A stretch of DNA of 64,000 nt, taken from Pelagibacteraceae bacterium AG-325-J13. Its GTDB lineage: Bacteria > Pseudomonadota > Alphaproteobacteria > Pelagibacterales > Pelagibacteraceae. The stretch is from positions 62,001 to 126,000 of the forward strand of contig QBYL01000001.1 of NCBI GenBank assembly GCA_003282835.1, read 5' to 3'. Below, one piece after another: positions 1-64,000 of the stretch. Position numbers and translations under genes: made by a program. Numbering within the stretch: the stretch's first letter is position 1; each line of letters opens with the position of its first letter. Under the pieces are notes generated by a model that was not told the origin of the DNA, did no database searches, and saw only the letters and a list, made by a program, of their open reading frames with translations.

Positions 1-1814
1 ATGTTCAAATCTATAAAAGTATTTTGAATGAAAAAGATTTGAATAATTTAATAAATAAATTGAATGAAAAAAAATTTATATCCATCGACACTGAAACATC
101 CTCACTTAATCCCCTAGAAGCTAAATTAATTGGAATTTCTTTTTGCTGTAGCTCAAATGATTCGTACTACATACCAATAGCACATAAAAACTTTAAATGT
201 TTAAATAAAGAATTGGTTATAAAAAAAATTAAGCCTTTACTTGAAGATAATAGTGTTAAAAAGATTGGTCAAAATATTAAGTACGATTTTATTGTTTTAA
301 AAAATAATGGAATTGAAATGTCTCCTCTCGAAGATACGATGTTACTATCATATGTTTTGGATGCTGGAAATAATAGACATAATATGGATATATTATCAGA
401 ACTGCATCTTAATCACAAAACTATATCTTATAAGGATGTGGTTGGATCTGGAAAAAAACAACTTGAATTTTCCGATGTCAATTTAAAAGCCGCAACTGAA
501 TATGCTGCAGAAGACGCTGATGTCACCCTAAGACTTTATGAACTTTTATCCCAAAGAGTTAGTGATGAAAAATTAGACAAAATTTATGAAGTTTTTGAAA
601 AACCAATGATAAGATTGCTTTCTAAGTTAGAGCTAGAGGGAGTTAAAATAGACAAAGAACATTTAAAAAAATTATCTTTAAAATTTCAAGAAAAATTAAA
701 AAAAATTGAAAAAGAAATATTCAAAATTTCAGGAAAAAAATTTAATATTGGTTCACCAAAACAATTAGGAGAAATAATTTATAATGAATTAAAAATTGCT
801 AAACTTAAAAAAACTAAGAAAGGAAGTTTAGCAACCAACGCAAAAATTTTGGAAGATCTGGCATTAAAAGGTCATGAATTTCCTAATTTAATTTTGGAAT
901 GGAGACAAGTATCTAAATTAAAGAGCACCTATAGTGACGCTTTACAAGACCATATAAACAAAAATACAAAAAGAGTTCACACTTCCTTTCTATTAGCCGC
1001 AACAAATACTGGAAGATTAGCGTCTAGTGATCCTAACTTACAAAATATTCCAATTAAAACAGCCGATGGTAAAGAAATAAGAAAAGCATTCATTGCAGAA
1101 AAAGAAAATATTCTAATTTCTGCTGATTATAACCAGATAGAAATGAGAATACTTGCAGATATTGCTGATGTCAAAGCTCTAAAAAAAGCTTTTAAGAATA
1201 ATCAGGATATTCACTCGTTAACTGCTAGCGAGGTTTTTGGACTACCAATTAATAAAGTAACTGAGGATTTTAGGAGAAAAGCCAAAGCTATTAATTTTGG
1301 TATAATATACGGAATTACACAATACGGCTTAGCTAAACAAATTGCAGTAACAAATCAGGAAGCTTTAGATTTCATAAATTCATATTTCAAAAAATTTCCT
1401 GAAATTAAAGACTATATGAATTCTACTATTAAAACTTGTAGACGCCAAGGTTATGTAACCAATATATTTGGAAGAAGAATACATCTTCGTGGTATTAATG
1501 ATAAAAATTTTAGCGTAAGAAGTTTTCAAGAACGGGCTGCTATAAATGCCCCTATACAAGGTTCTGCAGCTGATATCATTCGTTTAGCAATGATCAAAAT
1601 TGATAATTTACTTGAGGAAAGAAAATATCAAGCTAAAATGCTTCTACAAATCCATGACGAACTAATTTTTGAATGTTTGAAAAAAGATGAAAATAACATT
1701 AAAAAAATTATTAAAGATGCCATGACTTCTATTTCAAGTTCAGAGCATCATATGTTTTCAATACCATTAGAAGTAAGTATCAATTCTGGACATAATTGGG
1801 GAGAAGCCCATTAA
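1..1814 (+). CDS. polA: DNA polymerase I, 3' part (5' end outside window)
   Basis: The reading frame is open from position 3 back to the window edge, so the gene begins upstream and about 604 residues are visible; the 5'-nuclease domain must lie outside. Visible residues 20-190 form the 3'-5' proofreading domain, whose Exo I acidic pair D29/E31 (DTETSSL) is intact, so proofreading is probably active. The polymerase domain follows: motif A near residue 372 (SADYNQIEMRILA), motif B near 424 (RRKAKAINFGIIYG) and motif C near 549 (IHDE). The enzyme fills gaps in repair and removes Okazaki primers. It is followed after 39 bases by the response regulator gene. A TTG at position 24 is an internal codon, not the start. 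Confidence 0.95.
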   Translation, partial: VQIYKSILNEKDLNNLINKLNEKKFISIDTETSSLNPLEAKLIGISFCCSSNDSYYIPIAHKNFKCLNKELVIKKIKPLLEDNSVKKIGQNIKYDFIVLKNNGIEMSPLEDTMLLSYVLDAGNNRHNMDILSELHLNHKTISYKDVVGSGKKQLEFSDVNLKAATEYAAEDADVTLRLYELLSQRVSDEKLDKIYEVFEKPMIRLLSKLELEGVKIDKEHLKKLSLKFQEKLKKIEKEIFKISGKKFNIGSPKQLGEIIYNELKIAKLKKTKKGSLATNAKILEDLALKGHEFPNLILEWRQVSKLKSTYSDALQDHINKNTKRVHTSFLLAATNTGRLASSDPNLQNIPIKTADGKEIRKAFIAEKENILISADYNQIEMRILADIADVKALKKAFKNNQDIHSLTASEVFGLPINKVTEDFRRKAKAINFGIIYGITQYGLAKQIAVTNQEALDFINSYFKKFPEIKDYMNSTIKTCRRQGYVTNIFGRRIHLRGINDKNFSVRSFQERAAINAPIQGSAADIIRLAMIKIDNLLEERKYQAKMLLQIHDELIFECLKKDENNIKKIIKDAMTSISSSEHHMFSIPLEVSINSGHNWGEAH

Positions 1815-1853
1815 ACGCCTAAATTTTGACATTAATATCTTGAAAATGAAATT

Positions 1854-2552
1854 ATGAAACAAACCATAGCATTAGTAGATGATGATCGAAATATTTTAAC
1901 AGGAATTAGTATTGCTCTTGAAAGAGAGGGATTTAATGTACAAACATATATCGACGGTGAATCAGCATTGATTGGATTTACAAGAAATCAACCAGATTTA
2001 GCTGTAATTGATATAAAAATGCCAAAAATGGATGGGGAAGAATTACTTAAAAAATTAAGAAAAAAAATGTCAATTCCAATTATTTTTTTAACCTCGAAAG
2101 ATGAAGAAGTTGATGAATTATTGGGATTAAAATTAGGAGCTGATGACTTTGTTAAAAAATCTGGTGGCTTCTCAACAAAAGTTTTAATTGAACGAATTAG
2201 GGTTCAATTAAGGAAAAAAGATAATGTTGTAGAAGACACAAAAAATATAATCAGTCATGGAAAACTCAAATTAGACCCTTCACAACTTGAGTGTGAATGG
2301 GGAGGCAAAGCACTTCCAGATAAACTCACAACAACTGAATTTCTAATAGTCAAAGAACTAGCAAAAAGACCTGGAGTAATTAAAGAGAGGGCACATTTAA
2401 TGGATATAGCTTATAAGGAAAATACTGAAATTGAGGACAGAACTATTGATAGTCATGTGAAAAGAATAAGAAAAAAATTCAAAAAAGTAGATGAAAAATT
2501 TTCTGCAATTGAAACAAGGTATGGAAGTGGGTATAGATGGAATGTTAGTTAA
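1854..2552 (+). CDS. chvI: ChvI-like response regulator (OmpR family)
   Basis: A 232-residue two-component regulator. The receiver domain covers residues 4-120, with an acidic pocket at D9-D11 and phospho-acceptor D53 in VIDIKMPKMDG. A winged-helix DNA-binding domain covers about 135-230 (RTIDSHVKRIRKKFKK). The partner kinase starts at its last base (TAATG overlap), so the two are translationally coupled. ChvG/ChvI is the conserved alphaproteobacterial envelope and acid sensing pair; the assignment rests on sequence and on ahcY downstream. Odd point: the usual lysine-proline after the GADD motif is replaced by KKSGGF, so the switch lysine is K101 or K102 with no following proline. Confidence 0.88.
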   Translation: MKQTIALVDDDRNILTGISIALEREGFNVQTYIDGESALIGFTRNQPDLAVIDIKMPKMDGEELLKKLRKKMSIPIIFLTSKDEEVDELLGLKLGADDFVKKSGGFSTKVLIERIRVQLRKKDNVVEDTKNIISHGKLKLDPSQLECEWGGKALPDKLTTTEFLIVKELAKRPGVIKERAHLMDIAYKENTEIEDRTIDSHVKRIRKKFKKVDEKFSAIETRYGSGYRWNVS

Positions 2553-4075
2553 TGAAACAAAAAAAATCAGCATCTATACTAAGAAAATTTTTATTATTTA
2601 ATTTAGCAGTATTTTCTGTTCTTGGCCTTTTCACGATTATATATTTAAAGGCCGTACAACCAAATCTAGTCAAAAAAAGAGCAACAAATCATTATATTAT
2701 TATAAGCAACACAATAGATCATCTAGATCGGCTTAACATTAACTTTAACTCAGAGGAAATAAAAAAGTTTTTATTATCAACTCGTTTTTTATTTCAAAGT
2801 TTAGACAGAGTTCAATTTTATAATAATGAAGGCATTTTAATTGGAGACACCAATATTTTAGATTTAGACCAAAATGTTTTTACAAAGTCAGACGTTATTA
2901 TTGAAGAAACTATTGGCGGTGAGATAAAAGCAGATAACAATTTAAACAACTCAATTGTTAAAGAGAATGATAATTTGACTAAGTTAACTATAATTAATCA
3001 ATATCAAGATGAACCAATAACTACTTCAGAAAAAATACAAAATAATTTTTTTGTTCGTACAACTGAAAAAATACAATTAGATAATTTAGATACTGGATTT
3101 ATAGTAGTTACAGAGGAAGCAAATGATATTTTGAATGCTGTAAAAGAAAGAAAAGCTTTTATCATAAGAACAGTTCTAGCAGTTGCGCTAGTAATATTAA
3201 TTTTTTCATTATTTTTAAATAAATATATTTTGAAACCAATTGGTTTATTAGTAACTTTTAGTGAAGCTATAAAAAAGAAATCAAATAAAAGTATCGATAT
3301 AAAAAATTTTTTTGTTAGAGAAGATGAAATTGGAAAATTAACAAAATCTATTGATGAAATGACAAAGGAACTTCAAAAAAGAACTACTCGAGCTGAGACT
3401 TTTTCAAACGATTTAGCACATGAGATTAGAAATCCTCTTGCTTCTTTAAAAAGTGCATCAGAGCTTTTAGATAAAACTACGGAAAAAATTGAAAGTGAAA
3501 AATTACTGGAGATTATCAATCATGATGTGGAAAGAATAGAAAGATTAATAACTGATTATTCTCAGATGCTTAAAGACGAAGCTACTTGGTCGAGAGAAAA
3601 AATGAGTAAAATTGACCTTGTAGAAATAATAAATAATGTTGTTGAAGATTTTAGACAAGATTTGAAAAATCAAAATAAAAAAATTGATATAAACATAAAG
3701 AAAAAAATTACAACAAAAAATGGTAATTATATTCTTGGTATAGAAAATAGATTAGAACAGGTTGTAGCTAATTTATTAGATAATTCAATTTCTTTTAGTG
3801 ATGATAATAAAAAAATAGAAATAGAAATAGAAGAAACTACAAAAAATCTTGTAGTTTTAGTAAAAGACGAGGGTCCAGGATTTTCCGAAACTACACCGCA
3901 AAAAATATTTAAAAGATTTTATAGCAATAGACCAAAAAGTTTTGGCAAACATTCAGGTTTGGGTCTCAATATTGTAAAAAACATAGTTGAATTACACGAA
4001 GGTACAATTTCTGCATCAAATAGAGTAAAAAAAAGAGGTGCGCAGGTTGAAGTATTGCTTCCAAAATTTTCTTAG
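2552..4075 (+). CDS. chvG: ChvG-like sensor histidine kinase
   Basis: A 507-residue inner-membrane kinase. Membrane segments lie at about residues 12-32 and 203-222 and enclose a periplasmic sensor domain of some 170 residues. A HAMP linker follows (223-280), then the HisKA helix with phospho-accepting H290 (DLAHEIRNPLASLK), then the ATPase domain with an N-box (LEQVVANLLDNS) and a DEGPGF glycine box. It should phosphorylate the ChvI-like regulator encoded immediately upstream. In rhizobia this pair is followed by hprK and PTS genes and then ahcY; here ahcY comes directly, so the PTS block is absent at this locus. Confidence 0.88.
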   Translation: MKQKKSASILRKFLLFNLAVFSVLGLFTIIYLKAVQPNLVKKRATNHYIIISNTIDHLDRLNINFNSEEIKKFLLSTRFLFQSLDRVQFYNNEGILIGDTNILDLDQNVFTKSDVIIEETIGGEIKADNNLNNSIVKENDNLTKLTIINQYQDEPITTSEKIQNNFFVRTTEKIQLDNLDTGFIVVTEEANDILNAVKERKAFIIRTVLAVALVILIFSLFLNKYILKPIGLLVTFSEAIKKKSNKSIDIKNFFVREDEIGKLTKSIDEMTKELQKRTTRAETFSNDLAHEIRNPLASLKSASELLDKTTEKIESEKLLEIINHDVERIERLITDYSQMLKDEATWSREKMSKIDLVEIINNVVEDFRQDLKNQNKKIDINIKKKITTKNGNYILGIENRLEQVVANLLDNSISFSDDNKKIEIEIEETTKNLVVLVKDEGPGFSETTPQKIFKRFYSNRPKSFGKHSGLGLNIVKNIVELHEGTISASNRVKKRGAQVEVLLPKFS

Positions 4076-4088
4076 CATTCTAACTTGA

Positions 4089-4109
4089 TAACAATGATTT
4101 ATATTGTTA
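4089..4109 (+). repeat. Perfect 7-bp stem-loop before ahcY
   Basis: TAACAAT (4089-4095) and ATTGTTA (4103-4109) are exact inverted repeats around a 7-base loop. They lie in the 48-base chvG-ahcY gap and end 14 bases before the ahcY ATG. No T-run follows, so this is not a normal intrinsic terminator. It could be an operator, an mRNA stability element or a translational control hairpin. An AT-rich stem this short could also arise by chance. Confidence 0.4.
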
Positions 4110-4123
4110 AATAACTCTAAAAT

Positions 4124-5413
4124 ATGTCTCAAGATTATAAAGTAAAAGATATCAATTTAGCTGAATTCGGTAGAAAAGAAATTTCTTTAGCCGAAACTGA
4201 AATGCCTGGATTAATGGCTTTAAGAAAAGAATATAAAACAAAAAAACCACTTAAAGGTGCCAGAATCCTTGGTTGTTTACATATGACAATTCAAACAGCC
4301 GTTTTAATAGAAACCTTAATCGAATTAGGTGCCGAAGTTAGATGGTCGTCTTGTAACATTTTTTCGACTCAAGATCATGCTGCTGCTGCGATTGCTAAAA
4401 AAGGTATTCCTGTTTTTGCTTGGAAGGGTGAGACGGAAAAAGAGTACTGGTGGTGTGTGAGACAAACAATAGAGGGAAAAAAAGATTGGAAACCTAACAT
4501 GATACTTGATGATGGAGGTGATCTTACAGGTTTAATGCATAAAGACTACAAAGAATTATTAAAAAATATAAAAGGAGTTTCCGAAGAAACTACTACAGGT
4601 GTTTTAGCTTTAAAAAAAATGGAATTAAACAATGCACTTCTAATTCCAGCATTTAATGTGAATGACTCAGTAACAAAATCAAAATTTGATAATCTTTACG
4701 GCTGCCGTGAAAGTTTGGTAGATGGAATTAAAAGAGCTACTGATGTTATGATGTCAGGGAAGGTAGCTATTGTAGCTGGGTTTGGAGATGTTGGAAAAGG
4801 TAGTGCTGCATCTTTAAGACAAGCGGGTGCCAGAGTTATGGTTACAGAAACGGATCCAATTTGTGCACTGCAAGCTGCAATGGAAGGCTACGAAGTAGTT
4901 TTAATGGAAGAAGCTATTAAAAATGCAGATATTGTTGTAACTGCAACTGGTAATAAAGATATAGTCACAGCAGATCATATGAGAAACATGAAAGATAGAG
5001 CTATACTATGCAATATTGGACATTTTGATAATGAGATACAAGTTGAAGCTCTTAAAAACTATAAATGGGATGAAATTAAACCACAAGTACACGAAATTGA
5101 ACTGCCTAGTAAAAAAAGAATTATTTTACTGGCAGAAGGTAGATTAGTTAATTTAGGATGTGCTACTGGTCATCCTAGTTTTGTCATGAGCGCTTCCTTT
5201 ACCAATCAAGTAATTGCTCAAATTGAACTATGGAACAATTCAGACAAGTATGAAAATAAAGTTTACGTTTTACCGAAACACTTAGATGAAAAAGTTGCTA
5301 TGTTACATTTAGAAAAAGTTGGTGCTAAATTAACAAAAATGTCAAAAGAGCAAGCAGATTATATTAGCGTTAAACCATCAGGACCTTACAAACCAGATAC
5401 TTATCGCTACTAA
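4124..5413 (+). CDS. ahcY: S-adenosylhomocysteine hydrolase
   Basis: A 429-residue NAD-dependent enzyme that splits S-adenosylhomocysteine into adenosine and homocysteine, clearing the product of SAM-dependent methylation. The NAD-binding loop [10 protein letters not shown] lies near residues 219-228, the family motif DDGGDLTG is present, and the chain ends in YKPDTYRY, the diagnostic C-terminal signature. Length is normal. I see no recognisable SAH or SAM riboswitch in the 48-base leader, only the stem-loop noted there. The enzyme is cytoplasmic and tetrameric in its family. Confidence 0.96.
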
Positions 5414-5424
5414 ATTAGTAGCTA

Positions 5425-5877
5425 ATGATTATAAAATCTTTAGATCATCTAAACTCAATTTCAAAGAAGATAGCAGATAAACTATCAGAAAATGACTTTA
5501 TTTACTTAACCGGAGAGATAGGTGTAGGAAAAACATCACTTACGCGGAATTTAATTAATTATCTTCAAGAAAAAGAAGGAGTAAAAACAACTGAAGTTCT
5601 AAGCCCTACATTTAACTTATTGTATGAATATGAAATTAAAAATTATAAAATTATGCACTATGATCTTTACAGAATTAAAGAGGAAAAAGAGTTAGTTAAT
5701 CTTGGAATGTTTTCAGAAAAACAAAAAGCCGTAAGAATAATAGAGTGGCCCCAAATGATTAAAGATAGATTTAAAGAGAAGCTGGAAATTGAGTTAAATT
5801 ATACAAATAATGAAAATGAAAGGGAGGTGAGTTTTAAAGGTTTCGGCAAATGGTCAAATTTTAAAAATGAATTATAA
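5425..5877 (+). CDS. tsaE: tRNA t6A biosynthesis ATPase TsaE
   Basis: A 150-residue P-loop ATPase (formerly YjeE) that supports the TsaBD complex making N6-threonylcarbamoyladenosine in ANN-decoding tRNAs. The Walker A loop GEIGVGKT spans residues 30-37, and SPTFNLLYEY and HYDLYRI are the conserved TsaE strands. It starts 11 bases after ahcY and overlaps the next gene by 11 bases, so it is in an operon. Fixed linkage of tsaE with the following kinase is common in alphaproteobacteria and does not imply a shared pathway. Confidence 0.92.
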   Translation: MIIKSLDHLNSISKKIADKLSENDFIYLTGEIGVGKTSLTRNLINYLQEKEGVKTTEVLSPTFNLLYEYEIKNYKIMHYDLYRIKEEKELVNLGMFSEKQKAVRIIEWPQMIKDRFKEKLEIELNYTNNENEREVSFKGFGKWSNFKNEL

Positions 5878-6838
5878 AATAAAAAAAATATCTGGAGATG
5901 CTTCATTTAGAGAATTTTATAGAGTAAAAAAAGGTTTGAAATCCAGCATTATTGTAAAAGCAAATAAAGAAAAACAACGAAACTTAATTAATTACGTCAT
6001 AATTAATAAAGTATTAAATGATAACAGGATCAATGCTCCTAAACTTATAAATAATTATTATGAAAACAGCATGATCGAGATCTCAGACCTAGGTGAAAAG
6101 TCTTTTTATAACTTTATTATATCGAAAAAAAATAGATTAAGTCATTACAAGAAACTAATAAAATTAATAATTAAATTGCAAAAAATTAGATTTAAAAAAA
6201 TATATAAAATTGGAAAATATAAATTAAGAGTTGAAAAATATACTAAAAAAAATTTACATAAAGAATCAGATTTATTTTTTGACTGGTATTTAAAAAATAC
6301 ATTGAAAAACGTAAGATTAAAAAAACAAAAAAAAATAAAAAAAGTACTGAAAGATGAACTAGATAATATTTATGAACAACTTATTTTTAAAAATAATGTT
6401 TTTGTTCATAGAGATTTTCATGCATCAAATATTATGATGAGAAAAAAAAATCTAGGTTTAATAGATAATCAAGACGCAATAATTGGAAATCCACTATACG
6501 ATATTGCTTCATTAGTTGATGATGTAAGAATTAAATTTTCTAGTAATTTTCAAAAAAGGCTATTAAAATTTTATCATAGAAATTCTCAATTTAGTAAACA
6601 GAGTTTCGAAAAAATAAAAAATGATTATGATATTCTATCTGTACAAAGAAATTTAAAAATACTTGGTATTTTTGTAAGACTTTATAAAAGAGATAAAAAA
6701 CCAAATTATTTGAGATATTTACCTTACACTTGGCAATTAATTATGAGACGACTAAAAAATCCAGTTTTTAAAAAATTCAAATATTTATTAATTAAAAATT
6801 TGCCAATAAAAAAATTAGTTAAGGTCAGTATAGTATGA
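5867..6838 (+). CDS. AmgK-like sugar kinase (APH fold)
   Basis: A 323-residue aminoglycoside-phosphotransferase-fold kinase. The catalytic loop VHRDFHASNIMM and the metal-binding strand LIDNQDAIIGNPLYD are intact. Its placement between tsaE and a MurU-like nucleotidyltransferase matches AmgK, the anomeric MurNAc/GlcNAc kinase of cell-wall recycling in Pseudomonas and Caulobacter. It overlaps tsaE by 11 bases and the next gene by 4 (ATGA). The protein is extremely rich in K, I and N. The substrate is inferred from context; any small sugar alcohol is possible. Confidence 0.75.
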   Translation: MNYKIKKISGDASFREFYRVKKGLKSSIIVKANKEKQRNLINYVIINKVLNDNRINAPKLINNYYENSMIEISDLGEKSFYNFIISKKNRLSHYKKLIKLIIKLQKIRFKKIYKIGKYKLRVEKYTKKNLHKESDLFFDWYLKNTLKNVRLKKQKKIKKVLKDELDNIYEQLIFKNNVFVHRDFHASNIMMRKKNLGLIDNQDAIIGNPLYDIASLVDDVRIKFSSNFQKRLLKFYHRNSQFSKQSFEKIKNDYDILSVQRNLKILGIFVRLYKRDKKPNYLRYLPYTWQLIMRRLKNPVFKKFKYLLIKNLPIKKLVKVSIV

Positions 6839-7533
6839 AAATTAAATATGGTATGATTTTAGCTGCTGGTCTTGGCACACGAATGCAACCAATAACACTC
6901 AAAACTCCAAAACCTCTATTAAAAATTGGAAATAATAATTTATTAGAAAGATCTATAAATCTATTAACAAATCATGGAGTGGAAGAAATAGTTATTAATG
7001 TGCATCATTTAGCTTCTCAAATAAAAGAATACCTTCAAGGTTTTAATACTAATATAAAAATATCAATTTCAAATGAGGAAAATTTACTATTAGATACAGG
7101 AGGGGGAGTCAAGCAGGGCACAAAACACTTTAATGAGAATCCTTTTTTTATAATCAATCCTGATACATTGTGGAGTAATAATTATTTAGAAGAAATTAAA
7201 ATTTTGGAAAAATTATATTTTAGACATTATAAACCTTGCCTATTATTAGTTGAAAAAAAACTATCCTTAGATAGTACATTCAAAGGTGATTTTAACTTAA
7301 AAGAAAATAAAATATCTAGAGACAAAAATAATGATTTCATTTTTACAGGTCTTCAAATAATGAACAGACAATATTTTGACAAAGTTAATGATAAAGTTTT
7401 TTCTATGAATAAAATTTGGAATAAATTAATACTTGAAAAAGATTTAATTGGCCTAGAAAGCAGACAAAAATTTTATCATTTAAACACTATAGAAATGTAC
7501 AATACGATTAATGGTTTAAAAATTATTGATTGA
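6835..7533 (+). CDS. MurU-like sugar-1-phosphate nucleotidyltransferase
   Basis: A 232-residue Rossmann-type nucleotidyltransferase. The N-terminal signature AAGLGTRMQPITLKTPKP is the NTP-binding loop, and NPDTLW carries the metal-binding aspartate. Overlap with the AmgK-like kinase gene (ATGA) points to MurU, which makes UDP-MurNAc from MurNAc-1-phosphate and bypasses de novo synthesis. A related mannose- or glucose-1-phosphate transferase cannot be excluded. The 3' end overlaps the convergent gpmA by 11 bases, leaving no room for a terminator. Confidence 0.75.
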   Translation: MKIKYGMILAAGLGTRMQPITLKTPKPLLKIGNNNLLERSINLLTNHGVEEIVINVHHLASQIKEYLQGFNTNIKISISNEENLLLDTGGGVKQGTKHFNENPFFIINPDTLWSNNYLEEIKILEKLYFRHYKPCLLLVEKKLSLDSTFKGDFNLKENKISRDKNNDFIFTGLQIMNRQYFDKVNDKVFSMNKIWNKLILEKDLIGLESRQKFYHLNTIEMYNTINGLKIID

Positions 7534-8242
7534 AAATGATTTTCTTTGCTCTTGTTTTATCTAAATAAAAATATTTTTTAATTTCTAGTTCATTATCAAA
7601 CTCAATTAATAGTGGATTACCAGTAGGTATTTCTAAATCATTAATTTTTACATCTGAAATTTTAAATAAATACTTACAAAGAGCTCTTAAAGAATTTCCA
7701 TGAGCTGAAATTAAAATATTTTTATTATTTTTAAGATTGTTAATTATCTCTTTTTCATAAAAAGGAATTACTCTTTCGTATGTATCTTTTAATGACTCAG
7801 AAAACGGCATCATACCTATTGGTATACTATTATTTAGTGGACTAAAATTTGATAGATATTCACTATCGTCAGGCATTGGTGGCGGTGAAATATCCCACGA
7901 CCTTCTGTATTTTTTAAATTGATCTTCTCCAATATTTTTCTTTGTCTCATCTTTGTTTAATCCAGTAAGAGCCCCATAATGTCTCTCATTTAATTGCCAT
8001 GCTGTATTAAATTTTAATTCATGATTAATTTTTTTTAAAATTGTTGTAAGGGTTCTTATTGCTCTCTTAAGGTAAGACGTATAAGAAATATCGACATTAA
8101 TATTAAGTTTTTTAAGTAAATCACCTGATTTTTCTGCTTCAGCAATTCCTATACTTGATAAATCAACATCAACCCAGCCAGTAAACCTATTTTCTGCGTT
8201 CCAAGTACTCTGACCGTGTCTTGTAAGTATTAATTTACTCAT
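7523..8242 (-). CDS. gpmA: 2,3-bisphosphoglycerate-dependent phosphoglycerate mutase
   Basis: A 239-residue glycolytic and gluconeogenic enzyme interconverting 3- and 2-phosphoglycerate. The phosphohistidine motif TRHGQSTWN has H9, the acid E86 lies in LNERHYGAL, and the second histidine H181 lies in SAHGNS. The family motif TGWVDVDLS follows. Length is slightly above the E. coli enzyme. It is divergent from the VanZ-like gene (39 bases between starts) and its end overlaps the MurU-like gene by 11 bases. Confidence 0.94.
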   Translation of the reverse strand: MSKLILTRHGQSTWNAENRFTGWVDVDLSSIGIAEAEKSGDLLKKLNINVDISYTSYLKRAIRTLTTILKKINHELKFNTAWQLNERHYGALTGLNKDETKKNIGEDQFKKYRRSWDISPPPMPDDSEYLSNFSPLNNSIPIGMMPFSESLKDTYERVIPFYEKEIINNLKNNKNILISAHGNSLRALCKYLFKISDVKINDLEIPTGNPLLIEFDNELEIKKYFYLDKTRAKKIIFNQ

Positions 8243-8281
8243 AATAATTATTTAAATATTATGTACTATATTAGGATAAAA

Positions 8282-8674
8282 ATGAAAAATTATATATTTA
8301 AAATTTTGAGATACTTTTATTATTTAACGCTGCTCTTTCTTTTAATTTTGTACCTTTTTCCTGGAAGTATAATTGGATTTTTATTATATGGTGATTTCAG
8401 TAAACAACCATTATTAACTAAGAATACAATAGGAACTTCATTAAACCATTTGCTATACTTTGTTTTCTTAACAACTACTTCATTATTGGATAAAAATATT
8501 GATAAAAATTTTTTTAATAATAATTATATGATTATTTCCTTGGCAGTTTTACTTGAATTAACTCACCTAATAATACCCAATAGATCTTTCGAGTACATAG
8601 ATTTATTTGCTAATATTTTAGGTGTCATAATTGTGTTAATATTTTACAAATTTATTAAATGTATAAAGTCTTAA
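8282..8674 (+). CDS. VanZ-like small membrane protein
   Basis: A 130-residue integral membrane protein with three to four hydrophobic segments (about residues 8-30, 47-63, 76-95 and 105-125). The segment LELTHLIIPNRSFEYIDLFAN, whose central charged and polar residues sit beside a helix, is characteristic of the VanZ family. I prefer the ATG at 8282 over the in-frame ATG at 8261 because AGGA at 8273-8276 is well spaced from it. The end overlaps the next gene by 16 bases. Function is unknown; VanZ proteins are linked to envelope properties and glycopeptide tolerance. Confidence 0.65.
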   Translation: MKNYIFKILRYFYYLTLLFLLILYLFPGSIIGFLLYGDFSKQPLLTKNTIGTSLNHLLYFVFLTTTSLLDKNIDKNFFNNNYMIISLAVLLELTHLIIPNRSFEYIDLFANILGVIIVLIFYKFIKCIKS

Positions 8675-9159
8675 TTATAATATCTCTCATTTTTACATAT
8701 AATCATTCACTAGCAAAAGAGATTTCTGGTATTCCAAGAGTAATAGATGGGGATACAATACATATAAATTCCTATAAAATCAGACTTGAAGGAATTGATG
8801 CTCCAGAGATAAAACAGTATTGTAAAAAACCTTTATTAAAATTTTCAGCTACTATTGGTTTTACTATTAATAAGGACTATCCCTGCGGTTTAATATCTAA
8901 AAAAAAATTAATAGAAAAAATTAAAAAGTCAAAAATTGTTTGTTATTCTACCTCAAAAGACAGATACAGAAGATATATAGCAACTTGTTACCTTAAAAAT
9001 CTCAATCTTAATAAATGGATGGTAAGAAATGGTTATGCAGTAGCATATCTAAGATATTCCAAACAATATCTTACAGATGAAAACTACGCCAAAGTACAGA
9101 AACTTGGTATTTGGGAGGGAACTTTTACCCTTCCAGAAAAATGGAGAAAGCTTAACTAA
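8659..9159 (+). CDS. Secreted nuclease of the SNase (thermonuclease) family
   Basis: A 166-residue protein with a hydrophobic N-terminus and probable signal peptide ending near residue 19. The staphylococcal-nuclease fold is shown by RVIDGDTI and IRLEGIDAPE, which hold the arginine, aspartate and glutamate of the active site, and by the later KDRYRRYIATCY carrying the second arginine. The fold ends in YRRY and WEGTF elements typical of bacterial members. It would act in the periplasm on nucleic acids, possibly for phosphate or nucleoside scavenging. It overlaps the VanZ-like gene upstream and lies 20 bases from the next gene. Confidence 0.82.
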   Translation: MYKVLIIISLIFTYNHSLAKEISGIPRVIDGDTIHINSYKIRLEGIDAPEIKQYCKKPLLKFSATIGFTINKDYPCGLISKKKLIEKIKKSKIVCYSTSKDRYRRYIATCYLKNLNLNKWMVRNGYAVAYLRYSKQYLTDENYAKVQKLGIWEGTFTLPEKWRKLN

Positions 9160-9179
9160 TATTTAGTATAAGACTTATA

Positions 9180-9779
9180 GTGATTCATTTTAAAAAATAT
9201 TTTTATTTTTTAGCATTTTTTTTATTATTTTCTTGCTCATCTATTCCTAAGAATACACAAAACAGTTGTGCTATTTTTGAAGAAAGATATTTATGGTATA
9301 AATATTCTAAATCTTCATACGAAAAATGGGGCGCACCCGTTCATTTACAACTCGCATTTATAAAAAAAGAAAGTGATTTCAATTGGCTGGCAAAACCTCC
9401 TAGGAAAAAATTATTTAAAATTATACCTTTTAAAAGACCCTCAAGTTCTTTTGGCTACTCTCAAGCAGTGAAAGGCACATGGGAACAATATAAAAAGGAA
9501 ACCAATAATCCTCTAGCGACGCGTGCTCGTTTTAAAGACTCAGTTGATTTTATTGGTTGGTATATAAATAAAACATCTCAAATTTTAAAAATATCTAAAA
9601 AAGATGCCTATAGACAGTATCTTGCATATTACAAGGGATGGGGTGATTACAAAAATTTTTCAAAAGACAAAAAAGCTATTATTTACGCAAAATCAGTAAA
9701 AGATATGGCAAACAAATACAGAAAACAACTTATACTATGCAAAAAAAATTTAGATAAAAATAAATATATTATTTTTTAA
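9180..9779 (+). CDS. Transglycosylase (SLT-like) lipoprotein
   Basis: A 199-residue lipoprotein beginning with GTG. A hydrophobic stretch ends in LLFSC, so C19 is the likely lipidated residue. AFIKKESDFN places a candidate catalytic glutamate at E64, and SSFGYSQAVKGTWEQY is the downstream motif of lysozyme-like SLT domains. Family members cleave peptidoglycan glycan strands. With the AmgK/MurU-like pair nearby it fits cell-wall turnover, although there is no shared operon. The last 11 bases overlap the convergent RND pump gene. Confidence 0.75.
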   Translation: MIHFKKYFYFLAFFLLFSCSSIPKNTQNSCAIFEERYLWYKYSKSSYEKWGAPVHLQLAFIKKESDFNWLAKPPRKKLFKIIPFKRPSSSFGYSQAVKGTWEQYKKETNNPLATRARFKDSVDFIGWYINKTSQILKISKKDAYRQYLAYYKGWGDYKNFSKDKKAIIYAKSVKDMANKYRKQLILCKKNLDKNKYIIF

Positions 9780-12700
9780 GTTGTTTATTTAGTTCAATTT
9801 CTACTGAGTCAATTCTTTTAGTATTTTTTCCAATAATTGTATAGACAACCGGAATTACATAAAGTGTAAAAAATGTAGAAAACATCATTCCAGCGAATAT
9901 CGTTATTCCTACTGTAAGTCTACTCGCAGCCCCTGGACCAAAACTAATAATTAATGGCAACACTCCAATTATTGTTGAAATACTTGTCATTAAAATTGGT
10001 CTTAGTCTGATAGCGGCAGCTTCAAATACAGCTATTTCTAGTGTTTTGCCTTCTTTTCTCAATTGATTTGCAAATTCAACAATTAAAATTCCATTTTTAG
10101 CAGATAGTCCAATCAGTATTATCAGTGCTATTTGACTATAAACATTTAAAGATGATCCAACTACTAACAAACCTAATAATCCTCCGAGTATTGCCATTGG
10201 TACTGTGAACATAATTGTCAGTGGATGTTTCCAGCTTTCAAATTGAGCACACATAGCGAGGTAAGCAGTAATTAACGCTAAAGCAAAAATAATATAGAGC
10301 TCACTATTTGTTTTCTTGTATTCCTCACTTTCGCCTTTATAAGCAATTTTGGCTTGAGGAGTATTCTCTGCTACCACATTAGCTAAAAAATTCAAAGCTT
10401 GATCCAAAGAGTAATTTCCTACTAATCTGGCTGAAATTGTTACCGCTTTTTGTCTATTATATCTAGCTAAAAAGGGTGACTTACCTTCTTCATTGTAATC
10501 GACTAAATTTGAAACTGAAACTAGTTTATTATTATTTTTTGACCTTACATAAATTTTACTAATACTTTCTGGTTCTTGCCTGTCTTTTATATCTCCCTGA
10601 AGAATAATCGAATATTCTTTTCCATCTTTCGTAAAATTAGTAACTTTTTTAGATCCAAAAATAGTTTCTATTGTTCTTCCGATATCTTGAGTAGATACAC
10701 CTAGATCTGCAGCTTTTTTTTGGTCTATTTGAACATTTAGTTGTGGTTTATTTAAATCAAAGTCGTCTTGAATTGAAGTGAGGCCAGGATTTTTTCTAGC
10801 TTCTGTTTTAATAATTTCTTTCCATTTAATTAGTTGTTCATAAGTATTACCAAGGATAACAAATTGAACTGGGCTTTCTATACCACCAGTTCTAATGCCC
10901 TGAGGCATAACTGGAAAGGCAAGTACTCCAGGAACTTTTCCAATTTTACCAAAGGACTCTCGCATTATTTCAACACCATGACGGTTTCTTTTAGACCATG
11001 GCTCCAATAGAACGATTATAAAACCACTATTTACTTGCTTAGAAGATTTACCAAATCCGGGAACTCTCATAATAAGCTTTCTATATTCTCCTTTTCCAAC
11101 ATTTGGAATAAGTAATGTTTCAATCTCTTCAGCTTTTTCTTTCGTAAAATTAAATCCTGATCCTTGCGGAGCTTTAATTATAACAAAAAATGCTCCTCTA
11201 TCTTCTGGAGCAATTAATTCTTTAGGTGCAAAATTAAATAGAAATATAGTCATCGAAAATACCAAAACTAAAAAAGAAACAACTATCCTTTTCTTTTTGA
11301 TCCACCCTAAAAGAGAAATCTTATAAAGATATGTTAGATTTTTTAAAAGTTTCTCAAATTTAATTACAACTTTAGATTTTTGCATTTCTTTTTTCAAAAA
11401 CTTACTTCCTAACATAGGACTTAAGGATAGTGCTACAAAACTTGAAATCACTACAGCAGAAGCAAGTGTAACAGCAGTTTGCGTAAAAAGAACTCCGGTA
11501 ATTCCTTTCACAAATATTAATGGAATAAAAACAGCTACTAGAACAACTGTTGTTGCAACAATAGCAAAAGATACTTGTTTTGCCCCTTTGTATGCTGCAA
11601 CCAAAGGACTGTCACCTAATTCAATTCTTCGTACAATATTTTCCAGCATTACAATTGCATCATCAACAACTATCCCAATGGCTAATACTAGTGCCATCAA
11701 TGTAAAAAGGTTTATTGAAAAATTGAATAAATAAATCGATAAAAAAGTTGAAATTAAAGAAACAGGCAAAGCTACAAGCGGAACAATAAGCGCTCTAATG
11801 TTGCCTAAAAATAAATATATAATTATAGTAACTAAAATTAATGCAATGATTAAAGTTTTATACACCTCATTTATAGCAGCTCTAATGTAATTACTTCGAT
11901 CAAAAGAGACTTCTAATGTAGTTCCAGGAGGTAAACTCGGAACAATTTCTTTAATCTTTTTTTTTATTCCATTAGCAACTGATATAGTATTAGCGTCAGA
12001 TTGCTGGTAGATACCTATGCCTACAACCTGCTTTCCATTTCCCTTAAATAGTGTTCTGGTTGACTCAGCTCCAATTTCAACTCTTGAAACATCGTCTAGG
12101 GTTATTACCGAACCATCTTTTGCTCTTTTAAGAGGAAGTTTTTTATAATTTTCTAAATCTTTATATGCTTTATCAAGTTTTATTGTAAGATCTACATCTT
12201 TCGACTCAATTCTTCCAGTGGGAAATTCAACATTTTCTCTTTTTAAAACATCCTCTACCTCTTGGGTTGTTAAATCTCTAGCAGCTAAAGCAATTGGGTC
12301 TAACCATATTCTTAATGAGAGCTCTCTTTCACCACCTAAGCGTACTCTTCCAACTCCACTAACCGTTGAAAAAATATCAACCAAATATCTGTCCGCATAA
12401 TCAGTTAACTCTAAATCTGACATAGTATCTGAATTAAATGAAAGCCACATTGTTGTTCTCATCCCAGCGCTTTGCTTAAATATTTCAGGTTGTGCGGCAC
12501 CATCAGGTAAATTATCAACTACTCTGGCGACAGAACTTCTTACATCATTAGTTACGTCATCTAAATTTAAACTAGTCTCAAAAGTTAGTGTTATTCTTGA
12601 ACTTTCATCCTCACTAAATGAATCTATAGTTTCTAATCCAGGGGTGCCACCAACAAAATCCTCTATCTTTTGAGTAATTTGTGTGTCTACTATTTCCGCA

Positions 12701-12864
12701 GAGGCACCTCTATAATCGGTTTGAATTGTAACTACAGGGGGCTGTACATCTGGCAATTCATCTGTCGGTATTTCTTGGAAAGTTACCAAGCCAAAAATAA
12801 CTAAAACTAAACTCATTACTGATGCTACAACTGGTCTTTTTATCGATAAATCAGTTAAAAACAT
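9769..12864 (-). CDS. RND efflux transporter (AcrB/MexF-type inner-membrane pump)
   Basis: A 1031-residue resistance-nodulation-division transporter of normal length with two repeats of six membrane helices and large periplasmic loops. The proton-relay acids DD at about residues 400-401 (GIVVDDAIVMLEN) and the partner lysine near 923 (SAKNGILIVEFAN) are intact, so the pump should be functional. It ends an operon msrA-sulfurtransferase-adaptor-pump and starts one base after the adaptor stop. No TolC-like channel is encoded in this window, so an outer-membrane partner must come from elsewhere. Substrate is unknown. Confidence 0.92.
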   Translation of the reverse strand: MFLTDLSIKRPVVASVMSLVLVIFGLVTFQEIPTDELPDVQPPVVTIQTDYRGASAEIVDTQITQKIEDFVGGTPGLETIDSFSEDESSRITLTFETSLNLDDVTNDVRSSVARVVDNLPDGAAQPEIFKQSAGMRTTMWLSFNSDTMSDLELTDYADRYLVDIFSTVSGVGRVRLGGERELSLRIWLDPIALAARDLTTQEVEDVLKRENVEFPTGRIESKDVDLTIKLDKAYKDLENYKKLPLKRAKDGSVITLDDVSRVEIGAESTRTLFKGNGKQVVGIGIYQQSDANTISVANGIKKKIKEIVPSLPPGTTLEVSFDRSNYIRAAINEVYKTLIIALILVTIIIYLFLGNIRALIVPLVALPVSLISTFLSIYLFNFSINLFTLMALVLAIGIVVDDAIVMLENIVRRIELGDSPLVAAYKGAKQVSFAIVATTVVLVAVFIPLIFVKGITGVLFTQTAVTLASAVVISSFVALSLSPMLGSKFLKKEMQKSKVVIKFEKLLKNLTYLYKISLLGWIKKKRIVVSFLVLVFSMTIFLFNFAPKELIAPEDRGAFFVIIKAPQGSGFNFTKEKAEEIETLLIPNVGKGEYRKLIMRVPGFGKSSKQVNSGFIIVLLEPWSKRNRHGVEIMRESFGKIGKVPGVLAFPVMPQGIRTGGIESPVQFVILGNTYEQLIKWKEIIKTEARKNPGLTSIQDDFDLNKPQLNVQIDQKKAADLGVSTQDIGRTIETIFGSKKVTNFTKDGKEYSIILQGDIKDRQEPESISKIYVRSKNNNKLVSVSNLVDYNEEGKSPFLARYNRQKAVTISARLVGNYSLDQALNFLANVVAENTPQAKIAYKGESEEYKKTNSELYIIFALALITAYLAMCAQFESWKHPLTIMFTVPMAILGGLLGLLVVGSSLNVYSQIALIILIGLSAKNGILIVEFANQLRKEGKTLEIAVFEAAAIRLRPILMTSISTIIGVLPLIISFGPGAASRLTVGITIFAGMMFSTFFTLYVIPVVYTIIGKNTKRIDSVEIELNKQLKK

Positions 12865-12865
12865 T

Positions 12866-13735
12866 TTATTTTTGATTTATAATCTTAATTTTAGTTTTAT
12901 TTCTTACTTTAGAAACACCTTCACTTACAACTAAATCTCCTTCATTTATTCCAGAAATAATTGATACCTTACCAAAATTTCTTTTTCCTATTTTTATATT
13001 TTTTTTCAAAGCGATATCGTTATTAATCACATATACGAAAGCAGTATTACCTTGAATAGTGACCGCACTCTCTGGCACACCGATTTCTTTAGTTTCATTG
13101 TAAATAATTTTTACAGTCATAAGTTGACCTGGAATAATTTTAAATTTCGAATTATTTACAATTATTCGAGCCAATATTGATCTCGTAGACGGATCAATCC
13201 TTGAACTCACAGAGTCAATTACACCTGTAAATGGTTTGTCAAAAGCAGAATTTGTTACTTGAGCTCGTAGACCTGGTTTTATAACTCCAACATAGTTTTC
13301 TGGTACTTTAATGTCTACGATAATTTTTTTTAGATCATCAAGAGTAATGATTAAACTATTAGACCCAAGAACGCCTTGAGCAATTTCTCTTTTTCCTAGT
13401 TTCCCATTAAAATCTGCAATAATATTTTTCTCATCTTTTAAAGCTATAATGATTTCACCTTTGTTAACGAACCTATTCTCAATTTTTAAATTACCTACGA
13501 TTTCATCTTTTTTCACTCTGTAAGTCTTTGAATTTTGTGCGATTGCTGTTCCAAACGTTTCTATACTTTGATAAAAAAGTGATTTTTCAATTTTTGTTAC
13601 AATTATTCCTGGAGCTGGCCTAACGCTAAATTTTTTTTTAAAGTGCAAACCAATAAAATGCCTTGCAACAATAACAACAAATATTGCTAAAAAAAATATA
13701 ATTAAAAAAGTCTTAAATTTAGTTGATGCTTTCAT
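12866..13735 (-). CDS. RND pump periplasmic adaptor (membrane fusion protein)
   Basis: A 289-residue adaptor with an N-terminal membrane anchor (about residues 8-28), a lipoyl/barrel-sandwich part (GEIIIALKDEKN and related segments), a beta-barrel part and the membrane-proximal end (GVPESAVTIQGNTAFVYVI). It is some 80-100 residues shorter than typical MexA/AcrA proteins; the missing part is the alpha-helical hairpin that reaches the outer-membrane channel. The gene overlaps the sulfurtransferase gene by 4 bases and precedes the pump gene by 1 base. Confidence 0.85.
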   Translation of the reverse strand: MKASTKFKTFLIIFFLAIFVVIVARHFIGLHFKKKFSVRPAPGIIVTKIEKSLFYQSIETFGTAIAQNSKTYRVKKDEIVGNLKIENRFVNKGEIIIALKDEKNIIADFNGKLGKREIAQGVLGSNSLIITLDDLKKIIVDIKVPENYVGVIKPGLRAQVTNSAFDKPFTGVIDSVSSRIDPSTRSILARIIVNNSKFKIIPGQLMTVKIIYNETKEIGVPESAVTIQGNTAFVYVINNDIALKKNIKIGKRNFGKVSIISGINEGDLVVSEGVSKVRNKTKIKIINQK

Positions 13736-14550
13736 TTTAATTTGCCGTATTCAGCCCAAGAGCCGTCGTAAATTATAGGTTTCTTACCACTTATGATAGA
13801 ATTAGTTAACCCTAAAACACATGCTGTGATTCCAGAACCACATGTAAATGCTATTTTTTCGTGAGGATTGATATTTTTCTTTTCAAAAATAGATATTAGA
13901 TCAATTTTCTTTTTAAACGTGTGATCATCGATATTAATAATTTCAGAAAAAGGTAAATTTTTTGAACCTTCTATATTTCCACTTTTTAGGTCTTTTCTTA
14001 CTTCTGATTGCTTACCTAGAAATCGGTCATTACTACGTGCATCAACAAGTTCAAAAGATTTATTTTTAATATTTTCATTAATCTGATTTTTTTTTAGCAC
14101 TAAAGATTTATTTTCGTAAGCTACGTAGGAACTTAGCCCAAATTTTTTTTTTACTTTAGTAACAGCTCTTTTTTCTATTAACCATTTTTTTAATCCACCA
14201 TCTAAAACAGAAACAAGATTGGAATCATGACCGAAGTATAAAAAAGTAAACCAGACTCTACATGAACTAAAAACATCTGAGTCATCATAAACGATGATAT
14301 GATCCGAGTTTTTAACCCCAAGATCTGACATTATTTTCTCCCATATATCTTTGCTTGGTAACATATGTGGTAAATTAGATTTATGATCAGAATATTTGTC
14401 AATATCGAAAAAACTTGCATTCTCAATATGAAATAAATTAAATTCACTTAATGCGTCACGATTAGCATTAGGGAGGTGCCAACTACCGTCAAAAATTCTT
14501 ACATTACTTAAATTTTTTTCTAACCAGTCTGTACTAACTAAATTTTTCAT
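13732..14550 (-). CDS. sseA: Sulfurtransferase (3-mercaptopyruvate/thiosulfate type)
   Basis: A 272-residue tandem-rhodanese enzyme. The active loop CGSGITACV, with persulfide cysteine near C237, has the CG[S/T]G[V/I]T pattern of 3-mercaptopyruvate sulfurtransferases rather than thiosulfate rhodaneses. The N-terminal domain (DGSWHLP, HIENASFFDID) is the usual inactive repeat. It would transfer sulfur from mercaptopyruvate to thiol acceptors or cyanide. It sits between msrA and the adaptor gene with 1- and 4-base overlaps. Confidence 0.87.
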   Translation of the reverse strand: MKNLVSTDWLEKNLSNVRIFDGSWHLPNANRDALSEFNLFHIENASFFDIDKYSDHKSNLPHMLPSKDIWEKIMSDLGVKNSDHIIVYDDSDVFSSCRVWFTFLYFGHDSNLVSVLDGGLKKWLIEKRAVTKVKKKFGLSSYVAYENKSLVLKKNQINENIKNKSFELVDARSNDRFLGKQSEVRKDLKSGNIEGSKNLPFSEIINIDDHTFKKKIDLISIFEKKNINPHEKIAFTCGSGITACVLGLTNSIISGKKPIIYDGSWAEYGKLK

Positions 14551-14996
14551 TATCTATTTTTTTCTATATATTTCTGATGATATTCTTCTGCTTTACAGTA
14601 GTTTTTAATTTTCGAAATATTTGTTTGAATTTTCCCATTAAAATCTTTATTTTTCTCATTCAGTATTTCTTTTGCATCCATTTTTTGTTTTTCAGTTTCA
14701 TAAAATATTTCACTTCTATATTGTTTACCAACGTCAGGAAACTGCATATCTTTTTGTGTAGGATCATGCATTTTAAAAAATAAATCCAAGATTTTTTTAT
14801 AAGGAATTACTGTTTCATCAAAGGTTATTCTGACCACTTCGGCATGACCAGAATTACCAGAGCATACTTCCTCGTATGTAGTATTAGGATTATGCCCTCC
14901 AGCATAGCCAACTTCTGTTTCAATTATGCCTAGTTTATTCTTAAAGTTTTCCTCAGGCTTCCAGAAACAACCTAGAGCGAGTGTACATTTCTGCAT
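14550..14996 (-). CDS. msrA: Peptide methionine sulfoxide reductase A
   Basis: A 148-residue reductase that repairs methionine-S-sulfoxide in proteins. GCFW places the catalytic cysteine at C10, followed by EVGYAGG, SGHAEVV and FFKMHDPT, the core MsrA motifs. The C-terminal segment NYCKAEEYHQKY supplies a probable resolving cysteine. It is shorter than the E. coli enzyme, as in many minimal MsrA proteins. It is first in a four-gene minus-strand unit and diverges from the EamA transporter gene with 34 bases between starts. Confidence 0.93.
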   Translation of the reverse strand: MQKCTLALGCFWKPEENFKNKLGIIETEVGYAGGHNPNTTYEEVCSGNSGHAEVVRITFDETVIPYKKILDLFFKMHDPTQKDMQFPDVGKQYRSEIFYETEKQKMDAKEILNEKNKDFNGKIQTNISKIKNYCKAEEYHQKYIEKNR

Positions 14997-15030
14997 AAGT
15001 TATTTATTATAATTATGAGAGGATAATAAA

Positions 15031-15912
15031 TTGTTAACACAAAATCAAATAGGCGTATTGTACATGGTGGGAAGCGTAATTTGTTTCTCAGTAATGGATA
15101 TTTGCGTAAAATGGTTAGATTATTATCCAGTCGGACAAGTTTTATTTCTGAGATTTTTTATCGGCTTTATTCCGATTTTTTTTATAATACCAAAAGAGAA
15201 GCTCTTAAGTTTTTACAAAACTTCTCGGCCTGGTTTACATGCTTTTAGAGCTATTACAGGTGCGTTAGCAATAATAGCATTATTTGTTGGACTTCGAGAG
15301 TTACCTTTAGCGGATGTTGTCTCATTAACTTTTGGCGGACCAATCTTTGTTACTGTTGCTTCAATTTTCTTTTTATCAGAAAAGGTAGGAATAAAAAGAT
15401 GGTCAGCAGTTTTTTTAGGTTTCATTGGGATGCTATTGATTGTCCAACCAGTTTTTATTGATTTGAATTTTTATTATTTAACTCCAATAATTTTTTGTAT
15501 CTTTTTTGCGTGTGTAGCTATCAGCGTGAGATCTCTCTCAAAAACCGAAGCAAATTATACAATTGCATTTTACTTTACTTTTTTATGTACACTTCTTGGA
15601 CTTGGATCTATATTTTTCGTTGAATGGAAACTTCCATCACTATTAGATTTTTTGATTTTTATAATTATGGGATTATGTGGAAGTATTGCTAATTTATTAC
15701 TCACACAAAGCTACAGGTTAGCAGAGGCATCGCTAGTTACTCCTATAAAATATTTAAGTTTGGTATTTGCTATCATTTTTGGATTTGTGATTTGGAGTGA
15801 AATACCTAAAGTTCTCACTTTGGTTGGCGCTGCTTTAGTTATAATAAGTTCTTTAATAATATTTGTTAGAGAGACGAAGCTTAAAAAACAAATTATTGCT
15901 CCTAGATCATGA
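15031..15912 (+). CDS. EamA-family (DMT) permease
   Basis: A 293-residue membrane protein with about ten hydrophobic helices in two EamA repeats; the first repeat starts with GVLYMVGSVICFSVMDICVK and the second near residue 150. Drug/metabolite transporters export amino acids, nucleobases or other metabolites; the substrate cannot be read here. I accept the TTG start at 15031 because GAGAGGA lies at 15017-15023 with normal spacing; an ATG at 15064 would trim the first helix. It overlaps the next gene by 4 bases (ATGA). Confidence 0.85.
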   Translation: MLTQNQIGVLYMVGSVICFSVMDICVKWLDYYPVGQVLFLRFFIGFIPIFFIIPKEKLLSFYKTSRPGLHAFRAITGALAIIALFVGLRELPLADVVSLTFGGPIFVTVASIFFLSEKVGIKRWSAVFLGFIGMLLIVQPVFIDLNFYYLTPIIFCIFFACVAISVRSLSKTEANYTIAFYFTFLCTLLGLGSIFFVEWKLPSLLDFLIFIIMGLCGSIANLLLTQSYRLAEASLVTPIKYLSLVFAIIFGFVIWSEIPKVLTLVGAALVIISSLIIFVRETKLKKQIIAPRS

Positions 15913-16535
15913 GCGGAAAACCTATGTATTGGACTAAAGCTAAAAAAGTTTTATCTAAAAAAGATAAGGTGATGAAGAAACTTATTATCCATTATAAAGA
16001 CGGGTCACTAACTACAAGAAATGACATTTTTTTTTCACTTTGTAAAAGTATTGTTGGTCAGCAGATTAGTGTTGCAGCAGCTAATTCAGTGTTCAAAAAA
16101 TTTAAAATGAAATGTAAAAATAAGATTAATGCAAAAACAGTAAATAAGTTATCAGTTTTCAATTTAAAAAGATGTGGTTTGAGTCACCAAAAAGCTATTG
16201 GCATGAAAGATTTGGCAAAAAAAATTTTAAAAAAAGAATTTAATCCAAAAATAATTAAAAATATGAGCGATGAAGAAGCTATCGAATATTTATCACAGTT
16301 GAGGCAAATAGGAAGATGGTCAGCTGAAATGATTCTTTTATTTACTTTCAATAGGTCAAATATTTGGCCGTTACAAGATATTGGACTATTAAGAGCAATT
16401 TCAAAAAATTATAATAAGAAATATTTTCCTCCAAAGTTGTTTTTAAAAAAACTATATAAAAAGTTCTCTCCTTATTGTTCAGTTGCTACATGGTATTTAT
16501 GGAGGTCAATAGATAATGAGCCAATACAATATTAG
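15909..16535 (+). CDS. AlkA-like DNA-3-methyladenine glycosylase II
   Basis: A 208-residue helix-hairpin-helix GPD glycosylase. SIVGQQISVAAANSVF is the family entry helix, LRQIGRWSAEMILLF is the hairpin-helix, and PLQDIG carries the catalytic aspartate D157. It lacks the N-terminal AlkA_N domain of the E. coli protein, so it is a minimal version. It removes alkylated purines at the start of base excision repair. It overlaps the EamA gene by 4 bases and interlocks stop codons with the convergent DUF1330 gene at 16532-16535. Confidence 0.85.
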   Translation: MSGKPMYWTKAKKVLSKKDKVMKKLIIHYKDGSLTTRNDIFFSLCKSIVGQQISVAAANSVFKKFKMKCKNKINAKTVNKLSVFNLKRCGLSHQKAIGMKDLAKKILKKEFNPKIIKNMSDEEAIEYLSQLRQIGRWSAEMILLFTFNRSNIWPLQDIGLLRAISKNYNKKYFPPKLFLKKLYKKFSPYCSVATWYLWRSIDNEPIQY

Positions 16536-16819
16536 GCACCTTCTACAATATGGTGATGTCTAACAACAGTATTACCAAGTAATGCATGGGCTTTTTTATA
16601 TTCTTCAGAATAATAAAAAGTTTTAGCTTCTTGAAATGAAGAAAATTCAATTACTACTGTCCTTTCCCAATTTTCACCTTCAGTTGTAATTTTATTTCCC
16701 CCTCTGATCAAAAACTTACCTTTATACTTCTCAACTGCTGCTCTAGCTTCTGTAGCGTAATTTTTCAAAGAATTTTGATCTTTTATACTTTTATAAACAC
16801 AAACTATATAACCTTTCAT
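16532..16819 (-). CDS. DUF1330 protein
   Basis: A 95-residue protein of the DUF1330 family, a dimeric ferredoxin-like alpha+beta barrel fold. Supporting features are the N-terminal MKGYIVCVY strand, KGKFLIRGG in the middle and the final RTVVIEFSSFQEAKTFYYSE segment. Biochemical function is not established for the family. GGAGAG just upstream on the minus strand is a good ribosome site. It is divergent from the phosphoribosyltransferase gene (33 bases between starts). Confidence 0.8.
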   Translation of the reverse strand: MKGYIVCVYKSIKDQNSLKNYATEARAAVEKYKGKFLIRGGNKITTEGENWERTVVIEFSSFQEAKTFYYSEEYKKAHALLGNTVVRHHHIVEGA

Positions 16820-16852
16820 TTACTTCTCTCCTAAAATAAATTAGTTTTTTCT

Positions 16853-17377
16853 ATGGCTGATAAACTTATCATAAACTGGAAAGAATATAATCTAATTACA
16901 GAAAAATTAGCAATCCAAATACATAAAAGCGGATTTAAACCAGATATTTTAATTGGTATTATGAGAGGTGGTGCACCAATAATTGACGTGCTTAGTAGAA
17001 TTTTTAAACTTAAATGCGCATATTTAGCAGTCGAGTCTTACTCAGGAAAAGGCATTGAAGATCAACAAGGTCAATTAGTTTTTTCAAGAGAAATGAGCTC
17101 TACTGTTCAGGACATGAAGGGAAATCTTCTATTGTGTGATGACTTATCGGATACAGGTGTGACACTAAATAAAAGCATTGAATGGTTAAAAAATTATCCT
17201 CCTTTGAAAGGAAATATCAAAGGTATCAAAACAGCTGTGTTATGGAAAAAAAAGGACTCTACATTTGAACCTGATTTCTGCGCACAAAAACTAGATAGTA
17301 ACCCATGGATTGTTCAGCCTTTTGAGAGGTATGAAGAGATAAGAATTGAAGAATTGATTAATAAAAATAAAGTTTAA
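16853..17377 (+). CDS. Purine-type phosphoribosyltransferase
   Basis: A 174-residue type I phosphoribosyltransferase. The PRPP-binding loop LLCDDLSDTGVTL lies at about residues 94-106, and ILIGIMRGGAPIID is the N-terminal PPi loop. Size and layout resemble xanthine-guanine or hypoxanthine phosphoribosyltransferases, which salvage bases to nucleotides. A purine permease gene faces it across a hairpin, supporting a salvage role, though the exact base is not determined. Confidence 0.8.
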   Translation: MADKLIINWKEYNLITEKLAIQIHKSGFKPDILIGIMRGGAPIIDVLSRIFKLKCAYLAVESYSGKGIEDQQGQLVFSREMSSTVQDMKGNLLLCDDLSDTGVTLNKSIEWLKNYPPLKGNIKGIKTAVLWKKKDSTFEPDFCAQKLDSNPWIVQPFERYEEIRIEELINKNKV

Positions 17378-17406
17378 GGGCCAGTCTAGCAAAACTGACC
17401 CTTAAA
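17373..17406. terminator. Bidirectional hairpin between convergent salvage genes
   Basis: TTTAAGGG (17373-17380) pairs with CCCTTAAA (17399-17406), and CAGT pairs with ACTG inside, interrupted by one C/A mismatch around an 8-base loop. The A/T flanks read as U-runs in either direction. It lies exactly between the phosphoribosyltransferase stop and the permease stop, so it can terminate both. Confidence 0.75.
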
Positions 17407-17410
17407 ATGT

Positions 17411-18721
17411 CTAAGCTACGTAGAAACTCAGAACACTAAATGCTGCAATCACCCATATCGCAGAAGAAGTTTTTCCAAATTTACCCGTAAAAATTTGTAT
17501 TAATGCATATGCTATGAATGCCAAAGCTATACCATTACTAATACTATAAGTTAATGGCATTGTGATCATTGCTACAACTGCAGGTCCTGACTCAGCTATA
17601 TCGTCCCATTCAATATCAGTAATATTTCGCACGAACAATATTGCTACGTATAATAATGCAGCTCCGTCTATTTCTTTTGGCAGACTTGTTGCTAGCGGCG
17701 AAAAGAATAAACAAGCTAAGAATAAAACTCCAATAACTAAAGACGTCATACCCGTTCTTCCTCCAGCTTTAACTCCCGCACCTGACTCAACGTAACTTGT
17801 TACTGTTGTAGTTCCCATCATTGCACCAGCAACAGTACCAACGCTATCAGATAGCATTGCTTTATTAATATCTTGAACTTTCCCTTTTTTGTCTACTTTA
17901 CCAGCAACATTGGCGACTGAAGTTAAAGTTCCTGCAGTATCAAAAAAGTCGATAAATAATAAAGTAAAGACTATTGAAGCCATACCAGCCGATAATGCCG
18001 CTTTAAGATCAAATTCAAATAAGTATGTCATTGGAGGGATAGTTCCAACTACTCCATTAAATTTAGCATATCCAGCAACCCAAGCAATTATGCTGAAGAA
18101 TAAAATTCCAATGATTATATTCCCCCTCACTTTCATTTTTTCAAGCACAATCATAAAAACAAAAGTTGCACATCCAAGAAGTGTTAGCTTGTTTGACAAA
18201 TCCCCTAGCGTTACAAGTGTTACGGGATGATCGGCAACAACACCCATAATTTCTAAACCAATAATAGCTAAAAATAATCCTATTCCCGCACCTATACCTA
18301 GTTTTAAACTTCGTGGAATAGAATTTATTAACCAAGCTCTTAATGGAGTTAAAGAAATTGCTAAAAAGATTACACCAGCAACTAAAACAGCCCCCAATGC
18401 TGCTTGAGGTGTATAACCCATTCCTGCTACTACTCCGTATGCTACAAATGCATTTATTCCCATTCCAGGCGCTAAACCTATTGGCCATGTTTTTCCATAA
18501 AATGCCATTATAAAGCATGCTAAAGCTGTAGCTAATATTGTTGCTGTAAATACAGCCCCAAAATCAAAAAAACCTTTTTCCACTCCTGCGAATTCGCCGG
18601 AAAGTATAAAAGGATTCAAAAACATTATGTAAGCCATTGTTAGAAAGGTAGTTACACCTGCAATGACTTCTGTTCTAAAATTTGTTTTATGTTTTCTATA
18701 TTCAAAATATTTATTTAACAT
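17411..18721 (-). CDS. NCS2-family purine permease (AzgA/PbuG type)
   Basis: A 436-residue transporter with about 13 hydrophobic segments. The opening TEVIAGVTTFLTMAYIMFLNP and the helix breaks GMGINAFVAYG and SGAGVKAGGRTGMTS are typical of the AzgA-like hypoxanthine/guanine branch of the nucleobase-ascorbate superfamily. It would use proton uptake to import purines, feeding the phosphoribosyltransferase encoded opposite. The start has a very strong AGGAGG ribosome site 5 bases upstream. A 10-base palindrome lies in its leader. Confidence 0.88.
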   Translation of the reverse strand: MLNKYFEYRKHKTNFRTEVIAGVTTFLTMAYIMFLNPFILSGEFAGVEKGFFDFGAVFTATILATALACFIMAFYGKTWPIGLAPGMGINAFVAYGVVAGMGYTPQAALGAVLVAGVIFLAISLTPLRAWLINSIPRSLKLGIGAGIGLFLAIIGLEIMGVVADHPVTLVTLGDLSNKLTLLGCATFVFMIVLEKMKVRGNIIIGILFFSIIAWVAGYAKFNGVVGTIPPMTYLFEFDLKAALSAGMASIVFTLLFIDFFDTAGTLTSVANVAGKVDKKGKVQDINKAMLSDSVGTVAGAMMGTTTVTSYVESGAGVKAGGRTGMTSLVIGVLFLACLFFSPLATSLPKEIDGAALLYVAILFVRNITDIEWDDIAESGPAVVAMITMPLTYSISNGIALAFIAYALIQIFTGKFGKTSSAIWVIAAFSVLSFYVA

Positions 18722-18799
18722 TGAAACCTCCTGATAACCTTGAATACTCCGATTCGTTAAAAAAATCCTTTTAAATGTGGGGTTTTAACTCATTTTACA

Positions 18800-18809
18800 A
18801 CCTATAGGT
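18800..18809. promoter_or_regulatory. 10-bp palindrome in the divergent permease/lipoprotein spacer
   Basis: ACCTATAGGT is a perfect palindrome about 80 bases upstream of the permease start and 46 bases upstream of the lipoprotein start. It could be an operator for either divergent gene. The rest of this 134-base spacer (18722-18855) shows no recognisable purine riboswitch and no small gene. Confidence 0.3.
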
Positions 18810-18855
18810 AATATTTCTGTTTATAAGTTTTGGGTGTAAAATCAAGATACTTAAT

Positions 18856-19152
18856 ATGACCAAATTTAAATTTTTTATTTTAATTTTTCTGTTTCTTAGC
18901 AGTTGTCAAACGGTTTCAAAAAAAATTGATGAAAAATCCAGTCAAGAAGAAAAAGAGTTAACAAAATGGTTAAATAAAACTGAGACTGAATTAAAAATTA
19001 CATATGGGAAGCCGGATCGCATAGAATTTTTAAATGGAAATAATAAGCATTATATTTATTACACAAAAAAATTTAAAATTAAATGTGAAAGAAAATTTGA
19101 AATCAATGCAAAGGATAAAGTTATAGGCTTTATAAGTAAAAATTGTTTTTAA
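18856..19152 (+). CDS. Small lipoprotein of unknown function
   Basis: A 98-residue protein with a signal sequence ending in LFLSSC, so C17 is the predicted lipidation site. The mature part contains LNKTETELKITYGKPDRIEF, which resembles the start of SmpA/BamE-like folds where a helix is followed by a G-x-P turn, but the match is weak. Two later cysteines (CERKF and the penultimate C) could form a disulfide. It is monocistronic and ends 3 bases before the convergent oligopeptidase gene. Confidence 0.7.
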   Translation: MTKFKFFILIFLFLSSCQTVSKKIDEKSSQEEKELTKWLNKTETELKITYGKPDRIEFLNGNNKHYIYYTKKFKIKCERKFEINAKDKVIGFISKNCF

Positions 19153-19155
19153 CGT

Positions 19156-21240
19156 TTATTTGTTAATTTTTGCAGTTTTTAAAATAAAACTATATTCTTC
19201 AGCTAATTCAGTAATAGAATTATCACGTCCACTCATGCCTCCATGACCAGCAGCTTCCATTTTGCATTTTAGTAATTGATAATTTTCGTCAGTTTTTAAA
19301 TCCCTTAATTTAGTAACATATTTCACTGGCTCGCTATACAATACTCGATTATCGAATAATGAGGTTGTTATTAGCATCGAAGGGTATTTTTTGTTTTCAA
19401 TATTATCATATGGAGAGTATGACAATATGTACTCAAAATATTCTTTATTTTTAATTGGATTGCCCCATAGTTCCCACTCCGATGGTGTTAGCGGAAGTTT
19501 TTCATTAAGCATAGTTGTCATGGTATCTACAAATGGAACAAGCAATAGCATAGAAAAAAACAATTCCGGAGCAATATTAGCAACGGCTCCACCAGTCAGC
19601 CCTCCTGCTGAACCTCCATAAAAACAAATTCCACCTTTATAGGTATATTGTTGCTCGATTAAATATTTTGCACAAGCAACGTAATCTAAAAAAGTATTTT
19701 TCTTTAGTTTTTTTTTACCCTCTTCATGCCATACATCCCCTAAATCACCACCACCTCTTACATGCGCAATAGCAAACATAATTCCTCTATCAATCAAACA
19801 AAATCTTGATGCGCTAAAAGATGGTGAGATACTATGCTTATATGCTCCATAAGCATATAAAAGAACTTTATTTTTTCCGTCTTGTTTTTGATTTTTTAAT
19901 TTAATTAAACTAATTGGCACCAATCTACCATCATGAGATTTAGCTTTTAATCTTTTTACAACATACTTATTAGGATCATGACCTGATGGGATTTCTATTT
20001 CTTTAACTAATTTTTTTTCTTTAGTGATTATATCGTATTCATAAATTCTTCCTGGAGTTGCCATACTTTCCCAGCTGACTCTTATTTTTGATGTATTAGT
20101 ATCTTTTTGCATTAATGCAGCTCCAGGCACACCTATTGCTTCATTAGATATTTTAATTTCTTCTTCAATGTTTGTTTTAATATTTCTAACAAAAATTTTT
20201 GGAATACCATCGCTTTTTTCACTTCTAACTATAAATTCATCTAGAAATTCTAAACCACTAATAACCGTCTCTTTTTTTTTGGATATAAACTCTTCTAAAA
20301 TTTCTGGTGTATTAATTTTGCACCTTAGAATTTTGTAATCCCTAGCATTTTCATTCGTATGAACATAAAAATATCCTTTCCATGCATCTATTGAATATCT
20401 TATATCCTTTTTTCTTTTTTTGAACAAAATAGGTTTGATTGAATCTTGATTTACAGGAAAGTAATATTCCTCAGTCGTGATGTGATCTGACGTTGAAATT
20501 ATATAAAAATTTTCATCTGACGAAAGACTTATGCCACATGTAAACGTTTCTTCCTTTTCTTCAAAAATAAGCTCATCATTATCTTTTGAGTTTCCAATAA
20601 AATGTTTATAAATTTTTTTTGGCCTATGATATTCATCTAATTCAGAATAGAAGAAACTTTTGCTATCAAGTGACCAAGTTATATTGCCGCTGGTATTCTC
20701 AATTTTTTCTTCTAAATCTTTGTTATTACTTAGATTGCGAATAAAAATTGTATAATACTCAGATCCTTTGAGATCTAAAGAGTAACCTAAAAATTCATCA
20801 GAATGAGAAACACTTACACTTCCTAATCCAAAATATTCAGATCCAAATTTTTGTTTTTCTAAATTTCCGTCAAAATATATTTCTTCAGGTTTTGACCCAT
20901 CGATAATTTGTCTAATATTTTTTCCATAATTTCCCTTAGCTTCAGTTTTAACCCAATAATAGTATTTTTTATCTTTATACTTCAATGAAGTATCATTTAA
21001 TTTAATTTTTGACTTAATTTCATTAAATAGTTTTTTTTGTAAATTTTTTACATCTTTAAAATAATTTTCAGTATATGAATTATTTTTTTCAATATATTCT
21101 TTGACATCAGGAAGCAATTTCTCTGAATCTTTCAAAACCTCAAGTATATTTGGCTGATCTACCCAAGAATAGTCATCTTTAATAACAATATCGTGATATT
21201 TTTTCTCACTCTTAATTTTTTTAAGTTTTGGTATATTCAT
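19156..21240 (-). CDS. ptrB: Oligopeptidase B (S9A serine peptidase)
   Basis: A 694-residue prolyl-oligopeptidase-family enzyme that cleaves short peptides after basic residues. An N-terminal beta-propeller (about 70-410) precedes the alpha/beta-hydrolase domain. The nucleophile S544 lies in GGSAGG and the catalytic histidine near H666 in GHGGMSGR; the segment RGGGDLGDVWHEEGK is diagnostic of S9A. No signal peptide is seen, so it is cytoplasmic. Only 13 bases separate its start from that of the divergent J-protein gene. Confidence 0.92.
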   Translation of the reverse strand: MNIPKLKKIKSEKKYHDIVIKDDYSWVDQPNILEVLKDSEKLLPDVKEYIEKNNSYTENYFKDVKNLQKKLFNEIKSKIKLNDTSLKYKDKKYYYWVKTEAKGNYGKNIRQIIDGSKPEEIYFDGNLEKQKFGSEYFGLGSVSVSHSDEFLGYSLDLKGSEYYTIFIRNLSNNKDLEEKIENTSGNITWSLDSKSFFYSELDEYHRPKKIYKHFIGNSKDNDELIFEEKEETFTCGISLSSDENFYIISTSDHITTEEYYFPVNQDSIKPILFKKRKKDIRYSIDAWKGYFYVHTNENARDYKILRCKINTPEILEEFISKKKETVISGLEFLDEFIVRSEKSDGIPKIFVRNIKTNIEEEIKISNEAIGVPGAALMQKDTNTSKIRVSWESMATPGRIYEYDIITKEKKLVKEIEIPSGHDPNKYVVKRLKAKSHDGRLVPISLIKLKNQKQDGKNKVLLYAYGAYKHSISPSFSASRFCLIDRGIMFAIAHVRGGGDLGDVWHEEGKKKLKKNTFLDYVACAKYLIEQQYTYKGGICFYGGSAGGLTGGAVANIAPELFFSMLLLVPFVDTMTTMLNEKLPLTPSEWELWGNPIKNKEYFEYILSYSPYDNIENKKYPSMLITTSLFDNRVLYSEPVKYVTKLRDLKTDENYQLLKCKMEAAGHGGMSGRDNSITELAEEYSFILKTAKINK

Positions 21241-21253
21241 AATAGAAAATTAT

Positions 21254-21763
21254 ATGAATTTATTATTAATTGGAATAATCATTTTTGTCATTGTTTATTT
21301 ATTCTTAAATTGGTTCACACGAACTAGTTCAAAAAAGCTCGCTTTATATATAAAAAAAATAGTTGTCTATCTATCAATAATAATTGCAGCTATTTTTACT
21401 ATTGGAGGAAAATTTATTTTTTCTCTTCCTTTTTTATTTGTAATTTTAAGCGGCCTTAAGATAAAAGGCTTGACAGCCCTACAAATGTTTCAATTATGGA
21501 GACTAATTCAGTTTTTGAAAAATTCTGGTAGGTTTTCGCAAAATAAATTTAATCAACCCCAAGGATCCTCTAATCTATCTAATGATGAAGCATATAAACT
21601 TTTGGGTTTAACGAAGGGATGTTCAAAGGAAGAAGTATTAAATGCTGCTAACAAACTTCAAAAAAAAATTCATCCAGATATGAACAGAGATATTAAAACA
21701 GAGAGACTAAGCCAACTTGTAAATGAAGCTAAAGAGAAAATCATTAGAAGTGATTTTACTTAA
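21254..21763 (+). CDS. Membrane-anchored J-domain protein
   Basis: A 169-residue protein with one or two hydrophobic segments (residues 2-20 and 30-60) followed by a C-terminal J domain. The HPD tripeptide is at about 140-142, preceded by EAYKLLGLTKGCSKEEV. This resembles DjlA-like or Pam18/TIM14-type proteins that recruit Hsp70 to a membrane. Partner and role are unknown. Its start is 13 bases from that of ptrB, so its promoter must lie within the ptrB coding region or the gap. Its stop interlocks with the next, convergent gene. Confidence 0.8.
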   Translation: MNLLLIGIIIFVIVYLFLNWFTRTSSKKLALYIKKIVVYLSIIIAAIFTIGGKFIFSLPFLFVILSGLKIKGLTALQMFQLWRLIQFLKNSGRFSQNKFNQPQGSSNLSNDEAYKLLGLTKGCSKEEVLNAANKLQKKIHPDMNRDIKTERLSQLVNEAKEKIIRSDFT

Positions 21764-22716
21764 TTAAGTAAATTAATTGATTTTTTGTAAACTTGATCGA
21801 AAGATATTTTATCTTTTCCCAGCGTATTATGAGTTGTGGTCTCCTCAGTTTCTCCCTCAGGTATAATTACCGAAATATTTTTTGAATATTTTCCATAAGC
21901 TAAAACAGGACTATCCATAAATATTGCCAAACAATTTATATTTAGTGCAGACGCTATGTGCATCCAACCTGTATCGTTAGAAATACACAAATTACAGTTT
22001 TTTATTATAGGCAAAGTTTCTCTGATATTTAATTTACTAAAAGACTCACAATGTTTACCGATTTTAGAATTTAATATTTTATCTATTAAGTTTTGATCTT
22101 TTTCTCCTCCTGCTAAAAAAAACTTTGAAGGAATTACTTCATTAATCATGACACAAAGTTTTAAATAATTATCAATTCCCCACCTTTTGGTAGGCCCACT
22201 CGCTGATAATCCTAAACAAATATATTTAAATTTTGGATCAAATTTTTTTTTAGCATTTTCAATAACATCGTTTCTTAATCTTAATATAGGTTGGGTGGAT
22301 ACAATTGTATTTAATTCATTTTCAGTAAAAACTTTAGCTGAAGTTACAATATTATCCCTCTTTTTTAATAATGGATATTGTGAGATTTTTTTAATACCAG
22401 CCAATTTTGCTAACAAAAAGTATCTGATAGAACTATTGAAAATAAAAACTTTATCAAAATTTTTTGATTTTATTTCTCTCGATAATTTAAAAAAACCTTT
22501 CACACCATCATGAAGTCCTGAACCATTTTTTTTTCTATCTAAATTAATAATCTCATTAATATGATGATCATCGAATAATAAATCATTTGCTCTAGTGTTT
22601 TCTTTGACCAATATAGAAACTTGCTTTTGATATTTTTTTGATATTGCATGAATATAAGGTAAATAAATAATCATATCGCCCATACCAATTTTTGGTTGTA
22701 TTATCAGAACTTTCAT
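21760..22716 (-). CDS. GT9-family glycosyltransferase (heptosyltransferase-like)
   Basis: A 318-residue GT-B enzyme. The N-terminus MKVLIIQPKIGMGDMIIYLP is the GT9 glycine-rich start, and the C-terminal half has NDTGWMHIASALN, the nucleotide-sugar binding loop. LGLSASGPTKRW precedes it. Heptosyltransferases add ADP-heptose to the LPS inner core; other GT9 members use different donors. The stop interlocks with the J-protein gene; the start diverges from the DapA-like gene with 46 bases between. Confidence 0.83.
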   Translation of the reverse strand: MKVLIIQPKIGMGDMIIYLPYIHAISKKYQKQVSILVKENTRANDLLFDDHHINEIINLDRKKNGSGLHDGVKGFFKLSREIKSKNFDKVFIFNSSIRYFLLAKLAGIKKISQYPLLKKRDNIVTSAKVFTENELNTIVSTQPILRLRNDVIENAKKKFDPKFKYICLGLSASGPTKRWGIDNYLKLCVMINEVIPSKFFLAGGEKDQNLIDKILNSKIGKHCESFSKLNIRETLPIIKNCNLCISNDTGWMHIASALNINCLAIFMDSPVLAYGKYSKNISVIIPEGETEETTTHNTLGKDKISFDQVYKKSINLLN

Positions 22717-22762
22717 TTTTAATAGTATTAATATAACTTAGATAAATAAATTAGGTAATTTT

Positions 22763-23647
22763 ATGATCAAAAAAGGAGTATATGCTGCTGGATTAAGCAT
22801 AATTAATGATGATTATACCTTAAACGTAGAATCTACAATATCTCATGCTGCGTCTTTGATTAATAAAGGTTTACACGGAGTATTTTTTTTTGGTTCTACA
22901 GGTCAGAGTCAGCTTATATCAATCTCAGAAAAAAAAAATCTTATCTCTAAAATTGCAAATCATAAACTAAAAAACCATTTTTTTTTAGGTACAGGCAATA
23001 ATTCTCTAAAAGAAACTATTGATTTAATTAGATACTCATGTGAATACGGATTTAAAGACTTCTTGATAATGCCGCCAGCATACTACAAAGGTAATACTGA
23101 TAAAGGTGTATTCGAATTTTATAAAACAATTATTTCAAAAGTTCCGAAAATTAAAATCATATTATATAATTTTGAAAAATTAAGTGGATATAAATTTTCA
23201 CCTGAAATTGTAACAAAACTCACAGAATCATATCCAGATAATATTATTGGATGCAAAGACTCGAGTTATAATTTGTTTGAAAAACTAAAAATTAAAAATT
23301 TTTTAATGTTTCCGGGATCAGAAGCAAAATTACTAAATGGTTTAGAATTAGGATGCGCTGGATGTATTTCTGCTATTACAAATGTCACACATTCTTTAGC
23401 AAGAAAAGTATTTGATGATTTTGAAAAAAAAATGAAGCAAACACATAATGAAAAATTAATCACAGTTAGAAAGGTATTCGACAAATATAATTTAATTTCT
23501 GCTCTTCATAGTTACATGTCAGAAAAAGATGAAATTTTTAGTAACGTGCTTCCACCGTTAGTTTTATTAAATACTGATGAAAAAAATAAATTACTAAATG
23601 AACTTAAAAAATTGCAACTTAAAGTAAATGGAGAATTGGCAGCATAA
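22763..23647 (+). CDS. DapA/NanA-family aldolase or lyase
   Basis: A 294-residue TIM-barrel class I aldolase. The Schiff-base lysine lies in IIGCKDSS (near residue 168), the tyrosine in ILYNFEKLSG and the carboxylate-binding loop in GSTGQSQLIS (canonical GTTGE). The missing glutamate and the altered GSTGQS loop argue against a straight dihydrodipicolinate synthase; a related pyruvate-dependent lyase is more likely. The next gene begins at the base after its stop, so the two are transcribed together. Confidence 0.75.
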   Translation: MIKKGVYAAGLSIINDDYTLNVESTISHAASLINKGLHGVFFFGSTGQSQLISISEKKNLISKIANHKLKNHFFLGTGNNSLKETIDLIRYSCEYGFKDFLIMPPAYYKGNTDKGVFEFYKTIISKVPKIKIILYNFEKLSGYKFSPEIVTKLTESYPDNIIGCKDSSYNLFEKLKIKNFLMFPGSEAKLLNGLELGCAGCISAITNVTHSLARKVFDDFEKKMKQTHNEKLITVRKVFDKYNLISALHSYMSEKDEIFSNVLPPLVLLNTDEKNKLLNELKKLQLKVNGELAA

Positions 23648-24853
23648 ATGATTTTAGCAAGAATATTTTCTAATATTTATAAAGAAGGTGGAATTATTTT
23701 AATTGATTCAAAAGGACAAAAATATATTTGTGGAAATCCAAAAAAAGACAATCCAATAACTGTAAAATTACTTAGAGAAAATTTAAATTGGAAATTAATA
23801 TTAGATCCTGAGCTAGAATTTCCCGAATCTTATATGAGAAATGAAATAATTATTGAAAACGGATCATTAAAAGATTTTTTGATGGAATTAGTAAAAAATT
23901 TAGGAAGACATGAAGTGACAACTGCAAGTTATATTTCAAAAAGATTTTATCAATTTTGTAGATTTGTTACCAATTTTAATTTACCTGGTAAATCAAGAAA
24001 AAATGTCGAACATCATTATGATATTGGAGGTGAAAAAGGAGAAAAATTATATGATATTTTTCTTGATAGAAAACATAGACTGTATTCATGCGCATATTGG
24101 AAAAACGATACAAAAACTTTAGAGGATGCGCAGCAAAATAAAATTGATCATATTGTTAAAAAATTAGATATTAAAAAAGGTCAAAAGGTTCTAGAGGTTG
24201 GTTGCGGATGGGGCGGTATGGCATTTGAAATCGCTAAACAAAAAAACTGTGAGGTAAAAGGTATTTCTTTAAGTAAAAATCAGATCAATTATTGTAAGCA
24301 AAAAGCTAAGGAACTTAAACTGGATAATCAGGTAAGCTTTGAGTTAGCTGATTACAGAGAAATCGTTGGTCATTATGACAGAATCTATTCAGTTGGCATG
24401 TTCGAACATGTTGGTAAGAAATTTTATAAAGTTTTCTTTGAGTCAATGAACAAGCTATTAAAAGAGGATGGTATTTTTTTATTACATACAATTGGGGTAG
24501 TAGATAAGCCAACACCACCGAACAAATTTATAAATAAATATATATTTCCAGGCGGTGTTTGCCCCTCTTTTAGTCAAATAATCAAACCAATAGAAAAAAC
24601 AGGATTAATTGTTTCAGATTCTGAAACTCTTATCAGGCATTATGACATAACCTTAGAAAATTGGCTTCAGAGATTTTTAGATAAAAAAAAAGAAGTTAAG
24701 GACTTATTTGGTGAAAAATTTATTAAAATGTGGGAATTTTATTTAGCAAGCTGTGCTGCTGCTTTTAGATATAGGGACTTAGTTGTATTTCAATTACAAA
24801 TTGTGAAAAACTTCCAATCCGCTCATCGTACAAGAGACTATATATATTCATAA
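23648..24853 (+). CDS. cfa: Cyclopropane-fatty-acyl-phospholipid synthase family methyltransferase
   Basis: A 401-residue SAM-dependent enzyme that methylenates cis double bonds in membrane lipids. An N-terminal domain (1-120) precedes the methyltransferase core with EVGCGWGGMAFEIA near residue 181, IYSVGMFEHVG and the C-terminal AFRYRDLVVFQLQ. The segment VEHHYDIGGEKG is a CFA-family signature. It follows the aldolase gene with no gap. Products of related clades vary (cyclopropane, methylated or mycolic-type fatty acids), so the exact reaction is inferred. Confidence 0.87.
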   Translation: MILARIFSNIYKEGGIILIDSKGQKYICGNPKKDNPITVKLLRENLNWKLILDPELEFPESYMRNEIIIENGSLKDFLMELVKNLGRHEVTTASYISKRFYQFCRFVTNFNLPGKSRKNVEHHYDIGGEKGEKLYDIFLDRKHRLYSCAYWKNDTKTLEDAQQNKIDHIVKKLDIKKGQKVLEVGCGWGGMAFEIAKQKNCEVKGISLSKNQINYCKQKAKELKLDNQVSFELADYREIVGHYDRIYSVGMFEHVGKKFYKVFFESMNKLLKEDGIFLLHTIGVVDKPTPPNKFINKYIFPGGVCPSFSQIIKPIEKTGLIVSDSETLIRHYDITLENWLQRFLDKKKEVKDLFGEKFIKMWEFYLASCAAAFRYRDLVVFQLQIVKNFQSAHRTRDYIYS

Positions 24854-24879
24854 AACCTGCTATCTAGTAAATTAGGGTA

Positions 24880-26055
24880 ATGAAAAAAAAGAAAAAAAAA
24901 ATAAAATCTAAAAAAAAACAAAAAAAAAGAAAAAGAAATTTTTCAAAAAAAAAACGTAAAAATTTTCTTAAAAAAAAGAAAAAGAATAAAATTAAATCCA
25001 CCTTAAAAAACAGAAGAAGAAAAAAAAATAATAAAAAAAAAATTAAAAATCCAAATAAAACAAGAAGACTAATAGCTGGTATATTAAGAATTAATGAAAA
25101 CATAAAGTCAAAGTTAAAATATAATTTTAATATTGATAAAGCTCTTCAAAATTTTTTTATAGGTGTTTCAAACAAGTTTTTAGAAATCAAAAAAGTAATA
25201 CAAGAAGAAAGAGAAAAACAGAGAAAAGCAAAAATTGCTGAAATTGAAAAAGAGAGGATGCAAACCCAAGAAAAGCTTACAATTGAAAAAAATAATGAAC
25301 TTAAAGCTAAAGAAGAGGAGCTGAGAATAGAAATCAAATTAGGCAAAGAAAGAAAAAAAGAATTACAAAAATTTATTCGACTTGAACAAGCAGAAGTAAG
25401 AAAAGAACAAGCTGAGAAGCAAAGAAGATTTTTAGAACAAATTAAATTAGAGAAAAAAATTGAAATGTTTAGAAAACGTGAAGAACTTGAAATCAAAAAT
25501 ATTGAAAAATTTGTTTTAAGTCAACAAAGGGAGTCATATTTAGAGGTTCAACAAAGAATTGATAAAATTAAAGAAAAATATCAAGCACTTAGAGATCAAA
25601 AAATAAGAGAAAGAGTAGAACAATTAGGTGTTAAAATTGAAGAGGGAGATGACAGGTCAGTTCTGTTAGAAAAAGAAAGAGTATTTAATTTAGAAAGACA
25701 AAAAATTGAATTTGCGTTAGAAAGTTTTTATCGTTCAGCTCATAGTTTATGTTTTCAGATAAATAAAAGATATATTCCAAAATATCTTAGTATTATGCGT
25801 GTTATCGACAGAAGGTTTGAAACTGGGGAAATCTTCATAAAATGGGATGACGCCCCTGACGAAGAGTGGTTGATTTTAATTTATATAAAAGACAATTCTC
25901 CCGATGAAGGAATAGTTATTGAAGACAAAACTAATCCTGAAAAAAATATCTCTTCAGAATTTAAGTCTAATGAAATTTTTAAAGCATCCGATATGATGGT
26001 TGATGCCCTGACTAAGCTTCTTGATAAAGAGAGAAATAAAAGAAAAGCTAGTTAA
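24880..26055 (+). CDS. Unknown protein: polylysine tail, coiled coil, C-terminal domain
   Basis: I do not recognise this 391-residue protein. The first 63 residues hold 32 lysines and 8 arginines and almost no acids, a very basic low-complexity tail. Residues about 100-265 form a long charged helix rich in E, K, R and Q (for example KAKIAEIEKERMQTQEKL), very likely a coiled coil. Residues 270-391 look globular (RSAHSLCFQINKRYIPKY, FIKWDDAPDEEWLILIYIKD). AGGG lies 2 bases before the ATG. The gene follows cfa by 26 bases and overlaps the convergent MBL gene by 8 bases. A basic tail plus coiled coil suggests binding to RNA, DNA or acidic lipid; this is inference. Confidence 0.85.
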   Translation: MKKKKKKIKSKKKQKKRKRNFSKKKRKNFLKKKKKNKIKSTLKNRRRKKNNKKKIKNPNKTRRLIAGILRINENIKSKLKYNFNIDKALQNFFIGVSNKFLEIKKVIQEEREKQRKAKIAEIEKERMQTQEKLTIEKNNELKAKEEELRIEIKLGKERKKELQKFIRLEQAEVRKEQAEKQRRFLEQIKLEKKIEMFRKREELEIKNIEKFVLSQQRESYLEVQQRIDKIKEKYQALRDQKIRERVEQLGVKIEEGDDRSVLLEKERVFNLERQKIEFALESFYRSAHSLCFQINKRYIPKYLSIMRVIDRRFETGEIFIKWDDAPDEEWLILIYIKDNSPDEGIVIEDKTNPEKNISSEFKSNEIFKASDMMVDALTKLLDKERNKRKAS

Positions 26056-27142
26056 TTAATTGGTCTAGTTTTTTAATCTCACCAATTTTAAATATAATTG
26101 CCTCCTCTTTTTTGTAACCGAATTTTTCAGCATTTTCTTTAAACCTTACAGGAGGTTCCCAGATCGGCTCCAAACTTAATATTGCTGTTCCCCAATGCAT
26201 TCCTATAACTTTTTTTACTCCTAAGTCTTTCATTAAAGATAAAAGCTCTTCAGGATTTGCATGAGCTGTAGATTTGTCCTTGACTGGAACAATTGGGTAG
26301 AAATTGTAGGCGCCCAGATTTCCAAAACCTAAATCGATAGGACCAAATTTTTTCCCTAACTGTTTATAAAATGGAGCTGGGCCCGTATCACAAGCGAAAA
26401 ATATTTTTTTATCTTTGTACTCAATTAAAAAACTCCCCCAAAGTGATCTATTTGTGTTTCCATCTCCCCAAATCCACCGCTTGGACCAATGTTGACTTGG
26501 AAGCATGGTAATTGTGATTTCATCATTAATTTTGATTTTATCAAACCAATCCATTTCATTAACAGTACCTTTCTTATATCCATTTTTTGTAAAATATTTA
26601 CCAAGCTTAAGAGGAACAAGAACTTTAGCATTCTTATAAGGAAAGTTTTTTATCGTACGAATACTCATGTGATCATAATGATTGTGTGTAAGCAAAAATA
26701 AATCTATTTTAGGAAGTTCGTTAAGAGTTAAAGGAGACTCTATGTATTTCTTAGGACCAAATATCAAAGGTCCATAATTCTTTTCGAAAACTGGATCAGT
26801 AATAATTGTAGTGTTTCCAAGTTTTATTATAAAACTCGCGTGATCAAGCCACATCACATATGAGTCAGATTTATGTTTTTCAAGATTTTTTAAAACTATT
26901 TGTTTATCAATTACATGCTCAGGTGGATAATCAATTTTAAGTTTCTTTTTTTCCTCTCTGAAAACTTTCCAATCCCATTTAAAATTAGAATCTCTTTTTG
27001 GACCTCCTTCAAGGTTTCTAAAACCTAATAGTTTGCCGTCTTCATAAATATGGTGATAAGGTTTTTTATCCATAGCTAATAAATCTAAATTAAAAACACA
27101 GCAGATTACACATGTTATAATAAGGGGTAATGGATTATACAT
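26048..27142 (-). CDS. MBL-fold metallo-hydrolase (NAPE-PLD/RomA-like)
   Basis: A 364-residue metallo-beta-lactamase-fold protein. A hydrophobic N-terminus (residues 5-22) may be a signal peptide. WLDHASFIIKLGNTTIITDP is the RomA/NAPE-PLD type first strand, and LTHNHYDHMS near residues 150-158 binds zinc. HANPEE and the late GMHWGTA histidine complete the site. Related enzymes act on phospholipids or are uncharacterised; an envelope lipid substrate is plausible but unproved. Confidence 0.82.
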   Translation of the reverse strand: MYNPLPLIITCVICCVFNLDLLAMDKKPYHHIYEDGKLLGFRNLEGGPKRDSNFKWDWKVFREEKKKLKIDYPPEHVIDKQIVLKNLEKHKSDSYVMWLDHASFIIKLGNTTIITDPVFEKNYGPLIFGPKKYIESPLTLNELPKIDLFLLTHNHYDHMSIRTIKNFPYKNAKVLVPLKLGKYFTKNGYKKGTVNEMDWFDKIKINDEITITMLPSQHWSKRWIWGDGNTNRSLWGSFLIEYKDKKIFFACDTGPAPFYKQLGKKFGPIDLGFGNLGAYNFYPIVPVKDKSTAHANPEELLSLMKDLGVKKVIGMHWGTAILSLEPIWEPPVRFKENAEKFGYKKEEAIIFKIGEIKKLDQLIN

Positions 27143-27183
27143 AAACCCCTTATTATCATAAATATTTAAAATTCAATATTTAT

Positions 27184-27387
27184 TTAGCTACCAAAGCAAT
27201 TTGATTTATTTATTCTTTTATTGAATGATTTAAGAGCATCTTTACTTATTAGCCAGATGTATGAGCTTTCTTTAAGGCCGCTAGCATCGGCAGCAGTACA
27301 ACGTTTACCAAACTTAACTTTGGCAACATTACCTCCTGCACAACTCGTTAAAAAAACCAACAAAGGTAAAATATATAATATTTTCAT
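27184..27387 (-). CDS. Small lipoprotein
   Basis: A 67-residue protein with a lipoprotein signal (PLLVFLTSCAGG, lipidated C16). The mature chain of about 50 residues has two cysteines (GKRC and SNCFGS) that could pair. No family is recognised. The 105-base spacer to purE (27388-27492) is AT-rich and holds only promoters as far as I can see. Confidence 0.7.
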   Translation of the reverse strand: MKILYILPLLVFLTSCAGGNVAKVKFGKRCTAADASGLKESSYIWLISKDALKSFNKRINKSNCFGS

Positions 27388-27492
27388 AACTATAGTTTGA
27401 TAAAAAAATCTGTATTTTGATAGGCATAAATAAGTCCAAAAAAAGAAATTAAACTCTATTGTTTTTATTTATGAAATTGATTAGATTAATTT

Positions 27493-27981
27493 GTGAAACT
27501 CAATAAACAAAATAATAAAGTAGCAATCATAATGGGGTCACAATCTGACTATCACATTATGAAAGAGTCTGAAAAAATCTTAAAATTACTAAAAGTTAGG
27601 TATCAAGTTTTAATTGTTTCTGCTCACAGGACCCCAAAGAGAATGGTTGAATTTGCATCTTCTGCCTCAACTAAAGGTTTCGCTGTGATAATTGCAGGAG
27701 CTGGTGGAGCCGCTCATCTAGCTGGAATGGTAGCTTCCTTGACCTCATTACCAGTTCTTGGTGTTCCGATAGAAACAAAAAAGTTAAAAGGCTTAGATAG
27801 TTTATTGTCGATGGTTCAAATGCCCAAGGGTGTTCCAGTAGGATGTTTGGCTATTGACGGAGCGTTTAATGCTGGAATACTTGCAGCGTCAATCGTTAGC
27901 AACTCAGACCAAAAAGTAAAATTAAGTTTAGAAAAATGGAGAAGAATTCAAACACAATCCATTAAAAAAACCCCCAAGTAA
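27493..27981 (+). CDS. purE: N5-carboxyaminoimidazole ribonucleotide mutase
   Basis: A 162-residue class I PurE. MGSQSDY and SAHRTPKRM are the two substrate-binding signatures, and AGGAAHLAGMVASLT carries the mobile histidine loop. It converts N5-CAIR to CAIR in purine synthesis, after PurK. The GTG at 27493 is the only plausible start ahead of the first strand (KVAIIMGSQSD). PurK follows after 3 bases. Confidence 0.94.
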   Translation: MKLNKQNNKVAIIMGSQSDYHIMKESEKILKLLKVRYQVLIVSAHRTPKRMVEFASSASTKGFAVIIAGAGGAAHLAGMVASLTSLPVLGVPIETKKLKGLDSLLSMVQMPKGVPVGCLAIDGAFNAGILAASIVSNSDQKVKLSLEKWRRIQTQSIKKTPK

Positions 27982-27984
27982 TCG

Positions 27985-29028
27985 ATGTCAAATATAAAAT
28001 TAGGAATTATTGGCTCTGGTCAGTTAGGTTCATTGTTATGCCAAGCTGCTAAAAAATTTAATATAAGAACTGTCGTAATCTCTGACGATAAACAGGGTCC
28101 AGCACAAAATTACTCGGATGAATTTATATTCACTGAATATACCAATAAAGACAAGATGAAAGAATTTATTAGAAAAGTTGATATTGTGACATACGAATTT
28201 GAAAATATTCCTGTTGAAATACTTAAAGATATTGATAAAGAAAAAAGGGTAATACCTAAACCTGAAATTAATCAGACTATCCAAAATAGAAAATTAGAAA
28301 AAAAATTTATCAATGATCTCGGTATTAAGACAACAGAATGGGCTTTTATAAAATCTTTTGAGGATATTGAAAAAAATAAAAATCTTTTACCTGGAATTTT
28401 AAAAACTAATACACTTGGTTATGATGGGCATGGCCAATTTGTACTAAATTCTTTAGCTGATATAAAGAAAGATTGGCGCTTTTCTGCTGATTATATTTTA
28501 GAAAAAAAAGTAAATTTGAGCAAAGAAATTTCAATCATAATTTCACGCTTTAACAAAAAAGAGTTTTATACTTATGAACCTATTGAAAATGTCCATGTAG
28601 ATCAAATTTTAAAGCGCTCAAAAATACCTGCAGTTATTAGTAATGAAATATATAAAAGAGCCCAAGCTAATGCTAAGTTAATAGCTGACAAGTTGGATTA
28701 TATAGGCACTATGTGTGTTGAATACTTTATTGACCAAAATAATAATCTATTAGTAAATGAAATTGCTCCTCGAGTTCATAATTCAGGACACTTAACAATC
28801 AATGCTTTTAACATAAGTCAATTTGACAACCATATTCGAGCTGTTTGTGGTTTGAGTAAAGAGAAAATTGAAAAAGTTGCTAACGCAGAAATGGAGAATA
28901 TTTTAGGCAAAGAAATTGAGAATTATAGAAATAAATCTTTTAGTGATAAAGAATTTTTTTTTGATTATAAAAAAAAAGTTATTAAAGAAAAAAGAAAAAT
29001 GGGCCATCTCACTACTTTAAAAGAGTAA
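27985..29028 (+). CDS. purK: N5-carboxyaminoimidazole ribonucleotide synthetase
   Basis: A 347-residue ATP-grasp enzyme that carboxylates AIR to N5-CAIR using ATP and bicarbonate. LGIIGSGQLGSLLCQAA is the N-terminal PurK signature, LKTNTLGYDGHGQF the ATP-grasp loop, and NEIAPRVHNSGHLT the metal- and substrate-binding end. It is the expected partner of purE, 3 bases upstream. Its stop codon directly abuts that of the convergent dioxygenase gene. Confidence 0.95.
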   Translation: MSNIKLGIIGSGQLGSLLCQAAKKFNIRTVVISDDKQGPAQNYSDEFIFTEYTNKDKMKEFIRKVDIVTYEFENIPVEILKDIDKEKRVIPKPEINQTIQNRKLEKKFINDLGIKTTEWAFIKSFEDIEKNKNLLPGILKTNTLGYDGHGQFVLNSLADIKKDWRFSADYILEKKVNLSKEISIIISRFNKKEFYTYEPIENVHVDQILKRSKIPAVISNEIYKRAQANAKLIADKLDYIGTMCVEYFIDQNNNLLVNEIAPRVHNSGHLTINAFNISQFDNHIRAVCGLSKEKIEKVANAEMENILGKEIENYRNKSFSDKEFFFDYKKKVIKEKRKMGHLTTLKE

Positions 29029-29838
29029 TTATTTTATTGTTATACGATGCATAATTCTTTTACAATTTCTTATTTCACTTGCTTTATGCATTACACTGAG
29101 ATTGTCCCACAAAACTAAATCTCCTTTAGACCATTCATAAGAAAATATAAATTCATCTTTGCTCACATGATCTATTAGATAATTCTTAATTTTATTACTA
29201 TCATCATTATTAACATTCTTTATTTCAATTAGGTGGCCGGGTGAAACATACAAAGATTTTTGTCCGTTAACTTCTTGAACAATAGGGTGTTCAGCTTTCA
29301 TTACTTTAGCGGACTGTATTCCTGTTCTTTTTTCTAATTCAATCCTTGTTTTACTAATTGGTCCGGCAGATGAAAAAACACCTTTAGCATTCTTTATTTT
29401 TTCTTTTATTTCCTTTGGAAGATTCCTATATGCATTAAATCCTGATGAAAAAATTGTATTTCCTTGACCCTTAGGTATTTCTATTCCCAGAAGCATAGTG
29501 TACCTAGGTCTATCTCTTTCCAAATAAGAAGTATCTTGATGTAGCCAAGAACCACCAAAAGCTAAACTTTTATCTGTTGGTCTTCTTTCTAAAACATTAA
29601 TGTAAGGAAAATCTCTTAAGCCTTTTAGCCTAGGATATTCCACTAATTTACCAATAGATTTTGCAAAAGTTTGGTAAGCACTAGAGTTTAAATTTTGTTT
29701 TTTTATAAAAATAACACCGTATTTATTTAGAGTATCCTTTACCTGATTTATTAAATCCTTATCAATCTCATTTAAGTTAACTCCATTGATATAAGCCCCA
29801 ACATTATTTTCTCCTGGAGTAATAGATATAGTTTTCAT
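29029..29838 (-). CDS. TauD/TfdA-family Fe(II)/2-oxoglutarate dioxygenase
   Basis: A 269-residue dioxygenase. The iron-binding H-x-D is in WLHQDTSY near residue 90, and the distal histidine is probably in WDNLSVMHKA near the C-terminus. Family members hydroxylate taurine, phenoxy acids, carnitine precursors and others; the substrate here is unknown. It directly follows the SRAP gene (one base apart), last in a minus-strand row. TauD would be consistent with reduced-sulfur use in SAR11, but sequence alone does not show it. Confidence 0.8.
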   Translation of the reverse strand: MKTISITPGENNVGAYINGVNLNEIDKDLINQVKDTLNKYGVIFIKKQNLNSSAYQTFAKSIGKLVEYPRLKGLRDFPYINVLERRPTDKSLAFGGSWLHQDTSYLERDRPRYTMLLGIEIPKGQGNTIFSSGFNAYRNLPKEIKEKIKNAKGVFSSAGPISKTRIELEKRTGIQSAKVMKAEHPIVQEVNGQKSLYVSPGHLIEIKNVNNDDSNKIKNYLIDHVSKDEFIFSYEWSKGDLVLWDNLSVMHKASEIRNCKRIMHRITIK

Positions 29839-30465
29839 TTACATTAAAGGTTTAATTAAAGCTGGATCATTATTGGCTGGATTATTAACATCTTTTGAAA
29901 CTTCATGAAACTTTAAACTTGGAGGTTTTATAGAATTTAATATTTCCATCGCATCTTTTTTGACATTTAAATAATTGTTAATTTGACTTCTATTTATTAT
30001 TAAAGGTTCCCTGTGGTGAATTGTACTTATTTTCTCTGTGGCTTCCCTTGTTATGATACAGAATTGATTAGCTTGATGTATCGCAGCAAAAAACATTATC
30101 TCATCGTCTTCTCGAGTGAAGAAGTAGGGTAGCTTTATTTTTTCTTCTCTTTTCCACTCAAAATATCCATCAGCAATAACTAAACATCTAGAGTTTTGTA
30201 TCAAATTTTTAAATGTAATTTTTTCTGCTAAAGTTTCTTTTCTTGCATTAATTAAAGGTGAAAATTTTTCAAGTTTTTTTGACCAACTTGGTACAAGCCC
30301 CCACTGGCACAATTCGAGAGCTTTGCCATTTGTATAAGATTTAATTATAGGCAAATGTTGTGATGGATGAGCGTTAAAATTATCAGAATCCTCGACTTTA
30401 ATATTTGTTTTAACAATATCTATAGTTTTGGTAATAGGTTTAGTTATCTTATATCGGCCACACAT
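29839..30465 (-). CDS. SRAP-domain abasic-site protein (YedK/HMCES family)
   Basis: A 208-residue SOS-response-associated-peptidase domain protein. It starts MCGRY, so Cys2 becomes the N-terminal nucleophile after methionine removal. DGYFEWKR supplies the glutamate and HHREPLII the histidine of the active site. The family covalently traps abasic sites in single-stranded DNA and protects forks. A 36-residue basic protein gene overlaps its start by one base (TAATG). Confidence 0.9.
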   Translation of the reverse strand: MCGRYKITKPITKTIDIVKTNIKVEDSDNFNAHPSQHLPIIKSYTNGKALELCQWGLVPSWSKKLEKFSPLINARKETLAEKITFKNLIQNSRCLVIADGYFEWKREEKIKLPYFFTREDDEIMFFAAIHQANQFCIITREATEKISTIHHREPLIINRSQINNYLNVKKDAMEILNSIKPPSLKFHEVSKDVNNPANNDPALIKPLM

Positions 30466-30575
30466 TATTTGTTTCTTTTTTTTCTTTTTAATTTTCTTTT
30501 TTCTTTAAGAGTTAATTTAGCTTTTTTCATCAAACTCGAATCTTTGAAACTTTTACCACTATACCTTTTAGACAT
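30465..30575 (-). CDS. Small basic protein, 36 residues
   Basis: A short open frame running from ATG (complement of 30573-30575) to a TAA that overlaps the SRAP ATG by one base. It begins MSKRYSGKSFKDSSLMKK and ends in a K/R-rich tail (15 of 36 residues are lysine). AAGGAAG on the minus strand lies about 7 bases upstream, a good ribosome site. It starts one base after the oxidoreductase stop. The overlap and the ribosome site support a real gene; function unknown, possibly nucleic-acid binding. Confidence 0.6.
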   Translation of the reverse strand: MSKRYSGKSFKDSSLMKKAKLTLKEKRKLKRKKRNK

Positions 30576-30576
30576 T

Positions 30577-31155
30577 TTACAACTTCCTTACTAGTTTTCT
30601 TACTTTTTCCATATGATGTTCAAACTTTTCTTTTTTCATACCAGGCAAAACTTCATAAAATCTTAAATACCTAATTTTCATCCCTCCCAACTTTAGCACC
30701 CCAGCTTTTATTCTTCTAAAAGGCATATTTTGGAACCAAGTTTGAATAGAAAAGATATTACCTCCATATGACATTGACATTATTGCAAGTTTATTTTTCA
30801 TTGCGCCTGCAACAGGATAGCCCCAATTTCCAACTACTCGCTTAAAAGCAAAAAACCATTTTGGTGCGAGGACTAAGTCAATCCAGTTTTCCAAAATAGC
30901 TGTGGCTCGTAAATTATAACAAGGTGAAACCATGAACATTACATCACATTTTTCTAATCTTTGTCGGTAATTTAACACTTGATCATTAGGCGGAGAACCA
31001 TCGAAAAAATTCAAAGGGTTTTCTTCGTGTAAATTTATTAAATCAATTTCATGGCCGATTTTTTTTGCTTCGTCAATAAAAGTATCTCGTATTGAAGCGT
31101 TAAAGGAATCTTTTGTATTGTGATGTCCATAAATTATAAAAATTCGCTTTGTCAT
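30577..31155 (-). CDS. NAD(P)H quinone oxidoreductase-like flavodoxin-fold protein
   Basis: A 192-residue protein starting MTKRIFIIYGHHNTKDSFN, the FMN-binding flavodoxin-like fold of the NQO/YwrO/KefF family. MFMVSPCYNLRATAILENWIDLV is the middle segment that contacts the quinone and flavin. A longer reading frame to 31236 exists, but the ATG at 31155 gives the family-typical N-terminus. It would reduce quinones or nitro compounds. It lies in a row with a small membrane protein upstream and the basic protein downstream. Confidence 0.82.
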   Translation of the reverse strand: MTKRIFIIYGHHNTKDSFNASIRDTFIDEAKKIGHEIDLINLHEENPLNFFDGSPPNDQVLNYRQRLEKCDVMFMVSPCYNLRATAILENWIDLVLAPKWFFAFKRVVGNWGYPVAGAMKNKLAIMSMSYGGNIFSIQTWFQNMPFRRIKAGVLKLGGMKIRYLRFYEVLPGMKKEKFEHHMEKVRKLVRKL

Positions 31156-31172
31156 ACTATAGACTTTATCAT

Positions 31173-31310
31173 TTATTTTTCTTTCCAAAACAGAATTCCT
31201 GTGCCAATTCCGATAGCTATTGCTGAAACAACCCAAGCATATTCTTGATCACTGTAAAGCAAAACCCCACCACAAATAACAATGATTATTCCTAATGTTT
31301 TGTTGCTCAT
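31173..31310 (-). CDS. 45-residue membrane protein
   Basis: A short frame beginning MSNKTLGIIIVICGGVLLYS and ending WKEK, with two hydrophobic helices (about 5-19 and 24-41). An in-frame ATG at 31364 would extend it by 18 polar residues, but the ATG at 31310 gives the cleaner protein. It precedes the oxidoreductase gene by 17 bases. No function is known and I see no strong ribosome site. Confidence 0.45.
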   Translation of the reverse strand: MSNKTLGIIIVICGGVLLYSDQEYAWVVSAIAIGIGTGILFWKEK

Positions 31311-31322
31311 GTTAAACTTTTG

Positions 31323-31440
31323 TTGACAAACCGTATTCACACATAATAAAGTTAGAATATCCATATGTCATGGAAAAAAAGACTCTGCATCTACATGCAG
31401 GACTCTATAAGGAGTTAAAAAGTAGGTTGAAAGAAAGGAG
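31323..31440 (+). promoter_or_regulatory. Promoter and structured leader of the 63-residue gene
   Basis: A consensus -35 TTGACA at 31323-31328 precedes weaker -10 candidates around 31344-31351. The leader then holds a perfect stem-loop CTGCAT/ATGCAG (31385-31390 and 31395-31400, loop CTAC) flanked by two GACTCT copies (31381-31386, 31401-31406). It ends in AAAGGAG (31434-31440), one of the strongest ribosome sites in the window. A 17-codon frame (ATG at 31366) overlaps the stem-loop. Confidence 0.5.
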
Positions 31441-31445
31441 ATGTG

Positions 31446-31637
31446 ATGGACAGATTTTCACGTTTGCTTGGTGAGTTCAGCCGAAAAAAGTCAGAAGCTA
31501 AACTTACTCAGCAACTTAACAAATCTTCGAAAGCACCAGAGGCAAATGCCAATGGAACAAGTGGATATTTGATTAAGGAAGGAAAAAATGCAGGTAAAGT
31601 GCTTAAGCATTTAAAAACCGACAAAAATAAAATTTAA
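31446..31637 (+). CDS. Small soluble protein of unknown function (63 residues)
   Basis: Starts MDRFSRLLGEFSRKKSEAKL at the ATG 31446, 5 bases after AAAGGAG; the GTG directly before it is an unlikely start. The chain is charged, has an amphipathic N-terminal helix, a neutral middle (PEANANGTSGYLI) and a lysine-rich end. No membrane segment or family is recognised. It is a stand-alone unit with its own promoter signals, strong ribosome site and intrinsic terminator, a layout rare in this genome and typical of a well-expressed gene. Confidence 0.75.
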   Translation: MDRFSRLLGEFSRKKSEAKLTQQLNKSSKAPEANANGTSGYLIKEGKNAGKVLKHLKTDKNKI

Positions 31638-31646
31638 TCTTTATAG

Positions 31647-31670
31647 AGAGGGGTTTCAAAACCCCTCTTT
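31647..31670 (+). terminator. Intrinsic terminator after the 63-residue gene
   Basis: AGAGGGG (31647-31653) and CCCCTCT (31662-31668) form a 7-bp GC-rich stem, which A/T pairs may extend towards the loop TTTCAAAA, followed by TTT. It lies 10 bases after the stop and 21 bases before rlmN. It is one of only two clear intrinsic terminators in the window. Confidence 0.85.
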
Positions 31671-31690
31671 AACTATTAATAATCTCATAG

Positions 31691-32782
31691 ATGAAAAAAC
31701 AAAACTTCTATGATCTGAACTTTGAGCAGCTTAAAGCATTTTTAATCGACAATGCTAAGGTAGATCGTAAAAAAGCTAAAATGCGTTCTCAACAACTTTT
31801 TAATGCTGTTTATAAAAAAAACATAAAAAGTTTTGATGAACTTACTACGTTTGGAGTAGAGTTAAAAAATAAAATAAAAGATTTAATTAGTCTAGAAAAA
31901 CCAAAAATTGTTGATATTCAAAAATCTAAAGATGGAACAATAAAATTTCTTTTAGAATTAAAAGATAAAAGAAACGTCGAAACTGTTCTTATTCCAGACA
32001 AAACACACAGCAGATATACGATTTGTTTATCTGTGTCCGTAGGATGTTATCTTTCATGTGAATTTTGTGCGACTGCTCAAATTTCAAAAAAACTTGTAAG
32101 AAATTTATCTCCTGGAGAAATTATTTCACAGATCATTTTAAGTAAAGATTACATTAATGATTGGTCAACTCAAAAAAAAATCACTAATCAAGTTTTAATG
32201 GGTGAGGGATCTCCTTTTTTAAATTTAGATAACGTTAAAATTGCTATAGATAATTCAAAAAATAAAGATGGTTTAGATTACGGCAGGACAAGAATAACTG
32301 TAAGTACTGTCGGCGTTAGTATAAAAAAAGATAGTATTGATGCAATTGAATGGGCTGCAAAAGAATTAGATGTTTATTTAGCTTGGAGTTTACATAGTTC
32401 GATTCCAAAACATAGGTCAGAGTTAATGCCTATTAATGAAAAATATTCAATTAATTTATTGATACCACAACTAAAAAAATATTATGAAAAAACAAAATTG
32501 CCAATTTTTATTGAATGGATTTGTTTAGAGGAAAATATGACAAATGAGCATGCTAAAGAACTAATAAAGATCATGAAAAAAGTTCCCTCAAAATTAAATC
32601 TAATAGAATTTAATCCGCTAGCAAATAAAAAATACAAACCTGCGTCACAAGAAAATATAGATAAGTTTTCAAAAACTATTCAAGACAATGGGTTTTTATC
32701 TTTATTCAGAAGAAGCAGAGGGAGAGACATTAATGCATCTTGTGGATCGCTAGCTAATAAGAAAGCTATTGCTAATGAATAA
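31691..32782 (+). CDS. rlmN: 23S rRNA/tRNA A-C2 methyltransferase RlmN
   Basis: A 363-residue radical-SAM enzyme methylating C2 of A2503 in 23S rRNA and A37 in some tRNAs. The Fe-S motif C119-x3-C123-x2-C126 (CYLSCEFCATAQ) is intact, and the second catalytic cysteine is in NASCGSL near the C-terminus. MGEGSPFLN and LAWSLHS match RlmN motifs. The last 14 bases overlap the next gene. Confidence 0.94.
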   Translation: MKKQNFYDLNFEQLKAFLIDNAKVDRKKAKMRSQQLFNAVYKKNIKSFDELTTFGVELKNKIKDLISLEKPKIVDIQKSKDGTIKFLLELKDKRNVETVLIPDKTHSRYTICLSVSVGCYLSCEFCATAQISKKLVRNLSPGEIISQIILSKDYINDWSTQKKITNQVLMGEGSPFLNLDNVKIAIDNSKNKDGLDYGRTRITVSTVGVSIKKDSIDAIEWAAKELDVYLAWSLHSSIPKHRSELMPINEKYSINLLIPQLKKYYEKTKLPIFIEWICLEENMTNEHAKELIKIMKKVPSKLNLIEFNPLANKKYKPASQENIDKFSKTIQDNGFLSLFRRSRGRDINASCGSLANKKAIANE

Positions 32783-33737
32783 TTTAAAAATTTTTCTAGG
32801 AGCGACCGTAGCTGATGCGGCCGTGAGACCTTTGCATTGGGTTTATGATCCTAAAAAACTTAGAAAATATATTAAAGGTAAAAAAGAAATTGTTTTTTTG
32901 AAAAAAAATAAAAGTCCGTTCTACTCAATTAAGACTGGAAACGTATCTGGCTATAATGATGTTGGACAAGTTATGTTCAGAACTTTGATATCTTCTAAAA
33001 AAAAATCAGATATTCTTAAAAATTTTAAAAAAAATATTATCAAGAATTTTGGTCCAGGATCTACATATTGGAAGAATTTAAAACTCAGAAAAAAATACAA
33101 GAAGGTGAAGTGGAAAAAACCAATGAATGGTCCCTGGATTCACCAGAATATACTTGAAACAATAAAAAATATTAAAATTAATAAAGATATTACTGGCGGA
33201 ACTAAAGTAAATGAGTCAGACGGTTACTGTGCAGCTTTACCTTATTTTCTTTATAATAATTCTGATAAAGAACTCAAAAAAGTTATTAAAAGTGTAGCAA
33301 ATTCAAAAATAAATGAAGTATATGCCTTATCTAAATTTAAAATCATAGAATTAGCTAGTAACGGCAACAAATACCCTGTTCACTCATTTGTAAAGAAATA
33401 CAAAAATAATAAATATTTTAAAGAAGTTATAAAAAATATAAAAAAAGTTTTAAAATTAAAGGGTGAAAATCACATTAAAGTGGTAAAAAAGTTTGGAAAA
33501 GCTTGTAGTTATCCTGGAACATTTATGGGTTCAATTCATGCAATTATTATCTCAAAAAATTATAACTCTGCGATTATAAATACAATAAAAGGAGGTGGTT
33601 GTAATTGCTCAAGAGCAAATTTTGTAGGCGCATATTTTGCAGCATTAAAACCAGAAAGCATTCCAAACGATTGGATTAAAAAAACTCTTCCTGCAAGAAA
33701 AATTTTAAAATACATTAATTCTACAAATAATATATAA
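32769..33737 (+). CDS. ADP-ribosylglycohydrolase-like protein (J1-crystallin/SelJ branch)
   Basis: A 322-residue protein of the ARH fold. The N-terminal GATVADAAVRPLHWVYD corresponds to the G-x4-GDA motif and GGGCNCSRANFVGAYFAAL near 275-295 to the C-terminal GGDxDT motif. The metal-binding aspartates of classical ARH enzymes are changed, giving the GG-x-N-C-x-R pattern seen in jellyfish J1-crystallin and selenoprotein J. It may hydrolyse a different substrate or be catalytically silent. It overlaps rlmN by 14 bases; an ATG at 32775 is an alternative start. Confidence 0.75.
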   Translation: MLMNNLKIFLGATVADAAVRPLHWVYDPKKLRKYIKGKKEIVFLKKNKSPFYSIKTGNVSGYNDVGQVMFRTLISSKKKSDILKNFKKNIIKNFGPGSTYWKNLKLRKKYKKVKWKKPMNGPWIHQNILETIKNIKINKDITGGTKVNESDGYCAALPYFLYNNSDKELKKVIKSVANSKINEVYALSKFKIIELASNGNKYPVHSFVKKYKNNKYFKEVIKNIKKVLKLKGENHIKVVKKFGKACSYPGTFMGSIHAIIISKNYNSAIINTIKGGGCNCSRANFVGAYFAALKPESIPNDWIKKTLPARKILKYINSTNNI

Positions 33738-33743
33738 TAAGAT

Positions 33744-34772
33744 ATGGATTCGGCACTTATTCTAATAATCATATTTTTACTATTAGTTAATTTAATTGTA
33801 GTGTTAGTTTTGCTAAGGCGAAAGCATCCAGAACAAATTGAAAGTAGCCAAATATTTAAAGATGAAGTTAATTCATTAAAAAACACTTTTAACCAATCTT
33901 TTGGTTCTATGAGCAAAGAGATTGCAAAAGATATGACAGGAGCTTTAACCAAAGTTGATGAAAAGGTTTCTGTATTTAATCAGCAGGTAAGTGAATTAAA
34001 CAAAAGCCAAGACAATTTTAGTAGAATTCTTAGCGGGGTTAAATCATACGGTACGCTAGCAGAGTTTGGTTTAGGAGCATTGCTTAAAGATCTGTTACCT
34101 GCATCTCAATTTATTGCTAATGCAAAAATGAAAGATGATACTTCTGAAACTGTCGAATTTGCAATAAAACTTCAAGATGTTTTACTGCCTATTGATAGTC
34201 ATTGGCCAGTTGAAAAATATAAAGCAATAGATGATGCCTATAATGCAAATGATAAAGAAGCTCAAGCCGAGGCGAGAAAAGATTTAGCTGCTGCATTAAG
34301 ACTAAAAGCTAAAACGGTAAATGCAAAATATATAGCTCCACCTAAAAGTACAGATTTTGCGATTATTTATGTTCCAACTGAAGGGTTATTCTCTGAGCTA
34401 TCAAGCTATAGAGATCCAAAAACAAAAGAACTTTTATTACAAGAACTAAGAACAAAATATAAGGTAACAGTTTCAGGCCCTAATTCTTTATCTGCTCTTT
34501 TGCAATCTTATCACTTAGGGTTTCAAACACTTAAAGTTCAACAACATGCAACACAAATATACAGTGATCTAAGAAATATAAGTTCTAGATTTGAAAAGCA
34601 TTTTGATGGAATTAAAGATCTAAGAAAGAAATTAGAACAAGCACTTACTGTCACTGATGGTTTTGGTAGAGATGCTAGATCTATAATGAATACGATTGGA
34701 AATATAAAAGATCCACAACAAATAACAGACTCCTTGAAAGAAAATCCAGAAAAGATAAAAGTCCTTAAGTAA
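33744..34772 (+). CDS. rmuC: DNA recombination protein RmuC
   Basis: A 342-residue RmuC protein. An N-terminal membrane helix (residues 3-22) is followed by a coiled-coil part and the nuclease-like domain with LPIDSHWPVEKY and AIIYVPTEGLFSEL, both family signatures. It limits inversions at short inverted repeats. It starts 6 bases after the ARH-like gene and precedes sbcB by 12 bases. Confidence 0.92.
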   Translation: MDSALILIIIFLLLVNLIVVLVLLRRKHPEQIESSQIFKDEVNSLKNTFNQSFGSMSKEIAKDMTGALTKVDEKVSVFNQQVSELNKSQDNFSRILSGVKSYGTLAEFGLGALLKDLLPASQFIANAKMKDDTSETVEFAIKLQDVLLPIDSHWPVEKYKAIDDAYNANDKEAQAEARKDLAAALRLKAKTVNAKYIAPPKSTDFAIIYVPTEGLFSELSSYRDPKTKELLLQELRTKYKVTVSGPNSLSALLQSYHLGFQTLKVQQHATQIYSDLRNISSRFEKHFDGIKDLRKKLEQALTVTDGFGRDARSIMNTIGNIKDPQQITDSLKENPEKIKVLK

Positions 34773-34784
34773 AAAAAAAGAAAT

Positions 34785-36203
34785 ATGTCTAACTTTGTCT
34801 TTTATGATTTTGAGACCAGCTCATCTAATAAATATTGGGGCCAAATAATTCAAATTGGCGCTGTATTGACTAATGATATGTTACAGGAGCTCGATCGCTT
34901 TGAAGCAAGATGTAAATTAAATCCTGGAATAATTCCAGAAGCGATGGCTTTAATAGTAAATCAAACAACTCCAAAAATGCTTCAAAGCGCAAACTTATCC
35001 CACTACCAGATGATTAGACAATTTGTTGAAACGTTAAGGAGGTGGGGCAAAGCAACATATATTGGATTTAACAGTATAGATTTTGATGAGGAGTTTTTAA
35101 GAAATACTTTATTTCAAACTTTAGAATATCCTTATCTAACAAGTACAAATGGCAATACTAGAGGTGATTTATTAAGCTTAGCAAGAGCTGCAAATTTTTA
35201 TTATCCGAATACATTAAAAAATTCAATTAATGAAAAAGGAAATGCAGTTTATAAATTAGATCAGATGGCGCCTATTAATGGTATAAAACACGATGCCCAT
35301 CAAGCTATCGGGGATTGCATAGCAACATTAGAAATAGGAAAAATTATTCTTAGTAAGGCACCAAATGTCTGGAAAGCAAGTTTAATGACAACAGATAAAA
35401 CTAAAGCCCTCGATCTAATAAAAAATGAGTTATATTTTTGTACGGACGAATATTACTATGGGCGTAGCGTAGCTTTTTGTGAAACGTTCGTTTGTGAACA
35501 TCCAATATATAAATGGGCAAAATGTTTTGATTTAAAACATGATCCAGACATTTATTTAAAAATGAGTGTTCAGGATTTAAAAGAAGCTATGAGCAAAAAA
35601 CCGAAATTTATAAGAACCATTCGTCACAACAAACATCCAGTCATTATGAATCCATCTTATGCAATGAATTTAGATGATTATAAAATTTTAGGCCTTGAAA
35701 AATTAAGAGAAAGGGCAAATAAGATTAAAGAGAGCAAGGAATTTTCCGAAAAAGTAGCGATTGTGCTTAGGGAAGAAGTTGAAGAAAAGGAACAAACCAA
35801 ATCTCAAGAAGATATACCCGTTGAAGAAAGTATCTACAAAAAATTCACATCTTCAGAAGATAATAATTTGATGAGAAATTTTCATGAAACAGCATGGGAC
35901 AAAAAATTTAATGTATTAGAAAAATTTAAAGATGAAAGATTAAAATATTTTGGTCATAAACTAATTTATCGTGAAAAACCTGAATTATTGTCCAAAGAAT
36001 TGTATAATGAAATCCATAAAGACTTTGCCTCAAAACTTCTAAGTAAAAACTTAGAAAAATGGAATACGATACCAAAAGTTTATGCAGAAATTGATACGTT
36101 GAGAGTAAAATTTGAAAAACAAGGAAATAAGGAAAATTTAGCATTCTTAGAGGTTATTAACGCGTACGTTGAAGATTTGGAAAAAATTTACTCTTCTGCG
36201 TAG
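34785..36203 (+). CDS. sbcB: Exodeoxyribonuclease I
   Basis: A 472-residue single-strand 3'-5' exonuclease. FYDFETSSSN carries the DEDD Exo I acids, IGFNSIDFDEEFLRNTLF the second motif, and KHDAHQAIGDCIAT the third, with the histidine. The C-terminal SH3-like and helical parts follow (residues 200-470). It degrades ssDNA in repair and recombination and pairs naturally with rmuC. The next gene begins after 34 bases. Confidence 0.94.
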   Translation: MSNFVFYDFETSSSNKYWGQIIQIGAVLTNDMLQELDRFEARCKLNPGIIPEAMALIVNQTTPKMLQSANLSHYQMIRQFVETLRRWGKATYIGFNSIDFDEEFLRNTLFQTLEYPYLTSTNGNTRGDLLSLARAANFYYPNTLKNSINEKGNAVYKLDQMAPINGIKHDAHQAIGDCIATLEIGKIILSKAPNVWKASLMTTDKTKALDLIKNELYFCTDEYYYGRSVAFCETFVCEHPIYKWAKCFDLKHDPDIYLKMSVQDLKEAMSKKPKFIRTIRHNKHPVIMNPSYAMNLDDYKILGLEKLRERANKIKESKEFSEKVAIVLREEVEEKEQTKSQEDIPVEESIYKKFTSSEDNNLMRNFHETAWDKKFNVLEKFKDERLKYFGHKLIYREKPELLSKELYNEIHKDFASKLLSKNLEKWNTIPKVYAEIDTLRVKFEKQGNKENLAFLEVINAYVEDLEKIYSSA

Positions 36204-36231
36204 TTGACTTTAAATTTAAAATATTTATTAA
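36204..36231 (+). promoter_or_regulatory. Candidate trxA promoter placing the start at the ATG
   Basis: TTGACT at 36204-36209 is one mismatch from the -35 consensus; after 16 bases TATTAA (36226-36231) could be the -10. Transcription would then begin about 7 bases later, at or beside the trxA ATG (36238), which has no ribosome site. This suggests a leaderless mRNA. Such matches are common in AT-rich DNA. Confidence 0.35.
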
Positions 36232-36237
36232 AGATGT

Positions 36238-36558
36238 ATGCCAACAAAACCAATTACTGATGAAAATTTTGAGACAGAAGTTATCAAAGCAACAAAACCG
36301 GTTATAGTTGATTTTTGGGCTGAATGGTGCGGACCTTGTAAACAAATTGGCCCTGTTCTTGAAGAAATATCTGACGAAATGAAAGATCAAGTGACAATAA
36401 CGAAACACAACATTGATCAAGAACCAAATACACCAACAAAATATGGCATTAAAGGTATTCCAACCATGCTATTATTTAAAGATGGAGAGCTTAAAGCAAC
36501 TAAAGTAGGCGCAACTACAAAATCCAATATTGTTAGTTGGATTAGAGAAAATATTTAA
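36238..36558 (+). CDS. trxA: Thioredoxin
   Basis: A 106-residue thioredoxin with the redox site WCGPCK at residues 30-35, the buried aspartate D25 and the cis-proline loop GIPTMLLFKDG. It reduces disulfides in ribonucleotide reductase, Msr proteins and others, so it is a probable electron source for the MsrA encoded upstream in this window. In many alphaproteobacteria trxA follows folC; here it converges on folC and their stop codons interlock at 36555-36558. Confidence 0.96.
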   Translation: MPTKPITDENFETEVIKATKPVIVDFWAEWCGPCKQIGPVLEEISDEMKDQVTITKHNIDQEPNTPTKYGIKGIPTMLLFKDGELKATKVGATTKSNIVSWIRENI

Positions 36559-37817
36559 TTTCTATTTAAAACATTCCCACATAAATATAGTGATCCAAAC
36601 ACGCATATAATTTTCTTTTCTTTTGAAGATATTTTTTTGATCGCCTCATAAATATTTTTTGCTGTTTCAGAAATATAATTATTTTTTTTTGCAATATTGA
36701 CTAATAAATCATTAGACAAAGATGCGGTTTCATTTTCTATTGGTATAGTAATAATCTTTTTAAATATACCATTAAATTGTTTTAAAAATTTATCGGGATT
36801 TTTATTTTTAGTCATGCCCCATATGCCATATATTGGAAGGTTTGTTGTATTAAGATAATTTGCAAGATTTTTTGCACTTACTTCTGAATGACAACCATCT
36901 ATCAAAAACTTTTCATTCTTATTGATTCTATTTATTAATCTTCCTTTTGTTAAATATTCTATTCTTGCTTGAAACTTTATTTTTGGAATAGTTTTTTTTA
37001 TCAAATTACTTTTAATATTTAAATCTAACGCTATCTTAATCGCTAAGCATAAATTTTCCATTAGACCCTTTGAATTAATTAAGCTCGAATTAATCAGAAT
37101 CTTATTTTTATCATCTTTATAATAAAATTTTTTTTTAATTTTTAAAAGTTTCCAAGAATTTGAGTAATTAATCTTACTACTATTATTTCTTAACAAACTT
37201 TTAATTTTCCTTAAAACATTAGGTTTTTGTTTTCCTACATAAATATTGGAGTAATTGCTTAAAGATCCTACCTTTTGCCTAATAATCTCATTCAAAGTTT
37301 TTCTCTTAACAAAGTTTAGGTGCTGCTTATTTATGTTGACTACAATTTGCATTTTAGGAAAGTCAAAAATGTTAGTTGAATCTTTAGCAAATAAAGCTCC
37401 AGCTTCAACAAGATTATAATCATTATTTTCTTTAGCAGCATTAATTACGTATATGAGCGTTAAAACTTCAAATACGGTTAGATTAACTTTATATTTTTCT
37501 ATGATTTTAATTGTATTTATAATTTCCTTATAACTTAAAAACCTTTTACCCATCCAAAATCTTTCTCTAATATCTTTAATGCTAGGAGATATGTAAGCCG
37601 AAGCTTCTTTATTGCTAGCCTCGATAAAAAATTTTAAAGCAGTTAAAAGTGAATATTTTCCATCACTTCCAATTACATTAATTACATTTTTTAATTTCCT
37701 CTCAGGATGCCCTAGTTTTGAAAGAACTAATTTAATTCTTCTTAGATCAAAATTTATTGATTTATTGAATAATTTATTTTTAACTAGCTGATTGTAAAGT
37801 TGGATCGACTGTGACAT
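36555..37817 (-). CDS. folC: Folylpolyglutamate/dihydrofolate synthase, divergent
   Basis: A 420-residue Mur-ligase-fold enzyme that adds glutamate to folates. Position after trpB-trpA-accD and sequence support FolC. The P-loop, normally GTNGKG(S/T), reads GSDGKYS near residue 50, so the second invariant glycine is a tyrosine. The C-terminal DGCHSEVSAKNLANYL matches the DGAHNP-type motif only loosely. Its start overlaps the end of accD by 38 bases. Either a fast-evolving FolC or a relative with altered activity. Confidence 0.75.
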   Translation of the reverse strand: MSQSIQLYNQLVKNKLFNKSINFDLRRIKLVLSKLGHPERKLKNVINVIGSDGKYSLLTALKFFIEASNKEASAYISPSIKDIRERFWMGKRFLSYKEIINTIKIIEKYKVNLTVFEVLTLIYVINAAKENNDYNLVEAGALFAKDSTNIFDFPKMQIVVNINKQHLNFVKRKTLNEIIRQKVGSLSNYSNIYVGKQKPNVLRKIKSLLRNNSSKINYSNSWKLLKIKKKFYYKDDKNKILINSSLINSKGLMENLCLAIKIALDLNIKSNLIKKTIPKIKFQARIEYLTKGRLINRINKNEKFLIDGCHSEVSAKNLANYLNTTNLPIYGIWGMTKNKNPDKFLKQFNGIFKKIITIPIENETASLSNDLLVNIAKKNNYISETAKNIYEAIKKISSKEKKIICVFGSLYLCGNVLNRN

Positions 37818-38697
37818 TCGTAGACTCTTTTTTATCCTGAGCCTCTGCCTTTTTCAACAACACATTTAATAAAGTACCAATTGTTGAGTTTAAATATTTT
37901 CTTTCTACGACGAGATCTATACCACCATGATCCTTAACATATTCGGCGGTTTGAAATTCCTCTGGCAAAGTTTCTCTTACTGTATCTTGTATTACTCGTC
38001 TTCCAGCAAATCCTATGGTTGCTTTTGGCTCTGCGATTAAAATGTCACCTAACATAGCCCAAGAAGCGGTAACACCACCTGTTGTTGGATTAGTTAAAAT
38101 TACGATGTAAGGAATCCTCTTCTTTTTAAGTTCATTAACCGCTAAAGCTGTCCTCGACATTTGCATTAATGCAATAGACGACTCCATCATTCTTTGGCCA
38201 CCACTACAACTGTAAAAAATAAATGGACAATTATTTTCTATTGAATGTTGTACACCAGCTATAAAAGCTTCACCTGATGCTGCTCCAAAAGAACCTCCAA
38301 TAAATCTAAAATCTTGAGCCCCAACAACCACTTCTATATTTTTAACTTTACCCTTAGCAATCAAAACAGCATCATTTTGATTTGTTATTTTTCTAGCTGC
38401 TTTTAGTCTATCCGTATATTTTTTGTTATCTTCAAAGCTTAAAGGATCGTCATTTGGCAAAGGTGTTTCAATTAGTTCAAACTCTTTGTTATCAAAAAAA
38501 ATTTCAAATCTTTCTTTACATGACAACTTATGATGAGCACCACATTTGGGACAACACTTCAAATTAGTAAGCAAATCTTCTTTGTAAATTAAATTTTTAC
38601 AACCACATGTAGTCCAAAGATTTTCGTTTACTGTAGATGATTTTTTCTCAAAAAGAGATTTAATTTTTGGTTTGATGAATTTAGTTATCCAGTTCAT
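37780..38697 (-). CDS. accD: Acetyl-CoA carboxylase carboxyltransferase subunit beta
   Basis: A 305-residue subunit that, with AccA, transfers CO2 from biotin to acetyl-CoA in the first step of fatty acid synthesis. The C-terminal crotonase-like core has YSCSGGQRMMES and TTGGVTASWAMLGD. The N-terminal zinc ribbon reads WTTCGCKN and CCPKCGAH: the first cysteine pair is C-x-C instead of the usual C-x2-C, one residue shorter than in E. coli. It overlaps trpA by 4 bases. Confidence 0.94.
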   Translation of the reverse strand: MNWITKFIKPKIKSLFEKKSSTVNENLWTTCGCKNLIYKEDLLTNLKCCPKCGAHHKLSCKERFEIFFDNKEFELIETPLPNDDPLSFEDNKKYTDRLKAARKITNQNDAVLIAKGKVKNIEVVVGAQDFRFIGGSFGAASGEAFIAGVQHSIENNCPFIFYSCSGGQRMMESSIALMQMSRTALAVNELKKKRIPYIVILTNPTTGGVTASWAMLGDILIAEPKATIGFAGRRVIQDTVRETLPEEFQTAEYVKDHGGIDLVVERKYLNSTIGTLLNVLLKKAEAQDKKESTNVTVDPTLQSAS

Positions 38698-39494
38698 AAA
38701 ATTTTGTTTCTTAGATTGTATACAACTTTAACAATTTTTGTGACAGGATTTTGTCTCATTTTGAGCGATTTGGTAATCATTTTACAAATAAATGAGCCAA
38801 TAACGAGACCGTCTGCAGATTTTAATGCTTTGATAGTCTTATCTGTAATGCCAAATCCTATAACTAGATTCTTCTTGGGACTGATTCTTTTTATCATATT
38901 ATAATTTTTAAGTATTTTATTGGGTGAAACTTTAAGTTTTCCGCCAGTGGTCGATAGCATAGAAATATAATAAATCATATCGTGAGAGTCTTTTATAATC
39001 TTTTTCATTCTTTCTTTTGATGTAGTTGGAGACAATAATTGAATAAAATTTATTGATTTTTTTTTACATTTCCTTGCAAAATTCTTATTTTCTGGATAAG
39101 GAAGATCAACAATAATTAAACCATCCACACCAGAAGCTTTGCAACTATTTAAAAAATTATTTTCTCCATTTTGATAGATTAAATTAAAATAACCCATCAA
39201 TATTAAAGGTTTATTAGGATTAGAATTTTTAAATTTTTTTACTATGTAAAAAACATCTTTTAGTTTTATTCCATTCTTTAAGGCTCTATAAGAACTAGTC
39301 TGGATCTGTCCACCATCTGCGATTGGCGTGTTATGGGGAAAACCTAATTCTAAAATATCAGCATATTTTGAAATTGAATTTAATATTTTAAGTGAATTTT
39401 TTTTTGTATTATCACCGGCAACCGTATAAGTGATAAGAGCTGGTCTCTTTTCTTTTCTGCAATGTTCAAAAGCTAGGGTAATTTTTGATTTCAT
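38694..39494 (-). CDS. trpA: Tryptophan synthase alpha chain, divergent
   Basis: A 266-residue TIM barrel that splits indole-3-glycerol phosphate to indole. The catalytic glutamate is in LELGFP and the aspartate in IADGGQIQ. Between them the usual PFSDPLADGP loop reads FPHNTPIADGG, so the aspartate that contacts the beta chain in Salmonella (D56) is a threonine. The active acids remain. It overlaps trpB by 4 bases and accD by 4 bases. Confidence 0.85.
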   Translation of the reverse strand: MKSKITLAFEHCRKEKRPALITYTVAGDNTKKNSLKILNSISKYADILELGFPHNTPIADGGQIQTSSYRALKNGIKLKDVFYIVKKFKNSNPNKPLILMGYFNLIYQNGENNFLNSCKASGVDGLIIVDLPYPENKNFARKCKKKSINFIQLLSPTTSKERMKKIIKDSHDMIYYISMLSTTGGKLKVSPNKILKNYNMIKRISPKKNLVIGFGITDKTIKALKSADGLVIGSFICKMITKSLKMRQNPVTKIVKVVYNLRNKIL

Positions 39495-40717
39495 CTTATA
39501 TAAGAACCTAATTTTTGTTTAATAATGTCTTTGTCTTTAATGCTATCACCACAAGAATTAACGACAATTATCTCAGAAGAGTTTAACTTAGGTGCTATCT
39601 TAATTGCTTCAGCAAAAGCATGTGAAGGTTCAAGAGATGGAGAAATATTTTCTAATTTAGAAACTAATTGATAAGCTTTTAAAGCTTCCTCATCTGTGGC
39701 AGAGATATATCTAGCACGTTTTGTATCTTTTAAGAAACAATGTAATGGCGAAATTCCAGGGTACATAAGCCCCGCCGAACAAGATTCTATAGATCCTATT
39801 TGTCCTTCTTTATCTTGGATTACGTATTGAGCAGCTCCGTGTAAAATTCCTACCTTAGATCCATTTGTTAAGGGAGCGGCATGAAGCTTGCTATTTTTAG
39901 GTCCACCTGCTTCAATTCCGATAAATTCTGCATTTGTATCCATGAACTCATTCCAAAAACCCATAGCAGAACTTCCACCTCCAACGCAATTCAAAAGTTT
40001 TAACTTATTAGGTATTCTTCCAAATTCATCTTTTATTTGCTTTATAAGTTCCCTTGAAATTTGTGCTGTACTAAATGCACAAATTTTTATAAATATGTTT
40101 GGGCCCACTGTTGATCCTACACACATATGGGTAGTGTCACAATTTGAAACCCAATAACGCATACATTCACTAACAGCATCAACTAGAGTTTGGCTTCCTG
40201 TTGTTACAGGAACGATTTCAGCGCCATTTTTTTTCATAGCTTCTACATTCGGTCTCTGCCTTTTTATATCTCTTGATCCCATGAAAATTTTACATTTAAG
40301 TCCAAATTTTTTTGCTGCCATGGCAAGCATTTTTCCGGCATATCCAGCTCCTGTGTCTCCCACAATGTGTTTTTTACCAGCTCTCTTAGCAATAAGGCAA
40401 TGCACTGTTGCATTATAAATTTTATGTGCACCACCATTTGCTTCTGACACCACCTTTGCATAGATTTGTGCTCCACCTAAATGTTCTGTTAAATTTTCAA
40501 GTTTAATAAAAGGAGTAGGAGTTCCAATATAGTTTTTAAAATGGTAATCTCTTTCTTTTAAGAATTTTTTATCTTTCCTCAACTTTGCAAATAACTTGGT
40601 TAAATCATCAATAGGTTTTTTTAAAGTTTCAGGAATGAAATTTCCACCAAATTTACCACCATACATGTAGTTTTTATCATGTTGGTCAATTAGCGGTATG
40701 CCTTTTTTAATTTTCAT
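39491..40717 (-). CDS. trpB: Tryptophan synthase beta chain, divergent
   Basis: A 408-residue PLP enzyme joining indole and serine. The PLP lysine is K99 in GGAHKIYNA, and the phosphate loop is CVGGGSSAMG. Several normally invariant parts differ: the LNHTGSHKINN segment reads EANGGAHKIYNA, the ETGAGQHG loop holding the catalytic glutamate reads DTGAGYAG, and GLDYPGVGPEH reads GLMYPGISPLH. The fold and operon place say TrpB; activity on serine and indole should be treated as unproved. Confidence 0.82.
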   Translation of the reverse strand: MKIKKGIPLIDQHDKNYMYGGKFGGNFIPETLKKPIDDLTKLFAKLRKDKKFLKERDYHFKNYIGTPTPFIKLENLTEHLGGAQIYAKVVSEANGGAHKIYNATVHCLIAKRAGKKHIVGDTGAGYAGKMLAMAAKKFGLKCKIFMGSRDIKRQRPNVEAMKKNGAEIVPVTTGSQTLVDAVSECMRYWVSNCDTTHMCVGSTVGPNIFIKICAFSTAQISRELIKQIKDEFGRIPNKLKLLNCVGGGSSAMGFWNEFMDTNAEFIGIEAGGPKNSKLHAAPLTNGSKVGILHGAAQYVIQDKEGQIGSIESCSAGLMYPGISPLHCFLKDTKRARYISATDEEALKAYQLVSKLENISPSLEPSHAFAEAIKIAPKLNSSEIIVVNSCGDSIKDKDIIKQKLGSYIR

Positions 40718-40728
40718 TATTAATTCTT

Positions 40729-41382
40729 TTATAATGATTTAATTAGCTTTTGAATATTCTTTTTAATATTTCCTTGGGTAACTGAACGCCCAATAACAAG
40801 CCAGTCTGAGTTGACTTTTTTGGCTTCCATAGATCGTTTTTGATCATAATTTCTTTTACCTATTTGGACGCCTGGAGTAATGATTTCTTTTTTGAAAACT
40901 TTTCTGACAATACTAACTTCAAAAGGACTACAGACCAGAGCATCCAAAGATGCTTGTCTGGCAAGTTTTGCTTGATGAGCTACCAGATTTTTAACAGATT
41001 TATTGTAGCCTATTAATTTTAAATCTCTGTCATCGAGCGATGTTAAGGTTGAAACCCCAACGACCTTGACTGAGCCAGAAACTTTTTTAACCGCCTTCAA
41101 GGCCTTAAGGCCTGATGAGATATGGACTGTAAGGTAATTTATTTTTAAATCTTTCAATGCTTTTACTGCAGATAGCATTGTATTTACGGTGTCATTTAAT
41201 TTTAAATCAACGAAAATAATTTTATTTCTTAATTTGGATACAAAATGTCTTCCTTTTTTTGAATTCATAAATTCAAGACCAAATTTATAGCCAATTTTAA
41301 TTTTCTTAGTTTGTGATTGATTAATTATTTTTTTTGCTTTTTTAGGGTCAGCAGTATCGACAGCAATAAATATTTTTTTCAT
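40729..41382 (-). CDS. pyrF: Orotidine 5'-phosphate decarboxylase
   Basis: A 217-residue TIM-barrel enzyme making UMP. The D-x-K-x2-D catalytic motif is in FVDLKLNDTVNT; the substrate loop TPGVQIG and the phosphate loop GRSVTQ are present. It lies between ihfB and trpB, 11 bases from trpB. In many relatives trpF sits beside trpB; no trpF is found here. It overlaps ihfB by 4 bases. Confidence 0.92.
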   Translation of the reverse strand: MKKIFIAVDTADPKKAKKIINQSQTKKIKIGYKFGLEFMNSKKGRHFVSKLRNKIIFVDLKLNDTVNTMLSAVKALKDLKINYLTVHISSGLKALKAVKKVSGSVKVVGVSTLTSLDDRDLKLIGYNKSVKNLVAHQAKLARQASLDALVCSPFEVSIVRKVFKKEIITPGVQIGKRNYDQKRSMEAKKVNSDWLVIGRSVTQGNIKKNIQKLIKSL

Positions 41383-41660
41383 TGATTTAAAAATTCTTTA
41401 AATTTCTTACTTGCTCTAAATCTTATCTTATTCTTTTTTGGAACGTAAATCACTTCTCCAGTTTTTGGATTTCTTGCTGAATGCTTTTCTTTAATTTCTT
41501 TTACAAAAAAAGTACCAAATCCTCTTAATTCCACACTTTTTCTTTGCATTAAAGCTCCGAATATTGAATCAAAAAAAGTATCAATGATTAATTCTATTTG
41601 AGATTTTGTTAATTTTGGGTGTTTTGATTTTAGTTGTTTAATAAGTTTAGGTCTTGACAA
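41379..41660 (-). CDS. ihfB: Integration host factor beta-type DNA-bending protein
   Basis: A 93-residue HU/IHF protein. RGFGTFFVKEIKEKHSARNP contains the beta-arm start and the conserved arm proline (RNPKTGE). It binds and bends DNA as a heterodimer with IHF-alpha. Its position after rpsA is the conserved cmk-rpsA-ihfB order, so IHF-beta is preferred over HU. The gene begins 5 bases after the rpsA stop. Confidence 0.9.
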   Translation of the reverse strand: MSRPKLIKQLKSKHPKLTKSQIELIIDTFFDSIFGALMQRKSVELRGFGTFFVKEIKEKHSARNPKTGEVIYVPKKNKIRFRASKKFKEFLNQ

Positions 41661-41665
41661 TTACT

Positions 41666-43387
41666 TTACTTCTTTTTTTTCTTTTTACTACCAATAGCTT
41701 TTTCAAAAATTCCTTTTAATGTAACACCTGATTTTGTAGCACCCTCACCGAATTTTGCGATGAGTGATTTTTCTTCATCAATTTGTGCTGCTTTAACACT
41801 TAATTTCACTTTCCTTGTTGTTAAATCTAGCTCAGTAATTTTCGCATCTAACGCATTACCAGGAGAAAAAACTTCGGGTCTTGCGTCTACCGACTCTTTT
41901 GCTAAATCACCTTTTTTTATAGTTACGATAAGTTTTTTCTCTTTATCGATAGTCACTTTTACTCCAGTCTTTAAAACTTCATGTATTCTGGTTGTTATAA
42001 TATCACCAGTTTTTTTATTATTGTCATTAAACCAGTCTAAAGGATCTTTTTCTAAAGCTCTTTTTGAAAACCTTATTTTATCATCCTTAATTTCAATTAT
42101 TTTAACGCTCAGTACGTCATTTTTTTTGAACTTTTTGAGATCATCAATGTTTTCCAAATAAGATATTTCTTTATAGTGTAGCATTCCTGTTAGGCCTGTT
42201 TCAGTTAACTCTCCAAATATAGCTTTGTCTGTAATATTATTTATTTTAATTTTTACTTCTTTGCCAACTTGGTCTTTAATTTTTTCCCATGGATTTGGCA
42301 ATGTGCCTTTGTAAGATAACGAAATTCTTTTTGTTTCTTTGTCTATGCTGACAATCTTAAACTTTACTTTTTGTGAAACTGAAAAAATTTTACCTGGTTT
42401 TACATTTCTATTCGTCCAATCCATCTCAGAAGAATGGCATAAACCCTCTACATTTGAATCGATCGATATAAACGCACCGTAATCCATGATTTTTGAAACT
42501 ACGCCTTCATAGATTTCTCCAACTTTGTATTTCTTTTCAATATTATCAAAAGGATCCTCTGTTAATGCTTTTATAGAAGCAGAAACCCTATTAGTTTTTT
42601 CATCTATTTTAGTAATTTTAACTTTTAATTTTTGTCCAATTGTTACTAGATCTGAAGGTTTTTTTACTCTTCCATGACTCAAATCTGAAACATGAAGTAA
42701 TGCATCTACTCCATTAATATCTAAGAATATACCCCAGTCAGTAGTTGCTTTTACAATAGCGTTTTCTACAATATCTCCCTCTTTGATATTTTTTAAAGCT
42801 TCTATAATTTCTGCGTTTTTACTTTTCTCTAGCACTGCTCTTCTTGAAACACAGACATTACCTCTATTCTTATCTATTCTTGTTGCAATCACTTTAACGG
42901 GTGTGTTCATCAAGTGATCTACTTTTTTCAAAGGTCGAACATCAATTTGAGAAGAAGGCATAAAACACGGTAGACCTTCGACTGTCGCAATAAAACCTCC
43001 TTTAACTTTACCTGTGATATATCCTGTTAATTCCTCTTGAGTCTCGAAAACTTTTTCCATTTTTTTCCAAGCTTTCATTTTTCTAGCTTTATCTCTAGAA
43101 ATTATTATTTCACCTTTAAAGCTCTCTATTCTTTCAAGATATACGTCGATAGTAGACCCAACTTTTAATTTTGATAGTTCGTCATCATTTCTAAATTCTT
43201 CGACAGGTATCATGCCTTCCATTTTAGCTTTACAATCTACAACAATAAAATTTTTTGTAATTTCAGTAACAGTCGCTTTTATAATTTGATTTTCTTTTAA
43301 TTTTCTATCTTTAAAGTCTTCTTCAAGAAGATTTTGGAATTCTTTATGTAAAGGATTGGGCTTCTTCAGTTCTTGTTCAGATGCCAT
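41666..43387 (-). CDS. rpsA: 30S ribosomal protein S1
   Basis: About 573 residues with six S1 (OB-fold) repeats, seen for example in GMIPVEEF, GFIATVEGLPCFMPSSQ, GIFLDINGVDALLHVSDLS and GAFISIDSNVEGLCHSSEM. It helps mRNA binding and is essential. I prefer the ATG at 43387, which has GGAA upstream on the minus strand, over the TTG at 43399. The chain ends in six lysines. It overlaps cmk by 11 bases. Confidence 0.96.
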   Translation of the reverse strand: MASEQELKKPNPLHKEFQNLLEEDFKDRKLKENQIIKATVTEITKNFIVVDCKAKMEGMIPVEEFRNDDELSKLKVGSTIDVYLERIESFKGEIIISRDKARKMKAWKKMEKVFETQEELTGYITGKVKGGFIATVEGLPCFMPSSQIDVRPLKKVDHLMNTPVKVIATRIDKNRGNVCVSRRAVLEKSKNAEIIEALKNIKEGDIVENAIVKATTDWGIFLDINGVDALLHVSDLSHGRVKKPSDLVTIGQKLKVKITKIDEKTNRVSASIKALTEDPFDNIEKKYKVGEIYEGVVSKIMDYGAFISIDSNVEGLCHSSEMDWTNRNVKPGKIFSVSQKVKFKIVSIDKETKRISLSYKGTLPNPWEKIKDQVGKEVKIKINNITDKAIFGELTETGLTGMLHYKEISYLENIDDLKKFKKNDVLSVKIIEIKDDKIRFSKRALEKDPLDWFNDNNKKTGDIITTRIHEVLKTGVKVTIDKEKKLIVTIKKGDLAKESVDARPEVFSPGNALDAKITELDLTTRKVKLSVKAAQIDEEKSLIAKFGEGATKSGVTLKGIFEKAIGSKKKKKK

Positions 43388-44042
43388 ACTTATTTCCAAT
43401 CGTTAAATTTACATGTTTTGTCATTTTTTTCAGCATTGCTTTTTTATTTAGTTTTCCGGTGTCGATTTCTATCGCATCTCTATGTTTGAGTAAAGGACTG
43501 TTTTTTCTTTTAGTATCATGATTATTTCTTATTCTTAGTGCTTTTTTAACATCCTTAAGATTAATCTTTTTATCTTTCTTTTTGAGTTCTTTATACCTCC
43601 TTAAAGCTGCAATATTAAGGTTGCATCTAAAATAAAATTTAACATCTGATTTTGGAAGAATTTTTGTCGAAATATCTCTTCCTTCTATACAACAATTTTT
43701 ATTTTTAGTTGCAAACTTAATCTGAAAATTTTTTAATATTTTTCTAATTTTATAGTTTTTTGCTATTATAGAACTATATTGAGAAATTTCAGGAGTGTAT
43801 AAATTCATTTTATTCAAATTTTTATATTTTAATTTGCTGAACTTTTGTTTTAAAAAGAAAATTCTTTTTTTTGGTTTATACTTAATTAAAACATAACCTG
43901 CGTACCTATATAATAAACCAGATGACAAAAATTTTAATTTAAACTTATTTGCAATAAGTTTTGCGCCAGTAGATTTACCTGTCGCAGCTCCACCATCACA
44001 TGAAATTTGAAGTTTTCTATTTTTTGATATCATACTTAGCAC
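43377..44042 (-). CDS. cmk: Cytidylate kinase
   Basis: A 221-residue nucleoside monophosphate kinase phosphorylating CMP and dCMP. The Walker A loop GGAATGKST is near residues 17-25, and EGRDISTKILP and YRYKELKKKD-like segments match Cmk. The insert region of the E. coli protein is shortened and lysine-rich. An alternative ATG lies three codons downstream. It overlaps aroA by 26 bases at its start. Confidence 0.92.
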   Translation of the reverse strand: MLSMISKNRKLQISCDGGAATGKSTGAKLIANKFKLKFLSSGLLYRYAGYVLIKYKPKKRIFFLKQKFSKLKYKNLNKMNLYTPEISQYSSIIAKNYKIRKILKNFQIKFATKNKNCCIEGRDISTKILPKSDVKFYFRCNLNIAALRRYKELKKKDKKINLKDVKKALRIRNNHDTKRKNSPLLKHRDAIEIDTGKLNKKAMLKKMTKHVNLTIGNKYGI

Positions 44043-45360
44043 CTAAGACTTTCATTATTTTAAGAAAAGAGGGAGAGGATGTATATACAGTTTCAAAATT
44101 TTTAATATTTGTTTTTATACCAGTAAGTAAAGCTAAAACAAAAGTTGACATACAAATTCTATGATCTCCTAAATTGGGAACAGTAATTGTTTTATTTTTT
44201 TTTGTAACTCTACCACCAAAAATTTTAATTCCGTCTTTGTTATTAAAACTTTTTATGCCAATTTGATTTAAAACTTTTTGCATCTCTTTAATACGATTAC
44301 TTTCTTTATTTGCTAAGTCTTTGATGCCTTTAAAAATCGAAGTACCTTTAGTTAAAGCTGCTAATATAAAAAGAATAGGATATTCATCTGTAGATTTTAC
44401 ATAGTATTCTTTTGATGCTTTGATTGGTTTTAAGACACTGCTTTTTACGTAGATATCTCCAAAAACTTCATTATAACTTTTTTTGATATTCTTGAATTCT
44501 ATTTTCGCCCCGTGTTTTTTAAGTAGTTGGTAAAAACCAATTCTTGTTGGATTTAGCCCAACATTTTTAATTTTTAAAAATGAATTTTTGTTTAAAAGTG
44601 TAAGCGCTGTAAAAAAAGCGGCCGAAGAAGGGTCTCCAGGCACTTTAAAATTTATGGGGTTTAAATATTTTTTTCCAAATATTGTAATCTTTTTTTCTTT
44701 TCCCTTTTTTATTTTAATGGCCTGAGGACTTTTTATTAAAATATTTTCCGTATGGTCCCTGCTTTTTTTCTTTTCAATAATACTTGTTAAGCCGTAAGAA
44801 TTTAAACCAGCCAACATTACTGCACTTTTTAATTGAGCTGAAACACCTGAATTATATTTTATGCCCAATGGTAATTCGGTTGATATTAGCTTCAGTGGAA
44901 AATTGAATTTTTTCTGGGGTTGAAATTCAGCTCCAAATTCTGACATGAGTTCAATCAGTCTTTTCATACTTCTTTTATTTAGAGATTTATCACCTTTTAA
45001 AATTACTTCTAGGTTTGGTGTAGTAGACATTATACCAATTAAAAGTCTTGCTAAAGTTCCAGAATTACCAAAATTTAATTGTAAATTTTTATGTGCAAAT
45101 AGCGATCCAAGCCCTTTTCCAAAAATAATGTATGAATTTGATTTATCCTTTTTTATTTTCACCCCAAGTTTTTTTAGGCAATTAATTGTAGAAAATACGT
45201 CTTCAGACTCCAAAATATTTTTTGCTCTAGAAATATTTTGGCTAATAGATCCTATTAAAAAACTTCTAATTGAAAGAGATTTATCAGGATCTGGAGTTAT
45301 TGTTTTTTTAAACGGTTTAATAAAACCTTTTATTTCTAAATTAAACTTTCTGAAACGCAT
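44017..45360 (-). CDS. aroA: EPSP synthase
   Basis: A 447-residue enzyme of the shikimate pathway that joins shikimate-3-phosphate and PEP. LNFGNSGTLARLLIG near residue 95 is the PEP-binding signature, and GDPSSAAFF and DHRICMSTFVLAL are the other two family motifs. A class II-like NSGT with a leucine-alanine context is seen; glyphosate behaviour is not inferred. It lies between lptB (2 bases away) and cmk. Confidence 0.95.
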   Translation of the reverse strand: MRFRKFNLEIKGFIKPFKKTITPDPDKSLSIRSFLIGSISQNISRAKNILESEDVFSTINCLKKLGVKIKKDKSNSYIIFGKGLGSLFAHKNLQLNFGNSGTLARLLIGIMSTTPNLEVILKGDKSLNKRSMKRLIELMSEFGAEFQPQKKFNFPLKLISTELPLGIKYNSGVSAQLKSAVMLAGLNSYGLTSIIEKKKSRDHTENILIKSPQAIKIKKGKEKKITIFGKKYLNPINFKVPGDPSSAAFFTALTLLNKNSFLKIKNVGLNPTRIGFYQLLKKHGAKIEFKNIKKSYNEVFGDIYVKSSVLKPIKASKEYYVKSTDEYPILFILAALTKGTSIFKGIKDLANKESNRIKEMQKVLNQIGIKSFNNKDGIKIFGGRVTKKNKTITVPNLGDHRICMSTFVLALLTGIKTNIKNFETVYTSSPSFLKIMKVLGAKYDIKK

Positions 45361-45362
45361 TA

Positions 45363-46124
45363 TTAATTTTGTGAAAATTGGTTTCCAAAATAATGCTCAA
45401 TTGCTTTTGAAGATTTGAGTATTTCTCTAGATGTTCCCTCTGCAATTACAGTCTGTTCTCCAAGGACATAGCTTCTGTCGGTTATATCAAATAAATTTTT
45501 AACATTATGGTCTGTAACTAAGATAGCAGTACCACTAGACTGAATTTTTAAAATATACTTTTGAATATCTTGAATGACTAAAGGATCAAGTGCCGCTAAA
45601 GGTTCGTCAAGTAAAACAATTTTAGGTTTATTAATCATTACTCTAGCCATCATTAGTCTTCTTATTTCTCCTCCAGATAAAACAGAAGCATTTAAACTTC
45701 TTAAGTGCTGTAGATTGAATTCGTCTAACAATTTTTCAGTTATTGCTTTCTGGTTTTCAGCACTTTTAATACTTATTTGAGCAATTCCAAGTATGTTGTC
45801 GTAAACACTCATGTTGAAAACACTTCTTTGTTGAGGAAGGTATCCCAGCCCTTCTTTAGATCTAAGGTGAATTGGTATTTGTTCAATAGATTTATTATTT
45901 AAATAAATTTTCCCTCCCTCTGGGTTTTGTTCACCGATACACATAGAAAAAAGAGTGGTTTTACCACAACCGTTAGGACCCAGGACACCCACACATTCAC
46001 CTGGATAAACTTTTAAAGAGAGTTTTTTTAGAATAGGTCTACCATCGAAAGATTTGCTGATATCTTTAACTTCGAATATAGGTCTATCTTTTTTAAATTT
46101 TAATATTCTAAAACCTTTTTTCAT
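45363..46124 (-). CDS. lptB: LPS export ABC transporter ATPase
   Basis: A 253-residue ATPase that powers extraction of lipopolysaccharide from the inner membrane with LptFG. Walker A is GPNGCGKTTLF near residue 44, the signature LSGGEIRRLMMAR, and Walker B VLLDEPLAALDP. VTDHNVKNL holds the switch histidine. It overlaps lptC by 4 bases. Typical loci have lptA between lptC and lptB; here there is none. Confidence 0.94.
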   Translation of the reverse strand: MKKGFRILKFKKDRPIFEVKDISKSFDGRPILKKLSLKVYPGECVGVLGPNGCGKTTLFSMCIGEQNPEGGKIYLNNKSIEQIPIHLRSKEGLGYLPQQRSVFNMSVYDNILGIAQISIKSAENQKAITEKLLDEFNLQHLRSLNASVLSGGEIRRLMMARVMINKPKIVLLDEPLAALDPLVIQDIQKYILKIQSSGTAILVTDHNVKNLFDITDRSYVLGEQTVIAEGTSREILKSSKAIEHYFGNQFSQN

Positions 46125-46717
46125 TTTAAATTCACATTAGCATCTATATTGCCATTATTAAAAGAGGTAATATCTAATTTTTTTTTCGTAATATCAAATA
46201 ATAATTTATCAGCACTTAAATTTCCTCTTTCGTCATTGATTTTAACATTTTTGTAAATACTTAAATAACTTTTTGAATTAGAGTAATCTGCTTTTTCAGC
46301 AAAAAGTTGACTTTTTAGATAATTGGCTTTCACGTTTTGTTCAAAATTCATATCTAATGATTTATTATTATATACTCCTTTATCAGAACTAACATATAAT
46401 ACTGTATCATCCTTAAAATAAAAAGTTGCATTTACATCTGTCATATAAATTATTTCAGGTTTTAACTCATCTAAATATGCTTCTTTTGATTTAAGCAAGT
46501 ATCTGTTTCCATTCATATCTAAACCCGTATATTCAATATTAAAGAAAACATCTGTGTTTTCTGTTTTATCTTCTTTAATATTCTTTTTTGTTGATTGTGA
46601 AACTAGCTTTGCCTCATCACTCGATTTATTGCCGTAATAAACAAAATAAATAATCAAAACACCAACAATTAATAATGTAAGCTGTATAAATCTTAATCTT
46701 TTTTTTCTTTCAATCAT
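46121..46717 (-). CDS. lptC: LPS export protein LptC
   Basis: A 198-residue bitopic protein. A membrane helix covers about 8-27, followed by a periplasmic beta-jellyroll of the LptC family (YTGLDMNGNRYLLKSKEAY, VYNNKSLDMNFEQNVKAN). It bridges LptBFG to the periplasmic LptA. It overlaps kdsD by 4 bases and lptB by 4 bases. No LptA-like second protein is encoded next to it. Confidence 0.87.
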   Translation of the reverse strand: MIERKKRLRFIQLTLLIVGVLIIYFVYYGNKSSDEAKLVSQSTKKNIKEDKTENTDVFFNIEYTGLDMNGNRYLLKSKEAYLDELKPEIIYMTDVNATFYFKDDTVLYVSSDKGVYNNKSLDMNFEQNVKANYLKSQLFAEKADYSNSKSYLSIYKNVKINDERGNLSADKLLFDITKKKLDITSFNNGNIDANVNLK

Positions 46718-47694
46718 CTTAACCCATATTTTAAAAGAGAATGAATGTGGATTATGCCTTTGAGTTTTATTTTATTTTTCTTTTTAGACTGAGCGCTAGA
46801 AGATACTAATAAACTTGTAATTTTTTTTTCATTCATAATTGCTAAAGCTTTTGTTGCGGGCATATTTTCACTGACAACTAAGGGTCTTTTAGTCATAAAT
46901 TTTTGAAGAGGAGTTTTTTTTGAAATTGTCTTAATTCCCCTTCTTAAATCACCGTCTGTAACTATTCCGTGAATGTATTTATTTTGTAATACAACTATTA
47001 ATCCTAAATTTTTTTTATTCATTATCTTAAGTGCTTCGCTTAAATTTTTCTTACAATTAATTACTGGCAATTTATTTCCTGTCACCATTATATCTTTAGC
47101 TAATAATAAAGACCCACCAATATTTCCGCCTGGATGAAGGACCTTAAATCTTTCTTTTGAAAATTTTCTCTTTGAGGTAACTGTTGTAGCAAGACAATCG
47201 CCTAACAATAAAGTTATTGAAGTACTCGAAGTTGGTACCATGCCTGTAACATCTGACTCTTTTACTTTCGGCAATAAAATTTTAATATCACTAGCTTTCA
47301 GAAGTAGACTATCTTGTTTTGAAGCTACTCCAATTATCTTTATTCTAAAACGATTTGCATATTTAAGCATATTAGTTAGTTCAGAAGTATTTCCAGAATA
47401 AGAAAAAATTAATAAGATATCTTTTTTTTCAATTTGACCCATGTCTCCGTGCAGAGCTTGTGCGGGGTCACAAAAAAAACTTGGTATACCAACACTTGAA
47501 AAAGTAGCACTAATTTTTCTGGCAATTAAACCAGATTTTCCGATACCAGCTAAAATTACTTTACCTTTACAATTTAAAATTAAATCTACAGCTTTGATGA
47601 AGGAATTATTAAAAACTTTCTTAATTTTTTTTAGTTCATTAATCTGAAGACTCGCGGCTTTTTTTGCTAAATGTAAATAATTTTTTTTGTTCAT
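46714..47694 (-). CDS. kdsD: Arabinose-5-phosphate isomerase (KdsD/KpsF)
   Basis: A 326-residue isomerase converting ribulose-5-phosphate to arabinose-5-phosphate, the first step to KDO. The SIS domain (30-190) has AGIGKSGLIARKIS and FSYSGNTSELTNM; two CBS domains (200-320) follow. The operon with lptC and lptB and the kdsB at 56162 support a KDO/LPS role. It shares its first base with the last base of rnd. Confidence 0.93.
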   Translation of the reverse strand: MNKKNYLHLAKKAASLQINELKKIKKVFNNSFIKAVDLILNCKGKVILAGIGKSGLIARKISATFSSVGIPSFFCDPAQALHGDMGQIEKKDILLIFSYSGNTSELTNMLKYANRFRIKIIGVASKQDSLLLKASDIKILLPKVKESDVTGMVPTSSTSITLLLGDCLATTVTSKRKFSKERFKVLHPGGNIGGSLLLAKDIMVTGNKLPVINCKKNLSEALKIMNKKNLGLIVVLQNKYIHGIVTDGDLRRGIKTISKKTPLQKFMTKRPLVVSENMPATKALAIMNEKKITSLLVSSSAQSKKKNKIKLKGIIHIHSLLKYGLR

Positions 47695-48317
47695 TAATGT
47701 TCAAATATATCAAATTTAAAACCACTTTGGTCTAGTTCAACTCTTGCGTCTAAAAAGGTCAAACATTTTTTATACAACTCAAGTCTATTTTCACGAATTA
47801 ACATTTTTTCTAATTCAGACTTTATTTTATGTAAATAAACTACATCATTAGCAGCATACTCTAATTGTTTATCAGATAAATCAGTTATATCTTTATTCCA
47901 GTCACTGCTACCCTGACGTTTATCAATATTTTTATTACAAAATTCTTGAACTAAATTTTTAAGACCATGAGCATCAGTGTAAGTCCTTACTATCTTAGAA
48001 GCTATTTTTGTATCAAAAATATTTTTCATTTTACACTTTAAAAAATATTCTAATGCATTTTTATCAAATCTAAGAAAGTGTCCAATTTTTAAAATTTTAT
48101 CATTTTCGAGGATAGATACTAAATTTGGAGCATTATAATTTTTTTTATTTGGTTGAACAATATAGACATTTCCTTTTTCGTCACAAATTTGAATTAAACT
48201 GAGTTTGTCTCTTTCAGGTATCTGTAATCCAGTAGCTTCTGTGTCAATTGCGATACTTTTTTTTAATGAACTTGCTATATCTGAAGTTATGTCCTCTTTA
48301 ATCTTAATTATTTTCAT
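47694..48317 (-). CDS. Ribonuclease D-like 3'-5' exonuclease
   Basis: A 207-residue DEDD exonuclease. AIDTEATGL carries motif I, IGHFLRFDKNAL motif II, and YAANDVVYLHKI motif III, with the tyrosine. It is a single exonuclease domain without the HRDC repeats of E. coli RNase D. I prefer the ATG at 48317 over 48359, because the longer version would run into the divergent NDUFA9-like gene. It would trim RNA 3' ends. Confidence 0.87.
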   Translation of the reverse strand: MKIIKIKEDITSDIASSLKKSIAIDTEATGLQIPERDKLSLIQICDEKGNVYIVQPNKKNYNAPNLVSILENDKILKIGHFLRFDKNALEYFLKCKMKNIFDTKIASKIVRTYTDAHGLKNLVQEFCNKNIDKRQGSSDWNKDITDLSDKQLEYAANDVVYLHKIKSELEKMLIRENRLELYKKCLTFLDARVELDQSGFKFDIFEH

Positions 48318-48337
48318 ATATAAGTTTACTAAATACC

Positions 48338-49282
48338 ATGAAAAATCGAATTTGCACAATTTTAGGTGGTGGTGGTTTTATAGGAAGATATCTTGTTCGA
48401 AATTTGTCCAAGAAAAACTATAGATGTATCATTTCTACGAGAAATACTTTTCAAAAAGGGTATCTAAAGACCCAAGCTACTCCAGGCTCTATAGAATTGA
48501 TAAAATGGAACTCTAATAATTTTGATGAATTGAAAGAATCAATCAAAAATTCAGACGTAGTGATTAATCTCATAGGAATTCTTTACGAGACAAGGAGACA
48601 AAAGTTTATGAAAATCCATAGAGATATACCTGAAGCAGTTTCAAAAATATGTGCACAGTCAGATGTAAAAAAATTCATTCAAGTAAGTGCAATAGGAGCT
48701 AGTGAAAATTCAAAATCTTTATATCAAAGATCTAAATTCCAAGGAGAGATAAAAGCTCTTACAAATTTTAAAAACACAACAATTATCAGACCAAGTGTTG
48801 TTTGTGGAACAGAGGATAATTTTACGAACTTGTTTTCAAAATTAAGTATTTTACCCGTGATTCCAGTTGTTGGAATTAATTATAAGTTTCAACCTATACT
48901 AGTTACAGATGTTGTTGATGCAATAATAAAAGCCATTGAAGCAAAAGATAATCATGGAAAAATTTATGAAATAGGCGGGCCAAAGATAATTAGTTTTGGA
49001 GACATGGTTAAGTCAATTATGAAAACATTAAATAAAAAAAGATTTGTTGTTGAGATGCCGATGCCAATTGCTAAAATTCAAAGCAGTATATTAAGTTTAC
49101 TTCCAATCCCTCCGATTTTGACACGAGATCAATGTGAAATATTATCTGAAGCAGACAATATTGTTTCAAATAAATATTTAACGATTAAAGATCTAGATAT
49201 AAAACCTGCTGACGTAGAAGAAGCAATGAAAAAATGGCTTTGGAGATTCAGAGAAGGTGGAGAGTTTGCAAAAGTTCAATGA
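48338..49282 (+). CDS. NDUFA9-like NAD(P)-binding protein
   Basis: A 314-residue extended short-chain dehydrogenase-like protein. ILGGGGFIGRYLV is the dinucleotide-binding loop; YQRSKFQGE keeps the Y-x3-K-like core. This branch is the complex I NDUFA9/YbjT-like family found in alphaproteobacteria and mitochondria, where it binds NADPH. Its role in SAR11 complex I is unproved and no nuo genes lie here. It diverges from the rnd-like gene with 20 bases between and overlaps the SMR gene by 4. Confidence 0.83.
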   Translation: MKNRICTILGGGGFIGRYLVRNLSKKNYRCIISTRNTFQKGYLKTQATPGSIELIKWNSNNFDELKESIKNSDVVINLIGILYETRRQKFMKIHRDIPEAVSKICAQSDVKKFIQVSAIGASENSKSLYQRSKFQGEIKALTNFKNTTIIRPSVVCGTEDNFTNLFSKLSILPVIPVVGINYKFQPILVTDVVDAIIKAIEAKDNHGKIYEIGGPKIISFGDMVKSIMKTLNKKRFVVEMPMPIAKIQSSILSLLPIPPILTRDQCEILSEADNIVSNKYLTIKDLDIKPADVEEAMKKWLWRFREGGEFAKVQ

Positions 49283-49623
49283 AAAGTATTAGTTTATTAT
49301 CAGGATATATTTATTTAATCTTAGCCACATCGACCGGCATTATGGCTAATAGTTTTTTAAAAACTACTGAAGGTTTTACTAAACTTGGGCCAACTCTTTT
49401 CTGTGTGGCAAATATTATTGTTTGTATATTTTGCTTATCTAAAGCAATGAGTGTTATACCTGTGGGTTTTACATACGCAACTTACGGAGCTCTTACAATT
49501 ACAGCAGTAACTTTGTTTGGAATTTTAAAATATAATCAATTACCAAACATTTACGGTACTTTAGGTTTAGTTCTAATCATTGCAGGTGTTGTATTATTAA
49601 ATATATTTGGAAGGGTAAAATAG
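49279..49623 (+). CDS. Small multidrug resistance (SMR) transporter
   Basis: A 114-residue protein with four helices starting MKSISLLSGYIYLILATSTG at the ATG 49279, which overlaps the upstream stop (ATGA). LPNIYGTLGLVLIIAGVVLLN is the fourth helix. Many SMR members carry a conserved glutamate in helix 1 (A-x-x-x-E); here the matching segment is LILATSTGIMAN with no glutamate, so drug transport is doubtful. A longer frame beginning at 49234 would lie inside the upstream gene. Confidence 0.75.
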   Translation: MKSISLLSGYIYLILATSTGIMANSFLKTTEGFTKLGPTLFCVANIIVCIFCLSKAMSVIPVGFTYATYGALTITAVTLFGILKYNQLPNIYGTLGLVLIIAGVVLLNIFGRVK

Positions 49624-49625
49624 AA

Positions 49626-49856
49626 ATGATGACAATAGTATTTTTATCTTTGGCAGTAATTATTGCTATCGTAGTAATCTTAGTTTCAGCAAAACATATC
49701 AAAAAAGGATTTGAAGCTAGAGGTGAAGTAAAAGAGCAACAAAGAAATGAAAATGTTAGTCAAGAAGATGAGGAGATTTTAGATAAGTTGAAAGATAAAA
49801 ATTTATCTCCTGAAGATCTCAAAAAAATTTATGAAGATCTCCAGAAGAAAAAATAG
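49626..49856 (+). CDS. Small bitopic membrane protein of unknown function
   Basis: A 76-residue protein with one membrane helix (residues 3-21, FLSLAVIIAIVVILVSA) and a charged cytoplasmic tail (about 25-76) rich in E, K and D, probably helical. It lies 2 bases after the SMR gene, so it is in the same operon. No family is recognised. It ends 9 bases before the convergent PiT-like gene. Confidence 0.7.
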   Translation: MMTIVFLSLAVIIAIVVILVSAKHIKKGFEARGEVKEQQRNENVSQEDEEILDKLKDKNLSPEDLKKIYEDLQKKK

Positions 49857-49865
49857 TCTTGATGA

Positions 49866-50834
49866 TTAATATAATCCCTTAGGAATTATAAAGTAGTGAA
49901 TGGCTAGCACTATCGCTACCGAAACACTTAAACCAAATATCATTTTCACAAAGTCTTTTCCAATAAGTGGAAACACATATTTAAATTTATAGTCTTTATT
50001 CATGGTAGAAATTGCCAGTTCTCTTCCACACAACAATCCAACAAATACCCATGTTGTTGACATTGGAAGATCATTCAGTTCTTTAAAGTAAAAAAGAACA
50101 GCAGCGTATATTACGTTAATAATAGTAGCTGAACGAGCATATCTGGTCCCAGTTTTTTCCAAGACCACTTTTTGTATTGGACCACCTTTAATGTAAAAGA
50201 TGTAAAAAAGAAGAGCGGTAAAATATGTTAATACAATTAAAAGTAATGATAAATCTAATTGTCTAGGTAAGTACACAGCAATGTTTGCAACATCATGTGA
50301 TAACCAAACCCACCATAACCAACCTGATGATACCCAAACTGCATTACGCCAAAATGCAATCCATGTTTCACCTTTAACTTCATCTAATTTCTCATTAATA
50401 AATTTAGAAACCGCTATCCAACTGATGTAAGCAACTGTTGCTGCTATACCATAACCCACTATACTTTTTACAAGCATTTTCTCTAAAACTATTGTTGAGG
50501 CAAATGCAGATAAAACTAAAAAAGTTGTAGATACTGGAATACCAATTCTTGTAAGTAATAATAGAATTGCTGGAGCGACCGCGTGGTACCATTGAATTTC
50601 TTGGAAAGGTATTCTTGTTAATCTTCCGTAAGAAATATCTCCGTCATAACTGTACCAACCCCAAGTTATCGCAAAAATCATTACTAGAGAGGCAGCACTT
50701 GCTAATGTGTACCATTTGAACCATTTTTGCTTTGAAGCAATAAATGTTCCGAGTGTTTGTATAGAGTCGTTAGCGATTACACTGTAACCTGCTAACCCGA
50801 ACCCTATAATCGTGTATATTAAAGTAAGTTCCAT
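49866..50834 (-). CDS. PiT-like phosphate permease family protein
   Basis: A 322-residue protein with about nine membrane helices. Two inverted-repeat signatures of the phosphate transporter (PiT) fold are present: GYSVIANDSIQTLGTF with IGIPVSTTFLV in the first half, and HDVANIAVYLP with PMSTTWVF in the second. It is shorter than E. coli Pit (499 residues) because the long middle loop is missing. Inorganic phosphate is the natural guess; sulfate or another anion is possible. No regulator or PhoU gene is adjacent. Confidence 0.65.
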   Translation of the reverse strand: MELTLIYTIIGFGLAGYSVIANDSIQTLGTFIASKQKWFKWYTLASAASLVMIFAITWGWYSYDGDISYGRLTRIPFQEIQWYHAVAPAILLLLTRIGIPVSTTFLVLSAFASTIVLEKMLVKSIVGYGIAATVAYISWIAVSKFINEKLDEVKGETWIAFWRNAVWVSSGWLWWVWLSHDVANIAVYLPRQLDLSLLLIVLTYFTALLFYIFYIKGGPIQKVVLEKTGTRYARSATIINVIYAAVLFYFKELNDLPMSTTWVFVGLLCGRELAISTMNKDYKFKYVFPLIGKDFVKMIFGLSVSVAIVLAIHYFIIPKGLY

Positions 50835-51103
50835 TTTATTTCCTTTTTGTCATTTTTATATTGTTATTCTTGACATCCGAATCGTCATTCTTAATGAAAG
50901 TTTTAAATGATGTTAAAAATTAATCTACTAAAGAATTTATTTTTATTTTTTTTTGTTTGGGGCTTGGATTGTTTATCAAAATTTTTTGAGTTTATGCAAA
51001 CTAATTAACTGTTGGTAAACTAATTTATTCTATAAATTTGATAACATTATATTTCAAAAACTTAAGTAAAAAAAAGGTAGTTTCACACGTGCATTTCACG
51101 GGA
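50835..51103. other. 269-base spacer between permease and aquaporin genes
   Basis: AT-rich spacer with the PiT-like promoter on the minus strand. A plus-strand TTGACA is at 50870-50875 without a good -10. A 33-codon frame (50907-51008) encodes a hydrophobic peptide (LLKNLFLFFFVWGLDCL) without a clear ribosome site; I do not call it a gene. Two TTTCAC copies 13 bases apart flank the CACGTG at 51086-51091 near the aquaporin stop. No terminator or RNA gene is clear. Confidence 0.4.
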
Positions 51104-51754
51104 TTATTTTTTGAAAAAAATTTTCTGAATTATAAATAAAGCTAATAAGGCACCGAGTATTTCTGCAAAAATATAAGTAGGTGTGTTTAAATAATTAATA
51201 CCTGTAAATGTATCAGTAAAAGTTCTTGCTAATGCAACCGCAGGGTTAACAAAAGAAGTTGATGAAGTAAACCAGTACCCAGCAGTAATATAAGTTGCAA
51301 CGGATGCAGCCACTGCAACAGTACCATTCTTAAGCGAACCAAATATTATAAAAATCAAACCAAAAGTAGCTATAAGTTCGGCAATAAAAATATTTATCCC
51401 TGGCCTTGCTTTTCTTGATAACTCTATAAGGGGTAAATCAAACATAAAATTTGCAAGCATTACTCCTAATAAGCAACCTAAAATTTGTGCACTTATATAG
51501 GTAACTATTAAATCTTTTTTAATTTTTTTTGTAAAATACATTGCCATTGTGACCACAGGATTAAAATGAGCACCTGAAATATTAGCAATTGAACTAATTA
51601 AAACAAATAAACCCGCTCCAGTAGCCAGTGTATTTGCTAATAACATGACTGCAAAGTCCCTAGTTAAATTCTGAGCCATTATCCCAGAACCAACAATGAC
51701 CATGACTAAAAAGGCACTACCTATAAATTCACCTATAAATATTTTATTTTTCAT
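51104..51754 (-). CDS. Aquaporin/MIP-family channel
   Basis: A 216-residue channel with six helices and the two half-helix boxes: SGAHFNPVVTMA (NPV in place of NPA) and TSSTSFVNPAVALAR. The first box having valine is seen in some aquaporins and arsenite-permeable AqpS-like proteins. Water, glycerol or metalloid transport cannot be separated here. Its start overlaps the small membrane gene upstream by one base. Confidence 0.85.
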   Translation of the reverse strand: MKNKIFIGEFIGSAFLVMVIVGSGIMAQNLTRDFAVMLLANTLATGAGLFVLISSIANISGAHFNPVVTMAMYFTKKIKKDLIVTYISAQILGCLLGVMLANFMFDLPLIELSRKARPGINIFIAELIATFGLIFIIFGSLKNGTVAVAASVATYITAGYWFTSSTSFVNPAVALARTFTDTFTGINYLNTPTYIFAEILGALLALFIIQKIFFKK

Positions 51755-51978
51755 TAAAATAGCAATTGATAAAATCCAACCATAAATAAAGGTATCTGTA
51801 ATCCAAAGTTTGTAAGAATTGCTTTATCCTTTGATAAAAAACCAGCTATCGTCCAACCTACAACTCCAGCACCATGAAACATGATATTAATTGGATACAT
51901 ATTTAAGTTAGTTAATAAGATACCTGTTAAGACTAAAAAAGTGCTTAGCCATTTAAGGTATTTTTTAACAAATTCCAT
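51754..51978 (-). CDS. Small membrane protein, two or three helices
   Basis: A 74-residue protein with hydrophobic segments at about 8-25, 34-48 and 56-73 (LSTFLVLTGILLTNLNMYP). No family is recognised. It lies 11 bases after gcrA and overlaps the aquaporin gene by one base (the row gcrA, this gene, aquaporin). Confidence 0.65.
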   Translation of the reverse strand: MEFVKKYLKWLSTFLVLTGILLTNLNMYPINIMFHGAGVVGWTIAGFLSKDKAILTNFGLQIPLFMVGFYQLLF

Positions 51979-51989
51979 TTAATAAGATT

Positions 51990-52484
51990 TTAGCCTGCTG
52001 ATTTAACTTTTTTCTCGATAAATTCTGGAATTTCATCTCCCAGATCATCTTCTTTTTGGTTCTTAGGTTGAAAAGCGTACAGCACATGTAGTTTACAGTA
52101 GGGGAATTCACCCTCAGGTTTTCTTCCACAGAAATAAAATTTTTCTTCATTGGGATGTCCAATAGGCCATTTACATGTTTCTTCAGTTAATTCTTCCAAC
52201 GATTTAGGATTTTCTGGTTCAAAATTTTTATCCAGCAAAATTGATTGAAATTTTGCTTTTCTAGACAAAGGTGCCGTAGAACGTCTTATAACTTGTTTAT
52301 GTTCCTTAGTTTTAGAACCACTAGAATGCTTAGATGGCGCTCTTGCTTCTAAATTTAATCTGTGAGCTTTTCCAATAACAGCGTTTCGAGTAGTATCCCC
52401 CAATTTCTCCGCTATTTGACTTGCTGTATGGCCTTTAGTCCAAAGTTCTTTTAATTTTTCAACTTTCTCGCTAGTCCAACTCAT
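51990..52484 (-). CDS. gcrA: GcrA cell-cycle regulator
   Basis: A 164-residue GcrA family protein. The N-terminal DNA-binding domain MSWTSEKVEKLKELWTKGHT, then SQIAEKLGDTTRNAVIGKAH, is the family signature. The C-terminal part has TCKWPIGHP, YFCGRKP and YCKLHVLYAF, the sigma-70-contacting end of the family. In Caulobacter GcrA binds CcrM-methylated GANTC promoters and the housekeeping sigma factor. It lies next to argD-argF as in rhizobia. Starts diverge from the ABC-2 gene by 138 bases. Confidence 0.93.
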   Translation of the reverse strand: MSWTSEKVEKLKELWTKGHTASQIAEKLGDTTRNAVIGKAHRLNLEARAPSKHSSGSKTKEHKQVIRRSTAPLSRKAKFQSILLDKNFEPENPKSLEELTEETCKWPIGHPNEEKFYFCGRKPEGEFPYCKLHVLYAFQPKNQKEDDLGDEIPEFIEKKVKSAG

Positions 52485-52622
52485 TCTATAGTTTTTCTAT
52501 ATTTAGTGTTATATAAAAAAACTAAAACATAATGTTGTTATTTGAAACATTAAAACGAATTTAGGCTGTTAATAGCATTAGTTTTGCACAGTTTTCTTAA
52601 ATTTAGAGTTATAAGACTATCA

Positions 52623-53435
52623 ATGGTTGAAATTACAAAAAAATATAAGATTGGAAAAAGAAGGTTCGGTTTAATAAATTGGACTGGAGCTTGGACATTA
52701 TATCAAAAAGAAGTTTTAAGATTTCTTAATGTTTGGATTCAAACAATTTTTTCACCTTTAACTTCATCTCTTTTATTTTTACTAGTTTTGTCGTTAGCTA
52801 TTGGTTCTGACAGGGGTGAAGTATTAGGAGTACCGTTTATTACATTTTTAGCACCTGGTTTAATTGCCATGCAAGTTATACAACAATCTTTTTCTCACTC
52901 ATCGTCAACTTTTATGATCGGAAAGATACAAGGGAATATTGTAGATCTTTTATATGCTCCTTTATCTGCTGCAGAAGTCACACTTTCTATCTCTTTAGCG
53001 GCAGCTACAAGAAGTATAATGATAGCAATTATATCAATTATCACATTCTACTTGCTAATAGATATGCAAATACAATATTTTTTCTTACTCGCTTTGTTTA
53101 CCTTTTTGACATCATTCATTTTAGGCAATATTGGAATAATATCTGGATTATGGGCAGAAAAATTTGACCACCAGGCCACAGTAACTAATTTTATAATAGT
53201 TCCATTATCATTTTTATCAGGTACTTTTTATTCAATTGAAAGACTGCCAGATTTTTTACAGATAATAAGTAAAGTTAATCCTTTTTTTTATATGATTGAT
53301 GGTTTTAGATATTGTTTTATTGGTCAAGCAGATGGTTCTATAAAGATAGGAATAATTTATATGATTGTTCTAAGTATTTTAAGCTGGTTAGCTGCTTACA
53401 TTTTATTTAAAAAAGGTTATAAGATAAAATCTTAA
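52623..53435 (+). CDS. ABC-2 type membrane permease (no adjacent ATPase)
   Basis: A 270-residue membrane protein of the ABC-2 family with about six helices (LTSSLLFLLVLSLAIGSDRG, then PFITFLAPGLIAMQVIQQ). These proteins export polysaccharide, lipid or drugs with a separate ATPase; no ATPase gene is next to it, so the partner must be elsewhere. The ATG at 52623 is preferred over the TTG at 52584. It is followed after 5 bases by argD, probably as one operon. Confidence 0.82.
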   Translation: MVEITKKYKIGKRRFGLINWTGAWTLYQKEVLRFLNVWIQTIFSPLTSSLLFLLVLSLAIGSDRGEVLGVPFITFLAPGLIAMQVIQQSFSHSSSTFMIGKIQGNIVDLLYAPLSAAEVTLSISLAAATRSIMIAIISIITFYLLIDMQIQYFFLLALFTFLTSFILGNIGIISGLWAEKFDHQATVTNFIIVPLSFLSGTFYSIERLPDFLQIISKVNPFFYMIDGFRYCFIGQADGSIKIGIIYMIVLSILSWLAAYILFKKGYKIKS

Positions 53436-53440
53436 TAAAA

Positions 53441-54607
53441 ATGAGCGCAATATTAAATACTTACAATAGAAAAAAAATTGCTTTTAAAAAAGGAAAAGGC
53501 ACTTTTTTGTATGCTACAAACGGCAAAAAATATCTTGATTTCGTTCAAGGAATTGCTGTGAATTGTTTAGGACATGCAAATAATTATTTGAATAAAGCTA
53601 TTTATCAGCAATCAAAAAAACTTTGGCATGTATCCAATGTTTTTACAATTCCTGAACAAGAAAAATTAGCAAAAAGATTAAAACAAAAAACGTTTGCTGA
53701 TTATATTTTTTTTCAAAATTCCGGCGCTGAAGCTACAGAAGCAGCTATAAAATTTGCTAGAAGATATTTTTATTCTAAAGGATTAACTAAAAAGAATAGA
53801 ATCTTATGTATTAAGAATAGTTTTCATGGAAGAACTTTAGCAACTATTTTTGCTAGCGGCAGTAAAAAAATGACTGAGGGTTTTTTTCCAAAAGTTGAAG
53901 GTTTTGATCATTTTAAATTTGGTGATCATAAGGATTTAGAAAATGCTATAACAAATAAAACTGCTGCAATAATGATAGAAACAATTATGGGTGAAGGGGG
54001 AATTAAAGTTGTTCCAGATTATTGTTTGAAGGGTTTAAGAAAACTTTGTAATAAAAAAAATATTCTTTTGATTTTAGATGAAGTTCAATGTGGAATAGGA
54101 AGAAGTGGAAAATTTATGGCTTACGAATATTCTGGAATTAAACCTGACATTGTTCCTATTGCAAAAGGAATTGGAGGAGGTTTCCCTATTGGAGCTGTAT
54201 TAGTAAATAAAAAAGTTGCATCAGCTATGAAACCCGGAACGCATGGCTCTACTTTTGGCGGAAACCCTTTAGCTATGAGCGCAGGAAATGCAGTATTGGA
54301 TTTAATGTTTAAAAAAGGATTTTTGAACGAAGTAAGAAAAAAAGGTTTTTATTTTCAAAAAGAATTAAAAAAAATTCAAAATAACTTTCCACATATCATT
54401 AAGGAAGTAAGAGGGAAAGGATTACTTATAGGATTAGTTTTACATAAAAATCAAACAAAATTTATTAATGATCTAATTGATAATAAATTACTAACTGTAA
54501 GAGCAGCAGAAAATGTTGTCAGACTTTTGCCGCCTTTGAATGTTAGTAAAAAAGAAATTAATCTAGCGTTAAAAATTATAACTAATGTGTGCAAAAGATA
54601 TAAATGA
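53441..54607 (+). CDS. argD: Acetylornithine aminotransferase
   Basis: A 388-residue class III PLP aminotransferase that makes acetylornithine for arginine synthesis. FFQNSGAEATEAAIKFAR, CIKNSFHGRTLAT and IPIAKGIGGGFPIGA (with the PLP lysine) are the ArgD motifs. It overlaps argF by 4 bases (ATGA) so the two arginine genes are coupled. The argD-argF pair next to gcrA occurs in rhizobia as well. Confidence 0.93.
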   Translation: MSAILNTYNRKKIAFKKGKGTFLYATNGKKYLDFVQGIAVNCLGHANNYLNKAIYQQSKKLWHVSNVFTIPEQEKLAKRLKQKTFADYIFFQNSGAEATEAAIKFARRYFYSKGLTKKNRILCIKNSFHGRTLATIFASGSKKMTEGFFPKVEGFDHFKFGDHKDLENAITNKTAAIMIETIMGEGGIKVVPDYCLKGLRKLCNKKNILLILDEVQCGIGRSGKFMAYEYSGIKPDIVPIAKGIGGGFPIGAVLVNKKVASAMKPGTHGSTFGGNPLAMSAGNAVLDLMFKKGFLNEVRKKGFYFQKELKKIQNNFPHIIKEVRGKGLLIGLVLHKNQTKFINDLIDNKLLTVRAAENVVRLLPPLNVSKKEINLALKIITNVCKRYK

Positions 54608-55530
54608 AAAATTTTATAGATATTTCTGATTTGTCTTCAAGAGATCTAAGATTTATAATTGATGAAGCAAAATCCAGAAAAGAAAAAAGAAAAAATTTGA
54701 ATAAGTCCTCACCTGATGATGATAAGCCGTTTTTTGGTAAGTCTATGGCTATGATTTTTGAAAAGCCATCTACAAGAACAAGAATGTCCTTTGATATCGC
54801 AATTAAACAACTTGGGGGATCAACTATAACTTTAAATCCTGATGGCATTCATTATGGAAAAGGTGATGAAACGTTAAAAGATACAGCAAAAGTATTAACC
54901 GAATATGTTGATATAGTTATGTTAAGAACAGCATCGCACAAAAATTTGCAAGAATTTGGAAAATATTTAAATATCCCAATTATAAATGGTCTTTCAGATC
55001 TAAGTCATCCATGTCAAGTTATGTCAGATATTTTAACTTTTGAAGAAATTAAAGGTTCAATAAAAAATAGTGTTATTTCATGGCTGGGTGATGGAAATAA
55101 TAATATGTCCAACTCTTTAATAGAAGCAGCTGGTAAATTTGGTTTCAAACTTAATATTGGTTGTCCAAAAAAGTATGCACCGAGCACAAAAATTTTAAAC
55201 TGGGCAAAAAAAAATAATGTAAATCTAACTATTACAAAAGACCCAAAGGAAGCTGTAAAAAACTCAGATTGTGTCATGACTGATAAATGGGTTTCTATGA
55301 ATGATAAAGTTAACAAGAAGATTAAGAAGAAAAACTTAAAAAACTATCAAGTCAATAAAAAATTAATGCAATTTGCAAAACCAAAAGCAATTTTTATGCA
55401 TTGTTTGCCTGTTGGTAGAGGTGAAGAAGTGACAGACGATGTAATTGATGGACCGCAGTCAGTTGTGTGGTTGCAAGCTTTAAATAGAGTGCATGCACAG
55501 AAAAGTATAATTAATTGGTGTTTAAATTAG
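54604..55530 (+). CDS. argF: Ornithine carbamoyltransferase
   Basis: A 308-residue enzyme making citrulline from ornithine and carbamoyl phosphate. The carbamoyl-phosphate motif STRTRMSFD, HPCQVMSD and the late ornithine motif HCLPVGRGEE are intact. A small charged insertion (KKIKKKNLKN) lies near residue 240. Its stop codon interlocks with that of the convergent cytochrome c gene at 55527-55530. Confidence 0.95.
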   Translation: MKNFIDISDLSSRDLRFIIDEAKSRKEKRKNLNKSSPDDDKPFFGKSMAMIFEKPSTRTRMSFDIAIKQLGGSTITLNPDGIHYGKGDETLKDTAKVLTEYVDIVMLRTASHKNLQEFGKYLNIPIINGLSDLSHPCQVMSDILTFEEIKGSIKNSVISWLGDGNNNMSNSLIEAAGKFGFKLNIGCPKKYAPSTKILNWAKKNNVNLTITKDPKEAVKNSDCVMTDKWVSMNDKVNKKIKKKNLKNYQVNKKLMQFAKPKAIFMHCLPVGRGEEVTDDVIDGPQSVVWLQALNRVHAQKSIINWCLN

Positions 55531-56069
55531 GGTAACGGTTTAGGGTTATTACTTTTAGAATTCATATATAAAATTACAGACGCTCTATCTTTTTCTTTTC
55601 TAAGACCAGCAAATGCCATTTTAGTTCCTTTTATATAAGCCTGTGGCTTTATTAAATAAGAATTCATTTCCTCAAAAGACCAATCTTTTCCATAAGCAAC
55701 CATTGCTTTTGAGTATTTATAATCATTTACAGATCCTGCTTGTCTACCTATTACACCCCATAAATTTGGTCCAATCATATTTTTTCCATCGCTCGCTATC
55801 ATATGACAAGCACTACATTTTTTAAAAACTTTTTGACCATGAGCCATATCTCCCATTGCCAGCAATTGAGCTATATCTACTTTTTCTAATTTATCTGTAT
55901 CTTCAATTTTTTTCTCTGATGTCGCGGTCTCTAGGCCATCAATTTTATATGCTGTTTGTTCTGGTTTTTTAACGTAAAATAGGAAATCTGTAAATTTGCC
56001 AATACCTATAATGATTAATGCAGTAAGCAGTATAGCTGCTATTATTTTATTTATTTCAAAACTGTCCAT
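55527..56069 (-). CDS. cycM: Membrane-anchored cytochrome c (CycM-like)
   Basis: A 180-residue class I cytochrome c. The membrane helix is at about 8-32 from the ATG at 56069 (MDSFEINKIIAAILLTALII), followed by a linker and the heme domain with CSACH at C85-C88-H89 and the axial methionine in GTKMAF. A longer start upstream to 56159 exists but would be an unlikely leader. The order cycM-kdsB-pheA with divergent cycM is conserved in rhizobia. It shuttles electrons between bc1 complex and oxidase. Confidence 0.86.
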   Translation of the reverse strand: MDSFEINKIIAAILLTALIIIGIGKFTDFLFYVKKPEQTAYKIDGLETATSEKKIEDTDKLEKVDIAQLLAMGDMAHGQKVFKKCSACHMIASDGKNMIGPNLWGVIGRQAGSVNDYKYSKAMVAYGKDWSFEEMNSYLIKPQAYIKGTKMAFAGLRKEKDRASVILYMNSKSNNPKPLP

Positions 56070-56161
56070 AATTTTGCTAAATACATTATGACATATAACA
56101 CGACTACATAAAAAAAACTTAAAATTACTATACACTATTTGCGTCTTTGAGACGCACAATT

Positions 56162-56905
56162 ATGAATAAAGTTGTTATAATTATACCTTCTAGACTTGAA
56201 GCCAGCAGGCTACCAAATAAGCCATTAAAACTAATTAACAATAAGGAGATGATTTTACATGTTTATGAAGCCGCTATGAACTCTAAATCCGGTGAAGTTT
56301 ATGTAGCTACACCAAATCAAAAAATAATTGAAATTGTAAAAAAAAATGGAGGTAATGCGGTAAAAACATCTACAAATCATGAAACTGGAACGGATAGAGT
56401 ATATGAAGTATTTAACAATATTTTAGGTAAGAAACCTGATATCATTTTAAATTTACAAGGCGACATGCCAAATATAGATCCACAAGCAATATCGAAATTA
56501 GTGAAATTTATGCAAAGCAACAAATGTGATATTGTTACACTAGCTAGTAATTTTAGGTCTGAAAAAGAGCTTGAAAATTCAAATATTGTAAAAGTAGAAG
56601 TTAATGGAGATTTATCTTCTAATAAATTTTTACAAGCACTGGATTTTTTTAGAGATAAAAAGGAGACCAAAAATAATTTATACCATCACGTTGGCATTTA
56701 TGCATATACTAGTGAAGCACTTATAAAATATGTAAAGCTTAAGAGGTCAAAACTTGAGATAGAAAGAAGATTAGAGCAACTTAGAGCATTAGAAAACAAC
56801 ATGTCTATTCATGTAGGTTTTATCAATACAAGTCCATTAAGTGTTGACACAGAAGAAGATCTAATTGAAGTTAAGAAATTAATAGAAAAAGATGAAAAAA
56901 ATTAA
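56162..56905 (+). CDS. kdsB: CMP-KDO synthetase
   Basis: A 247-residue enzyme activating KDO with CTP before its transfer to lipid A. IIIPSRLEASRLPNKPL is the CTP-binding start and NLQGDMPNIDP carries the metal-binding aspartate. Start chosen at ATG 56162; an in-frame TTG upstream at 56147 is unlikely. It overlaps pheA by 14 bases. Together with kdsD it shows an LPS of KDO type. Confidence 0.93.
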   Translation: MNKVVIIIPSRLEASRLPNKPLKLINNKEMILHVYEAAMNSKSGEVYVATPNQKIIEIVKKNGGNAVKTSTNHETGTDRVYEVFNNILGKKPDIILNLQGDMPNIDPQAISKLVKFMQSNKCDIVTLASNFRSEKELENSNIVKVEVNGDLSSNKFLQALDFFRDKKETKNNLYHHVGIYAYTSEALIKYVKLKRSKLEIERRLEQLRALENNMSIHVGFINTSPLSVDTEEDLIEVKKLIEKDEKN

Positions 56906-57734
56906 AATTGCAATTCAAGGTGAATTAGGAGCTTATTCGCATATAGCAGTCAATGAGTTATATAAAGATGCCGAGATAAAAACTTGTACAACTTTTGAAG
57001 AAACTTTTAGACAAGCGCACGAGGATGCAGATTATAAAATAATTATTCCTATAGAAAATTCATTAGCAGGTAGAGTTGCTGATATACATTATTTGTTACC
57101 AAAATATAAATTACAAATACATGGAGAATATTTCTTAAATGTTGAGCATAATTTACTTTGTAAGACCAGCGCTACCTTCGATGATATTAAATATGTAAGG
57201 AGTCACGCACAAGCTATAGGACAGTGTCAAAAAATTATTAACAAAAATAAATTTCAACCAATCGTTTCAGCTGACACAGCTGGATCTGCTAAAGAATTAG
57301 CCGAGGGAGGAGACAAATCAATAGCTGCGATAGCATCTGCGTTATCAGCTAAAATTTATAAATTAAAAATACTAGAAAAGAATATTGAGGATGAAAAAGG
57401 AAATGTAACTAGATTTTTAATTATGGGAAAAAATATTGAGCAACCTGAGTTTGTTAAAGATAAAAAATTTATTACTAGTTGTATATTCAGGGTTAAAAGC
57501 GAACCATCAGCACTTTATAAATGTTTAGGTGGCTTTGCTACCAATAGAGTTAATCTTACTAAATTAGAGAGCTTTTCTGTTAAAAATACATTTGATCAAG
57601 CTAATTTCTATCTTGATTTAGAAGGTCATTTGGAGGAAAGCCGAGTTAAAAATGCTATGGAAGAGTTAGGTTTCCACACTGTTACACTTGATATTTTAGG
57701 CGTTTATGAAGCTGCAAAATTTAGGCAAAAATAG
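56892..57734 (+). CDS. pheA: Prephenate dehydratase
   Basis: A 280-residue monofunctional enzyme making phenylpyruvate for phenylalanine. GELGAYSHIA starts the catalytic domain, NVTRFLIMGK holds the Thr-Arg-Phe triad, and an ACT domain follows (about 190-275) with LTKLESFS, the phenylalanine-binding ESRP-type turn in altered form. There is no chorismate mutase domain. It is followed by 58 bases and then the SRP RNA. Confidence 0.93.
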   Translation: MKKIKIAIQGELGAYSHIAVNELYKDAEIKTCTTFEETFRQAHEDADYKIIIPIENSLAGRVADIHYLLPKYKLQIHGEYFLNVEHNLLCKTSATFDDIKYVRSHAQAIGQCQKIINKNKFQPIVSADTAGSAKELAEGGDKSIAAIASALSAKIYKLKILEKNIEDEKGNVTRFLIMGKNIEQPEFVKDKKFITSCIFRVKSEPSALYKCLGGFATNRVNLTKLESFSVKNTFDQANFYLDLEGHLEESRVKNAMEELGFHTVTLDILGVYEAAKFRQK

Positions 57735-57756
57735 TCCACAAATTTTAAATCTAGTC

Positions 57757-57786
57757 TTGTAGTATTTAAATTGATCTTGATATACT
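57757..57786 (+). promoter_or_regulatory. Promoter of the SRP RNA gene
   Basis: TTGTAG at 57757-57762 and TATACT at 57781-57786 are separated by 18 bases. The expected start is 6-7 bases after the -10, right at the 5' end of the SRP RNA (57793). Both boxes resemble the sigma-70 consensus. Confidence 0.65.
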
Positions 57787-57792
57787 CCTATT

Positions 57793-57882
57793 GAGGTTGG
57801 CATCAGGTGGATGTTTCATAAACCCGGTCAGGTCTGAAAAGAAGCAGCCGTAGTGAAAACTATTCAGGTTGTTGCCTGCCTC
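57793..57882 (+). ncRNA. ffs: Signal recognition particle RNA (4.5S-like)
   Basis: About 90 bases: the 5' GAGG (57793-57796) pairs with the 3' CCTC (57879-57882). The conserved domain IV is GGTCAGGTC, loop, GAAGCAGCC (57827-57849). Here the tetraloop is GAAA closed by U-A (57835-57840), in place of the more common GGAA closed by C-G; it is still a GNRA loop. Its position directly before dnaX is conserved in alphaproteobacteria. It binds Ffh for membrane protein targeting. Confidence 0.9.
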
Positions 57883-57888
57883 TTATAA

Positions 57889-59577
57889 ATGGAAAAACAT
57901 AATAAAATATTAGCTTTAAAATATAGACCTCAAGAATTTAAGGACTTAATTGGTCAACAGGTAATGGTTCAAACTATTACTAACGCCATTAAGTTAAACA
58001 AAACTCCTAATGCGTATTTATTAACAGGTATAAGAGGGGTGGGTAAGACAACAACTGCTAGATTAATAGCTAAAGCATTAAATTGTGAAAAAAATTTGGA
58101 TAGTAAAATAAATTGTACTAGCTCTAAGTTTTGTCAAACTTGCCAAGAAATTGTTAGTTCAAACCATATAGATATTTTAGAGATCGATGCAGCGTCTAAA
58201 ACAGGAATAGATGATGTGCGGGAATTAATTGAAAATTCTAAATACAGCCCTTCAAGCGCAAAATATAAAATTTTTATAATTGATGAAGTTCATATGTTGT
58301 CTAAACAAGCTTTTAACGGTTTACTTAAAACTTTAGAGGAGCCACCGAAAAGTTTGAAATTTATTTTAGCCACTACAGAAGTTAGAAAAATACCTGTTAC
58401 CATATTATCTCGTTGTCAAAGATTTGATCTCAAGAGAGTAAGTGTAGAAAAAATATTTACTCTTTTATCAAAGATTTCCAAAATTGAAAATGGTAAGATC
58501 TCTGATGATGCTTTAACACTCATTGCTAGAACATCTGAAGGATCAGTAAGAGACGCTGTCTCTTTACTAGATCGAGCATTAGTATCTCAATCAGCTAACG
58601 ACGGAAAACTAATAGGTGAAAAAGATGTCAGGGAAATGTTGGGTTTGGCAGATCGTAGTAAAATTATAAATTTATTTGAAAAAATTTTAAATGGCAAAGA
58701 AAAAGAAACCCTTAATTTGTTAAGAGAAATGATTAATGACGGAATAGATGCAAAAAATTTTCTTAATGATATTTTAGAAATTTTATTTGTTTTAAGTAGG
58801 AGAATAAATTTGGGTCCAATAGAAAAAGATATGAATATTTCAGAAACAGATATTGAAATGATAGACCAAGTTTCTAAAGATATAGATATGCAAGATATCG
58901 GTCTATTTTGGCAATTTACTTTAAAAACTATTGAAGATTTAAGTTTAATAGGAAATGAAAATTTAGTTTTAGAAATGTATGTCATGCAATTAATTCACTT
59001 AAAGAGTATGGGCGAAACTAATGAAATTACTAATCATAAAAAAGAAATTGGTGATGTTTTTTCGAAAAAAAAGTTAACACAAAATGATACAGATAAAGAA
59101 AACCTAGATCTTGATTTGTCATCAAAAATTAAAGATCAGCTTAAAAACACCAATCAAATAAAGACTAACCCTAGCAAGAGACCAACTTCAGAATTAATAA
59201 AGGGCAAAATAGAAGTCTCAAGCTTTAAAGATTTAATTAATCTAGCTGATAAGGAAAAAGAACTTGAGTTGAAATATGATTTAGAAAGAAATGTCAAACT
59301 CGTAAGTTTTAATAAAGGTAAAATCGATATAAGTTTCAATGATAAATTGAATAAAAATTTTATAAAAAATCTTTCAGAAAAATTACTAGACTGGACTAAA
59401 GAGAGATGGGTAATATCTTTGAGTAAAAATGATAGTGCCAAGAGTTTGTACGAGCAAAATGAGGAATTGCATTTGAATAGATTGACTGAATTTAAAAAAG
59501 ACATTATTGCAAAAAAAATAGAAAAAGCTTTTCCGGATGCTAAAATCATAGATATTAAAGAGGAAAAAAATGACTGA
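57889..59577 (+). CDS. dnaX: DNA polymerase III subunits gamma and tau
   Basis: A 562-residue clamp-loader ATPase. Walker A GIRGVGKTT lies near residues 46-54; the zinc module is C-x-n-C-x2-C (NCTSSKFCQTCQEI); DEVHMLS is the Walker B region; ILSRCQRF is the sensor. Domain III ends near residue 370 and the tau C-terminus (about 440-560) follows. An A8G run at codons 393-395 could yield a short form. The start is 7 bases after the SRP RNA, so the mRNA probably contains it. It overlaps ebfC by 8 bases. Confidence 0.95.
   Translation: MEKHNKILALKYRPQEFKDLIGQQVMVQTITNAIKLNKTPNAYLLTGIRGVGKTTTARLIAKALNCEKNLDSKINCTSSKFCQTCQEIVSSNHIDILEIDAASKTGIDDVRELIENSKYSPSSAKYKIFIIDEVHMLSKQAFNGLLKTLEEPPKSLKFILATTEVRKIPVTILSRCQRFDLKRVSVEKIFTLLSKISKIENGKISDDALTLIARTSEGSVRDAVSLLDRALVSQSANDGKLIGEKDVREMLGLADRSKIINLFEKILNGKEKETLNLLREMINDGIDAKNFLNDILEILFVLSRRINLGPIEKDMNISETDIEMIDQVSKDIDMQDIGLFWQFTLKTIEDLSLIGNENLVLEMYVMQLIHLKSMGETNEITNHKKEIGDVFSKKKLTQNDTDKENLDLDLSSKIKDQLKNTNQIKTNPSKRPTSELIKGKIEVSSFKDLINLADKEKELELKYDLERNVKLVSFNKGKIDISFNDKLNKNFIKNLSEKLLDWTKERWVISLSKNDSAKSLYEQNEELHLNRLTEFKKDIIAKKIEKAFPDAKIIDIKEEKND
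59065..59087 (+). other. Possible programmed -1 frameshift site in dnaX
   Basis: Eight A then G (59065-59073) span codons AAA-AAA-AAG. Slipping by -1 gives GTT AAC ACA AAA TGA, so a stop occurs at 59085-59087 and a protein of about 399 residues results, lacking the tau end. This matches the gamma form of E. coli DnaX, where the slippery site is A-AAA-AAG. A run of A is common in AT-rich DNA, and the hairpin seen downstream (59111-59140) is farther away than usual. Confidence 0.4.
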
Positions 59578-59890
59578 TTTTTCAAACATGCTTTCAAAAG
59601 CTAAAGCTATGCAAGAAAAAATGAAAATTGCTCAAGAAAAGATAAAAAATATTGAGGCAGAAGGTGAAGCGGGTGGAAACTTAGTCAAAGTAACATTGTC
59701 TGGAGATTATGAAATTAAGTCAATAATTATAAGTGACTCAGCAAAGAAAGAAGATCAAGAAATCATAATTGATTTAATTAAAGCTGCCTATAATAATGCA
59801 AAAGAAAATCTCAAGAAAAAATCTACTGAGGAGCTTTCAAAGATAACTGGGGGATTGAATTTACCTTTAGATTTCAAATTACCATTTTAA
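59570..59890 (+). CDS. ebfC: YbaB/EbfC nucleoid-associated protein
   Basis: A 106-residue protein of the YbaB family. The N-terminal helix SNMLSKAKAMQEKMKIAQEK and the later GGNLVKVTLSGDYEIKSI are the family signature. It binds DNA as a dimer. The order dnaX-ebfC-recR is conserved across bacteria; here it overlaps dnaX by 8 bases and recR by one base. Confidence 0.94.
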   Translation: MTDFSNMLSKAKAMQEKMKIAQEKIKNIEAEGEAGGNLVKVTLSGDYEIKSIIISDSAKKEDQEIIIDLIKAAYNNAKENLKKKSTEELSKITGGLNLPLDFKLPF

Positions 59891-60495
59891 TGGATAATAA
59901 TATTCCTGAAATAAATGATTTGATACAACAATTTTCAAAACTACCCGGCTTAGGACCTAAATCGGCTAAAAGAATTATATTAAAATTAATTAACAACAAA
60001 GAAAAAATGGTAAAGCCTTTAGCAAAATCATTAGCACAAGTTTATAAAAAAGTTGTCAGATGCAATGATTGTGGAAATTTAAAGATTATTGATCAGATTT
60101 GTATATGTAGTTCTAATAACTCATATGACAAAATTTGTGTTGTTGAAAATTTAGCAGATATGTGGGTAATTGACTCTGCTAATATATTCAAAGGTCACTA
60201 TCATATTTTGGGTGGCACTTTAGGTTTAGACGGAAATTTCGAACAAAAAAATTTACTGATAGATTCTTTAGTAAAAAGAATTAAAAAAAATAATCTTAAG
60301 GAAGTCATTATTGCGACAAGCGCAACCGTTGAGGGACAGACCACCGCCCATTATATTGAAGACACGATCCAAAATGGCAGTATCAAGATTACTAAACTCG
60401 CCCAAGGATTACCAGTTGGTGGAGAAATAGAACAACTTGATGACGGAACTTTGATCTCTGCTTTTAAGAATAGAGTGCCAGTAACTAATAGTTAA
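59890..60495 (+). CDS. recR: Recombination protein RecR
   Basis: A 201-residue repair protein acting with RecFO. Helix-hairpin-helix [14 protein letters not shown] lies near residue 20, a zinc finger at 55-75, and a Toprim domain with [13 protein letters not shown] later. The zinc finger has C-x2-C (CNDCG) and then C-x-C (ICICSS), where most RecR proteins have C-x2-C in both pairs. Its stop interlocks with that of the convergent glcB gene. Confidence 0.94.
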
Positions 60496-62636
60496 TTTAA
60501 AGATTTTTTTTGCAACCTTTTTTCATGCAGTAAAGGTTCAGTGTAACCTGAAGGCTGTATTCTTCCTTTAAAAACTAAATCACAAGCAGCAGAGAAAGCA
60601 ATTGACTGTTCATAATTTTCAGACATTTTTTCATATTTGGGATCATTTTCATTTTGACTATCAACTATTTTAGCCATTTTTTTCATGATTTTTAAAACTT
60701 GATCTTTATTACAAATTCCATGATGCAGCCAATTAGCAATATGTTGAGACGAAATCCGCAAAGTTGCTCTGTCTTCCATTAACCCTACGTTGTTTATGTC
60801 AGGAACTTTTGAGCAACCTACACCTTGATCAACCCATCTTACTACATATCCTAAAATACTTTGAGCATTGTTTTCTAGCTCATGATTAATGTCATCTAAA
60901 GACCAATTAGGTCTGTCAGCTTTTGGTATTTCTAAAATGTTTTCAACTGTTGCATTATTTCTTGATTTTAAATTTTCCTGTTCTTTAAAAACATCTATCT
61001 TGTGATAATGGATTGAATGCAAAGTAGCAGCAGTGGGTGATGGAACCCACGCGCAATTAGCCCCTGATTTTGGATGTCCAATTTTTTGTTCCATCATGTC
61101 AGACATTTGATCAGGCATTGCCCACATTCCTTTACCTATTTGTGCTTTTTTAGAAAAACCACATCTTAATCCAATATCAACATTCCAATCTTCGTAGGTT
61201 TTTAACCAAGTTGATTTTTTCATTTCATTTTTAAAAATCATTGGCCCAACTTCAAAAGATGTATGCATTTCATCACCAGTTCTATCTAAGAAACCAGTAT
61301 TAATAAAAACTATTCTATTTTTAACTTGTCTTATACATTCTTTTAAATTCACAGTTGTTCTTCTTTCTTCATCCATAATCCCAACTTTAATTGAAAATTT
61401 TTTCATTCCTAAAACCTTTTCTACTTCTTCAAATAAAGTATTTGTAAAAGCAACTTCTTCAGGCCCGTGCATTTTTGGTTTTACAATATACACAGAATTA
61501 GTTCGTGAGTTCTTATTTGTTTTGAAATCATGTAAAGCACACATTGAAGATACAAAAGCATCCATAATACCCTCTGGAATTTCCGAGCCGTCTTTCAACT
61601 TGATTGATGGGTTAGTCATCAAGTGACCAACGTTTCTGTTAAGAAGCAAAGCTCTTCCATGCAAAACTACCTTACCTCCATTTTTTGATGTATAAATTTT
61701 ATCAGAATTTAATTTTCTTATGATTTGTTTACCATTTTTTTCTAATTTAGCTAAAAGATCACCTTTCATTAGACCTAGCCAATTTCTATAACATGTAATC
61801 TTATCTTCAGCATCTACTGCTGCAACCGAGTCCTCATTGTCTATAATTGTTGAAAGAGCAGATTCTAATAAAACATCTGCAATATTAGCTTTATCATTTT
61901 TTCCAATTAAACTATTTGCATTAATTAGAATATCAATATGCAAATTATTATTTTTAATTAATATTGACGTTGGATCTTCTTTATCACCGTTGAAACCAAT
62001 GAATTGATCTTCATTTTGAAGATTTATTTCTTTGTGATCTGCATGAAAAACTAATTTTTCTTTACTAATTACTAATTTAGTAACATTTTCCCAACTATTT
62101 TCTTTTAAAGGGACAATTTCATCTAGCAATTTTCGAACATAACTAATTACTTTTTTTCCTCTTTCTAAATTAAATTTTTTTCCTTTGTCTCCAGGAATCA
62201 CATCAGTGCCATATAAAGCATCATATAAACTACCCCATCTAGCGTTAGCTGCATTAAGTGCGTACCTTGCATTATCTACTGGCACCACAAGTTGTGGCCC
62301 TGCTATTACTGCGATTTCTTTGTCTACATTTGAAGTTTCAATTTTAAAATCTTCTTTCTCTTCAACTATATAAGAAATGGATTTTAAAAATTGAAAGTAT
62401 TTATCTTTATTAAAATCTTTCCCAGTATTTGTTTTATGCCAGTCATCAATTTTTTTTTGTATAATCTCTCTTTTCTCAATTAATGATTTATTTATGGGTG
62501 TTAATTTATGGACAACTTTTTCAAATCCATTCCAAAAAGTGTCTGCTTTCAAATTGGTGCCTGGTATAACTTCTTTGTTGATAAATTCAAACAGTCTTGA
62601 ATCTATTTTAAGTCCATTTTTCTCGATAATATTCAT
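60492..62636 (-). CDS. glcB: Malate synthase G
   Basis: A 714-residue enzyme condensing glyoxylate and acetyl-CoA to malate. [29 protein letters not shown] and [17 protein letters not shown] are strong GlcB motifs, and [13 protein letters not shown] holds the acetyl-CoA site arginine-rich loop. Length is normal. The ATG at 62636 is taken as start; an in-frame TTG at 62645 would have better spacing to the GGGG at 62651-62654. A tandem glycine riboswitch lies just upstream. Confidence 0.95.
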
Positions 62637-62645
62637 ACGTACCAA

Positions 62646-62790
62646 TCTTACCCCATCTGTATTGGTACCTGAGAGATTTACTCCTTCGGTGAGATTTTAT
62701 CTCTTTCCAGAATTTTTTTTTTCGGTCCTTTTGCCTGAGAGTTTCCGGGGTGGTTGCTCCTTCGGCGCTATAATTAAATAGTCTCTCCCG
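62646..62790 (-). promoter_or_regulatory. Tandem glycine riboswitch controlling malate synthase
   Basis: On the minus strand, aptamer I (62790 down to 62723) contains GCCGAAGGAGCAA and CTCTCAGGCAAAAGGACCG. Aptamer II (62710 down to 62657) contains CACCGAAGGAGTAA and TCTCTCAGGTACCAATACAG; both are the conserved gcvT-type cores. An 8-bp inverted repeat GTACCAAT/ATTGGTAC (62668-62661 with 62646-62639) joins the end of aptamer II to the start codon region, and could block translation without glycine. A glycine-activated riboswitch on malate synthase has been published for SAR11. Confidence 0.93.
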
Positions 62791-62824
62791 TAATTACGTT
62801 TATACTGAACTATGAGCAATTTAA

Positions 62825-62830
62825 TGTCAA
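62825..62830 (-). promoter_or_regulatory. Candidate -35 box of the glcB riboswitch transcript
   Basis: TTGACA on the minus strand; possible -10 boxes (CAGTAT or TATAAA) lie 17-20 bases downstream near 62802-62810, about 12 bases before aptamer I. The remaining 62831-62921 bases hold plus-strand TTGACA and TTGACT seven bases apart, probably for accA. Confidence 0.45.
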
Positions 62831-62921
62831 TCTATAATAATGGACATGGTCTATTTCCTTATTGACAATTTATTGACTTAATTTAATTCTATTTCTAGTA
62901 GAAATATATATATATTTTATA

Positions 62922-64000
62922 ATGAAAAATTATTTAGATTTCGAAAAAGAAATAAAAGCTCTAGAGGAAGAAGTTGAAGGCCTTAAAAGCCCATTCGGGT
63001 CGGAGGGTATCTCTGAAGTTGACACAAAAAAAATTCAGCAAACACAAGTTGAAATAAATCAAAAGCTAAAACAAACTTATGCAAATCTTAATAGTTGGCA
63101 AAAAACAATGGTTGCGCGACACGAAGATAGGCCAAGAGCAAATTTTTATATAAATAAAATATTCACACAATTTACTTTATTATCGGGCGATAGATACTTT
63201 GGAGATGATAAATCAGTTGTCGCTGGATTTGGATTAATTGACAACAAGTCTGTACTAATAATTGGTCAAGAAAAGGGTGAAGATCTTAACTCAAGAATAC
63301 AAAGAAATTTTGGAATGATGCGGCCTGAAGGATATAGGAAATGTATACGGTTGATGAAATTAGCTGACAGATTTCAAATACCTGTTATTACTTTTGTTGA
63401 TACACCAGGTGCCTACCCTGGAATTGGAGCTGAACAAAGAGGTCAAGCCTCTGCAATTGCAAATTCAATAGAGTGTTGCATGTCTCTGAAAGTCCCAAAT
63501 ATATCAATTATAATTGGTGAAGGTGGCTCTGGTGGAGCAATTGCTTTAGCTTCATCGAATAAAGTAATCATGCTAGAGAATTCAATTTTCTCTGTAATTT
63601 CTCCTGAAGGATGTGCTTCTATACTATGGAGGGATCCAAGTAAGTCACTTCAAGCTGCCGAAGCAATGAAAATGACTGCAAAAGATTTATTAAAATTGAA
63701 AATAATTGATGAAATTATTCCAGAACCATTAGGCGGAGCTCATAGAGATCCTGACACAATAGCACAGGATATTAAACATAATATAATTAAAAATCTGAGA
63801 AATTTTGAAAATTTATCGAGAGAACAGGTGTACGATCATCGAAAAACAAAATTTTTACAAATTGGCAGAGACCAGGGTTTTGCTAAGTCATCGCATACCT
63901 CTGATACAAGTCTGAGCTATAGAGAAACAGTTAATCAAAAATTAATATCCCACCTTGTTAAGAACAAAATACTATATCTTGGGTTAGGTATAGTAATTAT
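62922..64000 (+). CDS. accA: Acetyl-CoA carboxylase carboxyltransferase subunit alpha, 3' end outside window
   Basis: The frame begins MKNYLDFEKEIKALEEEVEG and stays open to the window end (359 complete codons). It pairs with AccD. GFGMMRPEGYRK-type and VDTPGAYPGIGAEQRGQ motifs, then EGGSGGAIALA and SVISPEGCASILWRD, are the AccA crotonase core. E. coli AccA is about 319 residues; here the frame passes the usual end by at least 40 residues and runs into a hydrophobic stretch (ILYLGLGIVI) at the window edge. A longer C-terminus is unusual. Confidence 0.93.
   Translation, partial: MKNYLDFEKEIKALEEEVEGLKSPFGSEGISEVDTKKIQQTQVEINQKLKQTYANLNSWQKTMVARHEDRPRANFYINKIFTQFTLLSGDRYFGDDKSVVAGFGLIDNKSVLIIGQEKGEDLNSRIQRNFGMMRPEGYRKCIRLMKLADRFQIPVITFVDTPGAYPGIGAEQRGQASAIANSIECCMSLKVPNISIIIGEGGSGGAIALASSNKVIMLENSIFSVISPEGCASILWRDPSKSLQAAEAMKMTAKDLLKLKIIDEIIPEPLGGAHRDPDTIAQDIKHNIIKNLRNFENLSREQVYDHRKTKFLQIGRDQGFAKSSHTSDTSLSYRETVNQKLISHLVKNKILYLGLGIVI

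Follow-up and report, generated by a model that had tools for sequence, protein, structure and literature searches.

The small protein gene examined here, which lies in a 64,000-nucleotide window of a Pelagibacterales genome (G000, contig C1, positions 62001-126000), is preceded by a leader (31360-31426) composed of two tandem H-type pseudoknots, a design that emerged from the alignment of leaders across SAR11 genera. We consider this leader, with moderate confidence, to be a candidate glutamine-sensing riboswitch controlling a small effector of nitrogen status. The interpretation draws on comparative sequence analysis and on analogy with known switches, and there is a strong case, by guilt by exchange, that this uncatalogued leader senses glutamine and drives a small protein shared by hosts and phages. 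Small proteins under riboswitch control are already known; the tandem-pseudoknot leader appears to be new to the catalogues.

The features of the locus are collected in Table 1. The gene is flanked by a divergent membrane-protein-like ORF on one side and by rlmN on the other. The consensus -35 box, the 63-residue ORF and the very strong ribosome-binding site described by the original prediction are all found at the locus, and the -35 hexamer is invariant in 24 aligned rows. Its GC-rich terminator fared less well: the 3' hairpin is present and is kept with compensatory changes, but at least five T within 8 bases after the stem occur at only 2 of 68 loci, and the terminator scan made no call there. 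Given this poor T-tract and the silence of the scan, the existence of a true intrinsic terminator downstream of the gene is doubtful.

Table 1. Features of the small protein gene and its leader (window coordinates).
Feature	Position	Strand	Remarks
Promoter-like sequence	-35 TTGACA 31323-31328; best -10-like TAAAGT 31347-31352	+	18 nt spacing; scan 10/12
Hairpin P1	TCCAT 31360-31364 / ATGGA 31370-31374	+	outer pair T-A, A-T or C-G in 39/47 distinct cores; other combinations in 8
Pseudoknot 1	loop GTC 31367-31369 with GAC 31381-31383	+	over A-rich linker
Hairpin P2	CTGCAT/ATGCAG, loop CTAC, 31385-31400	+	compensatory changes in window clade and other families
Pseudoknot 2	loop CTAC 31391-31394 with GTAG 31422-31425	+	complementary in 47/47 cores
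Hairpin P3	ACTCT/GGAGT 31402-31415	+	inside pseudoknot 2; window's clade only
Shine-Dalgarno AAAGGAG	31434-31440	+	8 nt past last pseudoknot strand; conserved
Small protein gene	ATG 31446 to stop 31637	+	63 aa, basic; phrog_32989 family; conserved NGTxxYxIKxGxNxGK
3' hairpin	31644-31671	+	GC-rich, weak T-tract; ~20 nt upstream of rlmN

Homologs do exist in SAR11, with relatives of the small protein encoded at 67 Pelagibacteraceae loci (one of them, L027, with an altered C-terminus). The dN/dS of the window protein against 11 relatives is 0.075-0.27, and its conservation indicates that the gene is real, maintained in SAR11 and under purifying selection. The protein had been assigned to no known family, which remains correct for Pfam and NCBIfam, where a search with the window protein returned no family. 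It is nevertheless a member of phrog_32989, whose profile matches it with an E-value of 8.2e-8 (residues 6-54, profile positions 5-54 of 54) and one of its relatives with an E-value down to 8.5e-13, and relatives are found in pelagiphages and many viral contigs. The phrog_32989 entry takes in the small protein and, as listed, carries no function, host members, RNA leader or riboswitch link. A Pfam search with 15 members of the small-protein family gave only weak unrelated matches (best E-value 0.022) and no DUF4278. AlphaFold2 modeled a helix at residues 3-27 and a short strand pair (pLDDT 74, pTM 0.39). Assigning a function from the fold was rejected, as Foldseek returned 0 matches of the model in PDB and a PDB sequence search gave E-values of 0.41 or worse.

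The two units of the leader share one design, in which a hairpin loop pairs with a strand located just downstream, spanning an A-rich linker. The CTGCAT/ATGCAG stem described by the original prediction is present, but only as one helix (P2) of this larger structure. Likewise, the GACTCT repeats occur in two copies but do not form an independent motif: the first copy contains the GAC strand of pseudoknot 1, the second contains the 5' arm of P3, and both are confined to the window's clade, P3 itself being missing from short-form leaders. In 47 distinct cores, gathered by a search pattern in which most of P1 and the permitted partner letters of pseudoknot 2 were fixed but complementarity was not demanded, the strands of pseudoknot 1 were complementary in every case (47/47), in the versions GTC/GAC, CAC/GTG and CTC/GAG. 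Pseudoknot 2 occurs in the cores as CTAC/GTAG, CGAC/GTCG, TCGC/GCGA or CGC/GCG, and elsewhere as GCC/GGC in genus g4 and GTAC/GTAC in family f10. On the opposite strand of 31385-31400, P2 and the A-run form a terminator-like site facing the divergent membrane-protein-like ORF.

Conservation of the stem by covariation is borne out by the compensatory changes in P2 and extends to the whole architecture. In 21 short-form leaders, a set that includes lineages found afterwards with a pseudoknot-blind model and in which one identical pair of rows was counted once, 99.4% of 330 cells were paired, against 17-38% in slid controls, and 7 of 17 pairs had changed on both sides, four of them inside the two pseudoknots. 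These alignments indicate that the leader is a real, uncatalogued, covarying structured RNA preceding the gene. It gave no match in Rfam, even at permissive thresholds. The model of the type-1 glutamine riboswitch (glnA motif, RF01739) found nothing in the window leader at gathering score, nor at E-values up to 5 in 31300-31720, and the Downstream-peptide model (RF01704) gave no score above its cut-off. A known riboswitch was therefore rejected as the identity of the leader, the low-scoring Rfam matches in 31542-31708 being chance hits to sRNA families. Elsewhere in the window, a glycine riboswitch (62713-62800, minus strand) and an SRP RNA (57792-57886, plus strand) are the sole Rfam matches at gathering score, and a tRNA and tmRNA search within the window returned none.

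A covariance model built from 15 leaders, all of the short form, identified 41 places in 40 of 247 Pelagibacterales genomes. In 33 of them the leader lies directly upstream of the small-protein family (as matched by eye to protein hits), and in two it precedes a different, 48-codon ORF (G021 and G024, genus g4). The remaining six, with 30.6-31.7 bits, were judged to be chance matches and dropped; five precede ribBA (genus g2), one is a second match in G109, and they lack P2 or fall within coding sequence. The long-form leader of the window itself scores 27.4 bits, under these six dropped matches, because the model was made from short forms only, and 13 further genomes with long-form leaders, mostly missed by the model, were counted from fetched loci. 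Among 385 genomes of the class, the model found the two g4 genomes and three of f10, a small-genome alphaproteobacterial family outside SAR11. In the latter (L272-L274), the tandem pseudoknot stands before a third ORF of ~40 codons with ..RVWD..ENRWG.., for which no family was found. Leader and gene also occur together on five viral contig stretches, and since two of these (L243 and L244) carry T4-type helicase, primase, terminase, gp32 or UvsX genes, the leader truly occurs in phages, judging by gene content. Viral scans for leaders of the window type and of the genus-g5 type recovered 0 contigs each. The original prediction of regulated expression from a structured leader was thus an understatement, the covarying tandem pseudoknot being found in several SAR11 genera, in another family and in phages.

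The protein was found in more genomes than the leader. Its profile was found in 174 of the 247 Pelagibacterales genomes and in 3 of 385 genomes of the class sample, all three Pelagibacterales. The 174 SAR11 genomes comprise 46 with the tandem pseudoknot, 2 with RF01739 and 126 in which neither was detected. On the viral side, 178 stretches matched the protein, of which 80 were retained. Isolate phages with weak tblastn matches were nearly always pelagiphages (20/21, 25/26 and 24/25 records, the remainder each time being an uncultured phage), and the pelagiphages with relatives span several unrelated types. The copy of HTVC008M (L079, 18229-18360) is unannotated; its N-terminal part is encoded in a different frame, close to an A6 run.

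The evidence bearing on the ligand is the exchange of this leader with glutamine riboswitches in front of the same genes. RF01739 was detected in 2 of the 247 SAR11 genomes (G044 and G169, loci L209 and L210; 60.2 bits, cut-off 35), which are related and belong to one genus, in both cases immediately before the small gene. It also stands immediately before the gene in 15 viral relatives out of 80; nine come from the 50 whole contigs, with one match apiece, and six from the 30 loci. The tandem pseudoknot precedes 2 of these 80, no locus carries both RNAs, and 63 have neither. The reverse view started from 80 viral loci, taken from at least 120 stretches with the glutamine-riboswitch pattern, some contigs overlapping with the protein-based set. 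Among the matches listed, the small-protein family lies within 400 nt of the riboswitch at 19 of these 80 loci, 7 loci being short of downstream sequence, and a second phage family (~50 codons, ..SRPR..KN.. in most) is found at 10 of the 80. The profile of this second family recognizes the 48-residue g4 proteins encoded under the tandem pseudoknot (E-values 1.3e-10 and 2.2e-8, the best of 5000 shuffles being 0.033), with a reverse search at 1.2e-11 and an hhalign probability of 97%. Because phrog_32989 proteins and this family shared by g4 and phages each occur under both RNAs, two unrelated protein families are, to judge from their leaders, swapped between two RNA classes. The small ORF of f10 gave no match to the riboswitch-linked phage families (best E-value 0.65), and among other riboswitch-linked viral ORFs the likeness to DUF4278 stayed under its cut-off.

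SAR11 may have taken the small protein over from phages, where it would serve in host takeover or be associated with the virion, and its link to nitrogen may be incidental; we regard this scenario, which is compatible with a riboswitch reading of the RNA, as possible but unlikely. Relatives are widespread in pelagiphages amid late, lysis or packaging genes, and some SAR11 copies adjoin tmRNA as they do in viral contigs. At L214 (1151-1795), a two-piece tmRNA is followed by leader and gene and then by a duplicate tmRNA 3' end; other g5 loci have such a tmRNA 3' end after the gene, and on two viral contigs a tmRNA whose tag is likewise ANESYALAA directly precedes it. These flanking pieces, seen in genus g5 and in viral contigs (L161 and L198 are among the loci concerned), suggest exchange or integration at ssrA. 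Weighing against an incidental link to nitrogen, glutamine riboswitches stand before the 15 viral copies mentioned above, and both leader classes are found before host copies. Many of the g5 genomes fetched (L201-L237, mostly of that genus) also encode a phage-like form of the protein, which directly follows an IscA/ErpA-like gene and is preceded by other sequence, with GCATATC..TGCATATC repeats; some of the protein matches include an in-frame TAA. Among the 126 genomes in which neither leader was detected, most of the low-scoring ones fetched from g5 carry such a phage-like form in a different setting.

Among the several SAM and preQ1 classes, riboswitches that replace one another upstream of shared genes bound a common ligand. 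Because such alternating classes usually answer one signal and the glnA aptamer binds glutamine, glutamine is the signal that we favor for the tandem pseudoknot. Weighing against this reading are the narrow SAR11 side of the exchange with RF01739 (two related genomes of one genus), the 126 SAR11 genomes and 63 viral relatives in which neither RNA was detected, the f10 ORF without a riboswitch-linked match and the presence of the protein irrespective of PII. In addition, the tandem pseudoknot has no recognizable sequence in common with the glutamine aptamer, and a gene that is elsewhere under a glutamine riboswitch could answer a second nitrogen signal. The leader would then sense 2-oxoglutarate, ammonium status, another amino acid or a nucleotide, and complement the glutamine switch of other lineages. 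Leader classes before one gene indeed need a common physiological signal rather than a common ligand; yet the SAM and preQ1 precedents, together with the recurrence of the same exchange in two separate protein families, make a signal other than glutamine improbable. Recognition of the leader by a protein, whether a host factor or the small product itself (autoregulation in the style of ribosomal-protein leaders), seems more improbable still. The product is small and basic, and short helices with simple loops could form a protein site, but the same RNA architecture precedes three unrelated small proteins, and two of these are encoded downstream of glutamine riboswitches at other loci; simple autoregulation is disfavored since the RNA would have to follow one protein. 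Lastly, an ordinary, highly expressed small gene with stabilizing hairpins or a leader peptide and no sensing has in its favor a good promoter, a good ribosome site and a leader folding energy with a z-score of just -1.80 (12 of 200 shuffles equally stable, by a program that does not model pseudoknots), but is very hard to reconcile with two-sided covariation in both pseudoknots across deep divergence, with a leader retained in unrelated neighborhoods and phages, and with an upstream frame that is not conserved. The upstream frame from ATG 31370 spans 34 codons in the window, against 17 codons for the one proposed over the hairpin; across 68 loci the ATG was matched in 67, the frame from it measures 11-90 codons and can have any of the three phases with respect to the gene, and a leader peptide was rejected because neither frame nor length is conserved.

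Returning to the glutamine-sensing reading, we infer ligand, direction of control and expression platform as follows. The leader would sense glutamine, and thereby nitrogen sufficiency, in cis, and would control translation of the small protein through the adjoining Shine-Dalgarno site, a mode that suits it because the last pseudoknot strand ends so close to that site. If the leader behaves like type-1 glutamine riboswitches, glutamine would switch the gene on, and a sufficient nitrogen supply would lead to synthesis of the product. This small basic effector may tune nitrogen assimilation under plentiful glutamine, and the likeliest way is by attaching to glutamine synthetase or a partner, in the manner of cyanobacterial IF17. 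The target is speculative, if plausible: none of the 40 genomes examined for GlnE has it, 21 of 38 lack PII, and given these absences and the riboswitch-driven small proteins of cyanobacteria, glutamine synthetase is a reasonable one. An anticorrelation of the small protein with PII was rejected, the protein being present in 14 of 21 genomes without PII and 9 of 17 with it.

Several known systems resemble parts of this arrangement. Like the leader described here, RF01739 lies 5' of short ORFs; it precedes both protein families in phages and the small-protein family in two SAR11 genomes, but it consists of one aptamer with conserved GACGGAAGUAG..GAAGGAACG, whereas the tandem pseudoknots have other conserved letters. 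According to PMC6316151, glutamine is the ligand of the glnA and Downstream-peptide aptamers, the small proteins under their control include IF17, and DUF4278 is a domain known from cyanobacterial glutamine riboswitches. The Downstream-peptide motif, or type-2 glutamine riboswitch (RF01704), likewise precedes small ORFs in marine bacteria, which encode about 17-100 aa and have no known function (PMC2864571), but it is described as restricted to picocyanobacteria (PMC6316151), and our leader has no Rfam match. The glutamine synthetase inactivating factors IF7 and IF17 are small proteins made under rich nitrogen, IF17 via a glutamine riboswitch (PMC7760959 and PMC6316151). By analogy, these factors and DUF4278 proteins would share with the window family small size and a proposed nitrogen-rich expression, but the window family has no Pfam match and no detectable kinship with IF7/IF17. 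SAM-II, SAM-V and further H-type pseudoknot riboswitches of SAR11 are likewise short and lie near the ribosome site in these organisms (PMC2704228); the present leader differs in lacking an Rfam match and in being associated with small ORFs and not with sulfur genes. The RS05825 motif of SAR11 strain HIMB5, with three hairpins and an internal loop in P2, was set apart on the description given in PMC6429828. In the portions available of the literature on glutamine riboswitches or noncoding RNA with SAR11, Pelagibacter or phage, nothing was found on this leader or its exchange.

SAR11 are the most abundant bacteria of the ocean. With a new RNA sensor whose ligand can be named, the sensing of nitrogen sufficiency in SAR11 lacking PII and GlnE would become directly testable. 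The leader is probably a nitrogen sensor common to host and phage, and the same switch with the same small proteins in phages suggests that hosts and viruses trade in RNA-based nitrogen control. A bolder and tentative proposal, which we hold to be possible rather than probable, is that tandem H-type pseudoknots constitute a third class of glutamine riboswitch, which takes the place of the glnA type in SAR11 and in T4-like marine phages and governs tiny nitrogen effectors shared by host and phage. These effectors would regulate the glutamine synthetase of SAR11, and phages would carry switch-effector cassettes, partly moved via the tmRNA locus, with which to direct the nitrogen flux of the host while infecting it.

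The viral glutamine riboswitches at L276-L355 are mostly followed by small ORFs (about 28-65 codons) of several unrelated families, including many short W-C-motif ORFs. Riboswitch and small ORFs in marine viral contigs look like a general phage small-protein program. In phage Melnitz (L275, 1570-1670), a 32-codon unannotated ORF lies on the plus strand downstream of the glutamine riboswitch, with the annotated feature on the opposite strand.
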